64,000 bases of DNA from Planctomycetales bacterium 10988. GTDB taxonomy: Bacteria; Planctomycetota; Planctomycetia; Pirellulales; Pb10988. The number at the start of each line of letters is the position of its first letter. The stretch's first letter is position 1. The stretch spans positions 4,430,709 to 4,494,708 of the forward strand of contig CP043547.1 of the NCBI GenBank assembly GCA_009664345.1, read 5' to 3'. Below, one piece after another: positions 1 to 64,000 of the stretch. The notes beneath the pieces were generated by a model. It worked only from the letters and a program-made list of their open reading frames with translations, did no database searches and was not told where the DNA came from. The position numbers and the translations under genes were made by a program.

Positions 1-1294
1 TTCGTACGACCTGCGTTTCTTTCAAAGGCACAGGGGATGACGTCGTTACCGTTTCCTCTGCCTTCTCCATCCTCGGAGGAGCACGCGAGGTCCGCGGCCT
101 TCGCTGTTCTCGCCATCGATGCTGGATACGTTGGCCAACGGTATCGGCAATGCGACCGGTAATTTTCGCTCCGATCCAACGCGTCAATGGTGGTAGAGAG
201 CTACCAACTCCGATACCGGATAATGCCGTCAAAAGGAGAAATCCCCAGGGAATTTCAAAGTTTGTCGTTGACTCTAGCTCAATTTCAAGCGGTTGCGTGT
301 CGCTCCCCTTTTCCTTCTCCGTCAGAGCTGGTGGCTGTGCGGGAAGGGCGGGTTCCAAAGGTTGAGGCTCTGGAGGAGAGGGCATCTGGATAGAGGGAGG
401 CTGCTCAATCGAAGGGGGAAGCTGATGGCGACCCGACCACGGCAGCCAGCGAGGTTGAGATGGCTTCGGCTGGAGAGGATCGCGGGGAGGACAAATTCCT
501 GGGCACTGTTGAACGGGAACCAAGGGTTGAAGCTCTCCTACGAGATTGACCGTTGGCCGATTAACTTGAAAAAGATCCAAAAAGCACTCTTTATGTTGAC
601 TTCCTCTAGAGGATGCTTGCAAAAGACCCGGCGGATTTCCTGCGAATGCGGCATGGATTTCGAGCAAGGACAAGGCTCGACCTGACCGCTGATCAGCGGT
701 TTGCCAGGCAATCAAGCCGATTATTTTTCCCGTGGTCAACTCAAAGAGCGGGGAGCCGCTTCGCCCCTCAGCGGGCGGCGGAAGAAACTCGATCGCTGCT
801 CGCAGATTTCGTGTAATATGCCCGGTGAACGCAGTCGGCCAACCTCCATGGGGACAGCCGATCGAATGGAACCCCTGGCCGGGAAGAAGTTGCGAGTCGG
901 GACTTTCTAAGGGAATAACCGCCGGAGGGAAATCTCGACAAGAAGCATCCGCCAAGTCCAAAATGGCGATGTCTCTTGCTGTGCCGGGTGCATAACTCTT
1001 CCACTCAATCACGGCTGAACGGGCAGGAAGCTGGTGCCCTTCGTACCAAAAAACGACCTTGATTTCACTGCTACCCTCGTCTCCTACCACATGGGCATTC
1101 GTCAGAATTTTGTAAGAAGCTCCCTGCTTTGCAATGACGACTCCCGTTCCTAGATTGATTTCACCGGCAGAATTCGAATGAATACGACAGATCGCATGGT
1201 GAAGTCTTAGCAAGTTGACCGGTTGCCAAATTTCCTCTGCCTTGATTGCGAAAGGAACGATCAATATTAAGAAGAAAGAGAAAGTCGGTCGCAT
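1..1294 (-). CDS. Secreted trypsin-like serine protease, partial (runs off left edge)
   Basis: The frame is open from an ATG at 1294 to the window edge (about 431 codons) with no stop. A signal peptide covers roughly residues 1-19 (charged start, hydrophobic core, ending AIKA). A chymotrypsin-fold triad is visible: His68 in LTNAHVV, Asp108 in RDIAILDL, Ser179 in GRSGSPL. After residue ~220 comes a proline-rich linker and then a hydrophobic segment (PWGFLLLTALSGIGVG), which suggests membrane anchoring with the protease outside the cytoplasm. It is the last visible gene of the minus-strand phage-like operon, with a palindrome copy 19 nt before its start and a weak GGAAA ribosome site. The family assignment is firm. 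Its role in the operon (virion maturation, lysis or host surface processing) is inference. Confidence 0.85.
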   Translation of the reverse strand, partial: MRPTFSFFLILIVPFAIKAEEIWQPVNLLRLHHAICRIHSNSAGEINLGTGVVIAKQGASYKILTNAHVVGDEGSSEIKVVFWYEGHQLPARSAVIEWKSYAPGTARDIAILDLADASCRDFPPAVIPLESPDSQLLPGQGFHSIGCPHGGWPTAFTGHITRNLRAAIEFLPPPAEGRSGSPLFELTTGKIIGLIAWQTADQRSGRALSLLEIHAAFAGNPPGLLQASSRGSQHKECFLDLFQVNRPTVNLVGELQPLVPVQQCPGICPPRDPLQPKPSQPRWLPWSGRHQLPPSIEQPPSIQMPSPPEPQPLEPALPAQPPALTEKEKGSDTQPLEIELESTTNFEIPWGFLLLTALSGIGVGSSLPPLTRWIGAKITGRIADTVGQRIQHRWREQRRPRTSRAPPRMEKAEETVTTSSPVPLKETQVVR

Positions 1295-1313
1295 CGTGGT
1301 TTCCAAAAAAATC

Positions 1314-1352
1314 AAAAAGCACTATTTAACAATAAATCAAAAAGTGGTTTTT
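1314..1352. repeat. Two copies of the AAAAAGYRSTTTTT palindrome
   Basis: Copies lie at 1314-1327 (AAAAAGCACTATTT) and 1339-1352 (AAAAAGTGGTTTTT) in the gap between the YiiX-type gene and the protease gene. The first ends 19 nt before the protease ATG. Confidence 0.7.
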
Positions 1353-1372
1353 GAAGAAGTTTAAAGAATGCC

Positions 1373-2008
1373 TTAAGATAGGCGTTGAGGTGGTTGATAA
1401 ATCCCCAGCCGGACTCCTTCCCGAATAAGTTCAGAAGGGTTGATCACACTGGCATTTACCAAAGGAAAACGGCGAATGTGCTTCAAAGCGGCAGCACAAA
1501 GCTCGGAGCAAAAGAGACGGGTGAGGTCTTCCCGAGATGCCCACCACCGCCGTTTCAGGAATCGAGTCCCAGAGAGTAAGGCTCCAGGGGTGTCATATTC
1601 GAAATGCAGAAACCGGAGTAAAAAGGCGGTCAATCGCTCCGATTCGGAAGGGGCTAGCTCTTCGTGTCGCTGAAGCCTACACACCCAAATGCGACTCAAA
1701 CCTCGCTGCAAAACTCGATAGGGATCATGTGCCTGAACCCCGTGAATTCGCTTCCCCGTCAATAAGCAAGGGAAAGGCGAAAGTGTCGTCGATTCAATCA
1801 ACAGCGGACGGCCTTGATGAAAACAGATGATGCCGACATGCGAAAATCTTGAGAGCGTAATCAATCTTATGAAGCGGCCGACCCAACTATTCCCTGAAAA
1901 GGCAACTAAATCCCCAGGTTGAAAAAGAAGCTTGGGTTCTTCATTCGAAAGCTGACCCAGGGATTTTGCCTCCCGCTTTACTTCCATCATGGAAGTAGTA
2001 CTTTCCAT
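1373..2008 (-). CDS. YiiX/YebB-type permuted papain-fold hydrolase
   Basis: This 211-residue protein has the circularly permuted NlpC/P60 pattern. The segment PGDLVAFSGNSWVGRFIR opens the fold, His57 lies in FSHVGI, a Glu sits in LLIEST, and Cys167 lies in LFCSELC. Members of the family cut amide or ester bonds in peptidoglycan or lipids. There is no signal peptide. The ATG at 2008 has a good ribosome site (AGAGGAG, 7 nt spacing). It is second to last in the phage-like operon, where a cell-wall hydrolase would fit a lysin or tail-associated enzyme. That role is inferred from position only. Confidence 0.75.
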   Translation of the reverse strand: MESTTSMMEVKREAKSLGQLSNEEPKLLFQPGDLVAFSGNSWVGRFIRLITLSRFSHVGIICFHQGRPLLIESTTLSPFPCLLTGKRIHGVQAHDPYRVLQRGLSRIWVCRLQRHEELAPSESERLTAFLLRFLHFEYDTPGALLSGTRFLKRRWWASREDLTRLFCSELCAAALKHIRRFPLVNASVINPSELIREGVRLGIYQPPQRLS

Positions 2009-2027
2009 CGACTGACTCCTCTAATCT

Positions 2028-2041
2028 AAAAAGTAGATTTT
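2028..2041. repeat. AAAAAGYRSTTTTT palindrome copy
   Basis: AAAAAGTAGATTTT, one mismatch in the right arm, ending 19 nt before the start codon at 2008. Confidence 0.6.
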
Positions 2042-2068
2042 AGCTTTAACTGATCTGTTCGAGATGGA

Positions 2069-2518
2069 CTATTCTTCACACTCCATCCAAGCGATGGCAT
2101 CAACGCTGGCCGGTGCTTCACATTTCAAAGCTAACCGCTCATCCCCACCAAGCAGGATTTCTCTCCCGAACGGGGCGGTCCACTCGTAGCTATGTTGAGG
2201 ATGAACCTCGATCTCCTTCAGTAAATCACTATCAGTAGGCTCGCTTGTGGCATTCATCGACGCCGTGCTTTGAATGGTCTCCGAGAGGCTGGATTCAAGT
2301 TTCTTCGGGGTTAAACTGCTCATCGTGCCGGAATTCGTTTGTCTTCGCAGTTGCACTTGCACCGGTTCCGCAGTAGGGTTTATGCCGTTGAAATAGATTC
2401 CCCAAGCGGTGACCTTCACCCTTTGATTCGTCGGAGCAAGAAGTTGCAAGACGGTCTTTGCAGTTGCCGTGGCAAGCGTCACAGGGCCGGTTGTTAGGGA
2501 AAAGCGGAGATTTGCCAT
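2069..2518 (-). CDS. Phage-like structural protein, beta-rich
   Basis: This 149-residue protein has no signal peptide or membrane segment. It resembles in general shape a family common in prophages: an opening like LTTGPVTLATATAKTVLQL, then APTNQRVKVTAWGIYF, a polar middle and an acidic end (WMECEE). The alternating hydrophobic pattern suggests a beta-sandwich, as in minor tail or appendage proteins. It lies between the zinc-ribbon gene and the YiiX-type hydrolase in the operon. A palindrome copy ends 17 nt before its ATG. The phage link rests on recollection of similar proteins and on context, not on a motif, so the exact role is open. Confidence 0.6.
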   Translation of the reverse strand: MANLRFSLTTGPVTLATATAKTVLQLLAPTNQRVKVTAWGIYFNGINPTAEPVQVQLRRQTNSGTMSSLTPKKLESSLSETIQSTASMNATSEPTDSDLLKEIEVHPQHSYEWTAPFGREILLGGDERLALKCEAPASVDAIAWMECEE

Positions 2519-2535
2519 TACAGTCGATCTTTCTT

Positions 2536-2549
2536 AAAAAGCAGTTTTT
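2536..2549. repeat. AAAAAGYRSTTTTT palindrome copy
   Basis: AAAAAGCAGTTTTT, full-length arms, ending 17 nt before the start codon at 2518. Confidence 0.7.
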
Positions 2550-2584
2550 GAAAAATAAAATGTTAAGTTATACGATTGCAACCA

Positions 2585-2938
2585 TCATTCGGGCCAGCGA
2601 TTCAGTGGACATCGAAAGGCACGCCCTTTCGCTTTAATGCTTAGAAAACAGCCGCACTGTTCACAGCGATTCCCTTTCCGAAACTCGCATTGATCGCAGA
2701 TTTCCAGCCGCTGTTGATATTGCTCTTTGCTAACTAACGTCCCTTGATCGGCGACGAAGGCGGCAATCGAAGTGGAAAGATTCCACAACGAGCGAGGGAT
2801 CGAGGCGGTCGCACTTACGTCCTGCCGATGCTTAGCACATTTCGCTCTTAGCCTTCGATGGCTGATCGACAGGGAAAGACTTCGCCCACACCGAACACAA
2901 ATCGCCCGCTTTCCTTGCTGTTGAAATTGACAATCCAC
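2585..2938 (-). CDS. Small zinc-ribbon protein of the phage-like operon
   Basis: This is a cysteine-rich protein of about 117 residues. It has an N-terminal CVRCG pair followed by KCAKH, and a C-terminal cluster CDQC-x6-CEQCGC ending RCPLNRWPE, so two zinc sites are likely. Similar small C-x2-C proteins occur at the tail end of many planctomycete prophage clusters, from memory. The longest frame starts at 2992 and would overlap the previous gene by 46 nt. A GTG at 2938, six bases after AGGA and just past that gene's stop, is preferred here. Function is unknown; metal binding is the only firm inference. Confidence 0.6.
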   Translation of the reverse strand: MDCQFQQQGKRAICVRCGRSLSLSISHRRLRAKCAKHRQDVSATASIPRSLWNLSTSIAAFVADQGTLVSKEQYQQRLEICDQCEFRKGNRCEQCGCFLSIKAKGRAFRCPLNRWPE

Positions 2939-2946
2939 CTCGATTC

Positions 2947-3525
2947 CTAACCCCCGGCTACGAAAATGGTGTCCGGGCCATTGCCTTGGCAAAAGCAGTC
3001 AAGCCCCAACAAAACTGCTGACCGAGGAAGTGACAAACCACTTGAAAGGGAGCAACCAACCGCGCTCAAAGGGGTTTCCCAGCGCCAATTTGAGATACAA
3101 CTATCCTCGACATCATTCGTGGCATCGAGACTCAGAAAGGTAAGTTCGAGCGAGACTTCAAGCTGATCAGTGGACCTCAACTCAGCGGTCACTCTGATCA
3201 GGAACTCCTGTTCGCACTGAATGGGATCGCCGCTTTCCGCATCCTTGCAGCTTGTGCAGACAGGTCGGCAGAAGACCCCGTCGTAGACCCAAAACCCGCA
3301 AGTTTCCGGTACAAAACTGTAGTCGAGGACATAAGTCGTTGAGAGTTCTTCGCAAGGGCAGGCGGTCGCAGCCAAGCAATACGGCGGGATACTGCCATCG
3401 GAAAAGCCGCTCCCGATCTGCACAAGCAGCGTCGCCGGAAGGGTTGGACAAATCAGCGGGCAGGGCGAGGCAATCTCCTCTGACTGACAACATCCACAAC
3501 TGGTTCGCGTACTGATCAAGCTCAC
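2947..3525 (-). CDS. Cysteine-rich hypothetical protein, possible tail/appendage component
   Basis: The 192 residues hold about twenty cysteines, including CGCC near residue 10, CPC, CGF and CTSC in the middle and CFC near the end. There is no signal peptide. Such density suggests disulfides or metal binding, which is unusual for a protein made in the cytoplasm for a phage particle. The GTG at 3525 has an excellent ribosome site (AGGAGG). It overlaps the upstream gene by 4 nt, so the two are translationally coupled. No known family was recognised. Confidence 0.6.
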   Translation of the reverse strand: MSLISTRTSCGCCQSEEIASPCPLICPTLPATLLVQIGSGFSDGSIPPYCLAATACPCEELSTTYVLDYSFVPETCGFWVYDGVFCRPVCTSCKDAESGDPIQCEQEFLIRVTAELRSTDQLEVSLELTFLSLDATNDVEDSCISNWRWETPLSAVGCSLSSGLSLPRSAVLLGLDCFCQGNGPDTIFVAGG

Positions 3526-4169
3526 AGCTGTCCTCCTGAAAAGCTACCATACACAACTCCAAAAGTACTTTTAGTGTTTTGAAGGACATGCGGTGCCTGA
3601 CCGATCGGGGACTTGGCTGTTCCAGCCTTTTGCGGACCAAAACTCAAACCGTTCGAACTTGCAACGTCTCCACATTCGCAATCCCCTTCAGTCGTCGAAC
3701 CTTCGACATAGAACTCTTGAAAGCAGCTCACCAGTTCGTTGGCATCACAACAGACTTGGACAAGCGGATAAATCGGCGCTCGCTCGCTGGCGACAATATG
3801 CCATTCATCACTCTGCTGATGGTAGTCGACGAGGACGCGACGGCCTGCTTCCACGGCATGCCTCAACGCCCAGTCCGTAATTTCAATCTCCTCCTCGGTC
3901 TCTTCCCAACGGTTTTCTTCCTGATTTTTCCGCAAAAGGACGGCGTTTGCGGTCCCTCCGAGGATCAACGTCTCCAAGAGTTTTGCCCGTTCGGTCGGGC
4001 GAGGGACCTCGATTCCCAACCGCAGATGCGGGGAGTCCGACATAAGATCGAGTTCAAGCGGGGCATCGGCGGAAAGCTTCAGCAGCTGTTCGATCAATCG
4101 CACCAGCTGGTTCCATTGCTCTCGCAAGACGGGATCGGGGGCGGATTGCAACCGTCGAAGTCGTGACAT
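3522..4169 (-). CDS. Hypothetical protein of the phage-like operon
   Basis: This 215-residue soluble protein begins with a helical stretch (LREQWNQLVRLIEQLLKL) and continues with an acidic middle containing EETEEEIEITDW. A Cys pair (VCCDAN) and CECGD appear near residue 140-165. The last 40 residues are Ser/Gly/Lys rich and low complexity. A palindrome copy (AAAAGTACTTTT, 3561-3572) is part of the coding sequence and gives KSTF. It sits between a probable tail protein gene and the Cys-rich gene with a 4-nt overlap. No family was recognised; a virion or assembly role is inferred from context. Confidence 0.55.
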   Translation of the reverse strand: MSRLRRLQSAPDPVLREQWNQLVRLIEQLLKLSADAPLELDLMSDSPHLRLGIEVPRPTERAKLLETLILGGTANAVLLRKNQEENRWEETEEEIEITDWALRHAVEAGRRVLVDYHQQSDEWHIVASERAPIYPLVQVCCDANELVSCFQEFYVEGSTTEGDCECGDVASSNGLSFGPQKAGTAKSPIGQAPHVLQNTKSTFGVVYGSFSGGQL

Positions 4170-4188
4170 GGAAGACGATTCCTTCTGA

Positions 4189-4998
4189 TTAAGACGACGC
4201 TTCGGGAAGCAGCGTTGTGAAGTCCGCCGTCGGGTAGAGCTTATGGTCGCCGACCTGCGTCTTCACCAGCTCAAAGGCTCCCGTTTCCGAGCGAAAGACA
4301 TTGTTGTGACCAAGCGGTTCGTAGCGAAAATGTAACTCGATTTGCCATGCTTCGCTTCCATTCCCCGCGTGATCCCGAGTGGCGTCCGCCCCTAAAAAGA
4401 GGAGCGTCTCGGCGGCGGCGTCGGAGAAGTTATTTGCATTCACCTTGCCAATCATCGAGAAAAGCAGAGCTTTCGGCAGCTCGGGAACCTTATGGCGAGT
4501 CAGCCGATAATCGGCCTGAGGCAGCAGCTTGCCTGGCAACCGATCGCTGCTACTGAGTGGCCTCCCATCGCTCCAGTGAAATCCCTCACGTGGCAGAGCC
4601 ACAGATCGCCCGCCGATCGAGAGCGACTCGCTCACATAAGGGCCAAGCTCCGGATTCGATGGCGACTCGGTATCAGGATCATAGGTGAGCGTCTCATAAT
4701 TCGCGGTCACTTTCGCTCCGCCCAGGTAGGAAGGGCCGCCGCTGATATCTTGCTCGACCTGACCCAATCCTTCTATCCGGGCATTCGTGCAATAAAGAGG
4801 GCTGCCATCGGCGAACGGGGCAGGTGAAGATCGTGTAATCACCTCTTCCTCGGTGAAAGTAACCCCCAGCAGCGATTCAACAAACGCCGAGGCTTCCCCA
4901 TAGTCGAAGACATGAAAGAGCCGTGTTCCACGCATCCCGCGAGGGCTGACTTGCACCAAACCTGAACCGTTCAACTCGGCAAATTGAATCTCACTCAC
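4189..4998 (-). CDS. Probable phage tail protein (beta-rich, 269 aa)
   Basis: The protein is soluble, rich in Gly, Ser and Thr, and has no signal peptide. It opens SEIQFAELNGSGLVQ and ends with a region (IELHFRYEPLGHNNVF) of alternating hydrophobics, typical of distal tail or baseplate beta-structures. The GTG at 4998 is preceded by AAGGTGA, and a palindrome copy lies 24 nt upstream. It follows the two small tail genes in the transcription order, where distal-tail proteins sit in siphovirus maps. The assignment is by composition and gene order only. Confidence 0.5.
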   Translation of the reverse strand: MSEIQFAELNGSGLVQVSPRGMRGTRLFHVFDYGEASAFVESLLGVTFTEEEVITRSSPAPFADGSPLYCTNARIEGLGQVEQDISGGPSYLGGAKVTANYETLTYDPDTESPSNPELGPYVSESLSIGGRSVALPREGFHWSDGRPLSSSDRLPGKLLPQADYRLTRHKVPELPKALLFSMIGKVNANNFSDAAAETLLFLGADATRDHAGNGSEAWQIELHFRYEPLGHNNVFRSETGAFELVKTQVGDHKLYPTADFTTLLPEASS

Positions 4999-5022
4999 GA
5001 TTCACCTTACTTATCATAATTC

Positions 5023-5036
5023 AAAAAGTACTTATT
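5023..5036. repeat. AAAAAGYRSTTTTT palindrome copy
   Basis: AAAAAGTACTTATT. It overlaps the stop codon of the gene ending at 5032 and ends 24 nt before the start at 4998. Confidence 0.65.
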
Positions 5037-5367
5037 GTGTCCATTGAAATGCTGTCGAACCTGACTCCGCCGCACGCTCCGCCAAATCCACGAGTCTTTG
5101 ATTAGAAGCGGCAATTTGTTGCAACGATTGCCTGGTTTCCACGGTATTTCGGTCAGAATTCTCTGGGGAGGAACCCGCACTTGCCGGAAGCCTTTCCAAT
5201 ACCGCATCGCTGGTGGAGGTGGCAATTGTTTGAAGTCGATCGGTCAAGGATTGAAGGCTAGTCGCAAGGACTGCCTGCTCCGCCTCGGCGGTGGAGCTTG
5301 CGGAAGCAGACCGGAGGACCGATTCAAAGAGTTCCAAAAACTCCGTGGAAGAGAGAGGTTCAGGCAT
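5032..5367 (-). CDS. Short helical protein, possibly a reduced tape-measure or chaperone
   Basis: The 111 residues are almost wholly helical and rich in Ala, Ser, Glu and Gln, with a heptad-like stretch (ETRQSLQQIAASNQRLVDLAE) near the C-terminus. In siphovirus maps the tape-measure gene occupies this place, between the tube/chaperone genes and the distal tail genes, but real tape measures are usually many hundreds of residues long. The ATG at 5367 has GGAGGT 5 nt upstream, and the gene overlaps the previous one by 8 nt. It could instead be a tail assembly protein. Confidence 0.5.
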   Translation of the reverse strand: MPEPLSSTEFLELFESVLRSASASSTAEAEQAVLATSLQSLTDRLQTIATSTSDAVLERLPASAGSSPENSDRNTVETRQSLQQIAASNQRLVDLAERAAESGSTAFQWTQ

Positions 5368-5746
5368 GAGACACCTCCTCTGCCGATCGCGGCTGATAGT
5401 GCTTCAATAACATCGAATAGTCCCCGGATTGCCACTGAGAAGGCGTTTTTTCAGGGAAACAAGCATGATAGATGGACTCGGCATACGACAGAGAAAGACG
5501 TGGATGACAGCGAAGAAGCAGTAGCCACAACAGGTAGGAGCCTCCCTCATCCGAACAAATCCAACCCTGAAACCAGGCCTTGAAGGAGCTGGCCGTTTGC
5601 AATGGACGTGCCGCATAAGCCTTGTTCCAACAAGCCGCTGCATGGCGATGAAGCTGATCGATTGCAGAATGATCGAGCGGCAGCAGTTGATAAAGGCTTC
5701 CCTCGACTCGAAGCAGATAGCGGCCGCTAGGGGTACGATGAACCAT
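5360..5746 (-). CDS. Possible tail assembly protein
   Basis: This 128-residue protein follows the tail-tube gene by 6 nt and overlaps the next gene by 8 nt. It has an aromatic-rich middle (FKAWFQGWICSDEGGSYLLWLLLLRCHP) and a helical C-terminus. Position right after the tube gene is where tail assembly chaperones are encoded in siphoviruses. No slippery heptamer for a classic -1 frameshift into the next frame was seen, so the two overlapping genes probably give separate products. The start at 5746 has GGAG about 9 nt upstream. Confidence 0.5.
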   Translation of the reverse strand: MVHRTPSGRYLLRVEGSLYQLLPLDHSAIDQLHRHAAACWNKAYAARPLQTASSFKAWFQGWICSDEGGSYLLWLLLLRCHPRLSLSYAESIYHACFPEKTPSQWQSGDYSMLLKHYQPRSAEEVSHA

Positions 5747-5752
5747 GGTTCT

Positions 5753-6148
5753 CTACTCCGAAGAGGTGGATGGGCGATTGTAATTTCCGGAAAAGCTCCC
5801 CGAGCAACGATAAGAAACCTGCCCGCGAACCGAGGAATCATATTGCATCGATTCGATAAAAAGATTGCCGGCGAAGGTCTTGCCGGTCGCGCCGCAATGA
5901 AGGGCCACCGCGACGAGCTTCCCTTCGACCAACTCCGGGGGAGATGCGTTCGGAAGGGCCTCGTCATCCCACAAGGCATCGAACGTCACCTCCCCCCGTA
6001 GCACACCGGCAATGTATTCGGCGAAGCCCCCGGAGCTGGTATTCGTGACTTCCACTTTGTCGGCACGAAATATTCCCGACCACTGAAGGACCGCCAAATC
6101 TTGTCCCCCGGCGGTAACTTTTCCATGTTTTCCACTATGAAAACTCAT
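5753..6148 (-). CDS. Probable major tail tube protein
   Basis: The 131 residues match the size and texture of siphovirus tube proteins. The opening (HSGKHGKVTAGGQDLAVLQW) resembles the N-terminus of these proteins, where a short hairpin precedes a description of the fold's first strands. Later come a VTFDALWDDEALP loop and a Gly/Ser-rich end. There is no signal peptide. It lies downstream of the tail-terminator-like gene and upstream of two small overlapping genes, the normal place in a siphovirus map. Recognition is by pattern and gene order; a profile search would settle it. Confidence 0.65.
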   Translation of the reverse strand: MSFHSGKHGKVTAGGQDLAVLQWSGIFRADKVEVTNTSSGGFAEYIAGVLRGEVTFDALWDDEALPNASPPELVEGKLVAVALHCGATGKTFAGNLFIESMQYDSSVRGQVSYRCSGSFSGNYNRPSTSSE

Positions 6149-6175
6149 TCTTGATGATACTTTCTCAGCTAAACC

Positions 6176-6189
6176 AAAAAGTGTTTTTT
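6176..6189. repeat. AAAAAGYRSTTTTT palindrome copy
   Basis: AAAAAGTGTTTTTT, ending 27 nt before the start codon at 6148. Confidence 0.55.
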
Positions 6190-6219
6190 ATATATAAGTC
6201 TCTACCGCTTCACCCAATC

Positions 6220-6627
6220 TCAATCGCTGCTCGTTTGAAAGAGACAACGCTGTTGCGTCGAAACAAGCCAGCGATCTTCAAGCTGAGATTGAGAATGTTC
6301 GACGCGATCACCGCGAAGGATCGTCGTGCCCAAGACACTGGGAAAAGGATCGAAGGCATCCTCGATCAGTTCGATTACGATGAGCCCTTCAGACAAATCA
6401 TCAATATGAACCGTCCAAAGAAAGGTCATTTCCATCAAATAGGTGGCCTGAGTAGTCGGCTGATCCCAAGACTGTTCCTGAATCTCAAGTGTTGCAAAAG
6501 GAAGTCCCGCCGCCGGAGGTGGGTTCCCGGTGTAGACTCGATCCACCGAAAGCACCTCCTCTAAAGCAACGGTTGCTTGCCAATGAGTTCGAATGGCCCC
6601 GAGAAAAGATGCGAGAAATGGTGGCAT
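6220..6627 (-). CDS. Probable tail terminator/completion protein
   Basis: About 135 residues in a single alpha/beta domain. It opens with MPPFLASFLGAIRTHWQ, then LPFATLEIQEQ and MEMTFLWTVHI, and ends in a basic-polar strand region. This order (helix, then strands carrying short-lived value-and-sign comparisons) resembles DUF3168-type tail terminators. A TTG at 6642 would add five residues; the ATG at 6627 is preferred because it needs no rare start. It lies between the head-closure-like gene and the tube gene, as expected for this role. Confidence 0.55.
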   Translation of the reverse strand: MPPFLASFLGAIRTHWQATVALEEVLSVDRVYTGNPPPAAGLPFATLEIQEQSWDQPTTQATYLMEMTFLWTVHIDDLSEGLIVIELIEDAFDPFPSVLGTTILRGDRVEHSQSQLEDRWLVSTQQRCLFQTSSD

Positions 6628-6663
6628 TGAAGTAACTTTCAAAGAAACAAAGAATCAAAGTTC

Positions 6664-6677
6664 AAAAAGCACTTTTT
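6664..6677. repeat. AAAAAGYRSTTTTT palindrome copy
   Basis: AAAAAGCACTTTTT with full arms, embedded in a longer imperfect palindrome TTCAAAAAGCACTTTTTGGA (6661-6680). Confidence 0.75.
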
Positions 6678-6684
6678 GGAATGA

Positions 6685-7338
6685 TCAAGATTCTTCCTGA
6701 TTCGAATAGGTATCAAACTTCGAAACATAGAGCTTTTGAAGGTGTTCAAGCTCCTCGGTCCATTCCACTTGCCGAATGGAAAATAGCTGGTCTTCGTACA
6801 TGATTCGATGTTGGCTTGTCACCGGCAATGCTCGATGAAGGGTAATTTCGAAAGGCTGCTTCCACATTTCAACATCTTCCAAAAGGTACTTTTCTGATTG
6901 AAGCGGCTGCACTCGAGCAGCGACCTGTGTCCACCGATCTTCCCAAGTCGCCACTCGAACCCCTAAATCATCTTGCTGCCAAGTCGCCTCCTGAATCACG
7001 ATGGACTGCTTCAGGTTCTCGGCAAGGGAAAGATTCCGGCACCAACAGCGATAACGAGTCCCTTGGCTCACTAAATCGACAGCTAAGATAGTCCATTCAG
7101 TCTCCTGCGAATCGATGAGCCGATCGCCTGGGCCAGGCGAAAAATGGGTAGATACTCGGGGCAACTCCCACTGTGTATCCCCTTGACGCACCGCTCCCAT
7201 CGAACGGCTTCCCTCCTTGAGGCGAATCTCCCGACGAAGACAGTCAGGGATATGATCGCGTTGCAACGATCCCGCCTGGGAAAAGACCAGGCATTCTCTG
7301 TTGTCGAAGACTCGGTGATCTTGAGAAATATCCATCAT
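6685..7338 (-). CDS. Probable head-closure/head-tail joining protein
   Basis: This 217-residue protein has a beta-rich C-terminal part. The stretch from PFEITLHRALPVT through HRIMYEDQLFSIRQVEW to LYVSK follows the pattern of phage head-tail joining proteins (PF05521-like: strand, 'RI.Y....Y.I..V', strand). The N-terminal half contains GDRLIDSQETEWTILAVD, another strand pair. It overlaps the small upstream gene by 4 nt (ATGA) and lies between capsid and tail genes. The family call is moderate because it rests on one motif and gene order. Confidence 0.6.
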   Translation of the reverse strand: MMDISQDHRVFDNRECLVFSQAGSLQRDHIPDCLRREIRLKEGSRSMGAVRQGDTQWELPRVSTHFSPGPGDRLIDSQETEWTILAVDLVSQGTRYRCWCRNLSLAENLKQSIVIQEATWQQDDLGVRVATWEDRWTQVAARVQPLQSEKYLLEDVEMWKQPFEITLHRALPVTSQHRIMYEDQLFSIRQVEWTEELEHLQKLYVSKFDTYSNQEES

Positions 7339-7547
7339 GGCAAAATTTGGGTGACCTCTTCACAAGGCTCGAAGGTGGCAAGTTGCCGCTGGCACCAATC
7401 GACGGTTTGTTCAAGCTGTTGAAGATACTGCGACCATTGCACGGACCGACCGTCGATGCTGTAAGTCGGTTTCGGCTGAGTGTGCAACTCACGAATCAAG
7501 GCTAACGCTTGTGAACGGATGGCAATTATTTGTTCATAATCGGACAT
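7335..7547 (-). CDS. Small helical protein of the phage-like operon
   Basis: The 70 residues form two predicted helices around PKPTYSIDGRSVQWSQYL. Small proteins of this pattern (an opening like DYEQIIAIRSQAL, then an IDG-x-V-x-W motif) recur beside head-closure genes in other prophages, from memory, but their job is not known to me. It overlaps the head-closure gene by 4 nt, and a palindrome copy ends 20 nt before its ATG. Confidence 0.65.
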   Translation of the reverse strand: MSDYEQIIAIRSQALALIRELHTQPKPTYSIDGRSVQWSQYLQQLEQTVDWCQRQLATFEPCEEVTQILP

Positions 7548-7926
7548 AGCATCTCAAACTATCTTTCAAAAAGCACTATTTATATTAGAGAAACAAGTCC
7601 CGCTCTATCATGCCGAGGCAATTTTTCTCACTCCGGATCGGTAGATTCCAAGCTTTTCATTCCCTAGAGTTGCCGCAGGACAACCGATGGCAGGAAGGGG
7701 TTCTTTCCACTTTTTCCGGCAATTCCGGAGAAGCCAGCCGGAAGAGACATCTCTATAGCTCAATGCAACGCCGCAGGGTCGCGATTGAGGATGCCTCGAA
7801 TAGGCCTCGAAAAAATGGAGAAGAACGGCAGGAAGGCAGCAACACCGCGTCCTGCGGCGAGAAGGGAACCACTTGAAACAATATTTTTGGCAATATTCAG
7901 ACAGACTGAATTCTATCCACCGATGA
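7548..7926. other. 379-nt gap inside the phage-like operon; no convincing gene
   Basis: This is the longest gap inside the operon. It holds a palindrome copy (7568-7581). One minus-strand frame near 7800-7900 reads as a Gly/Ala/Phe-rich hydrophobic peptide (SGSLLAAGRGVAAF, then FLPFFSIFSRP), but it lacks an ATG, GTG or TTG start and is closed by a stop. It may be the remains of a small gene. Confidence 0.5.
7568..7581. repeat. AAAAAGYRSTTTTT palindrome copy
   Basis: AAAAAGCACTATTT, ending 20 nt before the start codon at 7547. Confidence 0.65.
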
Positions 7927-9087
7927 CTACGAGCCTGGCGTGTTGCGGACAACATACCGTGGATCAAGCACCGCGATCGCTCCCCGTTCACTCGCTTTGA
8001 CCTGCAGAACGATGTCCCGCTCGAAGGCATCATGGTGTTGCGGCGGGGCCTGGGTGATGGTGATCGGCCAATTTTCCATATAAGCAAATGCCCGACGGAA
8101 ATCGCCGTGATACCAGTAACCTTTGGCCAAATCGGCATTGACTCCACTTTCGACTAGCCGATGATAGGCCAACCGGCTGCTAACAATTTGATAGGAAGTC
8201 AGCGGGCTGGTTGCCAAAGTCTGTGTGCTGCCGCTGCTTCCATCGCCCATCCGCACTTCCACCGCATGAACGATATTCCGCGCGACGTTCGATTTGGCGG
8301 GCATCACCAACAAAGTGTTGGGCATCGCTAAGACGGGTTCGCCGCTGGCTGGGTCGATCATTTCGGCAAACAGTTGCTCGCTGGCATCGACATTCGTCCA
8401 ATCGGCCAAGGCATTTTCATCGAGGGTATTCACCCAAGGGGAGGTATCTTGATAGGTATCGTATTGGGTTCCTTTCCAGTTGTAGGGATTCGTCACGCCA
8501 AGCAGACAATCGAGAATCCGCTTCTCTTTATTGAGGCCCAGAACCTCGCCAACTTGAAACGCTTGGCGATAGATCAGCCCTGTGCGATCGAAATAAATCG
8601 CTTCTTGGGTGACGGAGCAGATCAGCCCTCGCTTGTCGGTCTGTGGGGTTTCGACATAATCCTCGCTGAAGCCGACATGGGGAAAGGGCATGCCAGGATC
8701 GACCGTCTCGGCAATATCCGCCAGTGATTCAACGCCGGGGATTTTTTCGCCATCGAGCCGAGTCGGGATCGTTTCTACTAAGCGACTGGCGGCGAAGACC
8801 TCTTGTTGATAGCCTTCCATGATCTTCGAATGCAGTAATTGCCCGGTAATATTACGGAAGGCACTGACATCGACCGCTTCACTCTCCAGCAGAGCAACGC
8901 TCGCTTTCCGACGTGGATCGAGATTCAAGACCCACTCACGACCATCGGGGATAAGGGCTTCCGCCAACGTCCGCACACTAAAATCTTCCGGACGCAAGTG
9001 CCGCTGTTGAAAGCATTCACCTAAACGATTGAGGGTCTGGCTTGGCCCTTCCAGTTCGTACATACGTCGCAGTTCACGGTAATTCAC
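7927..9087 (-). CDS. Probable phage-type major capsid protein
   Basis: The 386 residues have no signal peptide or membrane segment. Features typical of capsid subunits are present: a helical N-terminus, a middle with NKEKRILDCLLGVTNPYNWKG, a late PNTLLVMPAKSNVARNI stretch, and a C-terminal strand region ending SERGAIAVLDPRYVVRNT. The last is the usual end of such subunits, where the P-domain strand closes the fold. It starts at a GTG (9087), a palindrome copy lies 66 nt upstream, and it follows the decoration-like and protease-like genes as in HK97-type maps. The fold class is not certain from sequence alone. Confidence 0.75.
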   Translation of the reverse strand: MNYRELRRMYELEGPSQTLNRLGECFQQRHLRPEDFSVRTLAEALIPDGREWVLNLDPRRKASVALLESEAVDVSAFRNITGQLLHSKIMEGYQQEVFAASRLVETIPTRLDGEKIPGVESLADIAETVDPGMPFPHVGFSEDYVETPQTDKRGLICSVTQEAIYFDRTGLIYRQAFQVGEVLGLNKEKRILDCLLGVTNPYNWKGTQYDTYQDTSPWVNTLDENALADWTNVDASEQLFAEMIDPASGEPVLAMPNTLLVMPAKSNVARNIVHAVEVRMGDGSSGSTQTLATSPLTSYQIVSSRLAYHRLVESGVNADLAKGYWYHGDFRRAFAYMENWPITITQAPPQHHDAFERDIVLQVKASERGAIAVLDPRYVVRNTPGS

Positions 9088-9153
9088 GGCATTTCTCGCT
9101 TTGTTAATTTGATATCGGTCTGTGGCTAGGATTCAAAAATGTTGGTAACTATC

Positions 9154-9167
9154 AAAAAGTAGTTTTT
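9154..9167. repeat. AAAAAGYRSTTTTT palindrome copy
   Basis: AAAAAGTAGTTTTT with full arms, in the gap between the decoration-like and capsid genes. Confidence 0.7.
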
Positions 9168-9182
9168 AATAGTTTGTAGTTA

Positions 9183-9656
9183 TTAAGCAGCGGCTTGCGG
9201 GCCTCCGGTCAATACCGTGCTTTCTATGGCAACCAAGACCTTCGTGCTGGAAGAGCTATGCCGCTGAGCACAACGGCCGATGGCTAGATTCGGATTGGCG
9301 ACCGGAGCAACGGTTTGTGATAGCAGGCCATCCCCGGAGGCGTTTTCATCGATACCGATGAGTTGACCGAGTTCAAAGATGGAGCTAGGACTCGCAAATT
9401 CAAAGATTCCCGAGGTCGCCACGCGAATCTCTTCCGCCCGACCCGAAGGTGAATGCTGCATCGCGACGCCTAAAAAACCATCGTGAAAAGCCTCTTGATT
9501 CGCCGCTTCACTCCCTTGATCGCTGAGCGACGCGGCGGGCTTCGCATCATCGGTGTCCAGATAAAGAAGGTCGCCAATCTCGACCACCGTGGCTTCATCG
9601 ATCGCGGCCATGACAGGGTGCGTTGCTCCGTAACGATAACGAAAGGTATCCGCCAT
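9183..9656 (-). CDS. Probable capsid decoration (cement) protein
   Basis: This 157-residue beta-rich protein begins MADTFRYRYGATHPVMAAID and carries VEIGDLLYLDTDD, HDGFLGVAMQHSPSG and RVATSGIFEF. That order resembles the DUF2190-type small barrel of decoration proteins. The DGFLGVAMQ step and the following IFEFA repeat are the clearest marks. The ATG at 9656 has GAGAGGA upstream with a palindrome copy 17 nt before the start. It lies between the maturation-protease-like gene and the capsid gene, the normal place. Confidence 0.65.
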   Translation of the reverse strand: MADTFRYRYGATHPVMAAIDEATVVEIGDLLYLDTDDAKPAASLSDQGSEAANQEAFHDGFLGVAMQHSPSGRAEEIRVATSGIFEFASPSSIFELGQLIGIDENASGDGLLSQTVAPVANPNLAIGRCAQRHSSSSTKVLVAIESTVLTGGPQAAA

Positions 9657-9673
9657 CTTAGTTCCTCTCTAAC

Positions 9674-9732
9674 AAAAAGTGGTTTTCGTATTAAACAAGA
9701 AATGATTATGACAAAATTTAAAAACTACTTTT
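9674..9732. repeat. Two palindrome copies between protease-like and decoration genes
   Basis: AAAAAGTGGTTTTC at 9674-9687 and AAAAACTACTTTT at 9720-9732. The second is in the reverse-complement form. Confidence 0.65.
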
Positions 9733-9737
9733 AGAAT

Positions 9738-10730
9738 TTAACGCAACCGATCGGCGAATAACTTTGGGTCATGCGGAAAGTCACGTTGTTGAATTTCATC
9801 GAAGGCCCGACTCTGAGGTCGTTCCGCCGCAGCAAGCAATTTTCGACGATCTTCAATCAGTGCCGTGACCTGTCGTTCATCACTGGCATCCAACAGGGCA
9901 TTGAGAAAAACTTCTGTTACTGTGCCGTTCGGCAGTCGGGCTTCGAAGCAACGCTGGGCCAAGGCTTGCCGCTGTTGGCGATGCTTTTCTACCTGCCGAG
10001 CTTCTTGAAGCTGTAACTGAAGCGATTCAATTTGCTGTTGAAGTTGCAATTCTTGCTCCGTCGTGGCGTCGTGCTCGCTCGTAGCATCCACGTCTGCTTG
10101 GATCGCTTGATACAATTCTAAAAAGTAGTTTTTGATTTCAACTCGAACTTTTTCAGCAGGAAACTTCTTGAGTTCCTCAATGAGCGAAATAAGTTCGGCT
10201 GCGGTGGGGTCCTCTTCTTCCTCTGCTTCAAACAAGCCAAGCGTGCTCGCTGGCATTGTCACCAAGTCAACGCTGTGGACGCGAATAATTTCCTCCACGA
10301 CGAAGACACCCTCCTCCATATACCCTCGGCCTTCGGCATGATGGGAAAAGCCGATCGTCTCCGGGGCGTGCTGAGCATCCCATAAAAGCTGCTCTGCCAA
10401 CGGGTGCTTCGGGTTGAAATGCAGATCGCCGTACAGCCCCGTTTGCCCAAAAGTAACTCCACGCAAGGTCCCCAATCGATCGCGATAGTCACGTGGTTGA
10501 AGTTCCTGACCTCGCGGTGGATGATTGATATAGACTTTCGCCCCTTCATAAAGAGGGATCGCCTTCTCAAGAGCCTGGGGAAGATAACGCCGGCCATTGT
10601 GACTTTGCAGGCCGATCAACTTGACCCGCTTGATCACCCCGGCACTGACATCGACCTGGGTCGAAGAGAGCGAAGTCTCCATCTCTTGGAGTGCTTGCGT
10701 GCGGTGAATCTGAAGATGGGAGCCTGGCAT
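9738..10730 (-). CDS. Probable prohead maturation protease/scaffold protein
   Basis: The first gene of the phage-like operon encodes about 330 residues. The N-terminal half has VSAGVIKRVKLIGLQSHNGRRY, YEGAKVYINHPP, a central GFSHHAEG and VEEIIRVHSVDLVTMPAST. This matches the layout of prohead proteases, in which a His and a Ser form part of the active site. The C-terminal half is a long Gln/Glu-rich coiled coil (LQLQQQIESLQLQLQEA), typical of a scaffold domain fused to the protease. A TTG at 10829 opens the longest frame but lies inside the leader terminator. The ATG at 10730 follows GAGGAG and is preferred. A palindrome copy (10120-10133) lies inside the coding sequence. Confidence 0.65.
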   Translation of the reverse strand: MPGSHLQIHRTQALQEMETSLSSTQVDVSAGVIKRVKLIGLQSHNGRRYLPQALEKAIPLYEGAKVYINHPPRGQELQPRDYRDRLGTLRGVTFGQTGLYGDLHFNPKHPLAEQLLWDAQHAPETIGFSHHAEGRGYMEEGVFVVEEIIRVHSVDLVTMPASTLGLFEAEEEEDPTAAELISLIEELKKFPAEKVRVEIKNYFLELYQAIQADVDATSEHDATTEQELQLQQQIESLQLQLQEARQVEKHRQQRQALAQRCFEARLPNGTVTEVFLNALLDASDERQVTALIEDRRKLLAAAERPQSRAFDEIQQRDFPHDPKLFADRLR

Positions 10731-10790
10731 CGGTATCTCCTCTGATGTGTGTTTCGATGGTGGTATTGAGTCATTCGTCCGGCGACAAAA

Positions 10791-10827
10791 AAAGCCCGGC
10801 AGAATCAAATCGCGATTCCGCCGGGCC
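10791..10827 (-). terminator. Intrinsic terminator in the leader of the phage-like operon
   Basis: On the minus strand GCCCGGC...GCCGGGC forms a 7-bp GC stem, extended by GAATC/GATTC inside, followed by seven T. It lies between the promoter at 10955-10982 and the first gene's ATG at 10730, so transcripts must read through it to reach the capsid genes. Confidence 0.8.
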
Positions 10828-10870
10828 AAAGGTCGACTCGCAAGGAGTTTTCTGGTGCCGGTTTAACTGA

Positions 10871-10930
10871 TTGTCGTTCGTATTAACTAAAGGTCTCGTT
10901 AACTAAAGGTCTCGTTGAGGTTGTCGTTCG
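10871..10930. repeat. Ordered direct-repeat block in the operon leader
   Basis: Outer direct repeats TTGTCGTTCG at 10871-10880 and 10921-10930 flank two tandem 16-mers AACTAAAGGTCTCGTT at 10885-10900 and 10901-10916. A 4-nt spacer separates each outer repeat from the tandem pair. All copies are exact. Confidence 0.9.
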
Positions 10931-10954
10931 TTTGCGTCATTCATGACACAATGA

Positions 10955-10982
10955 AGTATACGAATTACTGAACTAATGTCAA
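10955..10982 (-). promoter_or_regulatory. Near-consensus sigma-70 type promoter for the phage-like operon
   Basis: On the minus strand TTGACA (10977-10982) and TATACT (10955-10960) are separated by 16 nt, 11 of 12 consensus positions. It points to the leader with repeats and terminator, then to the protease-like gene. No other minus-strand gene lies between. Confidence 0.7.
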
Positions 10983-11163
10983 CTATTAAATGGCATTTTG
11001 TTCACAATCTTTTTCGGACTGCCCTAGAAAACTTAGGAAAAGCTGGGGAAACCCCCTTGGAGAATACGGGTCGTCCCATTTATAATGAGTCGCTTTCGAA
11101 CAGCGAACGGAAGTTGTTTGGAAAGAATGTGTTTGATCGTTACCAACCCGTAAGGTGGACCTC

Positions 11164-11367
11164 ATGCCGAAACAAAAAACGCACAAAGGAATCAAGAAGC
11201 GCTTTCGGCTCACCGCGAGTGGCAAAGTGAAGCATAAGGCGGCAGGGAATGGGCACTTAGCCTCCCGCAAAAAGCAAAAGCGTAAACGCCAGCTTCTGGT
11301 AACCCACTATGTTGATGAGTCGCACGCTGTCGCTCTTCGCGACGCCCTCGGAAAGCACAGCTATTAA
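11164..11367 (+). CDS. rpmI: 50S ribosomal protein L35
   Basis: The product begins [14 protein letters not shown] and has the basic [10 protein letters not shown] stretch and closing sequence typical of L35. An in-frame ATG nine bases earlier (11155) would add MDL, but the ATG at 11164 follows AAGGTGG at proper spacing and gives the family's standard start. rplT follows. The usual upstream partner infC is absent here; the divergent phage-like leader occupies that place. Confidence 0.97.
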
Positions 11368-11383
11368 TCGTGCCGACCGAGCT

Positions 11384-11408
11384 TCGAGCGGGACTTCCCG
11401 CTTTTCGA
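11384..11408 (+). terminator. Hairpin between rpmI and rplT, possible attenuator
   Basis: AGCGGG-ACTT-CCCGCT forms a 6-bp GC stem with a 4-nt loop followed by TTTT, extended by TCG/CGA. It might attenuate or regulate rplT, since L20 controls its own operon in several bacteria, but the T run is short. Confidence 0.4.
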
Positions 11409-11478
11409 GGTGGTTCAGGTAGAGAACATCCGGCAGAAGCCGGAGACCTAGGATCACGTGAAATAAGGATCTAGAGCA

Positions 11479-11841
11479 ATGAGAACAACTAATGGTGCCG
11501 CTCGGCATCGTTCCAAAAAGCGCTATTTTAAACGAGCGAAAGGGTATCGCGGTGGACGGAAGAATCTGCTGCGTACCGTTAAGGAAACCCTGCTCCGTAG
11601 TGGAGCCTTCGCCTATCGCGATCGCCGCAAGCGAAAACGCGACTTCCGCCGCCTGTGGATCATTCGTATCAATGCCGCCGCTCGCGAACGTGGCTTACGT
11701 TATAGCGAATTGATCAACGGCCTCAACAAAGCCGGCATCACCTTGAATCGCAAAACCTTGTCCGAAATGGCAATTCACGATCCGACTTCGTTTGACGCGG
11801 TGGTTGAACAAGCCAAATCGGCCTTGGCCCAAGCCGTTTAG
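11479..11841 (+). CDS. rplT: 50S ribosomal protein L20
   Basis: The 120-residue product has the L20 hallmarks: [19 protein letters not shown] at the N-terminus, [15 protein letters not shown] in the middle, and the helical end [13 protein letters not shown]. It binds 23S rRNA early in large-subunit assembly. AAGGAT lies about 10 nt before the ATG. A palindrome copy (AAAAAGCGCTATTT, 11515-11528) is part of the coding sequence for KKRYF, which shows that the motif is tolerated in an essential gene. Confidence 0.97.
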
Positions 11842-11877
11842 TTCACCGATTGTCTGGTCGGAAAGCGAACGAACAAT

Positions 11878-11915
11878 CAAAACCGGGAGGGGAATCCATC
11901 CTTTCTCGGTTTTTT
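11878..11915 (+). terminator. Intrinsic terminator after rplT
   Basis: AAACCG and GGA near 11880 pair with TCT and CGGTTT, followed by seven T. It lies 37 nt after the rplT stop. Confidence 0.75.
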
Positions 11916-11981
11916 TCATGCGCGAAGAAATTGATAGAATACCTCAACGCAAGCAAAAAGCACTTTTCGAAGGAGCTAGCA

Positions 11982-12632
11982 ATGAGTGAACGGAATCCCC
12001 AGGTGGATGCCTATATTGAGAACGCCAAGAGGTGGCAGGAAGAATTGAAGACCTTGCGAACGATCCTCCTCGACACTCCTTTAACAGAAGCCTTCAAGTG
12101 GCGTATTCCTTGCTATACCTTTCAGAACAGCAACTTGGTCAACTTCACCGCGCTCAAAGATTCCTGCACGTTGAGCTTTTTCAAAGGAGCCCTGTTGAAA
12201 GACCCCAAGGGAATTTTGGAAAAACCCGGCAATCACAGCCAATCGTTCCGCGTGATCCGTTTCACCAGTGTTCAGGAAATTCTCAAGGTCGAACCCTTTA
12301 TTAAAGAGTACATCCATGAAGCGATCGAGGCAGAAAAGGCTGGATTGAAAATAGAGATCGACAAATCACGGGAGCTGGAACCTCCCGAGGAACTACTCGC
12401 AACATTCAAAGAAAGCCCCGATCTGAAGGAGGCTTTTCATGCCCTGACTCCCGGACGCCAACGAGGATATGTCCTCTTCTTTTCAAGTGCAAAACAGTCC
12501 AAAACGCGGCAGACCAGAATCGAAAAATATCGCCAACAGATTCTCGATGGGAAGGGAATCAACGATTGCACCTGCGGGCTGTCCAAGAAGATGCCGGCCT
12601 GTGACGGTTCGCATAAAGCCCTTCTCAAGTAA
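11982..12632 (+). CDS. YdeI/DUF1801-type protein with C-terminal CDGSH iron-sulfur motif
   Basis: The 216-residue product has an N-terminal DUF1801-like domain (PQVDAYIENAKRWQEEL, then TEAFKWRIPCYTF, residues ~8-115). A YdeI/OmdA-type helical segment follows (ELLATFKES, then ALTPGRQRGYVLFFSSAKQSK). It ends in CTCGLSKKMPACDGSH, an exact C-x-C-x2-S-x3-P-x-C-D-G-S-H match to the CDGSH 2Fe-2S site. The longest frame starts at 11850, but the ATG at 11982 has AAGGAG 6 nt upstream and gives the usual family start. A palindrome copy ends about 13 nt before the start. Function of YdeI proteins is poorly defined; the cluster-binding tail suggests redox or stress. Confidence 0.8.
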   Translation: MSERNPQVDAYIENAKRWQEELKTLRTILLDTPLTEAFKWRIPCYTFQNSNLVNFTALKDSCTLSFFKGALLKDPKGILEKPGNHSQSFRVIRFTSVQEILKVEPFIKEYIHEAIEAEKAGLKIEIDKSRELEPPEELLATFKESPDLKEAFHALTPGRQRGYVLFFSSAKQSKTRQTRIEKYRQQILDGKGINDCTCGLSKKMPACDGSHKALLK

Positions 12633-12660
12633 ATCGACCCTCTTCTAAGGTCAACAAAGC

Positions 12661-12697
12661 AAGCCCATTTCTCAACCGAGCGATGGGCTTTTTTTAT
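12661..12697 (+). terminator. Intrinsic terminator after the YdeI-CDGSH gene
   Basis: AAGCCCAT (12661-12668) pairs with ATGGGCTT (12683-12690), followed by a run of T. The rest of the gap to 12991 holds nothing I can name, except a palindrome copy at 12939-12951. Confidence 0.85.
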
Positions 12698-12991
12698 TTG
12701 TGGAGATCAAGGGTAGGATTCGCCAAGCATTACGAGTAAACAGCGATGATTTGATGAAAAATAAGTGTATTTCCCTTCATCTAGCTGTAATACACACAAA
12801 TTTTACAAAGGAAAAGTTACAATCTCTTCGGTGGATGAAACACCCATCTCCACCAGTTCAGCCTGCCTCGATCGTCCTCTCTTGTTCCTTGTGACTCCTC
12901 GGGAATGAGGCGTTCATACTATCCCCAGCTGACTTTCCAAAAGCGGTTTTTGAATTTCTCGCACATCATTTGTCGCAGGGAGACGCGGCCC

Positions 12992-15900
12992 ATGTTTTCG
13001 TCTTGGTTGAAATCATCCCAACGTGGGAATTCGCAATCGTTGCTTCATTTGGAAACCTTGGAGCCCCGGCTGCTACTCGACGCCCAGCCCTATCAAGTAA
13101 CGAATATCAATGCTCCCGGTCAAAACTTGAGCGACATGATCGAGATTGGCCAAGACTTTTACTTCAAGCGAACTACCGCCGGCGGAGCGGAGTTGTGGAT
13201 CACGGACGGAACCGTCGCAGGCACGGAATTGCTCAAAGCCATCGGTCCCGCCGGGGCCGCGTCCGAGATGCAATCGTTCGTCAACGCCGACGGCATCCTC
13301 TATTTTTTAGCAAATGATGGAACGCACGGAGTCGAACTCTGGAAGAGCGATGGAACCAGCAGCGGCACTCAGCTTGTCATCGACTTAGTGAAAGATGGTG
13401 GCGACGCTGGCATTCAAGAACTCACCGCTGTGGGGAACCTCGTCTTCTTCTCCGCCGACGGCAGCAACGGACGCGAATTGTGGAAGAGCGACGGAACCGC
13501 CGCCGGGACGACGATGGTGAAAAATCTGACCGACGACACCGGCTCTGAAGGGATTCAATCTTCTTCCCCCGAATCCCTGGTGAATGTCGGTGGAATTCTT
13601 TTCTTCACTGCGAATGATGGCACTTCCGGTCGCGAAATTTGGGCCACCGATGGAAGCGATACTAATACGTTTCTCTTAAAAGAGATCGCCCCCAACGAGG
13701 CAGGCTCCGATCCACTCTACCTAACGAATATCAATTCAACCCTCTTCTTTCAAGCGAATGACGGCTCTAGCGGCCAGGAACTTTGGGTCTCCAATGGAGA
13801 GTCGAGCGGCACCTATCTCCTCAAAGACATCAATGCGAACGGGAGTTCCAATCCAAATTTCTTTGTGGAAGCGAACGGAACGATTTTCTTTACGGCGGAA
13901 AACGGGACCAACGGCGTAGAACTATGGTCGACCGATGGAACCTCCACCGGGACACAACTCGTCAAAAACATCAACGCAAGCGGCGATTCCAATCCTTACC
14001 AACTCACCAATGCCGGCGGGAACCTTTATTTTGTTGCGGAAGGATCGGCCAACAATCCGGCCCTTTGGAAAAGCGATGGAACGTCCGATGGCACGGTCTT
14101 AGTAAAAGACATCCATCCCGGTTCGGCACCGCCGCAGATTGAATTTATCGAATTCGTGACGGGAACCGTTTATTTCTCCGCCAACGATGGAGTTCACGGG
14201 CGTGAGCTATGGCGAACCCGAGGAACAAGCGAAACCACCGAACTCGTCAGTGACCTGCTTTCCGGAAGCGGTTCGTCCAACCCTCAGGACCTCATCAGCC
14301 GCAATGGAACTTTATATTTTCTGGCCAATGATGGAGTCGGCGGCGTAGAACTTTGGTCGCTCGATTCCATTCGTCCAGGCTTGCTCATCTCGCCCAACGG
14401 CACCGCAACGGCCAACAGCATGATCACCTTTACCTTCCAATTCTCAGAAGAAGTCACCGGCTTTACTGCTTCAGACATTCAAGTCACCAACGGAACGAAA
14501 GGAACTTTTTCCACAGTTGATGCAACCACCTATACATTAATCGTAAACGCAACGGAAAATGGTTTTGTTACCGTGAATGTTGCGGAAAACATTGCCCAAG
14601 ACATCTCTACCAATGGGAACACCGCTGCATCAGCTTCGGTACTTTATGACAATTCAACTCCGCAGTTATCTATCACTCCTGACGGGATCGAGACTAATAG
14701 CACTTTAATTACCTTTACCTTTCAATTTTCCGAAGGAGTCACCGGCTTTACCGCGGGAGATATCCAAGTGTCCAATGGAACGAAAGGGACCTTTGAAAGT
14801 GTTTCTGCCACGATTTACACATTGGAAGTTACGCCGGGAAATGAAGGGGAAGTTGCTTTGCAAGTTGGTGAAAATGTTGCCTTCGATAGTTTCGGAGTGG
14901 GGAATGCCGCGGCCAATGCAAGCATCGACTTTGACAATACAAACCCTACTTTGAAAATTACAAGTCTTTCCGATTCAACCAACAACAGCCCAATTACCTT
15001 TACCTTTCAATTTAGTGAAGAAGTCGTTGGCTTTTCTCAAAGTGACCTTCAGTTGAGCAATGCGACCGTCAATAACTTTTCCGCCATTGATTCTGACACT
15101 TATACACTTAGTGTGAATCCCATCGCGGATGGAACCGTCACGGTCACCGTCGGGATGAATGTAGCCCAAGACGCGGCAGGAAATGGAAATACGTCTGATT
15201 CAAAAAGTGTCACCTTTGATGGATCGCAACCTCAGCTTAGCATTACTCCGGACGGGATCACGACCAACAATTCTCCCATTCAATTTACGTTTCAATTTTC
15301 CGAAATCGTGACAGGTTTTACGGTTAGTGACATTATCTTTAACAATGCCGCTTTAAATACTTTTTCAGCCGTCGATGGGGATACCTATTTATTAAGTGTC
15401 AATCCGACATCGAATGGAACGATCACAGTCCAAGTGTCAGAAAATGTCGCCCAGGATAGTTTCGGAAATGGAAACACCTCCGCAAGCGCAACGGTGATAT
15501 TTGATACTTCCCTCACTGGGTTAGCAATCACGCCGAATGCCGTTTCCACGGATCGACAGACAGTCCAATTTACCTTTAGTTTCGAAGATGACGTAACAGG
15601 CTTCACCTCGTCCGATATCCAGGTGACCAATGGATCGAAGGGAACATTTTCCGAGCTAGAGCCGAATCTTTATGTCTTGGAAGTCACCGCCAACACGGAA
15701 GGAACTGTTTCACTATCAGTTGCGGAAGCAGCCGCGATGAATGGATTTGGAAATGGAAATTCAGCCGCCACGGCTTCCATTATATTTGATGAAACCGATC
15801 CCGGGTTGACCATCACTCCAAGTGGCGGGCAAACCAATGACGACCCGATACTGTTTACTTTTCAATTTACTGAAGAGGTTACTGGATTTTTAGTTACCGA

Positions 15901-18900
15901 TATCGATCTGACAAACGGCAGTCCTGGAACCTTTACAAAAATTGATGGAGCAAATTATACACTCAGCGTTTTTCCTGACATGGATGGAACCGTCACGGTT
16001 TCCGTCTCCTCTGGAAAGGCAGCGGACTTGGCAACCAATGGAAACACCTCGGCAACCGCGAGTATCACCTTCGATGACAATCAGCCGAACCTGACCATTA
16101 CTCCGTCAGGCACCCAAACAAACAGTTATCCGATTTTATTTACTTTTCAATTTTCTGAAGCAGTGTCAGGATTTGACCTATCCGATATCGAAGTAACCAA
16201 TGGGACCAAAGGGATTTTTACAACCGTCGATACGGACACTTATACCCTTGAAATAAGTCCTTTAGCAGATGGAAACGTCTCCGTCTTCGTGGCGGAAGAG
16301 CAAGCACTCGATGCGTCCAACAATGGAAATACAGAAGATTCCGCCACTGTAGTCTACGACGGCACCGCCCCTCTTTTAACAATCATCCCCAATGAAGACA
16401 CCTTCATTAACACTTCTCCTATTGTCTTCACTTTTCAATTCACCGAAGCAGTCACCGGCTTTTCCACCGATGACATAGTGTTAACAAATGGAATTGCTGG
16501 AGTCTTTACACAGCAGACAAGTCAACTTTATACGTTGGTCGTAACTCCATCTTCACAAGGTCAGGTCACCGTGCAAGTCAATGCAGATGCTGCCGAAGAC
16601 GCCTTCTTCAATGGGAATGAAATGTCTTCCGCTTCAATCTTGTTTGATTCGATCCCTCCTTCGTTGGAAATTACTCCCAATCAATCGACTACCGCTATTG
16701 CTTCAATTCTTTTTACCTTTACGTTTACTGAAGATGTCACCGGCTTTGAATTGTCAGATATTCAATTAACAAATGCCACCGCCGGTCAATTTTCAACACA
16801 AAATGGTAGCGTTTATACTTTAACAGCGACTGCCATTGCCGAAGGGGACGTGCTTGTTTCCGTAAATGCTGAGGTTGCCGAGGACTTCGCAGGCAATTTA
16901 AACACTTCGGCATCCGCCAGTGTAAGTTATGATCCGACGGCCCCCGGGCTGACGATTACTCCGGATACTGAAACTCTCAACAATTCTCCCATTGAATTTA
17001 CTTTTCAATTCACCGAAAGCGTCTTCAACTTCGACGTGGCAGATATTCAAGTAACCAACGGAACCCCCGGAGCTTTTACAGAAGTCGATGCTGACACTTA
17101 TACATTGCTTGTCACCCCGACTGGGCAAGGCACGGTCAAAGTGAATGTATCAGAAAATATTGCGGAGGATGCTACAGGAAATGGAAATCTTGCATCCACC
17201 GCAAGTGTCACATTCGACAGTATTCATCCTCTGCTAACGATCACGCCTGACGACATCATCACGAATCAGCCGACAGTTACTTTTACCTTTTCATTTACAG
17301 AAGAGGTTCTTGGATTTGAGGCTTCTGACATCAATGTTCTCGGCGGGACTGGACAAAATTTTATGATGGTTCAGCCCGACCGTTATACCATTGAGATCAT
17401 TCCCTCCGGAGAAGGGCTTGTTACGGTGGGAGTGTCACAAAATGCCGCGATGGATGCCGCCGAGAATGGAAATAACTCTTCATTTGCGGATGTACAATTC
17501 GACTTTACTTCACCCCTTTTAGCGATCACCCCCCATGAAGAAACACTGACGGATGAACTCGTGACCTTTACTTTTTCTTTTACGGAAGAAGTGTCAGGTT
17601 TTTCCATATCTGACATTTCGGTAATTGGAGGGATTGCAGAAAATTTTGTTCAAATTGAACCTGATTTCTATACGCTAGATGTTGTTGTTGAAAAGGATGG
17701 CCTTCTTCAAATCAGTGTCGCGGACAATGCCGCATATGATGACGTGGGCAACGGAAATCTCAGTGCGAGTGCCACGGTGAATCGCGACCGATTCCGCTCT
17801 CTCATCGTAACCGGAGCGGATGCCGGAGGGGGTCCGCATGTACGCGTCTTTGAACCAAATGGTGCGGAAGTTCTGAGTTTCTTCCCTTATCATCCCAATT
17901 TCACTGGTGGAGTGCGTGTGGCTACTGGCGATATCAATGGCGATGGGCATCTCGACATCGTCACCGCACCCGGCAGCGGCGGAGGCCCCCATATCAAGGT
18001 ATTTGACAGCCGTACCGGGGGACTGCTCTCGGGGGTAACCAACAATTTTTATGCCTTCGAACCAACTTTTACCGGCGGAGTGACCTTGGCGGTCGGCGAT
18101 GTGAATGGGGACGGTTTCGATGACATCATCACCGGGGCAGGTGCCACCGGGGGGCCACGAGTCACCGTCTTTAGTGGAGCCAACGGGTCGATCTTATCCG
18201 ACTTTTTTGCCTACGAGCCGACCTTTTATGGGGGAATTCGTGTCGCTGCCGGCGATCTGACCGGCGATGGGAAAGCGGAAATCATCACCTCTCCCGGACC
18301 GGGCGGTGGCCCTCGCGTGCGGGTTTTCGATGGCAGTTCCGGCGACCCGATGCTCGGCTCCAACGGGGATTTCTTTGCTTATAACCCTGGTTTTCTTGGT
18401 GGTCTGTTCGTCGCCAGCGGGGATATCAATGGCGATGGCTTCGATGACATTATTACTTCTCCCGATGCCACCGGCGGGCCGCATGTGGTGGTTCGCACCG
18501 CGAGCGGTCAGATTTTGCAAAACTTTTTTGCCTATGATCCGAATTTCCTCGGCGGCGTCCGAGTTGCAGTGGCCGATCTCAACGGGGATGGCTTTGATGA
18601 TCTTTTGACTGGCCCAGGTTCTCCCGGCGGGCCGCATGTGCGAGGGTTCAGTGGCAGAGACCTAGCGGACTTGGCCAACTTCTTTGCTTATAATCCCCTT
18701 TTTAACGGAGGAATTTTCCTGGCTGGCGGCGTTTCTCTTCAGCCGGAGGTTTCCTTAATGCCGGCTTCTTCCCCCTTGAAAAGTCTCGCCTTTACAGAGA
18801 CTCCCTCTCTTATTTCCAATGCACCCATTGATCCGTCGAATGCCGATCCGGTCGGCAGTTGGAATGTGCAACTTCAAAAGAAACAGCGGAGTTGGATTGA

Positions 18901-18970
18901 TTCCCTCGACGAATTTTATGCACAATCAGAAGCCATCGACGAACTGTTTAGCGGTCTAGGTATCCGTTGA
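12992..18970 (+). CDS. Giant LEPR-motif surface protein with ELWxSDGT, Ig-like and FG-GAP repeats
   Basis: About 1,992 residues. The N-terminus (residues 1-31) carries LETLEPRLLLDA, the planctomycete LEPR sorting-type motif. Residues ~45-460 hold repeats built on ELWKSDGT-x-x-GT. Residues ~461-1600 hold 12 bacterial Ig-like (Big_12-type) repeats of about 95 residues, each with ITFTFQFSEEVTGF and NGN followed by a VxFDxxxP link. Residues ~1603-1916 hold FG-GAP/VCBS-like repeats with GDINGDGFDDIIT calcium loops (five D-x-N/T-x-D-G). The last ~75 residues lack recognisable repeats. The frame opens at 12905, but the ATG at 12992 follows AGGGAG and gives the standard LEPR start. It is probably exported and adhesive; no catalytic domain was seen. 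Confidence 0.85.
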   Translation: MFSSWLKSSQRGNSQSLLHLETLEPRLLLDAQPYQVTNINAPGQNLSDMIEIGQDFYFKRTTAGGAELWITDGTVAGTELLKAIGPAGAASEMQSFVNADGILYFLANDGTHGVELWKSDGTSSGTQLVIDLVKDGGDAGIQELTAVGNLVFFSADGSNGRELWKSDGTAAGTTMVKNLTDDTGSEGIQSSSPESLVNVGGILFFTANDGTSGREIWATDGSDTNTFLLKEIAPNEAGSDPLYLTNINSTLFFQANDGSSGQELWVSNGESSGTYLLKDINANGSSNPNFFVEANGTIFFTAENGTNGVELWSTDGTSTGTQLVKNINASGDSNPYQLTNAGGNLYFVAEGSANNPALWKSDGTSDGTVLVKDIHPGSAPPQIEFIEFVTGTVYFSANDGVHGRELWRTRGTSETTELVSDLLSGSGSSNPQDLISRNGTLYFLANDGVGGVELWSLDSIRPGLLISPNGTATANSMITFTFQFSEEVTGFTASDIQVTNGTKGTFSTVDATTYTLIVNATENGFVTVNVAENIAQDISTNGNTAASASVLYDNSTPQLSITPDGIETNSTLITFTFQFSEGVTGFTAGDIQVSNGTKGTFESVSATIYTLEVTPGNEGEVALQVGENVAFDSFGVGNAAANASIDFDNTNPTLKITSLSDSTNNSPITFTFQFSEEVVGFSQSDLQLSNATVNNFSAIDSDTYTLSVNPIADGTVTVTVGMNVAQDAAGNGNTSDSKSVTFDGSQPQLSITPDGITTNNSPIQFTFQFSEIVTGFTVSDIIFNNAALNTFSAVDGDTYLLSVNPTSNGTITVQVSENVAQDSFGNGNTSASATVIFDTSLTGLAITPNAVSTDRQTVQFTFSFEDDVTGFTSSDIQVTNGSKGTFSELEPNLYVLEVTANTEGTVSLSVAEAAAMNGFGNGNSAATASIIFDETDPGLTITPSGGQTNDDPILFTFQFTEEVTGFLVTDIDLTNGSPGTFTKIDGANYTLSVFPDMDGTVTVSVSSGKAADLATNGNTSATASITFDDNQPNLTITPSGTQTNSYPILFTFQFSEAVSGFDLSDIEVTNGTKGIFTTVDTDTYTLEISPLADGNVSVFVAEEQALDASNNGNTEDSATVVYDGTAPLLTIIPNEDTFINTSPIVFTFQFTEAVTGFSTDDIVLTNGIAGVFTQQTSQLYTLVVTPSSQGQVTVQVNADAAEDAFFNGNEMSSASILFDSIPPSLEITPNQSTTAIASILFTFTFTEDVTGFELSDIQLTNATAGQFSTQNGSVYTLTATAIAEGDVLVSVNAEVAEDFAGNLNTSASASVSYDPTAPGLTITPDTETLNNSPIEFTFQFTESVFNFDVADIQVTNGTPGAFTEVDADTYTLLVTPTGQGTVKVNVSENIAEDATGNGNLASTASVTFDSIHPLLTITPDDIITNQPTVTFTFSFTEEVLGFEASDINVLGGTGQNFMMVQPDRYTIEIIPSGEGLVTVGVSQNAAMDAAENGNNSSFADVQFDFTSPLLAITPHEETLTDELVTFTFSFTEEVSGFSISDISVIGGIAENFVQIEPDFYTLDVVVEKDGLLQISVADNAAYDDVGNGNLSASATVNRDRFRSLIVTGADAGGGPHVRVFEPNGAEVLSFFPYHPNFTGGVRVATGDINGDGHLDIVTAPGSGGGPHIKVFDSRTGGLLSGVTNNFYAFEPTFTGGVTLAVGDVNGDGFDDIITGAGATGGPRVTVFSGANGSILSDFFAYEPTFYGGIRVAAGDLTGDGKAEIITSPGPGGGPRVRVFDGSSGDPMLGSNGDFFAYNPGFLGGLFVASGDINGDGFDDIITSPDATGGPHVVVRTASGQILQNFFAYDPNFLGGVRVAVADLNGDGFDDLLTGPGSPGGPHVRGFSGRDLADLANFFAYNPLFNGGIFLAGGVSLQPEVSLMPASSPLKSLAFTETPSLISNAPIDPSNADPVGSWNVQLQKKQRSWIDSLDEFYAQSEAIDELFSGLGIR
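14376..17790 (+). repeat. Twelve tandem ~285-nt repeats encoding Ig-like domains
   Basis: Each unit carries a strongly conserved DNA core close to TTTACCTTTCAATTTTC. Protein repeats are diverged outside FTFQF, VTGF and NGN. Copy number may vary between strains by recombination. Confidence 0.8.
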
Positions 18971-19132
18971 TTCTCCCGGCTGGTCCTCTTCCTTTTTCGG
19001 TCTCCAGCTTGACGTACTCTCTCTGGGCTTTCATATTGCAAGAAGAATGAAGTAACGGGTTGCTCGGTAGACCCTGAGCAAATCATGCTTCCAACTCGCA
19101 CCGTTGCCCGTTTGTTTTGATGAGTGGCCAGG

Positions 19133-20032
19133 ATGGATGCTTTTGATTATGTAGCTGTGTCCAAGATTGAGGATGCGATCGACCTTCTCAATCAGCCGGA
19201 TAAGCATGTGTGTATCCTCGCTGGAGGCACCGACTTGATTGTGCAACTGAGAGAAGGCGGACGGTCGGCCGATCTGGTAGTTGATATCAAAAAAATACCC
19301 GAGCTGAAGCAATGTTCGTTTGATCTCACCAATGGCTTGCGGATCGGGGCCGCGGTGAGTTGCGGGGAATTGATCAATACCCCAGCCGTCAAGGTTCTTT
19401 ATCCCGGCCTTCTTGACGCCGCCCGGATTATCGGGGGTTGGCAAATTCAGTCACGTGCGACCTTGGGCGGAAATCTTTGCAACGCTTCCCCGGCAGCCGA
19501 TTCGGTCCCGGCCTTGATCGTGCATGGCGCTCAAGCGACGATCGCGGGGCCACAAGGCCAGCGATCCGTGCCGGTAGAAGAAGTCTGCTTGGGACCTGGA
19601 AGAAACAGCCTCCAAGCCGGCGAACTGCTGATTTCCCTCGAACTTCCGCCGCCTCCGCCGAATTCAGGCGGGGCTTATTTACGGATGATTCCTCGCTATG
19701 AAATGGATATCGCCATTGCGGGTTGTGGGGCTTGGCTCAAGCTCAGCGATGATCAGACGACGATCGAACAGGCCCGCTTAGCCCTTGCAGCCGTGGGGCC
19801 GACGGCCTTTCTTCCTGAAAATGCGATCGACTTCTTGCCAGGAAAACCTGCTAACGAAGAGACGTTTTCCGAAGCGGCACGCCTGGTGGCAACCGGGGCC
19901 AAACCAATCAGCGACCTCCGCGGTCCGGCGGAATATCGGCTCCATCTTTGCGAAATCCTCTCCAAACGATCGCTCATGCGTGCCTTCCAACAAGCAGCCG
20001 GGCAACCGAACACCGCCATGCTTCCCACTTAG
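19133..20032 (+). CDS. FAD-binding subunit of a molybdenum hydroxylase (CoxM/XdhB-like)
   Basis: About 299 residues. It has the FAD-binding PCMH motifs: ILAGGTDLIVQL near residue 27 and TLGGNLCNASPAADS near residue 110, with the typical closing domain (AALAAVGPTAF-like stretch). This subunit passes electrons from the iron-sulfur subunit to FAD. A GTG at 19124 is also in frame; the ATG at 19133 gives the usual family start. It lies first in an M-S-L operon. There is no nearby molybdenum cofactor gene, so insertion must depend on genes elsewhere. Confidence 0.88.
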   Translation: MDAFDYVAVSKIEDAIDLLNQPDKHVCILAGGTDLIVQLREGGRSADLVVDIKKIPELKQCSFDLTNGLRIGAAVSCGELINTPAVKVLYPGLLDAARIIGGWQIQSRATLGGNLCNASPAADSVPALIVHGAQATIAGPQGQRSVPVEEVCLGPGRNSLQAGELLISLELPPPPPNSGGAYLRMIPRYEMDIAIAGCGAWLKLSDDQTTIEQARLALAAVGPTAFLPENAIDFLPGKPANEETFSEAARLVATGAKPISDLRGPAEYRLHLCEILSKRSLMRAFQQAAGQPNTAMLPT

Positions 20033-20062
20033 TGCGACGGATAGAATGAAAGAGGATGACCT

Positions 20063-20551
20063 TTGAGTGCAGCGAAAAAGAGCCACATTCAAGCCACCAT
20101 CAACGGAGAGCCAAGCGAATTTCTCTGCGAACCGCGGCAAAGTTTGCTAGAGGTCGTTAGGAATACGCTTGGAATGACCGGGACGAAAGAGGGTTGTAAC
20201 AACGGGAATTGCGGGGCCTGTGCCGTTCTCATGAATGGCCGACCAGTCGATAGTTGCCTTGTCTTGGCCGTCGAAGCCGAAGGGGCGGAAATCACGACGA
20301 TCGAAGGGATGGCGAAAGGGAGCGACCTCCATCCACTCCAAAAGTGCTTTTTGGAAGAGGCCGCCTTGCAATGTGGTATCTGCACCCCTGGCTTCTTGGT
20401 GACCGCAAAGGCCCTCCTCGATCGCAACCCGGAGCCTACCGAAGAACAGATTCGCTTCGCACTCGCAGGCAACCTCTGCCGCTGCACCGGTTATGATAAA
20501 ATTGTCGAAGCCGTCCAATCGGCGGCCCTCCGCATGAAGGAGAAGACCTGA
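20063..20551 (+). CDS. 2Fe-2S subunit of a molybdenum hydroxylase (CoxS/XdhC-like)
   Basis: The 162 residues show both cluster sites. Cys45, Cys50, Cys53 and Cys65 lie in the plant-type ferredoxin motif (GCNNGNCGAC). Cys104, Cys107, Cys139 and Cys141 form the second cluster (QCGICTPG and NLCRCTGY). It starts at TTG (20063), 30 nt after the FAD subunit. A palindrome copy (20340-20352) encodes part of LQKCFLEE. The next gene begins 2 nt after its stop. Confidence 0.93.
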   Translation: MSAAKKSHIQATINGEPSEFLCEPRQSLLEVVRNTLGMTGTKEGCNNGNCGACAVLMNGRPVDSCLVLAVEAEGAEITTIEGMAKGSDLHPLQKCFLEEAALQCGICTPGFLVTAKALLDRNPEPTEEQIRFALAGNLCRCTGYDKIVEAVQSAALRMKEKT

Positions 20552-20553
20552 TC

Positions 20554-22845
20554 ATGGCGACGACTTCCGAACCTTCTCAGTCTGAAAAACCCAAGGCCTA
20601 CAAAGTTCTCGGCACGCGGCCGATTCGTCACGATGGCACCGACAAAGTGACCGGCCGAGCCAAGTATGGCAACGACGTGCAACTTAGCGGAATGATTGTC
20701 GGCAAGATTCTCCGCAGCCCGCATGCCCATGCGAAGATTCGATCGATTGACACTTCCAAGGCGGAGGCCATGCCTGGCGTGTTGGCGATCGTCACTTCGG
20801 CGGATTTCCCCGACTTAGAGCATAAAATCGCTGACCTGGGCGAAGGTGCGGTCGACCTGATGTATTTAAGCGAGAATGTTCTTGCTCGCGAAAAGGTTCT
20901 CTATCACGGACATGCCGTCGCGGCGGTGGCGGCCAAAGATGCTTATACCGCCGAGGCCGCCCTCAAGAAAATCATCGTTGATTATGAAGTCTTGCCAGCG
21001 GTGACTTGGGTGCTGGATGCCCTCCAGCCGGAGGCACCGGTCATCCATGAAAATTTGAAAGTCGCAGGTTTTGGCCAAGGCTCCGATTTGCCAAAGAATG
21101 TTGCCAAGCACCTTGAATTCGAGCAGGGGAATCCTGAGGAAGGCTTCGTCGCCGCCGATCTCGTGATCGAGCGAGAATTCAAAACCGCCAGCGTGCATCA
21201 AGGCTACATCGAACCCCACACCGCGACGGCCCATTGGAATCAAGACGGTCGTCTCTCGATTTGGACTTCCACCCAAGGGGCCTTCACTTGTCGGCAGCAA
21301 ACCGCGGAGTTGCTGCAAATTCCCGTCTCCAGCGTGACAGTCTATCCTATGGAGATCGGCGGTGGTTTTGGCGGAAAGATCACTGTCTATCTTCAGCCGG
21401 TTGCCGCGATGCTCAGCCGAAAGACCGGCCGTCCGGTCAAGCTCACCATGTCGCGGAGCGAGGTCTTTCAAGGAACCGGGCCGACGCCGGGTTCTTACAT
21501 TCGTGTGAAAATGGGAGCCACGAAGGACGGCAAACTCACCGCGGCAGAGGCCTATTTGGCTTACGATGCCGGGGCGTTTCCCGGCGGAATGATCGGGCCG
21601 GGCTGCATGTGCGTGTTCAGTTGTTATGAGATTCCCCACGCCCGCGTCGTCGGGGATGACGTTCTGCTGAACAAGCCCAAGTCGTCCGCCTACCGTGCCC
21701 CGGGATCGACGCAAGCCCACTTCGCCAGCGAGTCCGTCATGAACGAGTTGGCCGAACAACTTGGCATCGATCCCTTTGCGTTCCGCATGATGAACGCGGC
21801 CAAGGAGGGGACACGCCGCGTCGATGGCCCCGTCTATCCCCGCATCGGCCTCGTCGAAACCCTCGAAGCCCTGCAAAACAGCGAACATTATCAATCCTCG
21901 CCGCCCAGCGGGCCGCACCAAGGGCGGGGACTGGCCTGCGGCTTCTGGTTCAATGGCACCATGAAGTCGAGTGCCCATGCCAGTGTGAATGCCGATGGCA
22001 CGGTGCATCTGGTCGAAGGTTCCACCGATATCGGCGGCTCTCGAACTTCGTTGGCAATGCAACTCGCCGAAACGCTGGGCATTTCCGCCGAAGACGTTCA
22101 CCCTCAGGTCGCCGATACCGATAGCGTCGGCTACAACGATGTGACGGGTGGCAGCCGCGTGACTTTTGCCACCGGGCTGGCGGTTTACAAGGTCGGTCTC
22201 GATATTCAGCGGCAAATGCAGGAGCGGGCCGCCACCTTGTGGGAATGCGAGCCGGAAGAGATCAACGTGGAAGAGGGCGTCTATCGCTACGCCGACCAGT
22301 CGCTGACGTTTAAAGAATTGGCGGGAAAAATCCTGGCAATCGGCGATCCGATCGTGGGAAAAGCAAGTGTTTCGCCGCATGGTTCGACGAACGGCTTCGG
22401 GGCACACCTGGTCGATTTGGAAGTTGATCCCGACACCGGCAAGGTAAAAATCCTCCGCTACACCGCTGTGCAAGATGCCGGCAAGGCCATCCATCCCAGT
22501 TACGTCGAAGGGCAAATGCAGGGCGGTGCCGTGCAGGGCATCGGCTGGGCTCTCAACGAAGCGTATCTCTTCGACGACGAGGGGCATCTCCTCAACCCCA
22601 CTTTCCTCGACTACCGCATGCCGACCTGTTTTGATGTGCCAAGGATTGAAACGATTATCGTTGAAGTCCCTAACCCCAGCCATCCGTACGGCGTGCGTGG
22701 AGTCGGAGAAACACCGATTGTCCCACCTCCGGCTGCCATCGCCCAAGCGATCTACCAAGCGACCGGCGTTCGCATGCAAGAGCTTCCCATGTCGCCACCC
22801 AACCTTTGGAAAGCCCTCAAAGAGAAAGCATCGGCTAGCGAATAA
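20554..22845 (+). CDS. Molybdopterin-binding large subunit of a molybdenum hydroxylase (CoxL/XdhA-like)
   Basis: The 763 residues follow the XDH-family large subunit: a hammerhead domain (RHDGTDKVTGRAKYGNDV), GGGFGGK near residue 268, SSAYRAPG near residue 379, and MQGGAVQGIGWALNE and GVRGVGETP at the end. GVGETP includes the conserved catalytic Glu. The active-site loop is AYRAPG, not the AYxCSFR of true CO dehydrogenase, so the substrate is more likely an aldehyde, purine or aromatic. A separate domain of 2Fe-2S type is not fused. The gene lies in order M-S-L with its partners and is convergent with the MnmE-like gene, 25 nt away. Confidence 0.9.
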   Translation: MATTSEPSQSEKPKAYKVLGTRPIRHDGTDKVTGRAKYGNDVQLSGMIVGKILRSPHAHAKIRSIDTSKAEAMPGVLAIVTSADFPDLEHKIADLGEGAVDLMYLSENVLAREKVLYHGHAVAAVAAKDAYTAEAALKKIIVDYEVLPAVTWVLDALQPEAPVIHENLKVAGFGQGSDLPKNVAKHLEFEQGNPEEGFVAADLVIEREFKTASVHQGYIEPHTATAHWNQDGRLSIWTSTQGAFTCRQQTAELLQIPVSSVTVYPMEIGGGFGGKITVYLQPVAAMLSRKTGRPVKLTMSRSEVFQGTGPTPGSYIRVKMGATKDGKLTAAEAYLAYDAGAFPGGMIGPGCMCVFSCYEIPHARVVGDDVLLNKPKSSAYRAPGSTQAHFASESVMNELAEQLGIDPFAFRMMNAAKEGTRRVDGPVYPRIGLVETLEALQNSEHYQSSPPSGPHQGRGLACGFWFNGTMKSSAHASVNADGTVHLVEGSTDIGGSRTSLAMQLAETLGISAEDVHPQVADTDSVGYNDVTGGSRVTFATGLAVYKVGLDIQRQMQERAATLWECEPEEINVEEGVYRYADQSLTFKELAGKILAIGDPIVGKASVSPHGSTNGFGAHLVDLEVDPDTGKVKILRYTAVQDAGKAIHPSYVEGQMQGGAVQGIGWALNEAYLFDDEGHLLNPTFLDYRMPTCFDVPRIETIIVEVPNPSHPYGVRGVGETPIVPPPAAIAQAIYQATGVRMQELPMSPPNLWKALKEKASASE

Positions 22846-22850
22846 TATCT

Positions 22851-22864
22851 AAAAAGCACTTTTT
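22851..22864. repeat. AAAAAGYRSTTTTT palindrome between convergent genes
   Basis: AAAAAGCACTTTTT fills most of the 25-nt gap between the hydroxylase operon and the MnmE-like gene, so it may act as a weak bidirectional terminator. Confidence 0.65.
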
Positions 22865-22870
22865 ACAATT

Positions 22871-24034
22871 TTACGAGAGCCAGTCATACAAGACTTCTCG
22901 TGCTTTCTCAACATCTCTGGCTATCAGCAACGAACGTAACACTTGCAGCAGCGAGACTTGATTCTCAGAAAAAGGAATCGGCATCTGCGGGGTAAGAGGT
23001 TCGGGAATCAAGCGATGGAGGATCGTCTCTGTTAATAGCTCAATCCCTTTACCAGTGGATGCACTTATCAAAAGTGGTTTTTGAGAGAATACGGAAACGG
23101 ACTGCTTATCGAGGGAAAAGTCTTTGGCTACAGGAAGATCGCACTTGTTGGCAATAGGAATCGCTTGAGGGTACTGCTGGGCAAGCCGAAGATCCTCCGC
23201 GTCGAGAGGCTGGCTTTGATCGAAGACGAACAATATCAAATCCGCTTTTTGCAAGATGGTTTTGGCTCGATCAATCCCACTCGCTTCCAAGAAGTCACCC
23301 GTCTCCCGCATTCCTGCCGTGTCTGTCAAAGAGATGAGCCAACCTTGTAATACGGTCGTAGTGGCAACGACATCTCTCGTGGTGCCGGGCTGATCATGGA
23401 CAATCGCCCGCTCATAACCAAGGAGCGTATTGATGAGGCTGCTCTTTCCCATATTGGGCCGCCCAACGATCACAACGTTCCAAGGTTCACATAGATGCCG
23501 GCCATAATGAGCCCTTCGCTCCAAACTTTCAAGCAGAGCACCCGCCTCCGGCCAAGCTTCTTGCTCGAACATCCCTAACAATTCGACAAAGGCTGAACGC
23601 AAGATCCCTTGACCTTGGGCGAAGAGGAGTTCCGCGGCCAGCTCCGTGCGGGCTTCGGTTAGTGCCAGCTCCGCCTCGGCTTGGAAACGATCGCTCGTCT
23701 GGGACATCAGCCAATCTTGCCACGAACAAACCTTAAAACCCGCTTTTTGGAATTGTTCTAAGAAGAGGGCAACGACCTTCGTTCCGCCGTGGCAATGTAT
23801 TTCAAAAACTGCTTTTTGTTTTTTAAGGACAATTTCTTCTTGCAAACCTTGAGACAATCGCCACCGGCCGAACGTAATGGACTCAGGAGCAAGCTCGTTC
23901 TGCTTACCGAAAGACTGGAAATGTTCGTTCACGAACGAGGTGGCTAAGGGACCTTCGAGGCGGAGGGTTGCCACGGCCCCGCGTCCGGAGGGCGTCAGCT
24001 GGGTAACTTGCGAGGAGGGAAAAGTTGAATCCAT
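22871..24034 (-). CDS. MnmE-like tRNA-modification-type GTPase lacking the C-terminal Cys motif
   Basis: The 387 residues show the TrmE N-terminal domain (TPSGRGAVATLRLEG, then FEIHCHGG) and a G domain with GRPNMGKSS, a DQPGTTRD loop, DTAGM, NKCDL and SAST. MnmE enzymes are usually about 450 residues and end FCIGK, with the Cys used in tRNA U34 modification. This protein ends REVLYDWLS, so the catalytic Cys is missing, and the helical domain appears shortened. It may be a second, specialised copy with a true mnmE elsewhere, or a divergent form. It lies in a minus-strand cluster with coaX and obg. Confidence 0.8.
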   Translation of the reverse strand: MDSTFPSSQVTQLTPSGRGAVATLRLEGPLATSFVNEHFQSFGKQNELAPESITFGRWRLSQGLQEEIVLKKQKAVFEIHCHGGTKVVALFLEQFQKAGFKVCSWQDWLMSQTSDRFQAEAELALTEARTELAAELLFAQGQGILRSAFVELLGMFEQEAWPEAGALLESLERRAHYGRHLCEPWNVVIVGRPNMGKSSLINTLLGYERAIVHDQPGTTRDVVATTTVLQGWLISLTDTAGMRETGDFLEASGIDRAKTILQKADLILFVFDQSQPLDAEDLRLAQQYPQAIPIANKCDLPVAKDFSLDKQSVSVFSQKPLLISASTGKGIELLTETILHRLIPEPLTPQMPIPFSENQVSLLQVLRSLLIARDVEKAREVLYDWLS

Positions 24035-24063
24035 AGAGTTGCAAGACTATTGAGGCCGCGAAA

Positions 24064-24921
24064 TTATTGAGAACATGCCGCTTTGGCCGCAATCACGATT
24101 CCACCTAAGGTCAAATGTGGCACATGGCGTGCCCCGTTTCCAAGGGCCTTCGCAATCAACGCACTCGCCCCGCCGGTGATGAAAACGTCAGGCTCCTGGG
24201 ATAAATCGCGTTGCAATTGCACAATCAATTCGCGGATGGCCCCGACGGCTCCCCAAAAGATCCCGCCTCGCATCGCCTCGATCGTCGAACGGCCGAGCGG
24301 CTCCGGCGGAACTTCTAAATAATGAAAGCTAACCCGAGGGAGCATATCGGTGCGGAGTCGCAAACCTTCTGCCGCCGTCGTGAGGCCAGCAAGAATGGCC
24401 CCGCCTTCGAAGGCTCCCTCCGCGCTGAGACGATCGACAGTGATTGCCGTTCCCAGGTCGACGATGATCGCCGCGCGATCGGGAGCCCGCAAACAATTCG
24501 CCGCGGTGGCCGCCGCCAGGCGATCCTTGCCAACGCGGTCCGGCTGCTCCAATTCGATCTTGATCGGGAAATGCTCATGCGAAAGCAGGTGAATTCGCAA
24601 GTCTTCGCCATCGGAAGGAGCCATCTGCCGCAATGCCCGGCGTAATTGCATGGTCGCCGCTTGATTGACACTCGCGATCCACCAATCCACTCCATTGACG
24701 GGCGTCTCCAAGTTCAGCCCCTGGGCGATGCCGCTAAAACTTTCTTCCGGCCCTAGGGAAAGCCACGATTCCGGCTCCGGCAGTTGTGAAGACTTTCCTG
24801 CAGAAAGGTTGGCGAAAGGCTGGGCATAGCGGCCAAACTTGAGTCGGCTATTTCCCAAGTCCGCCGCAATCAAAGGGCGTGCGGAACCGTGCTCCGCCTT
24901 GTTCGATCCCGCATCACTCAT
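24064..24921 (-). CDS. coaX: Type III pantothenate kinase
   Basis: The 285-residue product has the CoaX signatures IAADLGNSRLK near residue 20, GKDRLAAATAA and VDLGTAITVD near the middle, and a GGAILAGL-type glycine loop. It phosphorylates pantothenate in the first step of coenzyme A synthesis. The start at 24921 overlaps the obg stop by 4 nt, so translation is coupled. The MnmE-like gene follows by 29 nt. Confidence 0.9.
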   Translation of the reverse strand: MSDAGSNKAEHGSARPLIAADLGNSRLKFGRYAQPFANLSAGKSSQLPEPESWLSLGPEESFSGIAQGLNLETPVNGVDWWIASVNQAATMQLRRALRQMAPSDGEDLRIHLLSHEHFPIKIELEQPDRVGKDRLAAATAANCLRAPDRAAIIVDLGTAITVDRLSAEGAFEGGAILAGLTTAAEGLRLRTDMLPRVSFHYLEVPPEPLGRSTIEAMRGGIFWGAVGAIRELIVQLQRDLSQEPDVFITGGASALIAKALGNGARHVPHLTLGGIVIAAKAACSQ

Positions 24922-25928
24922 GAGAACGAATCCACTTTCGTTTGCTCATCCAAGGTATGGAGGATAGCCCGCAGGAGTTGGTTGAGGCCTTCGCCTGTGA
25001 CGGCGGAAATGCCCCAAACCTTGCGACCGAGCTTCTCTTCAAACTGTTCACGAACGACTTTGCCGGCGGGCAGGTCCTGCTTGGTGATCGCCACCAACTC
25101 CGGGCGTGCGCCGAGTTCTTCCGAGTGCATGCTGATTTCGTGGCGAATCGCTTGATAATTTTCCCAAGCTTCGGTGCCATCAAGCGGCTCCGGTTCGACG
25201 AGATGGACCAAAATGCCCGCCCGTTCGATATGCCGCAAGAACTCATGCCCAAGCCCCGCCCCTTGATGGGCCCCTTCGATCAGTCCGGGGATATCGGCCA
25301 TGACAAAGGATCGTTCGAGATCAACCTGCACCATGCCGAGATGGGGATATTTCGTAGTAAAAGGATAATTCGCGATCTCCGGGCGTGCCCGCGAAACCCG
25401 GCTGAGGAGGGTACTTTTGCCGGCATTCGGCTTGCCGAGTAGTCCGACATCAGCGATGACCTTGAGTTCCAGCAGAATTCGCTTGCTTTCGCCTTCTTGG
25501 CCAGGCGTCGTCTGCCGCGGGGCACGATTGGTCGAACTTTTGAAATGCGTATTCCCAAACCCGCCGCGACCGCCTTGGGCGATGATGACCTGTTCGCCCT
25601 CTTGCGTCAGGTCCTTAATGACGAAGCCTTCGTCGGCATCGCGGATCAAAGTTCCCGGAGGAACTTTGAGAAGCAAGTCCTGACCATTGCGGCCTTTACG
25701 ATTGGCTGGACCGCCAGCCTTTCCGCGTTCGGCTCGCCAGTGTTTTTGATGAACGAAGGCGTTGAGGTGATCGACGCCTGCCTCGGCTTGCAGAATCACA
25801 CTGCCGCCGTTGCCACCATCGCCGCCATCGGGTCCGCCTTTGGGAACGAATTTTTCTCGGCGAAAGCTGAAGCATCCCTGACCACCGGACCCCGCCTCAA
25901 CCTCAATTTCAATATGATCTAAAAACAT
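24918..25928 (-). CDS. obg: Obg/CgtA ribosome-associated GTPase
   Basis: The 336 residues begin MFLDHIEIEVEAGSGGQGC, the Gly-rich Obg fold (residues ~1-158). A G domain follows: GKPNAGKSTLLS, a DIPGLIEGA loop, TKQDLP in place of NKxD, and SAVTGEG. Obg acts in late 50S assembly and stress response. TKQD is a known variation in Obg. The gene lies near rpmA, as in many bacteria, though 258 nt separate them here and rplU is not next to rpmA. Confidence 0.95.
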   Translation of the reverse strand: MFLDHIEIEVEAGSGGQGCFSFRREKFVPKGGPDGGDGGNGGSVILQAEAGVDHLNAFVHQKHWRAERGKAGGPANRKGRNGQDLLLKVPPGTLIRDADEGFVIKDLTQEGEQVIIAQGGRGGFGNTHFKSSTNRAPRQTTPGQEGESKRILLELKVIADVGLLGKPNAGKSTLLSRVSRARPEIANYPFTTKYPHLGMVQVDLERSFVMADIPGLIEGAHQGAGLGHEFLRHIERAGILVHLVEPEPLDGTEAWENYQAIRHEISMHSEELGARPELVAITKQDLPAGKVVREQFEEKLGRKVWGISAVTGEGLNQLLRAILHTLDEQTKVDSFS

Positions 25929-26186
25929 AATATTGTTTCCTTAAGGAACGCTCGTGAAGGAAAAGGAAGGGAGGCTCGGCGGAAAGAAAACCCGCGCAGC
26001 AAAGAACCCGGCGTCATCGCTGGGGATTTCGCGGAAAACCTTCAATAAGCGAACTTATTGACGAAAGGCAAACCTGCCTGGATCGGTTTTCCACAAACAC
26101 ATCAAGCGTTGTGAGCCGGATTCATCCATGAAATTCGGAAGACTCGGGTTGCTGAAGGGGACAATTTCAGCAGGGGGAGGGGGCGA

Positions 26187-26456
26187 CTAGTTCGCTTCCG
26201 TGGCACCGTTTTCGGCGGCAACCACATTGATGCGGCGGCCTTGGCGATCGAACTTCACCGTGCCATCGACCAAGGCGAACAGCGTGTAATCACGACCTTG
26301 TCCGACGCCAAAGCCGGGGAAAAATCGATTGCCGCACTGACGCACGAGGATATTTCCAGCGCGAACTTCTTGTCCGCCGTAACGTTTTACCCCTCGTCGC
26401 TGTGCGTTGGAATCGCGACCGTTGCGACTAGAGCCTTGCCCTTTCTTATGAGCCAT
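26187..26456 (-). CDS. rpmA: 50S ribosomal protein L27
   Basis: The product begins [20 protein letters not shown] and continues with [14 protein letters not shown] and [12 protein letters not shown], the normal L27 sequence. The frame opens earlier at 26612, but the ATG at 26456 has AAGGAAGG upstream and gives the standard start. The N-terminal tail reaches the peptidyl transferase centre. The usual partner rplU is not encoded in the adjacent 230 nt. Confidence 0.96.
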
Positions 26457-26685
26457 GACAGTACCTTCCTTCACGCTCTCGGGCAACCAAAATCGCACCC
26501 ACGAGCAGCTAACAAGAATAAGAGTATAAAATTTCTCGACAAGAGCATGCCGAGCCTTGCTCTGGTTCAAAGTAAGATTTCGTATTTTAAAGGGGGATCG
26601 GCATTTGGTCAAGCGACCTGAACTTGTTTTTGTAGGGAAAAAAGAACTTTACCGAATATTCCCCCGACCTCCCTTTCGTGCCATT

Positions 26686-28026
26686 TTATTCCGATTCGCC
26701 GAGTTCTTTTACGGCATACAGTGTTTCGTAGGCCCGCAGATAAATGATCCCATTCACCAAAGCCGGCGTGGCGTAAAAGATTCCCGGCAAATGGTTTCTG
26801 GCGAGAACTTTGCCTTCCTTCCCTGCCTCAACTACCACGCATTCGCCTTCGTAGTTCAGGAAGTAGACCTTGCCATTTCCGGCCACGACCGAGGCATGGA
26901 CCTCGCTGGGGCAAAGCCGTTGCTTCCAATAAGGCTCGCCGGTTTGCAAGTCGATACACATGCCGATGCCATCGTTGCGGATCAAATAGACCAAGCCTTG
27001 GTAGATTACCGGGGTCGAGGAATCCGGTGAAGTTCGACGGTGATTCCACAGACGTTTTTCCGGCGAGATTTGTCCTTTAGGAAGCTTGGAAAGATCAAGC
27101 GCCAACATGTGCCCCAGGGTTCCACCGCCGGGATTCCCCGAGGTGCCAACCAAAATAGTTCCGCTAAAGATCGGCGAGGCAACAATCCGCCCTTTGGTGT
27201 AATCAATGCCAAAGCCGCCGCTGACCCAATATTCTTCACCCGTTTCCAAGTTATAGGAATTCACATGGTCCGCTCCGGCAACCACCACCTCGGTCCGTTC
27301 GGGCCGTTGCAAAATCATCGGCGTGGAATAAGCATCGTTGCCATCATCAACCGCGGGATAGCGCCGCTCTTTCCGCCAACGGACTTTCCCGGTGGTCTTA
27401 TCAAGGGCAATCACGAACGAAGCCCCTTTGGTCAAGGTCGGCAAGTAGATCGTCTCTCCCCATAATCGCGGAGAGGAACCCATCCCGAAGCGAATCTTGT
27501 ATTCGCCATATTGTTTGACAAGGTCGTGTTGCCAAAGCAGTTCGCCATTGCGATCCAAGCAGGCAATCACGCCGGTTCCGAAGAAGGCACAAACACAATC
27601 TTCATCGGCCACCACCGTCGGAGTCGCGGCATTATGGCGATAAACATAAAGATTCGCGGGGCCATCGGCGGCCAGCACCCCGCTACCGATTTCGCGTTCC
27701 CAAAGGAGTTGCCCCTCTTCCCGATCAATGGCAAGCACCCACATCGAGCGATCCGCCAACTGCGTCGTCAGATAAATCCGGTCTTCGGTCACGACCGGGG
27801 AGCTATTGCCACGCGGTGGAAGATCGAGCTTCCAAAGCAAATTCGTATTCTCCGACCACTTCGCCGGCAGCACGGTTGTATCCGTTTCCGCCACGCCTTG
27901 GCCCGTCGCTCCACGAAAACCCGGCCAGGTCTCCGCCTGCAATCCGGTTGCCGAGAGCAAAACAAGGCAAACGACACTCCAACCCATCGTCACGCCGGGC
28001 ATCCATTTCCGTGGTCCAAAGCTCAT
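26686..28026 (-). CDS. Secreted PQQ-like beta-propeller protein
   Basis: The 446-residue product has a signal peptide over residues ~1-31 (hydrophobic VCLVLLSATGLQA). Then come W-rich propeller blades, with WPGFRGATGQG, LLWKLDLPPRGNSSP, VLAIDREEGQLLWERE, FVIALDKTTGKVRW and IDLQTGEPYWKQ. These GxxLW and TGKxxW repeats are typical of PQQ/outer membrane-assembly-like propellers common in Planctomycetota. No dehydrogenase residues were recognised, so a binding or structural role is as likely as an enzyme. It is divergent from the Gfo/Idh gene. Confidence 0.85.
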   Translation of the reverse strand: MSFGPRKWMPGVTMGWSVVCLVLLSATGLQAETWPGFRGATGQGVAETDTTVLPAKWSENTNLLWKLDLPPRGNSSPVVTEDRIYLTTQLADRSMWVLAIDREEGQLLWEREIGSGVLAADGPANLYVYRHNAATPTVVADEDCVCAFFGTGVIACLDRNGELLWQHDLVKQYGEYKIRFGMGSSPRLWGETIYLPTLTKGASFVIALDKTTGKVRWRKERRYPAVDDGNDAYSTPMILQRPERTEVVVAGADHVNSYNLETGEEYWVSGGFGIDYTKGRIVASPIFSGTILVGTSGNPGGGTLGHMLALDLSKLPKGQISPEKRLWNHRRTSPDSSTPVIYQGLVYLIRNDGIGMCIDLQTGEPYWKQRLCPSEVHASVVAGNGKVYFLNYEGECVVVEAGKEGKVLARNHLPGIFYATPALVNGIIYLRAYETLYAVKELGESE

Positions 28027-28238
28027 CGCACTATCCTTTTGGGCTTGGAAGTCAAGAAGTCGAAAAATTACCTGAATCTCCTCAGCCCCCGATTATCTCT
28101 AGAATCCAGATTTTCGGCAATGGGAACTTTTCCCTTTCTCCTCCTTGCCCCTCGCTGCTGGACGAGAACTCTTCAAAAGGCTACCGTTGGGAATGTGATA
28201 GCAACATCAATCAACAACGAAACATTAAAGGGAACAGA

Positions 28239-29231
28239 ATGGATCGGAAAGTTCGTTGGGGAGTTTTAAGTACGGCGAAGATCGGCACCAAGCAAGTCCT
28301 GCCGGCGATGCAAGATTGCCAGTTCGCCGAGCTCGTCGCCATCTCATCACGCAATCTGGAGAAAGCGAAGGAAGAGGCCGCCTTGCTCGATATTCCCAAG
28401 GCATACGCGAGCTATGAGGAACTCCTGGCCGATCCAGAAATCGACGCCATTTACAATCCGCTCCCCAATCATCTGCATGTGCCTTGGTCGATCAAAGCCC
28501 TCCAGGCGGGCAAGCACGTCCTTTGTGAAAAGCCGATCGGGCTCTCCAGCGAAGAAGGGAAGGAACTCGTCGAAGTCGGCAAAAAACATCCCCACTTGAA
28601 GCTCATGGAAGCCTTCATGTATCGCCATCATCCCCAATGGCAACAAGCTAAAAACTGGCTGGCTGAGGAAAAAATCGGCAAGCTGCGAACGATTCAATGC
28701 TTCTTCTCCTACTTTAATCGCGATGCGGGAAACATTCGCAACAAACCCGATTACGGTGGCGGGGCGTTGATGGACATCGGTTGCTATCCGATTTCGCTTT
28801 CAAGGTTTCTCTTCCAAGCCGAACCGAAACGCGTCTGCGGCTGGATCGAAAACGACCCGGATTTTCACGTCGACCGCCTCTCTTCCGCCATGATGGACTT
28901 TGAAGAAGGCGTCGCTTCGTTCACCTGCTCCACGCAAGTCGCCCCTTATCAACGCGTCCATATCGTCGGCACCGAAGGGCGGATCGAAATCGAAATCCCC
29001 TTCAATGCCCCCATCGATCGCCCTTGCCGTCTTTGGCTGCAAATCGGCGTCGATATCACCGAATTTGCCATGAAGATTTGCAATCAATATACCATTCAAG
29101 CCGACCTCTTCTCTCAGGCGATCCTCGAAGACGAGCCCGTTCCGACCCCCATCGAAGACGCCATCGCCAATATGGAAGTGATCGAAGCCTTGCTAAAAAG
29201 CGGAAAAGAAAGCCAATGGATCGCAATCTAA
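28239..29231 (+). CDS. Gfo/Idh/MocA family oxidoreductase
   Basis: The 330-residue product begins MDRKVRWGVLSTAKIGTKQV, a Rossmann NAD(P) motif (WGVLSTAKIG). It has CEKPIGLSSEEGKEL, in which Lys of EKP is the conserved catalytic residue, and MEAFMYRHHPQW and GGGALMDIGCYPIS from the C-terminal domain. Members oxidise or reduce sugars and sugar alcohols. The ORF opens far upstream, but the ATG at 28239 follows GGGAACAG and gives the standard start. The hydrolase gene follows 29 nt later. Confidence 0.92.
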   Translation: MDRKVRWGVLSTAKIGTKQVLPAMQDCQFAELVAISSRNLEKAKEEAALLDIPKAYASYEELLADPEIDAIYNPLPNHLHVPWSIKALQAGKHVLCEKPIGLSSEEGKELVEVGKKHPHLKLMEAFMYRHHPQWQQAKNWLAEEKIGKLRTIQCFFSYFNRDAGNIRNKPDYGGGALMDIGCYPISLSRFLFQAEPKRVCGWIENDPDFHVDRLSSAMMDFEEGVASFTCSTQVAPYQRVHIVGTEGRIEIEIPFNAPIDRPCRLWLQIGVDITEFAMKICNQYTIQADLFSQAILEDEPVPTPIEDAIANMEVIEALLKSGKESQWIAI

Positions 29232-29260
29232 TCCGCGAATTTTGAAGAGTGCCCCATGCG

Positions 29261-30145
29261 ATGAACATAGAAACCTCCACTCCGCCGGAATCCAAAAAAA
29301 CCTGCCGCTGGCAACTCTACCTGCTGAAAGCGGGCAGAGTGGTGCTCTTCTCCTATCTAGGAATTGTGCTTGTGTTAATGTTCTTGGAAAACTCGATGGT
29401 ATACGTCCCCGCTCGCTATCCCGAAGGCGATTGGGAACCCCATGGTTTCCCACGCGAAGAAGTTTGCTTCGAATCGAAAGACGGCACCGCCCTCTATGGC
29501 TGGTACATTCCCCACGAAGAGCCGATCGCCACGGTCCTCTTTTGCTATGGAAATGGGGGAAACCTCACCTTTCGTCAAGACATGATCCGCACGCTGCACA
29601 ACGAAGTCGGCGTGAACTTGATGCTCTTTGACTATCGCGGCTATGGCAAAAGCGAAGGAAAAATCTCCGAGCAAGGGTTTTATCAAGACGCCCGTGCCGC
29701 CAGGAAATGGCTCGCGGAACGCACACAAACCCCAGAAAAGCAAATAGTACTTTTTGGAAGGTCTCTCGGCGGAGCCGTCGCGACCGAGCTAGCCACGACC
29801 GACGGAACCCCAGCCTTGATTTTGGAAAGTACCTTCACTTCCTTGCCGGATGTCGCCGCCACGATCTTCCCTTGGCTTCCTGTTCATTGGCTGATGCGAA
29901 ATCAATACCGTTCCAAGGAAAAGATCCCCAACTACCAAGGTCCGGTCCTTTACAGCCACGGCGATCAAGACGATTTGATTCCGCTCAGCATGGGCGAAGA
30001 ACTCTACGAAACGATCCCCGGCGAGAAGAAATTTTATCTGGTCAAAGGAGGAGATCATAATACGCTTCCTCCAGAGGAATATTATCAACAAATGCGAGAA
30101 TTTCTCCGCGAACACGTCCCCATCTTGAAGGAAGAAACCCCATGA
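29261..30145 (+). CDS. Membrane-anchored alpha/beta hydrolase (BEM46-like)
   Basis: About 294 residues. An N-terminal membrane anchor (VVLFSYLGIVLVLMFLE) is followed by an alpha/beta hydrolase domain. GNGGNL forms the oxyanion loop, Ser lies in FGRSLGGA, Asp in HGDQDDLIP and His in GGDHNTLP. The domain order matches BEM46-type hydrolases. An in-frame GTG at 29249 would add four residues. A palindrome copy (29742-29755) lies in the coding sequence just before the nucleophile elbow. Substrate unknown. It overlaps the next gene by 4 nt. Confidence 0.85.
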   Translation: MNIETSTPPESKKTCRWQLYLLKAGRVVLFSYLGIVLVLMFLENSMVYVPARYPEGDWEPHGFPREEVCFESKDGTALYGWYIPHEEPIATVLFCYGNGGNLTFRQDMIRTLHNEVGVNLMLFDYRGYGKSEGKISEQGFYQDARAARKWLAERTQTPEKQIVLFGRSLGGAVATELATTDGTPALILESTFTSLPDVAATIFPWLPVHWLMRNQYRSKEKIPNYQGPVLYSHGDQDDLIPLSMGEELYETIPGEKKFYLVKGGDHNTLPPEEYYQQMREFLREHVPILKEETP

Positions 30146-30630
30146 TTGACCAACGCCACTTAGCCGTTTATTTAGATGATCACAACGCCCTGATGACCGC
30201 CGAAAAAGAGTTGCTCGAACGTACCCGAGGCGAAAACCCGCAGCCTCCCTTGGGGCCGTTCCTTTCCGATTGCCGCATGGCCGTGCAGGAGCAACAAAAT
30301 ATCATTCAACAACTGCTGACCCGACTGGGCGAATCTCCCAATTTAATTAAACAAGGAGCCGCCTGGATGGCAGAGAAAGTGGGTCGCTTCAAACCAAACG
30401 CTTCCTTGTTGGAATATTCCCCGCTCAGCCGCGTTTTGGAACTCGAAACGCTTTTTCTAGCAGCACAAGAACGTGGCCTTTGCTGGCAAACCCTTTCCCA
30501 TGTCTTACACGATGAAGTGGAGTTTTCGCAATTCACCTTTCGCGACTATGAACAACAAGCCATTCAACAAGCCGAAACATTAAAAAGCCACTACTTCGAA
30601 TCCACCTTAGAAGCTTTTAAACAAAAATAG
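30142..30630 (+). CDS. Helical-bundle protein, coupled to the hydrolase
   Basis: The 162-residue product is all-helical with no signal peptide. Stretches such as LDDHNALMTAEKELLERT, QEQQNIIQQLLTRLG and LSHVLHDEVEFSQFTFRDY suggest a four-helix bundle like the ferritin-like/DUF892 class. The conserved Glu/His pattern of an iron site is not obvious. It begins inside the hydrolase stop (4-nt overlap), so the pair is coupled. It is convergent with the first island gene, 21 nt away. Confidence 0.6.
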   Translation: MIDQRHLAVYLDDHNALMTAEKELLERTRGENPQPPLGPFLSDCRMAVQEQQNIIQQLLTRLGESPNLIKQGAAWMAEKVGRFKPNASLLEYSPLSRVLELETLFLAAQERGLCWQTLSHVLHDEVEFSQFTFRDYEQQAIQQAETLKSHYFESTLEAFKQK

Positions 30631-30651
30631 AAAGTGGAAAATCAGAAACGA

Positions 30652-31200
30652 TTAACCAAATCTTTCATTAAGAAGATAGTTTACCACGACCCCAATAGTG
30701 ACTGCCAACATGAGAGCGGTAAAGAGATACAGAGCCAACCTATGTATCAACTTTGAATAGATATAGGAAGCCGTTAAAAGAAGCGAGTAAAGAAAATAAA
30801 ATTCTCTTACCGTAGGATCATCATCAAGGCTACTAAAAAATTTAAATAATCCCAGCAAGTAAGCGATCGCTAGAAAATAGCCAAGCAAGGTTTGAAAACG
30901 AAGTTGAAGATTCGTCTTCAAACGAAAGATCGGAGTACCGCTCCGAAAATAGCTCCCTAAAGCCTTCACGGGGACCAAAATAAAATCTAACGGATTGATC
31001 TGCCGTTTGCCGTAACCAAAATAAATAGAAAGAGAATAAAGAGTAGAGATCGAGATACAATAATTGATACCATAGATCTTTGAATCACTGTAGGAAAAAA
31101 ACTCAGAGCAACCCGCAGCCAAGATAAGAAGAACAAGAATGCCGACACCGGAAATCATCAACCAAATGGCATCTTTCACACTCATTTGATACTGTTCCAT
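30652..31200 (-). CDS. Island membrane protein 1 (four membrane segments)
   Basis: The 182-residue protein has about four hydrophobic segments. It begins near QMSVKDAIWLMISG, has IYFGYGKRQINPLDF in a loop and SLLLTASYIYSKLI toward the end. These words recur in the gene at 31373-32002 (NRDAIWLLLS, IYFSRGKKPINLID, SLLLVAHYIYAKLI), so the two are paralogues. No family was recognised. Base composition is AT-richer than flanks. It is the last of three co-directed genes. Confidence 0.65.
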   Translation of the reverse strand: MEQYQMSVKDAIWLMISGVGILVLLILAAGCSEFFSYSDSKIYGINYCISISTLYSLSIYFGYGKRQINPLDFILVPVKALGSYFRSGTPIFRLKTNLQLRFQTLLGYFLAIAYLLGLFKFFSSLDDDPTVREFYFLYSLLLTASYIYSKLIHRLALYLFTALMLAVTIGVVVNYLLNERFG

Positions 31201-31372
31201 ATCCCACCCTCAACCTGCAGCTACATCGCTTTTCGTTCATAAGACCGCTCTATCAGCCACTGAGCATAATGATATAAACTACTTTTGCCTAGAACCCCTC
31301 TTCTCTCATGATTGACTCCCTACCGTTCAACACCTCCAAGCAATTTGCCAACCATCTTCTTCCGTCAAATCT

Positions 31373-32002
31373 TCAAGCCCTATAACCCAATAAATATGGA
31401 ATCCGGTACGCCATAAACCTTTTGGTAAAATAATAAAAGGGTCCTCCTCCTTGAAGAGCATTTATAAGAATTCCAAGCGTGAGTAGAAATGCGATCGCAG
31501 TGAGGATATAAAGCAGAATTTTAGGAATAAGCTTTGCATAAATGTAATGCGCAACTAAAAGTAATGAGTAACTTCTAAAGAATTCTTTAGTATTGTTGTT
31601 ATAATGGGATTCTGTAAAAAAATTATGTAATCCTAAAACATAGGCAACAATTATAAAATATCCTAGAAATGATCTCAGATTCATCTGAATATTCATATTG
31701 AGACTTGACTCGGAGGTACTCTGGTTTTGAGGATGGTTAAGATAGTTGTTAATCGAGTCAATCAAGTTGATCGGTTTCTTGCCACGACTGAAGTAAATCG
31801 AAAGCGAATAGATTATAAAAATAGATAGAATGTAAAAATCAAGATAAATATCTCTTTGGTACCATCGGTGGAGAAAATGTCTATAAAAACTAAAAATGCT
31901 TGCATAACATTCGAAAAGCAACCATGAAACAAAGCAGGAAAGGAGTAACCAAATTGCATCTCTGTTACTGATTTGGTACTTCTCATACTTGATTCTTACC
32001 AT
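31373..32002 (-). CDS. Island membrane protein 2, paralogue of the neighbours
   Basis: The 209-residue protein again has about four membrane segments. It shares with the previous gene RDAIWLLLS, IYSLSIYF, a GKK-x-IN loop, LGYFIIVAYVLGL and the AHYIYAKLIPKILLY segment. The middle loop (NYLNHPQNQSTSESSLN) is polar and unique. Codons are strikingly AT-rich against the flanking genes, which suggests acquisition or relaxed selection. There is no sign of a channel or transporter motif. The gap to gene 1 (31201-31372) is AT-rich with no gene. Confidence 0.65.
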   Translation of the reverse strand: MVRIKYEKYQISNRDAIWLLLSCFVSWLLFECYASIFSFYRHFLHRWYQRDIYLDFYILSIFIIYSLSIYFSRGKKPINLIDSINNYLNHPQNQSTSESSLNMNIQMNLRSFLGYFIIVAYVLGLHNFFTESHYNNNTKEFFRSYSLLLVAHYIYAKLIPKILLYILTAIAFLLTLGILINALQGGGPFYYFTKRFMAYRIPYLLGYRA

Positions 32003-32021
32003 ATACTGCCTATCTCTAAAG

Positions 32022-32528
32022 TCAGTTTGACTTCAATAAAATCATCAAGAGATGGAAGGTCCAAAACGTCCAAGTTAAAATTAAGAGTATAAGCAATAAC
32101 TCTTTCGGGATTAGCTGGCTATAAAGATAGCAAGCCAGAAGCATAAATGCGTATATTAAAAATACTGGAAGCAATTCACCGAAGAGTTGCGCTATCGCAA
32201 AAAGTAAAATAAAACAGCTAAACAGAGTCAGAAGCGTTTTTAAGTCAACTTGTATCGAGGTTTTAAACAGTTGAAGTAACTCAGAAAAGCTTGTTACACT
32301 CCAGAGATGATCTTTCTTACAAATTCGGCAAGGTAAGCAAATCGTAAGTAGAAGAACTATTGGCGCGAGATAATGGGGAACAAAATGGACATTGAGCGAT
32401 ATTAGTAGGGGCGCCATTAGCAGATTATAAGCAGTATTTAATACAAAAGGCCCTACAATGATCACTACGATCATGCAAAGTCTAGGCCAGTTTGTTTTTT
32501 GTTCATACACGGTAGCTGTCTTACGCAC
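32022..32528 (-). CDS. Island membrane protein 3, more diverged paralogue
   Basis: The 168-residue protein has several hydrophobic segments. Its last half, LACYLYSQLIPKELLLILL, aligns with AHYIYAKLIPKILLYIL of gene 2, while the N-terminal half differs and contains CLPCRICKKDHLW. It is encoded 19 nt upstream of gene 2 in the same direction. Function is unknown. The common C-terminal segment suggests a shared partner or site. Confidence 0.6.
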   Translation of the reverse strand: MRKTATVYEQKTNWPRLCMIVVIIVGPFVLNTAYNLLMAPLLISLNVHFVPHYLAPIVLLLTICLPCRICKKDHLWSVTSFSELLQLFKTSIQVDLKTLLTLFSCFILLFAIAQLFGELLPVFLIYAFMLLACYLYSQLIPKELLLILLILTWTFWTFHLLMILLKSN

Positions 32529-32533
32529 ACAAG

Positions 32534-33217
32534 CTAGCCATTGTAGGTGGCTTGGAGGTTGGTAAGGCGATTGTGAGAATCGAACTCGGCGCGGAAGTAG
32601 GGTTGATCTTGATAGGCGGCGAGAATGTTGTTTCCTTCTTCCTGAATCGTTAACTGATAGGCCCGGAAGTAGGAGGTGACCGCGAGGCGGTGATTGGTGA
32701 GTTCGAAGGCTTGAATCGCTTGGACACAGATTTGCGGCATCCGCATGAGCGGGTCTTCAAGTTGCAATTGAAGCTGCGGATCATCGATCAACAACAGGGC
32801 CGAACCGCCGCCATAAGGCCCTAAATAATAGGCTCTTCCCAGACCGAAACCGACCGCGATCGCCGCAATGGCATGAGCATTCACTTCCTCCAAAGAGAGC
32901 AGCGGCTCGGTAAATTCACGGATTTGATGCTCTTCGCCATAGGCTTTCAAATGTTGAGCGGAGGTCAGTTGCTCGGCGGGAATATTGCTTTCTTGATTGG
33001 CCCACGCCCAGAGCCAGGTTCCTTCCACGGTGGCTTCCGTTCCCACAATGCCGGCATGCCAAGTGATCGGCTCGGGCAAATCCTTTCCGAAGGTTAGCTC
33101 TCCGGTAAGTTTATTGTAATTCCAAGGGTGATTTCCGATGCGGTCGGCGAGCAACAGTTGGCGATCAAAAGAGAAAATCGCATGCTGAAGAAAAAGGTTT
33201 TGAAAAGTGTCGCTCAT
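32534..33217 (-). CDS. Soluble DUF6882-like hypothetical protein
   Basis: The 227-residue protein has no signal peptide or membrane segment. It shows W-rich words (TWLWAWANQESNIP), a HAIAAIAVGFGLG helix and a terminal RAEFDSHNRLTNLQA. These resemble my memory of DUF6882, a family of unknown role seen near toxin and defence genes, but the match is tentative. It lies 5 nt upstream of island protein 3 and may be its operon mate. Confidence 0.5.
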   Translation of the reverse strand: MSDTFQNLFLQHAIFSFDRQLLLADRIGNHPWNYNKLTGELTFGKDLPEPITWHAGIVGTEATVEGTWLWAWANQESNIPAEQLTSAQHLKAYGEEHQIREFTEPLLSLEEVNAHAIAAIAVGFGLGRAYYLGPYGGGSALLLIDDPQLQLQLEDPLMRMPQICVQAIQAFELTNHRLAVTSYFRAYQLTIQEEGNNILAAYQDQPYFRAEFDSHNRLTNLQATYNG

Positions 33218-33310
33218 CGTGTCCCGCCCTCGATTTATCTGTAAATGTTAATAAAAAATTTTACTCCCTTGATTGTCACTAGTGTAAAGTTAGATGGCGG
33301 GCAAAACAAG

Positions 33311-33348
33311 AATCGGCTGAAAGGATGATCTCTTCCCCTCAGCCGATT
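33311..33348 (-). terminator. Hairpin downstream of the SH3 protein gene
   Basis: AATCGGCTGA (33311-33320) pairs exactly with TCAGCCGATT (33339-33348), a 10-bp stem. A weak T-rich stretch follows on the minus strand. It lies in the gap after the minus-strand SH3 gene. Confidence 0.6.
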
Positions 33349-33422
33349 TCAATAGAATCGTCGGTCGATAAAGTGTCAGATTTTTATTGAACGTTGATAG
33401 CTCTCTATATTTATAAATTTAG

Positions 33423-35081
33423 TCATCTACGAAGTCCGCCGCTATCAAGCAATTTAATATGTTTGGCGATGACGTGTTGACGTTGAAGTTCTGGAACGAC
33501 CCCGGTTGTGCCGACAACGCCGACGCGGCGACCGAGGTAATGCCGCATGCTGACGCCAGGGGCCGGTGTCACATAAACACGAATGTTTCCATTCGCATCG
33601 ACGAGGGCATAACGGGGGGCGCCGACTTTCAAGGAATGCACCGATTTGACAATGCCCGTCCCATCATAACGCCCGTTCTCACTTCCCGGCTGACCAGGAT
33701 ATCTGGCAGGCGTTTGCCCATCGAGGGGTTGAATTGCTTCGACCACTAAATCCGCCGGCAACAGCGGAAGGTTCTCGGTGGAAGGATTGGGCGTGTTCGG
33801 GATCGTTCTCGGGAGGACGGCTCCGGAGGAGCTTGCCGCCAGGGCAATATACTCACTTTGCAATTCTTGCCAACGGCCAAGTTGTCGCAGCAAGATTCTC
33901 GCCCGACCGCGAATCTCGGGGGTTTGCGTATGATGGAGCAAGGCTTCGGCTTCGCGAATGATCGGATTCAATTCCCAATTGCGGGCCGGTTGCGTGACGG
34001 TTTCGGCGAGTTGACTTTCCAAACGATCGAGGAGTCGTTGCTGTTCTTCGGCCGATTCCGCTTTGAGGGCCGCCGGCTTGGTGAAGGCTTGTTCGAACTG
34101 CTTTTGCCGGGGGTCCGCTGGGAAGGTCGTCTTGGCCGGAGCGGGCGACGCAGCGCTTTCTGCCGGTTCTGAAGGCTTTTCTTTCAGTTCGGGAATTGTT
34201 TCTTCATCCTCTTCGGTAGTCGGCGGCTGCTCCTCGGGGGCAGGTTCCTGATAGCCGACTCGTTCCACTTCCGCCGCTTCTTCGTCCGAATCCATCTCTT
34301 GCCAATCGGCGGTGACAACTTCTTCGTCCCGTTCGATGGGGGCATCTTTCATCGCTGCCGAGGGAATGCGAATGACTTGGCCTTTACCGGGAAGGGGTGT
34401 TTCTTCCGAGGGTTGTGGTTGTTGTTCTGTTTCGGTCGGAACCGTAGTGACGGTTGCCAGCGGGGTGGCTGCCTCGATTTCTTCGGTGGGAAGGATCGCC
34501 GGCGATGGGCGAGAGGTGATCTCGACATCCTGCATTTCAATCCAACGCACTTCCTTCTCTGGAGGAGGAATTTGCAACCACGGTTCCGTTTGCTCGCCGG
34601 TTGTCAGGACGGTTTCGCCGAGAATTTCAATCTTGGCTCCCTGATCGAGATGGCTTTGGATAGCGGCACGCTGATTGTGAAAGAGGCTGCCGATCCGAAT
34701 GGCGGTTTGCGAAGTATTGATCGTTCCTTCACTAGGAGAGTGCCGATCAACCGCCCTGGCGGGCACCCAACAGAAGCTCCCTTCCGGTGGCAAGATCGCC
34801 AGCCAGCCTTGTTCACTTCGCCCGACAACCTGGACCTTGCTTCCCTCGGAAAGCTTGAGGACGGGATAATAGCGATCCCCTGGCCCCGCGTAGACCATGG
34901 CGTCTTGTTTAATCGTGCCATCAAGAGAGACCGTCTCCGCCAGCGCGGTCGTTGTCTTGAGACAAACGAGACTCGCCATGCTTAGGCAGAGACCGAACAT
35001 GCCGATTTGAAAAGGCTTTCGCTTTGCCAAGCTGGAGCCGGTCTGTGGTGGTCGAAGGCGTGCGTTAGTAAGCAAACGCAT
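33423..35081 (-). CDS. Exported SH3-domain protein with Pro/Glu-rich linker
   Basis: The 552-residue product starts with a basic stretch and signal sequence (FGLCLSMASLVCLKTTTALAE). Residues ~55-115 form an SH3b domain (YAGPGDRYYPVLKLSEGSKVQVVG). A second may lie around residues 120-185. A long acidic, Pro- and Thr-rich linker follows, then a helical stretch. The last ~80 residues (GTGIVKSV, VDANGNIRVYVTPAPGVSMRHYLG) form a beta domain. SH3b modules usually bind peptidoglycan, so an envelope function is likely; no enzyme was seen. Confidence 0.7.
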   Translation of the reverse strand: MRLLTNARLRPPQTGSSLAKRKPFQIGMFGLCLSMASLVCLKTTTALAETVSLDGTIKQDAMVYAGPGDRYYPVLKLSEGSKVQVVGRSEQGWLAILPPEGSFCWVPARAVDRHSPSEGTINTSQTAIRIGSLFHNQRAAIQSHLDQGAKIEILGETVLTTGEQTEPWLQIPPPEKEVRWIEMQDVEITSRPSPAILPTEEIEAATPLATVTTVPTETEQQPQPSEETPLPGKGQVIRIPSAAMKDAPIERDEEVVTADWQEMDSDEEAAEVERVGYQEPAPEEQPPTTEEDEETIPELKEKPSEPAESAASPAPAKTTFPADPRQKQFEQAFTKPAALKAESAEEQQRLLDRLESQLAETVTQPARNWELNPIIREAEALLHHTQTPEIRGRARILLRQLGRWQELQSEYIALAASSSGAVLPRTIPNTPNPSTENLPLLPADLVVEAIQPLDGQTPARYPGQPGSENGRYDGTGIVKSVHSLKVGAPRYALVDANGNIRVYVTPAPGVSMRHYLGRRVGVVGTTGVVPELQRQHVIAKHIKLLDSGGLRR

Positions 35082-35366
35082 GCGGACCTCCTCCTCGAAG
35101 ATCAGAGAAATCGAGCTGAAATGAAATGCATTGACGCAGTCTGCGTAAAGATGTGCCTCGCTCTTTTAGATCATGTAGCGATCTGAGGCAAGAGGAATAT
35201 TCGGAACAGACCGTCAGACAACGATTTGGGAAGGAGAGGTTTCTCGGCGGCCTCCTTTTCTACTTTCCTCCTCTCTTTTACAATCAGTTCGAATTCGCCT
35301 CGATGCTCCTCGACGTAACTCCTCTCTTGGCGAGCAAATTCATTTTCCCATATAGGAATTTTGCGG

Positions 35367-36968
35367 ATGAATTTACGGCTTGTGTTCTATCTTCTCGGAT
35401 TGATCACGCTCCTGATCGGAGGAGCGATGGCCTTTAGCCTGCCGTGGGCCTTCGTGCAAGATTCCTATGAATGGAAGGGGTTTTTCGGGCTGTTTACCTC
35501 GGTGATTCTTTGCCTGCTCAGCGGCGGGGGCTTGATCGGTTGGGGTTTTTCCTCCCGCATGGATACGCTTTATCGCAAAGAGGCGATGGCGGTCGTCGGT
35601 CTAAGTTGGGTACTGGCAACGATCTTGGGGGCCCTCCCTTTTCTCTTGAGCGGGACGTGTCGCGATGCGGTTCGCGATGAAAGTGGAGAGATCGTCCGGG
35701 ATACCCAAGGCGGGATTCCCATGGAAAATAGAATTCCGATGAATATGGCGGACGCCCTGTTCGAATCGCAATCGGGTTTTAGCACCACCGGGGCGACGGT
35801 CCTCACGGCCATTGCCGAGCCGCAACTTGTGCCCAGATGCATTCTTTTCTGGCGATCCAGTACGCACTTCCTCGGCGGGCTGGGGATTATGGTCCTCTTC
35901 GTGGCGATCCTGGGACAAGGTTCTGCCGGCAAAGCGTTGATGCGAAATGAAATGCCAGGGCCTACCAAAGAGACTGGACACGCCCGGACGCAAGATGCCG
36001 CTTGGAAGTTCGCGTTTATCTATGCAGGGATGAATGCCGTACTGACCGGGATTCTCTGGTTGGAAGGGATGACCCTCTTCGATGCCTCTTGCCATGCCTT
36101 CGGCACGATGGCCACCGGGGGATTCAGCACGTATGACGCCAGCTTGGGCCATTTCGACGCCAATCCTTGGATCGATTCGACGGTCCTCCTTTTTATGTTC
36201 ATCGCGGGCATGAACTTCACGCTAGTCTATTGGTTTCTGATCGGGCAACCGATGATCATGCTCAAAGATACCGAATGGCGAGGCTATGTGGCGATCTTGT
36301 TACTGGCCTCGATCGGGGTGATCTTTTTTGGCTATACCCGCGGGGATTTCAAAGAGGAAGGACTCTTAGGAGCGATTCGTTATGGAACGTTCCAAGTCGT
36401 CTCAGTAATGACAACGACCGGCTTTGGAACGCATGATTTTGATAGCTGGAATAGTTTCGGTCGCGGACTTTTGTTTCTCTTGATGTTTGTCGGAGGATGT
36501 GCCGGCAGCACCGGAGGCGGAATCAAAGTCATTCGGCATTTGCTCTTTTTCAAAATTTTATGGCTGGAAATTGAAAAGGCTTTCCATCCCTCGGTGGTTC
36601 GACCGCTGAGAATCTCGGGAAAACCGGTGGAAGATCAGCAACTTCGCCACCATATTTTAGTCTATTTTTCTTTGGTTCTCGCAATTTTCGTGATGAGTTG
36701 GCTGCTACTCGTCACGGTGGAACCAAGCACCACTTGGACGGCCAAAGAGGACCCCTTGCAAAACAAGCTGATCGACTGTGCCACGGCGGTTTCGGCCACG
36801 CTGAATAATATTGGTCCAGGACTCGGAACTATCGGTGCCACCAGGAATTACGCACATTTCAGCTGGTGGGGGAAATTGATCTTTACTTGGCTCATGATGC
36901 TGGGAAGACTTGAACTCTTTGTAATGCTTGTGCTCTTCGTTCCGGCCTTTTGGAGAAATCAAATGTAA
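35367..36968 (+). CDS. TrkH/TrkG-type potassium transporter
   Basis: The 533-residue product has about ten membrane segments and the filter-type loops of the Trk/Ktr family: ESQSGFSTTGATVL, FGTMATGGFSTYD, MTTTGFGTHD and VGGCAGSTGGGIKVIRH. Each carries the Gly that lines the K+ filter. Such pumps normally need the cytoplasmic TrkA partner, which is not encoded nearby. A TTG at 35361 could add two residues; the ATG at 35367 has AGGA 8 nt upstream. Confidence 0.9.
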   Translation: MNLRLVFYLLGLITLLIGGAMAFSLPWAFVQDSYEWKGFFGLFTSVILCLLSGGGLIGWGFSSRMDTLYRKEAMAVVGLSWVLATILGALPFLLSGTCRDAVRDESGEIVRDTQGGIPMENRIPMNMADALFESQSGFSTTGATVLTAIAEPQLVPRCILFWRSSTHFLGGLGIMVLFVAILGQGSAGKALMRNEMPGPTKETGHARTQDAAWKFAFIYAGMNAVLTGILWLEGMTLFDASCHAFGTMATGGFSTYDASLGHFDANPWIDSTVLLFMFIAGMNFTLVYWFLIGQPMIMLKDTEWRGYVAILLLASIGVIFFGYTRGDFKEEGLLGAIRYGTFQVVSVMTTTGFGTHDFDSWNSFGRGLLFLLMFVGGCAGSTGGGIKVIRHLLFFKILWLEIEKAFHPSVVRPLRISGKPVEDQQLRHHILVYFSLVLAIFVMSWLLLVTVEPSTTWTAKEDPLQNKLIDCATAVSATLNNIGPGLGTIGATRNYAHFSWWGKLIFTWLMMLGRLELFVMLVLFVPAFWRNQM

Positions 36969-37397
36969 ATTGCAAGCGAAACCGAAAACTCAGAAGCGAA
37001 TGCTTGCAATGGGGGATCTCCTCAAGGTAGAGTAAAGATTGCTTCTTTTTGAACCAATCCGGCGAGGGAATCGGCCGCTTTATCGGAAAAGTTGGTGACG
37101 TTCCGAGAAGACTTCCCGATTTTGAACCTGTCAAAACTCCCAGCGTTTAACCAGTAATCATTTAAAATCGGCAAGCGCTCGTTACGGAACGAAAGAAGAA
37201 CAAGGCCCGGAGTTCAACCGAGAAGCAATCTGCGTATTCCCGTGGCTTGGCTGCAACACCCCCAGGCTCACATCCGGATGGAGAGAGAAGCCCAGCGAAA
37301 CCCCATATCGAAGGGGAAACGGTTGGGCGATTGGTCCTATCTCCCTGAAATTCAGAGGATTTGAGAAAGTAAAATGAGAACACTGCAAGGATTGAAG
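36969..37397. other. 429-nt gap after the TrkH gene, with a hairpin at its start
   Basis: ATTGCAAGC (36969-36977) and GCTTGCAAT (37002-37010) form an exact 9-bp inverted repeat just after the TrkH stop, without a T run. Nothing else could be assigned in the rest. Confidence 0.5.
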
Positions 37398-38180
37398 ATG
37401 ACGACGAGTTGGTGGATTGGCTGCTCCCTAATTGCCTTTCTCTTCTCCGTGCCGGTCATGGATGTCTCCGCCCAGAATCGATTCAATCAACCGCGTGCCC
37501 GCGCCACCCCGCGTGCCCGTGCGACTCCGATTGTCGGCGGACCTGAAAACAAAGGGGAAAAGAACAACCAACCCGCTTACGTTCCCCCTTCCGATGAACG
37601 TCTGCGTCGATTGCATATTCAATTTGTGCAAGAAGGAATGGAACTCGCCAAAGAGTTCGAAAATCGCGGCCAAACGCAAGAAGCCCGCATGGCCTGCCAA
37701 GATGTTTTGCGACTCGTGCCACAATTACCAGCCGCGATTGAAATGCTCGACCGATTGGATGCCAAAGCCTTGGACGCAGGCCGAAAGGTCTTTATCGTGA
37801 AAGCGAATCAAGATTGGCAAGATACCGGCGTCATTGTGCTGGAAGGAGAACCGATCAAGATTTCGGTTTCCGGTTCCTGGACTTTTAAACTCACCCGAGA
37901 GCTAGACGCCGACGGGATGGAAATTCCCAAGGAATTGCAAGAATTTCGCCTTGGTTCGTTGATTGGCTTGATCTATTCGCCCGATGGAGCCAGCTCCAGT
38001 TCGAACAACAATCAAGACAAAAAGAATGACCCTAAGGTTTTCACGATTGGCAAAGAGAAACAGTTTAAAGCCCCCAGAACCGGGAAGCTTCTGCTCCGGA
38101 TGCACGACGCGGACCTCTCCGATAATATCGGAACGCTGAATGTCGAAATCCGAGGAACCTTCAAAACGGGCTCTCGTTAG
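37398..38180 (+). CDS. Secreted PA-IL-like lectin-fold protein
   Basis: About 260 residues. It has a signal peptide (WWIGCSLIAFLFSVPVMDVSAQ), a basic/Pro-rich linker (PRARATPRARATP), a short helical segment, and a C-terminal domain. In that domain DTGVIVLEGEPIKISVSGSW, GSLIGLIYSPDG, FTIGKEKQFKAPRTGKLLLRM and DNIGTLNVEIRG follow the PA-IL (LecA) galactose-lectin pattern. The ATG at 37398 with AAGGA upstream is preferred to one at 37374. Sugar or glycan binding outside the cell is likely. Confidence 0.7.
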   Translation: MTTSWWIGCSLIAFLFSVPVMDVSAQNRFNQPRARATPRARATPIVGGPENKGEKNNQPAYVPPSDERLRRLHIQFVQEGMELAKEFENRGQTQEARMACQDVLRLVPQLPAAIEMLDRLDAKALDAGRKVFIVKANQDWQDTGVIVLEGEPIKISVSGSWTFKLTRELDADGMEIPKELQEFRLGSLIGLIYSPDGASSSSNNNQDKKNDPKVFTIGKEKQFKAPRTGKLLLRMHDADLSDNIGTLNVEIRGTFKTGSR

Positions 38181-38285
38181 GCGAGGGTTGTCCAGAGGCG
38201 GGCTCCGGCCCGCTTTTCTTTTCGGCTAGAAATCCACCCTCTTCCGATTGTTTGAGTCCTATCTTCTTGAGAAAGCGTACGCTCA

Positions 38286-41200
38286 ATGTCCACCACGCAG
38301 CTTACTGCCGAGCATTATCTAAAGTGTTTGACCCAAAGTGGATTGGTCGATGAAAAGAATTTGATGGAAGAATTTGGCCGATTCAAACAGAAGGTCCAAG
38401 ATGATCCCAAGGTCAAACCGACCATCAATAACCTTTCTGGGCATTTCATTGAGGCAGGCATCATCACCCCTTGGCATCATCAACAACTGATGCAAGGCAA
38501 GCACCGGGGATTCTTTTTAGGCAATTACAAGTTGCTCGAACCGCTCGGTAAAGGGGGAATGGGAAGTGTTTATCTGGCGGAACACACCAAAATGCGACGC
38601 AAGTGTGCCGTCAAGATTCTTCCTAAAAGCCGCGTGAAAGATGGTTCCTACCTGGATCGCTTTCAAGGCGAAGCCCGGGCGATTGCGGCGGTCGATCACC
38701 CCAACATCGTGCAGGCGTATTCGTTTGATGTCCGAGGTGATGTCTACTTCATCGCGATGCAATATGTCTCCGGTTGGGATTTGCAAGGTCTGGTCGAAGA
38801 GCATGGCCCGCTCGATTTTGATATGGCCGCGGATTACATTCGTCAGTCAGCCGAAGGTCTGGCCCATGCCCATGAACGGGGCCTTGTCCATCGTGATATC
38901 AAACCGGCCAACTTGCTGGTGGACGAAGAAGGAACCGTCCGCATTTTGGACCTCGGTTTGGCGAAGATTACTGAAACCGAAGAAGATTCGCCGACGAAGA
39001 AACATAATGACGGCATCTTGGGAACCGCCGATTACCTCTCGCCGGAACAAACTCGCGATAGCCACAATCTTGACGGCCGCACGGATATCTACAGTCTTGG
39101 CTATACTCTCTATTTTCTGTTGACGGGTTCGGCTCCGTTTCCCGAAGATAGTGTTGCCAAAAAGCTCCTTGCTCATCGATCCGACGAACCGCAGTCGATT
39201 CGCGAATTCCGCCCCGATACCCCGGACGCCTTGGTAACGCTGGTCTATCGCATGACCCGCAAGGAGCCAGACCAGCGGGTGCAAACGGCTCAACAAGTGG
39301 CGGATTATCTGACCAGTTGGCTCAATTCCGCGGAAGATTTCAATGAAGAGGAATACCTCGATGCCCCCGCGCCGGCTGTCAGCGGGCAAGGAAAATGGCT
39401 CCTGGGGTTGATCATTCTCGTTAATTGTCTCATTGTCGCCCTCTCGATCGGCGGCTATATGTTGCTCAGTTCGAATGAGCCTGATGGCCCCAGTATCAAG
39501 GATCGCCTTCAAGTCAAAACTAATACCGATACGCAAGAAGGGCTTCCCGAAGAGGCAGTCGTTCTGGTCAAAGACCCGCCGGCCTGGAACCTCTTTCGTA
39601 TCTTCGAAGAAGAATCCGACTTCGCCCCGCATTATCAAAATAGTGCCGGTACCTTGGAACGGGTCACCCAGGATTCCTTCCAAGGCGACCACGCCCTGAA
39701 AGTCGCAGGTCAGGAGATTCTGACGGCGAGCTTGCCGAATTTCCCAGTGGAGATTCAAATGGCCCCGGCTCCTGGCGAGTTCCGCTATCTTCGCTTTGCC
39801 GTCAAACGGACCCAAGCGGCGGCTTTCTATATCCTGTTGGAAGGAAATGGCTCGGTCGCTCCTCCAAATGCGGCGAAGGAACAAAGCTTCCGTTACCGAT
39901 TGGGAGAGCCGAAAGGCCCCTTCACCGCGATGTCCTTATCCGGTTACGAACATCGTCGCGACTGGGTAGAAATCACTTGCGATTTGGCGAAGGACTTCGG
40001 GGATTTCCGTCTTTCCGGCATCGGCTTCGGCACCGTCGCCGGTTCGGATGGGGAAGAGGTCTTGATCGATCATCTTTATTTGGCCCGTTCGCGTGCCGAC
40101 TTCGACCAAATTCCTTTCTATTCGATCGGTCAACAAGCCGCGATCGCTATTCAATGCGGACTTGAACCGGAAGAAGCCGTCCGCGTCGATCGCGAATATA
40201 CTTACGAACTTTCCCAAGGAACCAAGCAACATAATTGGGAAGCCCCGATTCCTTATACCCACTCCTGGCAAGCTTCCGGCCCCCTCGAATATGAACTCAG
40301 CGTCCCTTCGATGGTGCAAGGCGATTTGCAAATGATCATGGTGTCCGGCGATCAAAAGATTGTCCAACAGACCGTCTCGATCAACGACAAGGACAAAGGC
40401 ACGTTCGCCCGCACGCCCGATGGCTACACCGCCACGATTCCGGTTGCGTCGTTGGATTCGCTCTCCGGCAAACTCAAGGTGAAAGTCACACCCCCTGAAG
40501 GAGAACAGGCCGATCTTTCGGTCATCAAGTTCTTGCCGAAGTACCGATACGCAGCGTTTCCGGAAGAAGTCATCACCGATTACGAGGTGGTTTACCTGCA
40601 ACCGAATCGCGATTTGAAGATGGATATCTTCCAACCGCCCAAGCCTCGTCCGCCGCTGCCGCTGGTGATCCTGCTGCCGAGTAGCGGGGAAAATTGGTAT
40701 CGCGCCCAAATGAGCCGTCTTGCTCGGGATTTGGTCGAGCGGGATTTCGTGGTCGCGATTCTCAGTTACCGCCATTCTTCCGAAGGGGATTTCAAAGATA
40801 TCGTCCGCGATGTCAAAACCGGGATTCGCTTCTTGCGTGACAATGCAGGAAAGTACCAAATCGAAAAAGACAAAATCGGCGTCGTCGGCATCGAGTCCGG
40901 GGCGAACATCGCGGGCATCCTCGGCGTGAAGCGGTTTAGGGATGGCATCGGCATCCACAAAGATGAAGAATACGACGACGTCAATGACAATGTACAAGCC
41001 GTCGTGGCCCTGGAAGCGGTCTTCGATTTGGACAAGCGTCCCAAGGAAAATGACCCGCTCGCTCCCTTGTTTGGCACGACCCGCTCGGATTATCTCCCCT
41101 CCGCCGACTTGCTGGATCGGCTGGAAATGGAAGGCAACAACAACGTCCTTCCGCCATTTTTAATCTTTCAAAATCTCAACGATCAGAAGATCCCCTTCGA

Positions 41201-41975
41201 ACAGACAAAGGCGTTTGCCTCTAAATTCCGGGAAATCGGCGGGTCCGTCGAGATGGCGGCCCTCAATGTTCCCTCTGAAGATGGCTCGCTCAGCCCTTTG
41301 TTAACCGACGAAAAATACCATACCGAGGGGATTGCTCGAATCGAAACCTTCTTCGAACGGACCCTCAAAGGCTGGAATACCATCATCCCGGAAGCAGGAT
41401 GGTATAGTATTTTCGATGGCGAAACCCTGGCCGGTTGGGCCGTCAATCAGATGGAACAACGTGGGCAAAAAGGGCCTTCGGTCATTGTGCAAAATGGCTC
41501 GATTGTTATGAAAGGCGGCCGGTCGCACCTCTTCTATTGGGGACCGGTGAGCGATCATGATTTCCACAATTTCCTTTTTGAAGCCGAAATCAAGCTGGAA
41601 TCGGACCAAGCGGAATCCGGGATTTTCTTCCACACCCGCTGGCAACCACAAGGCGAGCTTAATCAGGGAACCGAAATTGTCATTCATGAACAAGAGAACG
41701 ATGAGTACAAAACCGGCAGCATCGCCCGAGTGAAACCTGTCTCCAAGTCCTATGTGCGGCCCGGCCAGTGGTTCCATTTACGGCTCACCGTGGAAAACAA
41801 AACCGTGAAGGTCAGCATCAACGGAAATCCGGTCATGAGTTATCAAGAGCCCGCGGAATTGCCGGAATCGACGCCCCGCATTGTCGGAGGCGGAACCATC
41901 GCCTTGAAATCGTCGGCCAACCCTCGTAGCATCGTTCACTTCCGCAGCATTCGTGTAAAACCGCTGACGGATTGA
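38286..41975 (+). CDS. Membrane Ser/Thr kinase fused to an esterase-fold and a DUF1080 domain
   Basis: The 1,229-residue protein has an N-terminal ~75-residue planctomycete adaptor, then a Hanks-type kinase (residues ~78-345). The kinase has GKGGMGSVY, HRDIKPANLL, DLGLA (for DFG) and TADYLSPEQ. A membrane helix (LLGLIILVNCLIVALSIGGYML, ~370-390) precedes an extracellular part. This part has a beta-sandwich region, an alpha/beta-hydrolase BD-FAE-like domain (~772-1030) and a DUF1080 domain (~1035-1228, IFDGETLAGWAV). In the hydrolase fold the nucleophile motif reads GIESGAN, where the usual Ser place holds Glu, so it is likely inactive or rewired. The kinase core looks complete. The arrangement suggests a surface sensor for carbohydrate or ester compounds that signals inward. 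Confidence 0.85.
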   Translation: MSTTQLTAEHYLKCLTQSGLVDEKNLMEEFGRFKQKVQDDPKVKPTINNLSGHFIEAGIITPWHHQQLMQGKHRGFFLGNYKLLEPLGKGGMGSVYLAEHTKMRRKCAVKILPKSRVKDGSYLDRFQGEARAIAAVDHPNIVQAYSFDVRGDVYFIAMQYVSGWDLQGLVEEHGPLDFDMAADYIRQSAEGLAHAHERGLVHRDIKPANLLVDEEGTVRILDLGLAKITETEEDSPTKKHNDGILGTADYLSPEQTRDSHNLDGRTDIYSLGYTLYFLLTGSAPFPEDSVAKKLLAHRSDEPQSIREFRPDTPDALVTLVYRMTRKEPDQRVQTAQQVADYLTSWLNSAEDFNEEEYLDAPAPAVSGQGKWLLGLIILVNCLIVALSIGGYMLLSSNEPDGPSIKDRLQVKTNTDTQEGLPEEAVVLVKDPPAWNLFRIFEEESDFAPHYQNSAGTLERVTQDSFQGDHALKVAGQEILTASLPNFPVEIQMAPAPGEFRYLRFAVKRTQAAAFYILLEGNGSVAPPNAAKEQSFRYRLGEPKGPFTAMSLSGYEHRRDWVEITCDLAKDFGDFRLSGIGFGTVAGSDGEEVLIDHLYLARSRADFDQIPFYSIGQQAAIAIQCGLEPEEAVRVDREYTYELSQGTKQHNWEAPIPYTHSWQASGPLEYELSVPSMVQGDLQMIMVSGDQKIVQQTVSINDKDKGTFARTPDGYTATIPVASLDSLSGKLKVKVTPPEGEQADLSVIKFLPKYRYAAFPEEVITDYEVVYLQPNRDLKMDIFQPPKPRPPLPLVILLPSSGENWYRAQMSRLARDLVERDFVVAILSYRHSSEGDFKDIVRDVKTGIRFLRDNAGKYQIEKDKIGVVGIESGANIAGILGVKRFRDGIGIHKDEEYDDVNDNVQAVVALEAVFDLDKRPKENDPLAPLFGTTRSDYLPSADLLDRLEMEGNNNVLPPFLIFQNLNDQKIPFEQTKAFASKFREIGGSVEMAALNVPSEDGSLSPLLTDEKYHTEGIARIETFFERTLKGWNTIIPEAGWYSIFDGETLAGWAVNQMEQRGQKGPSVIVQNGSIVMKGGRSHLFYWGPVSDHDFHNFLFEAEIKLESDQAESGIFFHTRWQPQGELNQGTEIVIHEQENDEYKTGSIARVKPVSKSYVRPGQWFHLRLTVENKTVKVSINGNPVMSYQEPAELPESTPRIVGGGTIALKSSANPRSIVHFRSIRVKPLTD

Positions 41976-42007
41976 CGATCGCTTCAGCAGGGAGAGGGCC
42001 TCGGTAG

Positions 42008-43552
42008 ATGGGTTCACTTGAACAACAAGAGACGCGGAATTGGGTCCATGGTTTCGGGCTGATCGCCGGCCCGCTCCTCGCTGGATTGGCGGCTTGGATC
42101 ATCCCGCAATTCGAGGTCGCCGCGAACTTTGAACCTTTCCCGCTTCAGGCGATGGCCGCCGTGGCGACTTTGATGGCAATTTGGTGGATCACCGAAGCCA
42201 TTCCCCTCGCGGCAACGGCCTTGCTTCCGCTGGTGCTCTTTCCCGCTCTCCATCTGCTCCCGATTGATCAAGTCGCCGCCCATTACGGAAACCGGCTGAT
42301 TTTCCTGTTTCTAGGTGGATTTGTCGTCGCCCTTGCTATTGAAGAGACTGGGCTTCACCGCCGGGTGGCCCTGACGATTGTCTCTTGGGTCGGAGATCAG
42401 CCGCGTCGGCTCGTGGCCGGTTTCATGCTGGCAACCGCGATTCTTTCGATGTGGCTTTCCAATACGGCGACGGCCTTGATGCTCTTGCCGATTGCCAGCA
42501 GTGTCCTTTCGCAGATCGAAAAGCTTTCCGAAACCCAAGAAATCGAGGAAGCACTCGCTCGCAGGCAACGGCATTTCGGCGTCTGTCTGATGTTGGGGAT
42601 TGCCTACGCGGCGAGCATTGGCGGTTTTTCGACATTGATCGGAACGCCTCCAAATGTGGCCTATCGCGGTATCTTTCACGAAGAATTTCCCCATCTTCCC
42701 GAGGCAAGCTTCGCCGGCTGGATGCTTTTCGCCCTTCCTTTGGCCTTCACGCTGCTCTTGGGAACTTGGTGGCTGCTGACGGTCGTGCTCTTTCCGGTAG
42801 GCAGCGAATCGTTCCTCGGCGGGCAAACCGTGATCAAAGAGGAGAAAGAAAAGCTCGGCCCGCTCCGCTCGGCGGAAGGTCTAATGCTCTTCGTCTTTTT
42901 CTTGACGGCCGGGTTGTGGGTCTTTCGCGAACCGACACCCGATTGGGGCTGGGCGCCGTTATTGGGCTTGGATGAAATGACACTCGGAGGCAAGCAAGTC
43001 CGGCTTGTTGATGATAGTGCCGTCGCGATTGCGATGGCGGTTCTTTGCTTTCTTTTGCCCAAAGGAACCAACTTTCGCGAACCACTCCTTCCTTGGAATG
43101 CGACGAAGCGGCTGCCGTGGGGGATTCTGATTCTCTTCGGCGGCGGACTCGCCCTGGCGGCAGGCATGAAAGAATCGGGCTTGGCGGCCCTGCTAGGCGA
43201 TCAACTCGCTCTGGCCATGAAAGGGCAATCACCGATCGTTCGAACTTTTTCCACCGCCGCAGGCATGACGCTCATCACCGAACTCAGCAGCAACTTGGCG
43301 AGTGTGCAGATGATGCTGCCGATTCTGGCGGAAACCTCGCGGATTCTCGAAGCCGACCCTCAGAAGTTAATGATCCCCGCCACTCTCGCGGCCAGTTGTG
43401 CCTTTATGTTGCCGGTGGCAACCCCGCCGAATGCGATTGTTTATAGCTCCGGCAGGGTCTCCATCCGACAAATGGTGTTTGCAGGCATCTGGGTTAACTT
43501 GATCGGCACGCTCCTGATTACGCTTTTCGTTTCGATCTCAGGATTTGGTTGA
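42008..43552 (+). CDS. DASS-family (SLC13/CitT-like) anion:sodium symporter
   Basis: The 514-residue product has about eleven membrane segments with the DASS patterns: WITEAIPLAATALLPLVLFP, the GGFVVALAIEETGLHRR loop, SNTATALMLLP and ASIGGFSTLIGTPPNVA (the SNT motif). The second half repeats the fold with TELSSNLASVQMMLP and PVATPPNAIVYSSG. These symporters import di- or tricarboxylates or sulfate with sodium. It lies 32 nt after the kinase fusion and is convergent with the EF-hand gene (8-nt gap). Confidence 0.92.
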   Translation: MGSLEQQETRNWVHGFGLIAGPLLAGLAAWIIPQFEVAANFEPFPLQAMAAVATLMAIWWITEAIPLAATALLPLVLFPALHLLPIDQVAAHYGNRLIFLFLGGFVVALAIEETGLHRRVALTIVSWVGDQPRRLVAGFMLATAILSMWLSNTATALMLLPIASSVLSQIEKLSETQEIEEALARRQRHFGVCLMLGIAYAASIGGFSTLIGTPPNVAYRGIFHEEFPHLPEASFAGWMLFALPLAFTLLLGTWWLLTVVLFPVGSESFLGGQTVIKEEKEKLGPLRSAEGLMLFVFFLTAGLWVFREPTPDWGWAPLLGLDEMTLGGKQVRLVDDSAVAIAMAVLCFLLPKGTNFREPLLPWNATKRLPWGILILFGGGLALAAGMKESGLAALLGDQLALAMKGQSPIVRTFSTAAGMTLITELSSNLASVQMMLPILAETSRILEADPQKLMIPATLAASCAFMLPVATPPNAIVYSSGRVSIRQMVFAGIWVNLIGTLLITLFVSISGFG

Positions 43553-43560
43553 TAAGCCAA

Positions 43561-44994
43561 TTAGCGTGGTCGCCCACTGACTTGGGTTTGACCGGCCAAG
43601 GCTTCCTCGGGAATGATCACGCCATCTTGATTCAGATCATAACGGAAGAATTCTTCCACTTTGCCATCGGACCAGTAGGTCGAATATTCGTGCATCATGA
43701 CCTGGCCATCGCCATCGTAATCGGATCGCGTGAACCAAGGGGGAAGCCCTGAAGGCAAACGTTCAACCGCTGGCGTAAAGCGATAAGACCGCATCACGTC
43801 GCTCTCTTGGGAATTGTCAGACCCGCCATAACCACCCGGCCCGCGGAATCCGCCGCGTTCAGCACGGTTTTGGCCATAAGAAGCCAAGCCCATGGCGACT
43901 TCCCGACGATCCAAACGACCGTCGCGGTTCCGATCCATTGAAGAAGGATCGCCTCGCATGCCGCCCCATTCGTCTTTCTCCAAGACCCCGTTGCGGTTGC
44001 GGTCATTCTGGCGAATCATACTTTCGGCATAACGCTCATAGCGTTCCATGTCATCATTATCATCGCCGCCTCGGCGGTCATCGCCACGACGGTCGTCTCC
44101 CCGACGATCATCGCCCCGCCGTTCATCTTCTTCCTGCTCGCGTTTGTCGAGTCGGGCGGCAAGTTCCTCCAAAGTAAGCGTCCCATCACGGTTGAGGTCC
44201 GAGGCATTCGGGTCACTGCTCCAGCGGACGTTTTCCCACTCGGCCCGTTCCAAAGCCCGGCTATCATCCCGATCATACCGGCGAATAATCGACCGGGCGG
44301 TATCCACGGTCCGGCGACCGAAACGATCTTCTAAAGAGCCAGAGCTACTCGAAGAAGCAGCTTCACCAAAGCCAGGAACGGCCGTCGTGGTGGAAGAAGT
44401 CGGCTCACCAAAACCGGGAACCGTTGGCGTTGCCATCGAATCGCGATCGTCGTCATCTCGCCGTCGATCATCATCACGGTCGCGGTCACGATCCCGGTCT
44501 CTATCTCGATCACGGTCTCGATCGTCTCCACCACGCCCTCGATAGCGGTCACTATCGCCGCGGCGGTCATCGTCATCATCTCCCCGACCACGGAAAGAGG
44601 GAGGACCACCAGAACCGGGAGGGCCTCCCGGAGGTCCCCCACCAGAACGCATTTGCTCCATTCGCTGACGGACCATGTCTTGAAGTTTGGAAACAGGAAC
44701 AGGTTTGGAAAGGTCCAATCCCCCGTCACTGGCCATCCGCTCCAGCATGAAGCGGGCACGCCCCTCCATTTCATCCCCTTCGATGGTCCCATTTCCGTTT
44801 CGATCCATTTGTTGAATCATGGCCGACGGATCAAAGCCACCTCGCCCGCCAGGACCCCCTGGTCCGCCACCGCCGGGGCCTCGTCCAGGAGGTTGGGCGT
44901 AGAGCAGGGTAGGCAGCATTGCTACACAAACCGCAAGAACCGCGTAAGTCCAGCATTTACAAGAGGATAGAAATTTTCGAATGGAGCAAGTCAT
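43561..44994 (-). CDS. Secreted EF-hand protein with arginine-aspartate repeat
   Basis: The 477 residues begin with a signal peptide (WTYAVLAVCVAMLPTLLYAQ). There are several EF-hand loops: DRNGNGTIEGDE, DLNRDGTLTLEE, DRNRNGVLEKDE, DRNRDGRLDRRE, DYDGDGQVMMHE and DLNQDGVIIPEE. Between them lies a low-complexity stretch of alternating Arg and Asp (residues ~130-190) and another GDDRRGDDRR stretch. The DNA there is a short-period repeat. Calcium-binding structural or cell-surface roles are typical; no catalytic domain was seen. Confidence 0.8.
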   Translation of the reverse strand: MTCSIRKFLSSCKCWTYAVLAVCVAMLPTLLYAQPPGRGPGGGGPGGPGGRGGFDPSAMIQQMDRNGNGTIEGDEMEGRARFMLERMASDGGLDLSKPVPVSKLQDMVRQRMEQMRSGGGPPGGPPGSGGPPSFRGRGDDDDDRRGDSDRYRGRGGDDRDRDRDRDRDRDRDRDDDRRRDDDDRDSMATPTVPGFGEPTSSTTTAVPGFGEAASSSSSGSLEDRFGRRTVDTARSIIRRYDRDDSRALERAEWENVRWSSDPNASDLNRDGTLTLEELAARLDKREQEEDERRGDDRRGDDRRGDDRRGGDDNDDMERYERYAESMIRQNDRNRNGVLEKDEWGGMRGDPSSMDRNRDGRLDRREVAMGLASYGQNRAERGGFRGPGGYGGSDNSQESDVMRSYRFTPAVERLPSGLPPWFTRSDYDGDGQVMMHEYSTYWSDGKVEEFFRYDLNQDGVIIPEEALAGQTQVSGRPR

Positions 44995-45499
44995 GCAGAT
45001 CCTCCTTCAAGCGGAAGATAATAGGGATACAACAAGCAAGTCAGGCGATTTCTCTCACCCTCTTCATAAGACATTGCCTGAAGTCTTTATTTTCAAATAG
45101 TTTAGATTCAATCGCAGTTACAAAAAATTTCAAAACGGCAAGCGACCAAGTTTGTCAAATTCTACGATCGGGAACACACGTTTCCTTCCAAAGGATGGCC
45201 CTTGGTGGACGCCTTTTCGCTGGTCGGACAACACTCTGCTGAATATAACCCCTTGAGTGAAGCAAAGTTTCGTTCTTGAAGATTTTCTTTTTTTGTACAA
45301 GAGGCTTTCGGCACATCAACGAATGTAAGTATTTTAATATAAATGCTTTACGGCCGTACTTCAAACATAGCTTCCGAACATTGCCGAGGCGAACTGTAAT
45401 TTTTTTCGGGATCGAACGAAACCTCCCTTCGGGAATCAGGGTTTAATGATTGCTTTACTTCGCGGAAATCAGCACCTTCTTTCTCTCTGGAGTAAAGTC
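44995..45499. other. 505-nt gap with no gene seen
   Basis: This lies between the divergent EF-hand gene and the next secreted gene, so it must hold both promoters. No clear -35/-10 pair or RNA structure was found. Confidence 0.5.
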
Positions 45500-46285
45500 A
45501 TGAGATTCAACATTGGTTGGATGCTTGTTAGTTTGTCAGCCTGTACGTTTTTCCTTCCTTCGAGTTCCATCCTTGCTCAAAGAACCCCGGATCAGCCGAA
45601 AGTCGTTAACGACCGTTTGGTGGTTCGCGGAGGGGATCGTGGAGATGTGATTCAGTTCCTCACTGCGGATGATGTCCGTGAAGAATTGAACCTCGACGAG
45701 AAGCAACATCTTTCACTGCAAGAACTTGCAAAACGATACCAAGAGCGGATGGCCGAGCAGAGGGAAGAGGGAGATCGTGTCACGGTTCGTCGTCAGGTCG
45801 AAGCCGAGGCCGAAAACCTTCTCTCGGAAGAACAACAATCGCGTTATCGAGAGATACGCTATCAAGACATGGGTTATGAAATCTTTTTTGATCCCTATGT
45901 CGTCGAAGAGTTAAATTTTACGAATGCCCAAATCCAGGCCCTGGCCCAGATTCGACGGGAGTTGGCGGACCGTTTGGAACGCTTGCTAGAGCCCGGCCCT
46001 GATGGCGAAGTGCCTGCGAGACTGATGAGTTCAACGCTTGCACAGTATCGCCAACGGGCATTCGAGAGGATGATGTTCGTCCTCAACGAAGGGCAACAAG
46101 TTGAAATGAGAACCTTATTGGGAGCACCCTTTGAACGGAATCGTCCGCTGCCAAACCGCATGCGGCCGGTGCCTGGAGAAGATGCCTCTCCCAATGTGAA
46201 AGGGACCCTCGAACGCATCGAAGAAGAGGAAGCGGAAACTCGCGATCCGGACACTCCGTTGGGAACTCCCCGGAAGGCGGACTAG
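45500..46285 (+). CDS. Secreted helical protein, unknown function
   Basis: The 261-residue product has a signal peptide (FNIGWMLVSLSACTFFLPSSSILAQ). After it comes a helical, charged body with DVREELNLDEKQHLSLQELAKRY and LEPGPDGEVP, and a Pro-rich acidic C-terminal tail. The pattern resembles Spy/CpxP-like periplasmic helical proteins, but the motif is not clear. A frame opens at 45446; the ATG at 45500 follows GGAG and begins the signal peptide, so it is preferred. It lies upstream of gspE by 184 nt. Confidence 0.55.
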   Translation: MRFNIGWMLVSLSACTFFLPSSSILAQRTPDQPKVVNDRLVVRGGDRGDVIQFLTADDVREELNLDEKQHLSLQELAKRYQERMAEQREEGDRVTVRRQVEAEAENLLSEEQQSRYREIRYQDMGYEIFFDPYVVEELNFTNAQIQALAQIRRELADRLERLLEPGPDGEVPARLMSSTLAQYRQRAFERMMFVLNEGQQVEMRTLLGAPFERNRPLPNRMRPVPGEDASPNVKGTLERIEEEEAETRDPDTPLGTPRKAD

Positions 46286-46469
46286 CGATTCTTGACCGAG
46301 AATTCAACTTCTTCTTGCATTGGGTCTAAGTATAAGACAGCATAAATAATGGACCCCTGGAAATCATGGGATCGATCGCTCTTGGGCCAGAAATAAGAGA
46401 AGTCCGCCTGCCCTGGACCATGCTTCTGGCACGAGAGCGAATTTATGCACTGCAGAGGAACTTGAGTTT

Positions 46470-48212
46470 ATGGACGCTGGTGAGATCCTACTAAATCGAG
46501 GTCTGATCGACCGAGAGCAATTGTTGACTTCCCGTGAGCGTGCGACCGAAGACACCCGGGTTGATCGGGCCGCCGTCGAGTTGGGCTTTGTTCGTGAAGA
46601 GCAGGCCTTGCGTGCGTTGGGAGAAGAAGTTGGCTTGGACTATGTCGATCTGACGCAAACCGAAGTCGATTTGAATCTGCTTCGCGACTTCCCCATCAAG
46701 CTGATCACCCGCAACCATCTCTTTCCTGTGCGGCGTGAAAACGGCTATCTCTTGGTCGCGACGAACGACCCTTTTGATCTGTATGCCCTCGACGAGCTGA
46801 GTGCCGCGACGGGGCTGACGATCGAACCGGTTTTGGCCAACCGCGAAGAAATCGCCAAGCTCATCAAGACGCATCTTGGGATGGGTCGCGAAACGATCGA
46901 TGGCTTGATTGCTCTGAAAGATGCCGATCGAGATAACGACGTCGAGTTGCTCGAAGAGATCGAAGCCGACGATTCCGAACTTTCCGAAATGGTCCAAGAG
47001 GCCTCGGTCGTCCGTTTGGTGAATGAAATTCTGCTCGAAGCGATCGAAGCCAGGGCAAGTGATGTTCACTTGGAAATCGGTTCGCTCGGCCTTCGCATTC
47101 GTTACCGTGTCGATGGGATGTTGCAATCCCAGCCGGTGCCGGGCGAAATCTCCCGCTTCCAAGCGGCCATCATCAGCCGTTTGAAAATCATGGCTCATTT
47201 GAATATCGCCGAAAAGCGAGTCCCTCAAGACGGCCGCATCAAGCTCAAAGTCAAAGGCCGCGAGGTCGATGTCCGGGTCTCCGTCATCCCGATGGTCCAC
47301 GGCGAAGGGATCGTCTTGCGGATTCTTGACAAAGGGAGCATGAAATTCGCCCTGCGAAATTTGGGGATGGATGAAGAACTTTATGCCTCGGTCCGCGACC
47401 TGATTCGCCTCCCGCACGGCATTCTGTTAGTCACTGGGCCGACTGGTTCGGGGAAATCGACGACGCTCTATAGCTCTCTCTTGGAAATTAAAAGCGAACA
47501 CACGAAGATCATCACCGCGGAAGACCCGGTCGAATACCAACTTGATGGCATCAACCAAATTCAAGTTCATCCCAAGATCGGCCTGACCTTCGCGGCGGCC
47601 CTCCGGGCGATTCTCCGGCACGATCCGGACGTCGTGCTCGTCGGGGAAATTCGGGACTTGGAAACGGCGGAAAATGCGATTCAAGCCTCGCTCACCGGTC
47701 ACTTGGTCTTCAGCACCTTGCACACAAATGACTCTGCCGGGGCCTATACGCGGCTCGTCGATATGGGCGTCGAACCCTTCTTGGTCGCCAGTACGGTCGA
47801 GGCCGTGATGGCTCAGCGTCTCGTCCGCGTTCTTTGCCCAGAATGTAAAGAGCCTTACGAACCGAATAGGGATGACCTGCCCGACGATTTCCCCTGGGAA
47901 GCCTACCGCGAATTCGATGGCCCCATCTATCAAGCCAAGGGCTGTCGCACTTGCCGCGGCCTGGGGTATCGTGGCCGGGTCGGCTTGTACGAACTTTTGA
48001 TTACGACGGAAAAAATTCGTCAGCTCGCCCACGACCGTGAAAGCAGTTGGGCCGTGAAACAAGCAGCGATGGAAGAGGGAATGCGGACCTTGCGACAAGA
48101 TGGGTGGCGAAAAGTTTTCGAAGGCAAGACTTCCGCCGATGAAATCCTCCGCGTCACCAAAGCGGATCAATTCATCCGCCGCAAAGCCGCTCCCCGCGTC
48201 AGTGCCATGTAA
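46470..48212 (+). CDS. gspE: GspE/PilB-type secretion ATPase
   Basis: The 580-residue product has the N1E domain (residues ~1-150), Walker [10 protein letters not shown] near residue 322, Walker B region [11 protein letters not shown] near 388, and a zinc site (CPEC near 455, CRTC near 491). These ATPases drive pseudopilus or pilus assembly in the inner membrane. AGGAA lies upstream of the ATG. It heads the operon of gspF and the pseudopilin genes. A separate retraction ATPase (PilT) is not present, which favours a type II secretion-like or fixed pilus system. Confidence 0.95.
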
Positions 48213-48222
48213 GCCGTCAAAC

Positions 48223-48236
48223 AAAAAGTACTTTTT
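48223..48236. repeat. Perfect palindrome AAAAAGTACTTTTT
   Basis: A perfect 14-bp palindrome in the gspE-gspF gap, ending 46 nt before gspF. Confidence 0.8.
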
Positions 48237-48282
48237 AGATCATTGACAATAGATTTGCTCTAGGGCTTGAGGAACCGTTGGA

Positions 48283-49488
48283 ATGCCCGATTTTGCGTAT
48301 ATTGCCCGAGATGCTTCCGGGAAGAAAATCACCGGACTCGTAACAGCCACCAACCGCCGCGATGCCCTCACGCAGCTAGACCAAAAAGCGCTTTTTCCCT
48401 TGGAGGTCACCGCTCAGCAATCGACGGCCTCGCTCCTACAAATGCGTCGTGTTCGCCCGGCCTTGTTGGCGACGACCTACGCCCAACTCGCCGACCTCTT
48501 GCGGGGAGGCGTGCCGATGCTGCGATCGCTCAAAGTCCTGGAAAAACAAACCCGCCATGCCCGACTCCGAGAAGTACTTCTAGAAATTCGTAAGCAAGTC
48601 GAAGAAGGCTCGACGCTGGCCGATGCGATGGCCCGGCACCCCCGGGTCTTCGGCGAACTGGCCGTGAGCATCGTGCGAGCCGGTGGCGAAGGGGGTTTCC
48701 TCGAAGATGCCCTCGAACAAATTGCGTCTTTTACCGAGAAACAAGAAGACCTCAAAAGCCGCGTCACCGGGGCGATTGCCTACCCGGCCTTTTTGGGAAT
48801 CGTCGGCGTGTTGGTCGTGACCGGACTCATGATCTTCCTCGTGCCGCAATTCGAAAGCCTCTTTGCGAACTTGCGAGACCGGGGCGAACTGCCGCTGCTA
48901 ACCGAAGGCCTCCTGGCCGTCAGTGCCGTGATGCAAAGCTACGGGCTCTTTATGTTGGGTGGCTTGGTGATTCTTTTTTTCGTCGTGCAATCCCAATTAC
49001 AAACCGAACGCGGCCGCCGTTTCTCGGATTATTGGAAATTGAAGATCCCGATTGTCGGGAAAATCTTTTTGAATCTAGCCGTTTCTCGCTTCTGCCGAGT
49101 CTTGGGAACGCTCTTGAAAAACGGCGTGCCGATCTTGCGAAGCCTGCAAATTGCCAGTGATTCGACCGGGAACCGCGTGCTCTCCACAGCGATTCAGCAT
49201 GCCAGCGAAAATATCTCCAGCGGGGAATCGCTCGCGACGCCGCTAACGGCCAGCCGGCTGTTTCCGACAACCGTGACTGAAATGATCGCCGTGGCGGAAG
49301 AATCGAACACCTTGGAAAAAGTACTTTTGAACGTTGCCGACGGGATGGACCGCCGCACTTGGCGACAACTCGAGCTTGCCGTCCGACTTTTGGAACCACT
49401 ATTACTCTTGATTCTCGCAGTCGCCGTGCTTTTAATTGTCCTCTCTCTCCTCTTGCCGATCGTGAAGATGAGCATGACGGTGGGGTAG
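48283..49488 (+). CDS. gspF: GspF/PilC-type inner-membrane platform protein
   Basis: The 401-residue product has two T2SSF domains (residues ~68-190 and ~270-390) with three membrane segments, including IAYPAFLGIVGVLVVTGLMI and LLLLILAVAVLLIVLSLLL. It begins MPDFAYIARDASGKKITGLV, the usual family opening. AGGAA lies 10 nt upstream. A perfect palindrome (AAAAAGCGCTTTTT, 48383-48396) encodes QKALF, and a second copy lies at 49316-49328. Confidence 0.95.
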   Translation: MPDFAYIARDASGKKITGLVTATNRRDALTQLDQKALFPLEVTAQQSTASLLQMRRVRPALLATTYAQLADLLRGGVPMLRSLKVLEKQTRHARLREVLLEIRKQVEEGSTLADAMARHPRVFGELAVSIVRAGGEGGFLEDALEQIASFTEKQEDLKSRVTGAIAYPAFLGIVGVLVVTGLMIFLVPQFESLFANLRDRGELPLLTEGLLAVSAVMQSYGLFMLGGLVILFFVVQSQLQTERGRRFSDYWKLKIPIVGKIFLNLAVSRFCRVLGTLLKNGVPILRSLQIASDSTGNRVLSTAIQHASENISSGESLATPLTASRLFPTTVTEMIAVAEESNTLEKVLLNVADGMDRRTWRQLELAVRLLEPLLLLILAVAVLLIVLSLLLPIVKMSMTVG

Positions 49489-49603
49489 AGGGCAGGGAAA
49501 CCCGCCTTGGCGGGGCTACGCGGATCGCAGGGTAACGGATCGTGTTCGGTACTTGGAGTGAGCCCTTATCAGCAGGCGATAATAAAGGCCCGACAATAAC
49601 ATG

Positions 49604-49667
49604 AAAACTACTTTTTGCATCGTAAGATTGAGACCGGAAATTTTTCATAAAGCAAAAATCACTTTTT
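49604..49667. repeat. Two palindrome copies in the gspF-gspG gap
   Basis: AAAACTACTTTTT at 49604-49616 and AAAAATCACTTTTT at 49654-49667. The 247-nt gap (49489-49735) holds no gene that I can support. Confidence 0.6.
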
Positions 49668-49735
49668 AGAATAAACTATTTCACCGAACACCAAATTATT
49701 CTTCTCGTTTTTTCGTTTTTCAGGAGTTTTTAAAA

Positions 49736-50215
49736 ATGTCCCCCTCCACAGCCAAGTGTCAATCAACCAGCCGGGCCTTTCAGCGACGCCGTTCGCTGGT
49801 GCAAGAACGTGCTGGCTTAACGCTTATCGAAGTGATGCTCGTCTTGGTGATCCTTTCCATTTTGGCCGCCGCGGTCGTGATTCCGCTCAGCCGAACGTCG
49901 AACACCGCCATGGAACGGGCCGCTCGCGTGAACATCGACGGCCTCGAAAAAGGCTTGAAACTGTATTATATGGATACGTTGCAATACCCTTCCGACCTGG
50001 AAGCCTTGCGTTCGGCCCCCGGCGATCTTTCCAATCCGAACAAATGGAAAGGCCCGTACATCGACAAAACCATCCCCCGCGATCCGTGGGATCGACCCTA
50101 TCAATATGCCTATCCCGGCAGCCACAACCAAGAGAGCTTTGATATCTGGTCGGTCGGCCCCGATGGGCAAGACGGCTCCGAAGACGACATCGGCAACTGG
50201 GAAGAAACCTCATGA
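49736..50215 (+). CDS. gspG: GspG-type major pseudopilin
   Basis: The 159 residues have a long leader of about 27 residues ending ERAG, then LTLIEVMLVLVILSILAAA, the class III signal with conserved Glu at position 5. The C-terminal body has NIDGLEKGLKLYYMDTLQYP and NKWKGPYIDKTIPRDPWDRPYQY, the GspG calcium-binding and glycine-containing loop pattern. AGGAG lies 9 nt upstream. It overlaps the next gene by 4 nt. Confidence 0.95.
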   Translation: MSPSTAKCQSTSRAFQRRRSLVQERAGLTLIEVMLVLVILSILAAAVVIPLSRTSNTAMERAARVNIDGLEKGLKLYYMDTLQYPSDLEALRSAPGDLSNPNKWKGPYIDKTIPRDPWDRPYQYAYPGSHNQESFDIWSVGPDGQDGSEDDIGNWEETS

Positions 50216-50811
50216 ACCGCCGTCGTCCTCTTTCATCTCGTCGCTTCGACCAAGCCGGTCTGACGATCTGGGAAATCATGTTGGTCCTCGCCATCGTAGC
50301 CGTGATGGCCGCGATGGCGGTTCCTGCTTTGGAGGGACCTTTGGCAACCCAGCGTCTTCGCTCCGGGGCGGAGACCATCCGCGCCGCTTGGGTGAAGGCC
50401 CGCGTCGAAGCGATGAAATCGGGAGAGGTCCTGACCTTTCGCTATTCACCAGAAACCAGCGATTTTATGTTGGAAACGTTCGCCCCCATGTCGGGCGGGA
50501 CGAACTTCGCCGGGTTGGAAATGGACGCGACCGCCGGGACAAGCACCGCTCAACCCGATGCGACCCTCCCGGATGGAATCACCTTCGTCGAGTCCGAAAC
50601 GATGTCCGACGCCCGCAGTCAGTATTGGACCATGCAGGGCGAAACTGCCGAAGTTGCCGAGGCCGCCCCGATCTTTTTCTATCCGGACGGAACGACTTCC
50701 ACCGCGAGCCTCTGGCTTGGGAATGAACGTGGGCATTTAATCCGCCTCGACATTCGCGGGATCACCGGAGTCGTGAAGGTAAGCGATGTGCTTTCGGAGG
50801 AAGAACGATGA
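50212..50811 (+). CDS. GspH-type minor pseudopilin
   Basis: The 199-residue product has the prepilin segment AGLTIWEIMLVLAIVAVMAAM, with Glu at the conserved fifth place. A GspH/FimT-like body follows with RLRSGAETIRAAWVKARVEAMKSGEVL and a C-terminal beta region. It is translationally coupled on both sides (4-nt overlaps). Identification as GspH rests on order and the IRAAWVKAR helix. Confidence 0.8.
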   Translation: MNRRRPLSSRRFDQAGLTIWEIMLVLAIVAVMAAMAVPALEGPLATQRLRSGAETIRAAWVKARVEAMKSGEVLTFRYSPETSDFMLETFAPMSGGTNFAGLEMDATAGTSTAQPDATLPDGITFVESETMSDARSQYWTMQGETAEVAEAAPIFFYPDGTTSTASLWLGNERGHLIRLDIRGITGVVKVSDVLSEEER

Positions 50812-51254
50812 TCCGCTCTCCCCACCATTCGACTGCCTCTCGACGCCGCCTGCAGCGAGAAGGTTTCTCCTTGCTAGAAGTGATTCTAGCGATGGCGATT
50901 CTCTTTTTTTCGCTGGCAGCCATCGGGCAATTGCTTGATTTAGGAATCCGCGGCGCTCAAGGCACCCGAGAACAAACGCAAGCCCAACTGTGGTGCGAAG
51001 CGGTGATGAGCGAGATCAAGGCCGGCATCATTACTCCGGACCCGGTTGGCGAGATGCCGATTGAGGCCAACCCCGAATGGCTCTATTCGATCGAATGGGA
51101 AACCGCCGACCAGACCGATATCGTCGTCTTGAGGGTGACCGTCCGCCGCGATCTTCCCCTTGAACAACGCCCCGCCAGCTTCACGCTGATCCAGTGGATT
51201 CGCGATCCCAATCTTGCCGCCACGGAGGAGACCGATGAAACCGTGGTCGAATAA
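50808..51254 (+). CDS. GspI-type minor pseudopilin
   Basis: The 148-residue product begins with a basic leader and REGFSLLEVILAMAILFFSLAAIGQL, the class III signal. GspI proteins are short and follow GspH, as here. The body (WCEAVMSEIKAGI) matches the tip-complex pseudopilin pattern. It overlaps GspH by 4 nt and gspJ by 20 nt. Confidence 0.8.
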   Translation: MIRSPHHSTASRRRLQREGFSLLEVILAMAILFFSLAAIGQLLDLGIRGAQGTREQTQAQLWCEAVMSEIKAGIITPDPVGEMPIEANPEWLYSIEWETADQTDIVVLRVTVRRDLPLEQRPASFTLIQWIRDPNLAATEETDETVVE

Positions 51255-52194
51255 AGAAAGGATCTGTCTCCGTGCGGATGCCTCACGACGTGCCGGATTG
51301 ACGTTGATCGAAACGTTGTTGGCGCTCTTGCTTTCTACCTTTGTCTTAGCAGGCTTGTGGCTGGCGATGGATATTCAATTGCGGCTCGTCGAAGCTGGCC
51401 GCCAAGAAGTCGAAGAGGCCCAACTCGCCAGGGCGATCATGCAGAAGATCACCAACGATCTAAAACACGCCATCCTTTACGACCCGATCCCCGTGACCCT
51501 CGCGGAAATTTCCGCAGGCAGTAGCTCAACGGACCCTGATCAAGGTGGCAATCCTGACGATACTTCCTCCGAAGAAGTCCTTGTTGAAGACGAAGCCACC
51601 ACTCAGACCGAGCCGGGTCTGTATGGAACCCAGTACGATTTGCAGATCGACGTCAGCCGCTTGCCCCGCATCGATGAATACGAAGGTTTTCTCTCCAACT
51701 CCGGTTCGATGACCTATCCGACGGATACGAAGACGGTGACCTATTATGTCATGAATAGCGAGCTGGGCGGGACGCTCTTCGCGACCGGGGCCAATCAAGC
51801 GGAAGGTCTTTATCGACGCGAGCAAGGCCGGGCTTTCGAAATTTATGCCCTCGAACAAGCACTCGATACGGTGTCCGACAGCGAAAGTCTTCCGCTGGCC
51901 GAAGAGGTGATGCGGATCGAATTTCAATACTTCGACGGCACCGAATGGCTGCTGGAGTGGGATTCCTCCGAACGTGGCGGCCTGCCGATCGCCATTCAAA
52001 TTTTGTTGGTACTGCGGTCGGCTCGGGCACAAGGAACCGGCGGCCTCGGCAACTATATCACCAGTGCGGACGAATCGGCCCTTGAGTCGTATTATCATCA
52101 AACGGTCTTTTTACCCGTCGCTCAACCGACCACGGCGGAAGAAGCCGCCACAGAGGAAACGACTGAAGAGGAGGACACTACCAGTGGCAGCTAG
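51235..52194 (+). CDS. GspJ-type minor pseudopilin
   Basis: About 319 residues from the ATG at 51235, which follows GGAGGAG. The class III segment is AGLTLIETLLALLLSTFVLAGLW. A beta-rich body follows, ending in a Thr/Glu-rich tail. It overlaps gspI and gspK, so all four are coupled. An earlier in-frame start at 51214 would add seven residues. Confidence 0.8.
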   Translation: MKPWSNKERICLRADASRRAGLTLIETLLALLLSTFVLAGLWLAMDIQLRLVEAGRQEVEEAQLARAIMQKITNDLKHAILYDPIPVTLAEISAGSSSTDPDQGGNPDDTSSEEVLVEDEATTQTEPGLYGTQYDLQIDVSRLPRIDEYEGFLSNSGSMTYPTDTKTVTYYVMNSELGGTLFATGANQAEGLYRREQGRAFEIYALEQALDTVSDSESLPLAEEVMRIEFQYFDGTEWLLEWDSSERGGLPIAIQILLVLRSARAQGTGGLGNYITSADESALESYYHQTVFLPVAQPTTAEEAATEETTEEEDTTSGS

Positions 52195-53863
52195 CTCCCG
52201 CACCGAAACAGCGGACCGCTCCGGCATGGTCTTGATTGTCGTCTTGATCGTGATCGCCTTTTTGAGCCTGGCCGCGTATGGTTTCAGCGATTTGATGCTC
52301 GTCGAGTACGAAGCAACGAAGCTGAACGGCAATCGCCTTCAAGCTCAAAGTGCCGCCGAATCCGGGGTGGCCCTGGTTGAAACAGTCCTGCAACAAGACC
52401 CGACGCTGCTGATGGAAAGTGGCGGTCTTTACAGTAACCCCGCCCTCTTCCAAGGTCGCCCGGTCAGCCAATCGACCGCCGATGCCGAGCTGCCGATGTT
52501 CACGCTGGCTGCCCCGGCTCTGGACGAACTTGGCTATCATCAAGGGATTCGTTACGGCGTGGAAAACGAATCGGCCCGGCTGAATGTGAATATCTTGCCG
52601 GAACTCGAAAGCCAATACGAAGGGGCCGGCATCGCCCTGCTGATGGCCTTGCCCGGCATGACCGAGGACGTCGCCGATGCGATTCTCGACTGGATCGATG
52701 AAGATGACGAGCCGCGAGAACTCGGGGCAGAGATCGATACCTACGCCACCCTCGACCCGCCCTATCAACCGAAGAACGGCCCGCTCGAAAGCGTGGAGGA
52801 GCTGCTTTTGGTCTATGGCGTGACGCCGACGCTCCTCTTCGGTGTCGATGCGAATCGCAACTATATGACGGATTCTTATGAGCCTGATCCGTCGATGATC
52901 GCCGCCGAAGTGGACAACACCGACGGCAGTTTGAATCTCGGCTGGAGTGCCTATCTGACGATCTATAGCCAAGAGTCGAATATGAACTCTCTCGGCGAAC
53001 CAAAGATCGATCTCAATGGCGAAGACCTCGAAGCCCTACACACTGACCTCTTGGAATTCATCGACGAAGAGCTGGCGGACTTTATTATTCTTTATCGGCA
53101 AAACGGCCCCTCTCCGGATGACAATCCTCCTGCTTCAAGAGGAGGTCCAAGCCCATCTATCGACTTTCAGACAGAAGCGAGCGACGAAGGCAAGATCGGT
53201 TCGCCGCTTGATCTGGTGGGGGCAACGATCAGCGTTTCTACCGGTGGTGGAGGAAGTGGAGGTGGTAGAAATAGCCGAGGTGGCAGTACAAGAACCATCG
53301 AATCGCCGCTGACGGAAGACCCGTTTACCACCGGGCCGATCTTGGAAATCTTGATGCTCGAAACAACCACGACCACCGGCGAAACGGTGCCGGGCAAGCT
53401 GAATATCAATCAATGCCCGGCGGTCTTGCTGCAAGGGCTGTTGGCTGCCGTCAATGTGATTGCCCAATCTCAGTTGGAAGCAGTCGCTGGAGTGGGAGGC
53501 GGTGCTATCGCGGATAGCGAAGAGATGGAAGAACTCAATTTTCAATTGGTCAGTGATATGCTTTCCATGCGTGCCCCGGAGCCGACCGGCGAGTACGAAT
53601 CGCAAGGCGTCGCAACCTGGCTGTGGGCCGATGGGCTGGTCGATCTGCAAATGATGAAATTGATGATGCCGCTGATCACCGCCGGGGGCGATGTCTATCG
53701 GGTGCAAGCCGTTGGCTATCTCGAACAAGGCGGCCCCGTCAGTCGGCTGGAGGTCATTCTCGATAACGCCGGCACAAGTATGAGAATTCGCTCTTGGCGA
53801 GACTTGAGTTCCCTCGGCAAAGGTTATACGCCGGAGATGCTGGGAAGTTTCGTCACTGAGTAA
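52184..53863 (+). CDS. GspK-type minor pseudopilin
   Basis: About 559 residues from a GTG at 52184 that follows AGGAGG; the longest frame opens upstream at 51974 inside gspJ. The class III segment RSGMVLIVVLIVIAFLSLAAYGFS lacks the usual Glu5, as in GspK. Large body with LLMALPGMTEDVADAILDWIDEDD, the helix-hairpin-helix SAM-like GspK domain, and a Gly/Ser-rich stretch near residue 345. GspK caps the pseudopilus tip. Confidence 0.85.
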   Translation: MAASSRTETADRSGMVLIVVLIVIAFLSLAAYGFSDLMLVEYEATKLNGNRLQAQSAAESGVALVETVLQQDPTLLMESGGLYSNPALFQGRPVSQSTADAELPMFTLAAPALDELGYHQGIRYGVENESARLNVNILPELESQYEGAGIALLMALPGMTEDVADAILDWIDEDDEPRELGAEIDTYATLDPPYQPKNGPLESVEELLLVYGVTPTLLFGVDANRNYMTDSYEPDPSMIAAEVDNTDGSLNLGWSAYLTIYSQESNMNSLGEPKIDLNGEDLEALHTDLLEFIDEELADFIILYRQNGPSPDDNPPASRGGPSPSIDFQTEASDEGKIGSPLDLVGATISVSTGGGGSGGGRNSRGGSTRTIESPLTEDPFTTGPILEILMLETTTTTGETVPGKLNINQCPAVLLQGLLAAVNVIAQSQLEAVAGVGGGAIADSEEMEELNFQLVSDMLSMRAPEPTGEYESQGVATWLWADGLVDLQMMKLMMPLITAGGDVYRVQAVGYLEQGGPVSRLEVILDNAGTSMRIRSWRDLSSLGKGYTPEMLGSFVTE

Positions 53864-54061
53864 TTACGGGAAACTTTACCGGCGGATCGGGGTTAAATTC
53901 CTAAGAGCCACCGGTCAAAACCTAACGGAATCAGCTAAATACCCGTAAAAGGCGGCTCACAATTTTTTTGACTCCAAACTCTAAAAGTTACAGCCTGAAA
54001 TAAACTAAACTTGAAGATAGACCGAACACTAAAAATTATTTTTTCATAATCGAGGCCAGGT

Positions 54062-55720
54062 ATGGCAAAGAAAACAATCGCCCTGGAATGGGATGAACGC
54101 GAGTTGAGGGTGGTCGTCAGCACCGCCAAGGGCAAGTCGATTGAAGTGGAAGAGGCGATCCCGATTCCGCTCACGCTTTCCCGTCGCGGCAGCTCCCACG
54201 AAGAAAACGGCGCTGAAGAAGAGGTGGCGGAAGCGTCCCTTGGGGAGCAGCTGGAAAAGGCTTGGAAGAAGCACCGGCTTCCGAAAGGGGAAGTCTCGGT
54301 CGCGATCGGCCGTGCCCAAGTCGAACTGAAACAACTTTCCCTCCCGCCGGTTCCCGATGACGAACTGCCGGAGCTGGTCCGCTTTCAGGCCATGCGAGAG
54401 TCGCCGCAATCGGTCGATGAAGAGACCCCGCTCGACTTCGTTCCGCTGACGCATGACCCGACCATCAATCGCGAAGTTTTGGCCGCGTCGATCTCATCGG
54501 AACGGCTGGAAAAAATTCGTGCCGCCTGCCATCAAGCGGGTTTGAAGCTGGAACGGCTGATCCTTCGCCCGTTCGCGGCGGCAAGTTTTCTGCGACGACA
54601 GTGGGAATCGCAAACCCCGCAAACGCGGCTCTTTGTCGATCTGTTGCCGGAAGAAGTGGACTTGGTCGCCCTTTCTGAAGGAAGAGTCGTCTTCCTGCGA
54701 ACGGCCCGGCTCCGTGGAGATCAACTTGTCAGCCAAGCGGAAACCTGCCGCCCGCTCCTGTCGGAAATTCGCCGCACCATCGCCGCGGTCCACAATCAGC
54801 TAAGCTCAACCCGCATCGAATCGATTGAGCTTTGCGGAACGGAAGCGACGCACCAACCGCTCGCCGATAAAATTCAAGAAGCCACGAATCTCCCGGTGAA
54901 TATCTTCGATCCGTTCGAAGAAATCAGCCTTCGCCGCTCGGCAACGATTCCCGCCGAAGAAAAACGCGGGCGCTTCGCCGCCCTGTTCGGCATTGGTTCG
55001 GATCATGCGGAAGAACGCGATTCGGTCTTCGACTTTTTGCATCCTCGCAAGAAGCCCGAGCCGCCCAGCAAAAAGCAAACGTGGGTCTTGGCCGCCGTCG
55101 CGGCTGCCTTGGTCGTGGTCGTCGGGGGTTGGTTCCTCTGGCAATATCAAGCCGACCTCGATCAGCAAATTGCCGAGCTTCAAGCCCAATCGAGCGATCT
55201 CGACCCGCTGGTGGATAAAGCCCGCGAACGAAAGGCCCAACGCGATTTGATCGCCGATTGGGTGGATCGAGAAATCATTTGGCTTGACGAATTGCAACGC
55301 CTTGCCGAAAAGCTGCCGGAGTCGGAGAAGCTGATGATCACGCAACTTTCCGCCTCGCTCGATCGGGAAGATGCCTTGTTGGAGTTGGAAGGCTTGACCG
55401 ATGGGAGTGCGGTGGCCGGGCAATTAACCGGCCGGCTGCGGGATGATCACCATCGCGTGAACCTTCGCAGCGGTCAGGCCGATACGAAATCGCCCCGTTA
55501 TAATTGGCGATTCAAATCGTCGGTCGCCTTGGAGCCGCTACCGAAAGAAGCTTATCGCACGATTGAAACGCAACTGAACGAAGACGGTGAGCCGATCGTG
55601 GACGGGGCCGCCACTCCCAATTCCGGCGAGCCGGCGACCGCTTCGAAAACCAATGAAAATGAATCCTCGACCGAAGGGACTCGGCGACCGGCAACGAATG
55701 CGGGAGGGAACTTACGATGA
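54062..55720 (+). CDS. GspL/PilM-PilN-like inner-membrane protein
   Basis: The 552-residue product has an actin-like cytoplasmic domain (TIALEWDERELRVVVS, then a VSVAIGRAQVELKQLSLP stretch and LFVDLLPEEVDLVAL). A single membrane helix (WVLAAVAAALVVVVGGWFLW, ~341-360) is followed by a coiled coil and a periplasmic domain. That order fits GspL or a PilM-PilN fusion. It links the ATPase to the membrane. It lies 198 nt after gspK and overlaps gspM by 4 nt. Confidence 0.8.
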   Translation: MAKKTIALEWDERELRVVVSTAKGKSIEVEEAIPIPLTLSRRGSSHEENGAEEEVAEASLGEQLEKAWKKHRLPKGEVSVAIGRAQVELKQLSLPPVPDDELPELVRFQAMRESPQSVDEETPLDFVPLTHDPTINREVLAASISSERLEKIRAACHQAGLKLERLILRPFAAASFLRRQWESQTPQTRLFVDLLPEEVDLVALSEGRVVFLRTARLRGDQLVSQAETCRPLLSEIRRTIAAVHNQLSSTRIESIELCGTEATHQPLADKIQEATNLPVNIFDPFEEISLRRSATIPAEEKRGRFAALFGIGSDHAEERDSVFDFLHPRKKPEPPSKKQTWVLAAVAAALVVVVGGWFLWQYQADLDQQIAELQAQSSDLDPLVDKARERKAQRDLIADWVDREIIWLDELQRLAEKLPESEKLMITQLSASLDREDALLELEGLTDGSAVAGQLTGRLRDDHHRVNLRSGQADTKSPRYNWRFKSSVALEPLPKEAYRTIETQLNEDGEPIVDGAATPNSGEPATASKTNENESSTEGTRRPATNAGGNLR

Positions 55721-56691
55721 CATCCAGAGAAAAACGGCTGGCACTCTTCGCCGGTTTGGCCATCGGCAGCTTCGTCGGTTGGTATCTTTTCGATAGTATC
55801 GGTCAATCCATTGAGCGAAAGCAAAATGAAATCGCTTACCTCGAAGAGGAGATTTCCGATAAGGAGTTTGAAATCGAGGTCGGCAACCGATCCGCCCGCG
55901 AGGTGAGCGAGTGGGAAACGAAGTCCCTCCCGGCACAAACCGATTTTGCCAGGGAGCTTTACCAACGGTGGCTCCTCAAACAAGTCGAAGCGGCCAAGCT
56001 GACCAAGGCGAATGTGGAGGCCGGTCGGGCCTTGCCGATCAGCCGCGTCAATGCCAAACGTCAACGCGAGGTCGTCTATCACGTTCTCCCCTTCACGGTC
56101 AGCGTTCGCGGAACGATTGGGCAACTCTCCGACTTTCTGTATCAATTTTATCAGCTCGATCATCTGCATCAGGTCAAGCGGATGAGCGTGAAGACGCTGC
56201 AAGATTCGCAGTTGCTCGATTTGGTCTTCACCTTGGAAAGCGTGGTCTTGCCGACCTCGGTGGTGGGCGAGGAATTGAATGAAGAAGTCGCGGACCGTTT
56301 GGCGTGGAATACACTTGATTCCTACAAAGACACGTTTGTGGCAAGGAATATGTTCGCCGCTTATGTGCCGCCGCCACCGCCGGTTCGACCGACCCCACCG
56401 CCACCTCCACGGAGCGAGCCGCCTGCTCCACCGGCGTTCGATCCTTCGAAATATGCCATTATCACGGCGATTCTCGAAGTCGATAACGAGCCGGAAGTCT
56501 GGATCAACTCACGGACTGAAGGGCGGGTCCTGCGTCGCTACGAAGGAGAAACCGTCGAGATCGGTCCTTTCCGCGCTCGCATCATGACGATCAATCCGCG
56601 AGAGGTCGTCTTTGACATTGAAGGCGAACGCTACCGCGTCGGACTCGGCAAGAGCCTCCAGGAACAAACGCGAATCTCTTCAGGGATCTAA
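55717..56691 (+). CDS. GspM/PilO-like protein with proline-rich linker and PilP/GspC-like tail
   Basis: The 324-residue product has an N-terminal membrane helix (LALFAGLAIGSFVGWYLF), a coiled coil and a PilO-like ferredoxin-fold region (VYHVLPFTVSVRGTIGQLSDFLYQF). A proline-rich linker (PPPPPVRPTPPPPPRSEPP) and a C-terminal beta domain (YAIITAILEVDNEPEVWINS, ERYRVGLGKSLQ) like the homology region of GspC or PilP follow. It appears to join the GspM/PilO and GspC/PilP roles in one chain. The gspD secretin is not adjacent. Confidence 0.75.
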   Translation: MTSREKRLALFAGLAIGSFVGWYLFDSIGQSIERKQNEIAYLEEEISDKEFEIEVGNRSAREVSEWETKSLPAQTDFARELYQRWLLKQVEAAKLTKANVEAGRALPISRVNAKRQREVVYHVLPFTVSVRGTIGQLSDFLYQFYQLDHLHQVKRMSVKTLQDSQLLDLVFTLESVVLPTSVVGEELNEEVADRLAWNTLDSYKDTFVARNMFAAYVPPPPPVRPTPPPPPRSEPPAPPAFDPSKYAIITAILEVDNEPEVWINSRTEGRVLRRYEGETVEIGPFRARIMTINPREVVFDIEGERYRVGLGKSLQEQTRISSGI

Positions 56692-56695
56692 ATAG

Positions 56696-56759
56696 AAAAA
56701 CTACTTTTTACATTCAAGGCGATAAGCACTTTTTGGATTCAATCTAAAAAGTGCTTTTT
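56696..56759. repeat. Three palindrome copies in 64 nt after the gsp operon
   Basis: AAAAACTACTTTTT at 56696-56709, a shorter AAGCACTTTTT at 56724-56734, and AAAAAGTGCTTTTT at 56746-56759. They follow the last gsp gene, where they could end transcription. Confidence 0.75.
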
Positions 56760-56764
56760 TCATT

Positions 56765-57718
56765 TTATTTTTTATCAGCATGAGAGCTAAAAACAGAATT
56801 CGTCGTCCCTGAAAAAAGGTCTTTTTTTCTCGCTTTTATCAAGCGAGGAGGGGAGTGCGGGTTCGGGGGGGGAGCCATTGCTGGGCAGGTAAACGCTTCT
56901 TTGAGGAGCTTGAGGAGCAGGGCGAGCTGTTGCCACGGCCAACCAATCCGCGCAGGCCCGAAAGCCAAAAGTAGTTTTCGGATGTTCGCCGCCGCTCCAG
57001 CCAAGACCGCGTTGATCGCGTCACCGGCCAAGCCCTTGAGAAAGCAACGTCCCAGAAGGTGGTCCGACTTGAGGTGGCCGATCTTTGGCTCGATCGCGTT
57101 GCGGCGTCGGCGGCGTTTTTTCTGGGTCCGACTCAGGCCTCGCGTGCTGCTGCCGGCCAAGTGAACCCTCGCTGGACCACGGTAATCATGGCCGCGATAT
57201 CCCTTGTCAACGAAGGCGTCGCTCACCGCTTGGCCGGTCGTCGACTCGACCGTTTGCAGCGTCGCGGCGAGGGTGTGGCCGTCGTACGGATTGCCCTCGC
57301 ACAGCCGCACGCCGACGACCCAATTGCCGCGATTGCTCGTCGCGAGGGCGATCTTTTGCCCGAATTCGTACCGCCGGTGGGCCTTGCCTTTGCTGATGCA
57401 AACCACCTCCGGCTCGTGGAGGCTGTAGAGTTTTTGCTTATCATGCGGCTGCTGCCGGTGGACGCGTTCGCACAAGAACAGCAGTTTTTCCAGGGAAAAA
57501 TCGGGCTTCGGCTGCTTGCGGCGGACGTCGCGGATCACCCGACCGAGGCAAGTGCGGAGCTTTTTGAGGCGGCGTCGCATCCGCTTGAACTGCTTGGCGT
57601 GGGCATAACGACTCGCTTGCAGGGCGGCCTGCTTGGCGACGTTGACATACGATTGCCGCAGGCGAATGCCCCGCGTTTTGGCCGCCTTGCCGAGTTTGTG
57701 GATCGCCTTCAGCAGCAA
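56765..57718 (-). CDS. IS transposase, C-terminal part (DDE domain)
   Basis: The 317-residue frame carries the second and third catalytic residues: Asp in SDAFVDKGYRGHDY and Glu in RRRNAIEPKIGHLKSDHLLGR (the usual YREK-like position replaced by an IEPKIGHLK pattern of IS5-type enzymes). Its stop (56765) lies outside the left inverted repeat (from 56802), so the last residues are read from the repeat and flanking host DNA. It overlaps the upstream frame by 10 nt. A palindrome copy (56967-56978) lies inside. Confidence 0.85.
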   Translation of the reverse strand: MLLKAIHKLGKAAKTRGIRLRQSYVNVAKQAALQASRYAHAKQFKRMRRRLKKLRTCLGRVIRDVRRKQPKPDFSLEKLLFLCERVHRQQPHDKQKLYSLHEPEVVCISKGKAHRRYEFGQKIALATSNRGNWVVGVRLCEGNPYDGHTLAATLQTVESTTGQAVSDAFVDKGYRGHDYRGPARVHLAGSSTRGLSRTQKKRRRRRNAIEPKIGHLKSDHLLGRCFLKGLAGDAINAVLAGAAANIRKLLLAFGPARIGWPWQQLALLLKLLKEAFTCPAMAPPPNPHSPPRLIKARKKDLFSGTTNSVFSSHADKK

Positions 57719-58340
57719 CTTCGAGTCGGCGGCGTGATATTTTTCTCCTGCACGGTCGTGTCGACGGTGACCTGCCGCAGCTCTTGAGGCCGGACTTGCT
57801 TGCTACGAACGGCCAGAGCGAGGGTCTCTTCCAGCAGCTGTTGCAGCCGTTCGGCCCCGACGCGTTGCCGCCATTTGATGAGCGCGGTGGGATGAATCGG
57901 CGGCACATGTTGCATCGTCGTGAAGCCGCAAAAGCACTGCCAGTACGGGTTTTCCACCCAACGATCCAGCAGCGATTCGTCCGACTCGCCGAAGGCGTGC
58001 TTGAGATAATGCAGCCCGACCATCAGCCGGGTGGCCTTCGCCGGAGCCCCGAAGTCGGCGGCATAACAGCCCTCGAACGCCGCCTCAAACCGCCGCCAAT
58101 CGATCCGCTCGGCGAGACGAACAAGCGGATGCTCGGGGTTGAGAATCTGCTCGAACGACGCCCGAAACAGGTCCTGCTGGTTCGACTCTGGGTTCAAAGG
58201 CGGCTTCATCACCGTTCTCCGTTTGCAAGGTTTGCAAGGTCAAGGCCGAAAATCCTGGCAAAGTTTACCCTACCCTTCGCCGGTGTTAAAGCTATCATAC
58301 CCAGGAAAAATTGAATTTTTAAGACTTTTTCAGGGAGGAC
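56802..58340 (-). mobile_element. IS5-family-like insertion sequence
   Basis: About 1.54 kb. Imperfect terminal inverted repeats are seen: GTCGTCCCTGAAAAAAGGTC at 56802-56821, and in reverse complement GTCCTCCCTGAAAAAGTCTT at 58321-58340. The element carries two overlapping transposase frames on the minus strand. No exact target duplication was found. Ends are estimated from the repeats. Confidence 0.75.
57709..58212 (-). CDS. IS transposase, N-terminal part
   Basis: The 167-residue frame starts MMKPPLNPESNQQDLFRASF and has LVRLAERIDWRRFEAAF and VGLHYLKHAFGESDESLLDRW, the DUF772-type N-terminal domain. It ends just after the first catalytic Asp in VTVDTTVQEKN. The two frames join at a run of five A (GAGAAAAATATC), where a -1 shift would give a continuous enzyme through KKYHAADSK into LLLKAIHKLG. 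The shift may be programmed or a recent mutation. Confidence 0.85.
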   Translation of the reverse strand: MMKPPLNPESNQQDLFRASFEQILNPEHPLVRLAERIDWRRFEAAFEGCYAADFGAPAKATRLMVGLHYLKHAFGESDESLLDRWVENPYWQCFCGFTTMQHVPPIHPTALIKWRQRVGAERLQQLLEETLALAVRSKQVRPQELRQVTVDTTVQEKNITPPTRSCC

Positions 58341-58984
58341 TAAGTAAAGTTAATACTTTAATAAGATTGACATAAACAGTTCGAATTTAAATAAAATTTT
58401 ACCGTAGTGGATGGAGTTAATGGACTTCATTCACTACGGTTTTTTTAATGGGCAATCTAGGAAAATTTCCTTGAATCTTTTTCATAAAATCACCTGAATT
58501 CCCTTAAAATCAAGAGGTTTTGCGCGATTGTTTGCTGATCGCTGAATCCGCAAGGCGAAAGGGAAACGGCCAATTGGTGATTGTTTCCCCAACGCGCATT
58601 CATCAACCCATTTTGATACCCTGATCTAAAACTCTTTCTACTAAAAAAATTTTCTTTTTTTCTAAAGAGTTTGCGTGATTCATCTACCTTATATCTATCA
58701 CGCGCGACAAGTTCCCTGATTGCACGATCCAACCCCGAATCCCTTCCATATTGGCATTCCATTCGCTCTTCCTATTCATCGAGTCTTGCAGATGATTGCG
58801 GTTGAACCGCTTCATCAACTTAGCAAGAGAGAATGAGAGTAATGGACTCTCAACTAGCGAATGGCTTGCATTCGCGAATGCATAAAGAAAGGGAATACAC
58901 GCTTTTGCAAGTATTTGCTGAAGTCGTCCCTTTCTTACAGCATTTCATAATCGAAACTTTAATCGAATAGTTAGGGAACGTATC
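58341..58984. other. 644-nt gap between the IS and the PRC-barrel gene
   Basis: It holds the terminator at 58399-58446. A TTGACA (58367-58372) precedes it with TAAAAT at 58392-58397, but their 19-nt spacing is poor. No gene was supported in the rest. Confidence 0.5.
58399..58446 (+). terminator. Strong intrinsic terminator just right of the IS
   Basis: ACCGTAGTG (58401-58409) pairs with CACTACGGT (58432-58440), extended by ATG/CAT and AG/CT inside, followed by seven T. No plus-strand gene lies just before it except the gsp operon beyond the IS. Confidence 0.85.
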
Positions 58985-59866
58985 ATGACTTCCAGCAAAA
59001 AAGCTTGGGTATTGTGTAGTGTTCTCGGTATGAGTTTGGTAACCGGCCAAGTTTTTGCTCAACAGGTGGAAACCGACGCCCAAACCGAACAACCGACCGC
59101 TCAATCGCAAAAAGACCGTGACGGCGTGCAACGGGAAAAAGCAGTGAAGGCACCGAAGCCCAATCACCGATATTCCACGATCGCCGAAACGGCTGTTCGC
59201 ACCGCTGACGGCGAACGTGTCGGGCGAATCACCGACCTCGCCATTGATTTGCGAAATGGTCAAATCAAATATGCGGCTGTCTCGATTGGCGGTTTCTTAG
59301 GGATTGGCGATAAATTGGTCGCGGTCAACCCCGATCAATTGACTCTCACCCACGGCGAGCAAGGTCAATACTTCTCGTTCGATGGCAACGCGGATCATTT
59401 GAAAAATGCAAATGGTTTTGCCGAAGATCGTTGGCCCAATGAAGCGGAAAATCTAAGTGATAACGCTGAAGCGGATCAACAAAATTCGGATCGCCAAGAA
59501 ACGAAGAAGAATCAAGCTCAACGCGTCAAACAGGTTTATCGTGCCAGTGAATTGACCAGTATGCCTGTGCGAAATCTTGAAGGCGACGAACTCGGTTCCA
59601 TTTCGGACCTGATGGTCAACCTCAAGAATAATCGCGTTCAGTATGCGGCCTTGTCCGTTGGTGGCGTTCTTGGACTCGGCGACAAAATGTTTGCCGTTCC
59701 GATGAAGGCCATGATCCTCAAGAAGGAGCAAGATAACGAATTCTTCTTGCTCGACGCTACGCCTGAGCTTTTGGAACAAATGCAAGGTTTTGACCAAAAC
59801 GCTTGGCCGAACAAAGCCATGAGCTTTGAACAAGAAGCGAAACAGAACAAAAATTCTGAATCCTAA
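58985..59866 (+). CDS. Secreted protein with two PRC-barrel domains
   Basis: The 293-residue product has a signal peptide (WVLCSVLGMSLVTGQVFAQ), a polar linker, and two related PRC-barrel units. The first is at about residues 58-115 (RTADGERVGRITDLAIDLRNG), the second near 185-245 (NLEGDELGSISDLMVNLKNN). Each ends in YAAVSIGG or YAALSVGG followed by LGIGDK or LGLGDK. A Glu/Gln-rich linker joins them. AGGGA lies 8 nt upstream of the ATG. Such proteins often act in stress or envelope functions. Confidence 0.85.
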   Translation: MTSSKKAWVLCSVLGMSLVTGQVFAQQVETDAQTEQPTAQSQKDRDGVQREKAVKAPKPNHRYSTIAETAVRTADGERVGRITDLAIDLRNGQIKYAAVSIGGFLGIGDKLVAVNPDQLTLTHGEQGQYFSFDGNADHLKNANGFAEDRWPNEAENLSDNAEADQQNSDRQETKKNQAQRVKQVYRASELTSMPVRNLEGDELGSISDLMVNLKNNRVQYAALSVGGVLGLGDKMFAVPMKAMILKKEQDNEFFLLDATPELLEQMQGFDQNAWPNKAMSFEQEAKQNKNSES

Positions 59867-59918
59867 ACTTGTTGAATTGGTTAAGTAATGGTCTTTTAGA
59901 CTAATACTTCAAGATGAA

Positions 59919-59957
59919 CAAAAGCCCCTGGAGCAGCCATGTTTCAGGGGCTTTTTT
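59919..59957 (+). terminator. Intrinsic terminator after the PRC-barrel gene
   Basis: AAAGCCCCTG pairs with CAGGGGCTTT around a 14-nt loop, followed by a T run ending at 59957. It lies about 53 nt past the stop. Confidence 0.9.
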
Positions 59958-60081
59958 CGTTTTTCCAATACACCTCCTCTTTTCATTCCTGATGACATGC
60001 GAGATGATCGAAGCATTTGGAAAGCTTTGAATTCGCCCGATCGACCTACCTCGTCTTCTTTCCTCCCATCGAGTTTCTTGC

Positions 60082-61455
60082 ATGTTTATTGATTGTTCCG
60101 AGATCCTCTGGCCGAACCCGACGCAACTCAATTATGGGATTAGTGTTTGCGATCCCGAAGGAAAAGGCGATTTTTGCCTCGCTGTTTGTGGGTTTGGCTT
60201 TCCAAATCAGCTTTATCGAAAGACGGAGCACGGTTTCGAAGATAGTGCGGAGGAGCAATTCGCCAAAGAAAATCATCAAGCCATCGGCTTAGCAGCTGCC
60301 GATTTTGATGGAGACGGTGGGGAAGAACTTTATATTCTCAATACCGATGTCTTTATGGGGCCGAAGCGTTTTACGGACCATCTGTTTGATTTAGAGCGAG
60401 GAAGTTGGCGCGACCTTTTTGATATCGATGAGAACGCTGCAGTATTAAATCTCATGGCAGGCCGATCCGTTTGTTGTTTAGATCGCTTGCAAACAGGTCA
60501 ATATAGTTTTTACATCGCCAACTATGGCGGGCCGAATGCCCTCTTCGAATTAAATCAACATGGAATTGTTGTTGATCGAGCGGAAGAACTCGGTCTCGAT
60601 ATCACTGCCGGCGGACGTAGCCTTCTCTCTTTTCCTGTTGATCAAGCTTCGACTGCCATCTATGCTGCGAATGAAAACTCACCGAATTGTTTCTTTATAA
60701 AAAATCCAAACAGTTCTGACTATTTAAATCGTGCTGAAGAGCTTGGTCTGACAGATTTCAATAAACATGCTCGCGGGGTGGCGTTACTTGACTGCGGTGA
60801 GCAATTCGGGATTGTTTGTGGAAATTGGGAAGGTCCCCATCGGCTCTTTATTCCACGTCAAATATCTCAAGGCGGCTGGAAGTTTGAGGATCAAGCAACA
60901 AAGGACTTTTCAATACCCACCCGCATTCGCACCGTGATTGTCGCTGACTTTGACAACGATGGCTATGAAGAAATCTTTATGAATAATATCGGTCAACCCA
61001 ATCGGCTCTTTGCCTATCGGGAAGGAATGTGGAAAGCCATTGATCCTGGAAATGCCATGGAACCACGAGGTTTCGGCACTGGAGGGGCCGTCGGGGATTT
61101 CAACCAAGATGGGCGTCTCGAACTCGTGCTTGCTCATGGGGAAATGGTTCCGCAACCGCTGACTTGTTATACGACCAGGTCAAACAATCATCATTTTTTT
61201 CGGGTTCGTCCTTGCACCAAGGCTGGAGCGCCCGCTCGCGGAGCCCTTGTAAAATTACTCAGTGAAGGTCGCTGGCAACGCCGAGTGATTGACGGTGGCA
61301 GCGGCTATCTTTGTCAAATGGAACCAGTCGCTCACTTTGGCCTAGGGAAAGCTCGATCCATTGATCGTGTAGAGGTGTTTTTTCCTACCGGTGAACAACA
61401 AGTTATTGAAAATTTAGAATGCGATGAGATGATCACCCTCCAAGCAACGAAATAA
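60082..61455 (+). CDS. CRTAC1-type FG-GAP/ASPIC-UnbV protein
   Basis: The 457-residue product has repeated calcium-loop words such as ADFDGDGGEELYILN, ADFDNDGYEEIFMNN and GDFNQDGRLELVLAHG. At the C-terminus is an ASPIC/UnbV-type domain with GALVKLLSEGRWQRRVIDGGSGYLCQ and HFGLGKARSIDRVEVFFPTGEQQ. Most relatives are exported, yet this one begins MFIDCSEILWPNPTQLNYG with no evident signal peptide. Start choice at 60082 could be late, although no better upstream start was seen. Confidence 0.8.
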   Translation: MFIDCSEILWPNPTQLNYGISVCDPEGKGDFCLAVCGFGFPNQLYRKTEHGFEDSAEEQFAKENHQAIGLAAADFDGDGGEELYILNTDVFMGPKRFTDHLFDLERGSWRDLFDIDENAAVLNLMAGRSVCCLDRLQTGQYSFYIANYGGPNALFELNQHGIVVDRAEELGLDITAGGRSLLSFPVDQASTAIYAANENSPNCFFIKNPNSSDYLNRAEELGLTDFNKHARGVALLDCGEQFGIVCGNWEGPHRLFIPRQISQGGWKFEDQATKDFSIPTRIRTVIVADFDNDGYEEIFMNNIGQPNRLFAYREGMWKAIDPGNAMEPRGFGTGGAVGDFNQDGRLELVLAHGEMVPQPLTCYTTRSNNHHFFRVRPCTKAGAPARGALVKLLSEGRWQRRVIDGGSGYLCQMEPVAHFGLGKARSIDRVEVFFPTGEQQVIENLECDEMITLQATK

Positions 61456-61554
61456 GAAGGCTATTTATTGGTAGATACAATAAATAACTATCCGTACTTT
61501 TTACGGTCAATTAATTATTTAAAAAAATACTCTGTTGAACAAAGGGTTGTTGTT

Positions 61555-62025
61555 ATGGAGCCGTATGTTCAAGAAATGCCTCGCCGTTTGTATGCGGGAC
61601 GAGAGATTCGCACCTGTAATGCAAATGAAAGCAATCCGGAAACAGGAAAGATCGGGCCGCTTTGGCAAACCTTACGTGAGAACCCTTTCGAAGACCGTAT
61701 CCCTAAAACCGCCTCGGATACTTTTTATGGAATTCACTTCGATTATGAAAACGGCTCGCAAGGTGATTATTCTTTAATCGCAGGCGTTGAAGTAGATTCG
61801 TTGGAAAAACTTCCCGAGGACTTGGCCGGTATCACCGTTCCGGAGACGAAATGCCTGGTTTTTCCGTTCTCAGGTGATTTACCCGACAGTATTATCGGGG
61901 CTTGGCAGCGAGTTTGGAGCTACTTCGCACAAGACAAGGCTCCCAGACGTGCCTATAGTTATGATGTGGAACATTATTATTTCGATGAAGAATGTAGCGG
62001 GGAAATCTTTATTTCCGTTCAATAA
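61555..62025 (+). CDS. GyrI/AraC effector-binding-type small-molecule protein
   Basis: About 156 residues. MEPYVQEMPRRLYAGREIRT opens the family's first strand. It continues with GPLWQTL, DTFYGIHFDYENGSQGDYSLIAGVEV, LPEDLAGITVP and a terminal EHYYFDEECSGEIFISV. This matches the integron-associated effector-binding (Cass2/GyrI-like) fold that holds hydrophobic drugs in several regulators. A TTG at 61468 opens a longer frame; the ATG at 61555 after AAGGG gives the standard start. Ligand unknown. Confidence 0.8.
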   Translation: MEPYVQEMPRRLYAGREIRTCNANESNPETGKIGPLWQTLRENPFEDRIPKTASDTFYGIHFDYENGSQGDYSLIAGVEVDSLEKLPEDLAGITVPETKCLVFPFSGDLPDSIIGAWQRVWSYFAQDKAPRRAYSYDVEHYYFDEECSGEIFISVQ

Positions 62026-62072
62026 ACTTCTCTCTTCATTTTTGTTGAGTCTCTTACCCAACGAGAAAGCAA

Positions 62073-62849
62073 ATGGGTGCTGAACAATCAAGGGTTTCTC
62101 TGCCCAAGCGAGTGCTGATCACCGGAGTTCACACCGGGGTGGGGCATGCCTTGGCCGATTATTATTTACAACAAGGAAGCCAGGTCTGGGGCATCAGTCG
62201 AAGCCGCCCCGAGGACTTGAGCAAGCACCCGGCTTTCGACTTCCTTTCGCTTGACTTGACCGACCACGATCGAGTTGGTCCCGAAATTAAGCATTGGCTG
62301 CATGAGGTAGATCATTTCGATTTCGTACTGTTAAATGCAGGAATTTTAGGGAGTTTCGGTGATCTCCGCGAGGCTGATCTCGATGAGATGAAGCAAGTCA
62401 TGGAGCTAAATCTCTGGGCGAATAAATCCGTTGTCGATGCTTTGGATGCCGCCGTTGATCGTATCCAACAAATGGTCTTCATGTCGTCGGGAGCCTCTGT
62501 CAATGGAAATCGCGGATGGCGAGGTTATGCTCTTTCCAAAGCGGCTCTCAATATGATGGCGATGCTTTATGCCGCGGAGTTGACCGGCACGCACTGCTCG
62601 GCGTTTGCCCCCGGCATCGTCGAAACAACGATGCAAGACCAATTGCAAAGCTTTCCGCAAGACGAACGATTTCCCTCGCTCGAAGCACTTCGCTCCAAAC
62701 GCAATACCTCGGCGATGCCTACGCCTGGGGAAGCCGCGCCCAAGCTGGCGGCTGCCATGGCGATGATTCCCGATGCTGCCCCCAGCGGGGAATTTTTGGA
62801 TATCCGTCACCCACCGCTTTCTACTGTCTTGGACGAAGCCACGGTCTAG
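62073..62849 (+). CDS. Short-chain dehydrogenase/reductase
   Basis: The 258-residue product shows the SDR marks: TGVHTGVG as the NAD(P) glycine motif near residue 18, LNAGILG, a Ser in FMSSGAS, and YALSKAAL (Tyr and Lys of the YxxxK pair). These catalyse NAD(P)-dependent oxidation or reduction of hydroxyl or keto groups. The start is ATG at 62073. It lies 47 nt after the effector-binding gene. Confidence 0.9.
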   Translation: MGAEQSRVSLPKRVLITGVHTGVGHALADYYLQQGSQVWGISRSRPEDLSKHPAFDFLSLDLTDHDRVGPEIKHWLHEVDHFDFVLLNAGILGSFGDLREADLDEMKQVMELNLWANKSVVDALDAAVDRIQQMVFMSSGASVNGNRGWRGYALSKAALNMMAMLYAAELTGTHCSAFAPGIVETTMQDQLQSFPQDERFPSLEALRSKRNTSAMPTPGEAAPKLAAAMAMIPDAAPSGEFLDIRHPPLSTVLDEATV

Positions 62850-62936
62850 GAGCCAGTGATCAAAGCCGACGAGAATCAGGAAACCCCGGTAATTGGCAAC
62901 CCTCAATGACTTTTGGCCACCCATTAAAGGTTTTGC

Positions 62937-63641
62937 ATGCAAGAGCGGATGGTACTACCGGAGTTGATGGATGATCCGAATTTGGAATTTTCGGCCCATC
63001 GACAGGCCCTCCAGGGGCTGGCTCGCATCAATGCTTGGACGAGCAGCGCGGACCTGATCTGGGAGGCTATTCGTTCAAACATCGCGAAGGAATCTAAAAA
63101 GCACTTTTCGATTTTGGATGTCGCGACCGGTTCAGGCGATCTTTTTCCTCGACTTCAACAAAAGGCAACACGGGCGGGGATTCAATTGACGCTCGCCGGT
63201 TGTGATGTAAGTGAGCAGGCCTTGCAAATTGCCCGGCAGCGTGCGGAAACCGCCGGGGTAAAGGTTGATTTTTGGAAGCACGATCTCCTAGCTTCTCCGC
63301 TTCCCGATTCGTTTGATTTCGTTTGCTGCTCGCAATTTTTGCATCATTTGGAGAGCGAGACGGTTCCGCTGGCGCTCCAACATCTCGCCGGGGCAACGGA
63401 AAGACGATTGATTCTCGTCGATCTGATGCGTAGCCGACTGAATTACGGGTTGGTCTGGTTCGCTTGCCGGGCCTTGAGCCGATCCCCGATTGTTCATGTC
63501 GATGGGCCTCGTTCAATTCGTGCCGCTTGGACCACCAAGGAAATTACCGAACATGCCCAGTCGGCGGGTTTGAAAGAGATTCGCCTTTCCACGCATTTCC
63601 CTTGCCGATTCCGTTTGGTTTGGGATCGGCCTGTCACTTGA
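62937..63641 (+). CDS. Class I SAM-dependent methyltransferase
   Basis: The 234-residue product has ILDVATGSGDLFPRL (motif I, residues ~57-72), TLAGCDVSEQALQIAR (motif II) and a later SQFLHHLESETVPLAL and RLILVDLMRS. These are typical of methyltransferases acting on small molecules. A palindrome copy (63096-63108) encodes SKKHFSIL just before motif I. The start at 62937 has no strong ribosome site. It is followed by the flavoprotein gene after 10 nt, so the pair may be coupled; similar pairs occur near type III polyketide synthase genes in planctomycetes. Confidence 0.85.
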   Translation: MQERMVLPELMDDPNLEFSAHRQALQGLARINAWTSSADLIWEAIRSNIAKESKKHFSILDVATGSGDLFPRLQQKATRAGIQLTLAGCDVSEQALQIARQRAETAGVKVDFWKHDLLASPLPDSFDFVCCSQFLHHLESETVPLALQHLAGATERRLILVDLMRSRLNYGLVWFACRALSRSPIVHVDGPRSIRAAWTTKEITEHAQSAGLKEIRLSTHFPCRFRLVWDRPVT

Positions 63642-63651
63642 AAGTCGCGTC

Positions 63652-64000
63652 ATGCCGCTCGCTTCGATCACCTCGCAATCGCTCTCACCTGTGGCAGCGA
63701 CGGGTTCCTTTGCAGAGTTTATTTCCAGGGAATGGGAAGTGATTGTCGTCGGGGCGGGGCCGGCGGGTTCATTGGCTGCCCGGCAATTGGCCTTGGCTGG
63801 GGCAAAGGTCCTTTTGATCGATCGTAATCATTTTCCTCGGCGAAAAGTTTGCGGTTGCTGTTTGAATGCCGTTGGCTTGCAAGTTCTAGAAGAGGTCGGC
63901 TTGAAACATTTGGCGGATCGGCCCTCGCTTCCCACTACGCAACAAATGTATCTGGCGACCCGCTCCCATCGCGCGACCCTCTCGCTCATTCCCCAGGGAA
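63652..64000 (+). CDS. Geranylgeranyl-reductase-like FAD-dependent oxidoreductase, partial (right edge)
   Basis: The frame is open to the window edge. It has a GAGPAGSLAARQLALAGAKVLLID dinucleotide-binding motif, then RRKVCGCCLNAVGLQ, like the RxKxCG motif of geranylgeranyl reductases and related flavoproteins. The start is ATG at 63652, 10 nt after the methyltransferase stop. Downstream genes cannot be seen. Substrate unknown. Confidence 0.85.
   Translation, partial: MPLASITSQSLSPVAATGSFAEFISREWEVIVVGAGPAGSLAARQLALAGAKVLLIDRNHFPRRKVCGCCLNAVGLQVLEEVGLKHLADRPSLPTTQQMYLATRSHRATLSLIPQG

What the first reader, a model, noticed from the sequence alone, without database searches (positions are those of the whole stretch)
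10731..10982. Promoter followed by a terminator ahead of the capsid operon
A near-consensus promoter (TTGACA-16-TATACT, minus strand) is followed about 130 nt later by a strong GC hairpin with seven T, then the protease-like gene with a GAGGAG site. Transcripts would end early unless something relieves the hairpin. This is the layout of an attenuator or antitermination control, which would keep a particle operon silent until induced.
Basis: seen in the sequence. Interest (0 to 1): 0.7.

Follow-up and report, generated by a model that had tools for sequence, protein, structure and literature searches.

The report
Attenuator RNA guarding phage-particle genes
In a planctomycete genome, a strong promoter is followed by a transcription stop signal just ahead of inherited phage-capsid genes; related bacteria carry a conserved RNA switch at the same spot, and also ahead of their DNA-packaging genes and some toxin genes, so many phage-derived and weapon genes in this group appear to be held behind one kind of RNA brake.

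Summary
In detail: promoter TTGACA-16-TATACT (10982-10955, minus), terminator hairpin 10827-10793 plus T7, then the prohead-protease gene (ATG 10730). No gene precedes the hairpin on that strand. Across the same order (probably Pirellulales), a hairpin-plus-T-run sits 18-157 nt upstream of the orthologous protease gene in at least 45 genomes, mostly too close for a promoter, so capsid transcripts must read through it. It belongs to a leader RNA absent from Rfam: GGUAUC-n5-GAGCC-stem-GGUAUC-n5-GAGCCC-stem-GGGCUUUUUU. The terminator fold is backed by strong covariation. The near-invariant first GGUAUC is unpaired in that fold but can pair with the terminator's 5' arm, forming an antiterminator. 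A second copy heads the packaging operon; extra copies head polymorphic-toxin loci. Many copies outside the capsid position share a promoter, TTGAAATnnGGCCA...TAnnnT. The window's own leader keeps position, promoter and terminator but lacks the GGUAUC motif, and its predicted antiterminator is weakly or not better than chance, so attenuation here rests mainly on relatives. NusG paralogues and ANTAR proteins do not fit as the trans factor. No RNA data exist; inducer and factor are unknown.

The parts
10955..10982 (-). sigma-70-type promoter TTGACA-16-TATACT
   Evidence: 11/12 consensus; two such matches in 64 kb with spacers 15-19, shuffle mean 0.45
10883..10914 (-). two adjacent copies of a 16 nt repeat (CGAGACCTTTAGTTAA) in the leader, function unknown
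10821..10861 (-). candidate antiterminator: CCGG-ca-CCAGA pairs with UUUGG-c-CCGG, enclosing the small hairpin ACUC-CUUGC-GAGU (10848-10836); occupies the 5' arm of the terminator
   Evidence: pairing probability about 0.96 when the terminator 3' arm is absent; against shuffled leaders 46/1000 by probability but 259/1000 by energy, so suggestive only
10787..10827 (-). intrinsic terminator hairpin with T7, inside the leader of the capsid operon
   Evidence: positional counterpart in relatives
10779..10863 (-). region matching the leader-RNA model R1 weakly (23 bits); not distinguishable from a generic terminator by this score
   Evidence: (E 0.018 in 638 kb; an unrelated site at 59886 scores 20.9)
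10737..10742 (-). Shine-Dalgarno GAGGAG
   Evidence: sequence
9738..10730 (-). prohead protease gene, first gene of the operon
   Evidence: Foldseek to T4 gp21, E 4e-6; 22-sequence alignment
9183..9656 (-). capsid cement/decoration protein
   Evidence: Phage_cement_2, 25.5 bits over cut-off 24
7927..9087 (-). major capsid protein
   Evidence: Phage_capsid_4, 7e-12; 104 confirmed relatives in genome contigs, the 80 kept all titled as planctomycetes
6685..7338 (-). head completion protein
   Evidence: Phage_HCP 7.5e-10
5753..6148 (-). tail tube protein
   Evidence: phrog_1407 2.8e-8; Phage_tail_2 below its cut-off
1373..2008 (-). gene that resembles, by eye, the YiiX-like gene heading the packaging operon in relatives; here the packaging genes follow on the minus strand beyond the window edge
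   Evidence: no Pfam match

Best explanation
The promoter-hairpin pair is the attenuated leader of a domesticated-phage (gene-transfer-agent-like) particle operon. In the order this leader is a distinct RNA element. Transcription starts upstream of or at the element; the nascent RNA can fold either into a small hairpin (GAGCC...GGUAUC) plus a strong intrinsic terminator (GAGCCC...GGGCUUUUUU), giving a short aborted RNA, or into a longer hairpin in which the first GGUAUC pairs with the terminator's 5' arm GAGCC and encloses the small hairpin, so that the terminator cannot form and the operon is read. The terminator is the thermodynamic default, so a factor (protein or ligand) probably stabilises the antiterminator in the ON state. 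The same element precedes the packaging operon and, in some genomes, toxin loci, so one signal could switch them together. In the window genome the gene order is permuted so that the capsid genes come first; the promoter plus leader there plausibly governs a transcription unit of roughly 17 kb from the protease to the terminase. Shown: sequence, positions, covariation of the terminator fold, co-occurrence. Inferred: transcription start, antiterminator pairing, existence of a factor, function in the window itself.
For: Hairpin plus T-run ahead of the protease gene in 30+ divergent relatives, usually 18-68 nt before the start codon; within 18-157 nt upstream of the protease match in 45 genomes, with a second same-strand copy 7.8-11.6 kb upstream in 18. 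Terminator fold: 122 double-change cells against 47 shuffled on 34 sequences, 340 against 101 on 73. Antiterminator m1:m4 formable in 362/365 cells, all five pairs in 70/73 sequences, against 49/73 for m3:m4; predicted with mean probability 0.52 in RNA cut before the 3' arm, against 0.01-0.02 for the alternatives. Leader and protease co-occur: 60 of 66 leader genomes against 31 of 81 others, Fisher p 2e-11. About 30 relatives without a clear motif match mostly lack a terminator there. Second copy heads the packaging operon; extra copies head toxin loci. Conserved promoter at fixed distance from many non-capsid copies.
Against: No transcript data. The window copy lacks GGUAUC/GAGCC and its model score (23 bits) is that of a generic terminator; its antiterminator is not clearly better than in shuffled leaders. 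GGUAUC:GAGCC shows no covariation because it hardly varies, so that pairing is inferred. The model was built from sequences picked by a pattern containing GGTATC, so its near-invariance is partly selected for, although the later model search did not force it. No trans factor identified.
Confidence: 0.6

Rival explanations
1. Promoter-loaded antitermination of the lambda Q / AlpA / GafZ kind: a protein binds DNA between -35 and -10, rides on RNA polymerase and makes it ignore the terminator. The RNA repeats would then be only the terminator and an accessory pause or loading signal.
For: Promoter, then terminator, then phage-type genes is the layout described for lambda Q and AlpA (PMC6606751, PMC9371919), and the Caulobacter GTA cluster is switched by GafZ through a terminator, with its element between -10 and -35 (PMC11150451). 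Promoters of many non-capsid leader copies carry a conserved GGCCA between -35 and -10; the pattern also occurs without the leader in some genomes, with no reversed-pattern control hit.
Against: The conserved RNA pairings and the near-invariant GGUAUC are not explained by DNA binding at the promoter. Capsid leaders inside the operon are rare among the best promoter-like sites. The window promoter lacks GGCCA; its spacer only reaches the 1 per cent level against that motif.
Confidence: 0.2
2. The promoter and hairpin make a stand-alone small RNA of about 160 nt, with modest leakage or another promoter feeding the capsid genes.
For: In the window alone, promoter, about 160 nt and a strong terminator is the anatomy of an sRNA gene.
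Against: In relatives the T-run ends usually 18-68 nt before the capsid gene's start codon with a ribosome site in between, leaving no room for a promoter, and many capsid leaders lie behind the portal gene.
Confidence: 0.08
3. In the window the leader is a decayed relic: the terminator remains but the switch is lost, so it is a constant damper rather than a switch.
For: GGUAUC motif absent, weak model score, antiterminator near chance; most relatives without the motif have no terminator either, so a terminator without the motif is exceptional; the genome has also dispersed the gene set (portal at 4375 kb).
Against: Promoter and 15-pair terminator are both well preserved, and an alternative fold of the same design (outer stem enclosing a small hairpin) is predicted.
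Confidence: 0.25

Closest known systems
Caulobacter crescentus GTA cluster controlled by GafY/GafZ (PMC11150451)
   Same: Domesticated phage cluster, terminator near the front of the cluster, expression needs antitermination; other loci co-regulated
   Different: There the factor binds DNA between -10 and -35 and the terminator lies after the first gene in 150 bp repeats; here the terminator is in the 5' leader and has a conserved RNA alternative fold; no GafZ relative was searched for
lambda Q late promoter and AlpA of Pseudomonas (PMC6606751, PMC9371919)
   Same: Promoter followed by an intrinsic terminator that must be read through
   Different: DNA-loaded protein mechanism; no repeated leader RNA known to me in those
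ANTAR-type tandem-hairpin attenuators
   Same: From memory: two repeated RNA units, the second overlapping the terminator
   Different: The fold that fits best here is nested, not tandem; the loops vary; ANTAR proteins occur in only 28 of 147 genomes
LoaP / NusG-paralogue antitermination (PMC12691694)
   Same: Antitermination in long operons, linked with a leader RNA element (from memory)
   Different: Several leader-bearing genomes have a single NusG-family hit, so a paralogue is not required
T4 gp21 prohead protease
   Same: Fold of the first gene of the window operon
   Different: Concerns the gene product, not the regulation

Membership tests
Transcription attenuator (conditional intrinsic terminator in a leader) | Intrinsic terminator between promoter and first gene | tested here: met
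   by sequence only: in the window; in relatives
Transcription attenuator (conditional intrinsic terminator in a leader) | Mutually exclusive antiterminator that uses the terminator's 5' arm, conserved | tested here: inconclusive
   Relatives: formable in 70/73 sequences, best of the alternatives, no covariation possible. Window: predicted but weakly or not above shuffles
Transcription attenuator (conditional intrinsic terminator in a leader) | Read-through changes with a signal | not testable with these tools
   no expression data
Leader RNA family R1 defined here | GGUAUC-n5-GAGCC repeat with covarying stems, in the window | tested here: not met
   window match 23 bits, no GGUAUC; no match in G000 genome-wide
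Any Rfam family | Covariance-model match over gathering score | tested here: not met
   the permissive scan of one leader gives only sub-threshold matches
ANTAR-regulated attenuator | ANTAR protein present with the RNA | tested here: not met
   ANTAR in 28/147 genomes, missing from many leader genomes
Processive antitermination by a NusG paralogue (LoaP, RfaH) | Extra NusG-family protein in leader genomes | tested here: not met
   single NusG hit in leader genomes such as G001, G011, G012, G029, G055, G058
Q / GafZ promoter-loaded antitermination | Binding element between -35 and -10 | tested here: inconclusive
   conserved GGCCA there in many non-capsid copies; absent in the window, 1 per cent level
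Gene transfer agent | Phage structural and packaging genes without replication or integration genes, kept in many species | tested here: inconclusive
   structural and packaging genes present, no integrase noticed on reading the ORFs; protease in 91/147 genomes of the order
Gene transfer agent | Particles that transfer host DNA | not testable with these tools
   needs experiment

The most novel reading that the evidence does not exclude
An undescribed class of regulatory RNA (a two-state attenuator with a pseudo-symmetric GGUAUC-n5-GAGCC / GGUAUC-n5-GAGCC core, read by an unknown ligand or protein) forms one regulon that switches a domesticated phage particle's packaging operon, its capsid operon and polymorphic toxin loci together across an order of planctomycetes, perhaps because the toxins are deployed with the particle.
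Probability: 0.35. Interest if true: 0.87.

Novelty: new variant of a known kind. Interest (0 to 1): 0.7.

Why it matters
I found no paper on how planctomycetes control inherited phage genes. A conserved leader RNA shared by packaging, capsid and toxin loci gives a direct handle on when such particles are made, links them to antibacterial toxins, and offers an RNA class whose ligand or protein can be sought. It also makes a testable contrast with the protein-based antitermination that switches the Caulobacter GTA.

Tried and rejected
Terminator of an upstream gene: rejected, no minus-strand gene precedes it in the window and the neighbour rpmI-rplT is divergent. Known Rfam RNA: none. Leader-peptide attenuation: only a 13-codon ORF without ribosome site or codon bias in the window leader, judged by eye, not pursued. 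First antiterminator idea (m1:m2 plus m3:m4): dropped, m3:m4 has mismatches in many sequences and is not predicted. NusG paralogue and ANTAR as trans factor: not supported. The portal gene of the window genome has a terminator upstream, but it follows a small upstream ORF, so ordinary. Phage database: no MCP match. A pattern search of viral contigs gave 80 loci of which 3 hold the leader; IMG/VR contigs with the MCP carry the leader mostly when the MCP is above about 50 per cent identity and may be planctomycete chromosome pieces. Outside the order only marginal model hits. Papers: no planctomycete GTA or phage-particle regulation paper found in the held library. PADLOC: no match for four operon proteins.

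Full report
What is in the window. On the minus strand a promoter TTGACA-16-TATACT (10982-10955) is followed after 128 nt by a 15-pair hairpin with T7 (10827-10787), then GAGGAG and ATG at 10730. An 11/12 promoter with spacers 15-19 occurs twice in the 64 kb on both strands; shuffles average 0.45. The first gene is a prohead protease: the AlphaFold model (mean pLDDT 83) matches T4 gp21 at E 4e-6 and viral prohead proteases. Cement, major capsid, head completion and tail tube genes follow. The window is part of a 6.65 Mb single-contig genome, G000, with no family-mates among the relatives searched.

The operon. The element continues left of the window. L115 shows, in the same orientation directly after window gene 1373-2008, a trypsin-like gene, further genes, a ParB-like gene, an ATPase and the terminase at 4424 kb; the portal lies apart at 4375 kb. 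In relatives the order is packaging genes, portal, then protease and capsid, so the window genome has a permuted order in which protease and capsid come first. The major capsid protein has 104 confirmed relatives in genome contigs and the protease is in 91 of 147 genomes of the order, mostly in one copy.

The hairpin in relatives. Upstream of the protease gene most relatives carry a hairpin plus T-run. Reading those regions side by side shows a repeated motif, parsed in 39 loci: GGTATC-n5-GAGCC-stem-GGTATC-n5-GAGCCC-stem-GGGCTTTTTT. I call the four segments m1 (GGUAUC), m2 (GAGCC), m3 (GGUAUC) and m4 (GAGCCC, the 5' arm of the terminator). The T-run ends usually 18-68 nt before the start codon with a ribosome site in between (some computed starts fall inside the T-run and are mis-called), and 18-157 nt before the protease match in 45 genomes. 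In most there is no room for a promoter, so capsid messages must pass the terminator.

RNA evidence. On 34 sequences the fold m2:m3 plus terminator has 17 of 22 pairs with changes on both sides and 122 double-change cells against 47 in shuffles; sliding the partners destroys this. On 73 distinct model matches it is 340 against 101 (that alignment is fitted to the model, so it leans that way). The first GGUAUC, m1, is nearly invariant yet unpaired in this fold. It can pair with m4: 362 of 365 cells, all five pairs in 70 of 73 sequences, better than the alternatives, and it is predicted with mean probability 0.52 when the 3' arm is not yet made, against 0.02 or less for the alternatives. This outer stem encloses the covarying small hairpin with an internal loop of mostly 5 by 5 nt. 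The terminator is more stable (mean -29 against -16 kcal/mol for the antiterminator), so the default is off and something must favour the antiterminator. Two cautions: the first set was chosen with a pattern containing GGTATC, and a pair that hardly varies cannot covary.

Where else it occurs. The covariance model finds the leader in 66 of 147 genomes of the order. Sixty of these have the protease, against 31 of the other 81 genomes (p 2e-11). Eighteen genomes have a second same-strand copy 7.8-11.6 kb upstream, which heads the packaging operon, first gene often YiiX-like (in Bythopirellula). Further copies head polymorphic toxin loci: a DddA-like deaminase toxin with Imm1, an HNH toxin (Tox-SHH), a weak Tox-REase-2 match, and a locus with a SUKH immunity gene; several of these toxin proteins share a common part and differ at the C-terminus. 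Some copies precede genes without clear assignment or no sense gene at all, and G090 has 27 copies in what looks like a repeated element. Outside the order only marginal matches appear. Rfam has no such family.

Promoters of these units. Among 58 non-capsid copies many have TTGAAAT-nn-G-n-CCA-...-TAnnnT with the -35 about 40 nt before the leader, or about 78 nt in toxin copies. The exact pattern occurs in 21 of 147 genomes and its reversed control in none. GGCCA lies between -35 and -10, where GafZ has its element in Caulobacter (PMC11150451); this is a lead, not proof. The window promoter resembles it only loosely (spacer at the 1 per cent level; the G000 pattern search was relaxed to fit the window and is not independent evidence).

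The window copy. It scores only 23 bits against the model, about what an unrelated terminator at 59886 gets, and has no GGUAUC. An alternative fold of the same design is predicted: CCGG-CCAGA with UUUGG-CCGG around ACUC-GAGU. Against leaders shuffled upstream of the arm, 46 of 1000 reach its pairing probability and 259 of 1000 its interaction energy. So for the window itself the terminator and its place are firm, while the switch is plausible and unproven. In about 30 relatives without a clear motif match a terminator at this place is mostly missing too (two of those tested, L090 and L095, do have weak motif matches), so terminator and motif tend to come and go together and the window is an exception, perhaps a diverged or decaying copy.

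Trans factor. Leader genomes often have a single NusG-family protein and mostly no ANTAR protein, so neither is the general factor. Nothing else was tested.

Verdict. Attenuation of a phage-particle operon is the best reading, with strong comparative support for the family and moderate support for the window. I call it a new variant of a known kind: attenuators and antiterminated phage late operons are known, while this RNA and its set of targets are not in Rfam, and no paper on phage-particle control in planctomycetes was found in the held library.

Noticed in passing
G000:C1 4424203-4431972 and about 4375200-4376650 (L115, L114): The packaging genes lie directly behind the window's structural genes and the portal gene is far from the rest: the particle gene set is permuted and partly dispersed in this genome.
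   Followed up: partly
L141, L142, L144, L145, L148, L152, L153, L158, L166: Leader copies ahead of polymorphic toxin or immunity loci (DddA-like toxin with Imm1, Tox-SHH, SUKH immunity; Rhs-like and further SUKH-like genes judged by eye).
   Followed up: partly
upstream of leaders in L136-L195; pattern hits in G012, G034, G079 and others: Promoter class TTGAAATnnGnCCA-n5-T-n4-TAnnnT at fixed distance from leaders, also at sites without a leader (up to 19 sites in G012), some in pairs a few hundred nt apart.
   Followed up: partly
G090, L154, L155: 27 leader-model hits in one genome, apparently part of a repeated element.
   Followed up: no
L147, L169, L183, L190: Leader copies ahead of subtilisin-like genes, as elsewhere ahead of YiiX-like, trypsin-like or papain-like genes: the operon head is often a peptidase-like gene.
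   Followed up: no
L322-L367: IMG/VR contigs with the capsid gene and the leader, which may be planctomycete chromosome fragments labelled viral.
   Followed up: no
window 10883-10914: Two head-to-tail 16 nt repeats in the leader between promoter and terminator.
   Followed up: no
window 12905-18970: A 2021-residue repetitive ORF beside the ribosomal protein genes.
   Followed up: no
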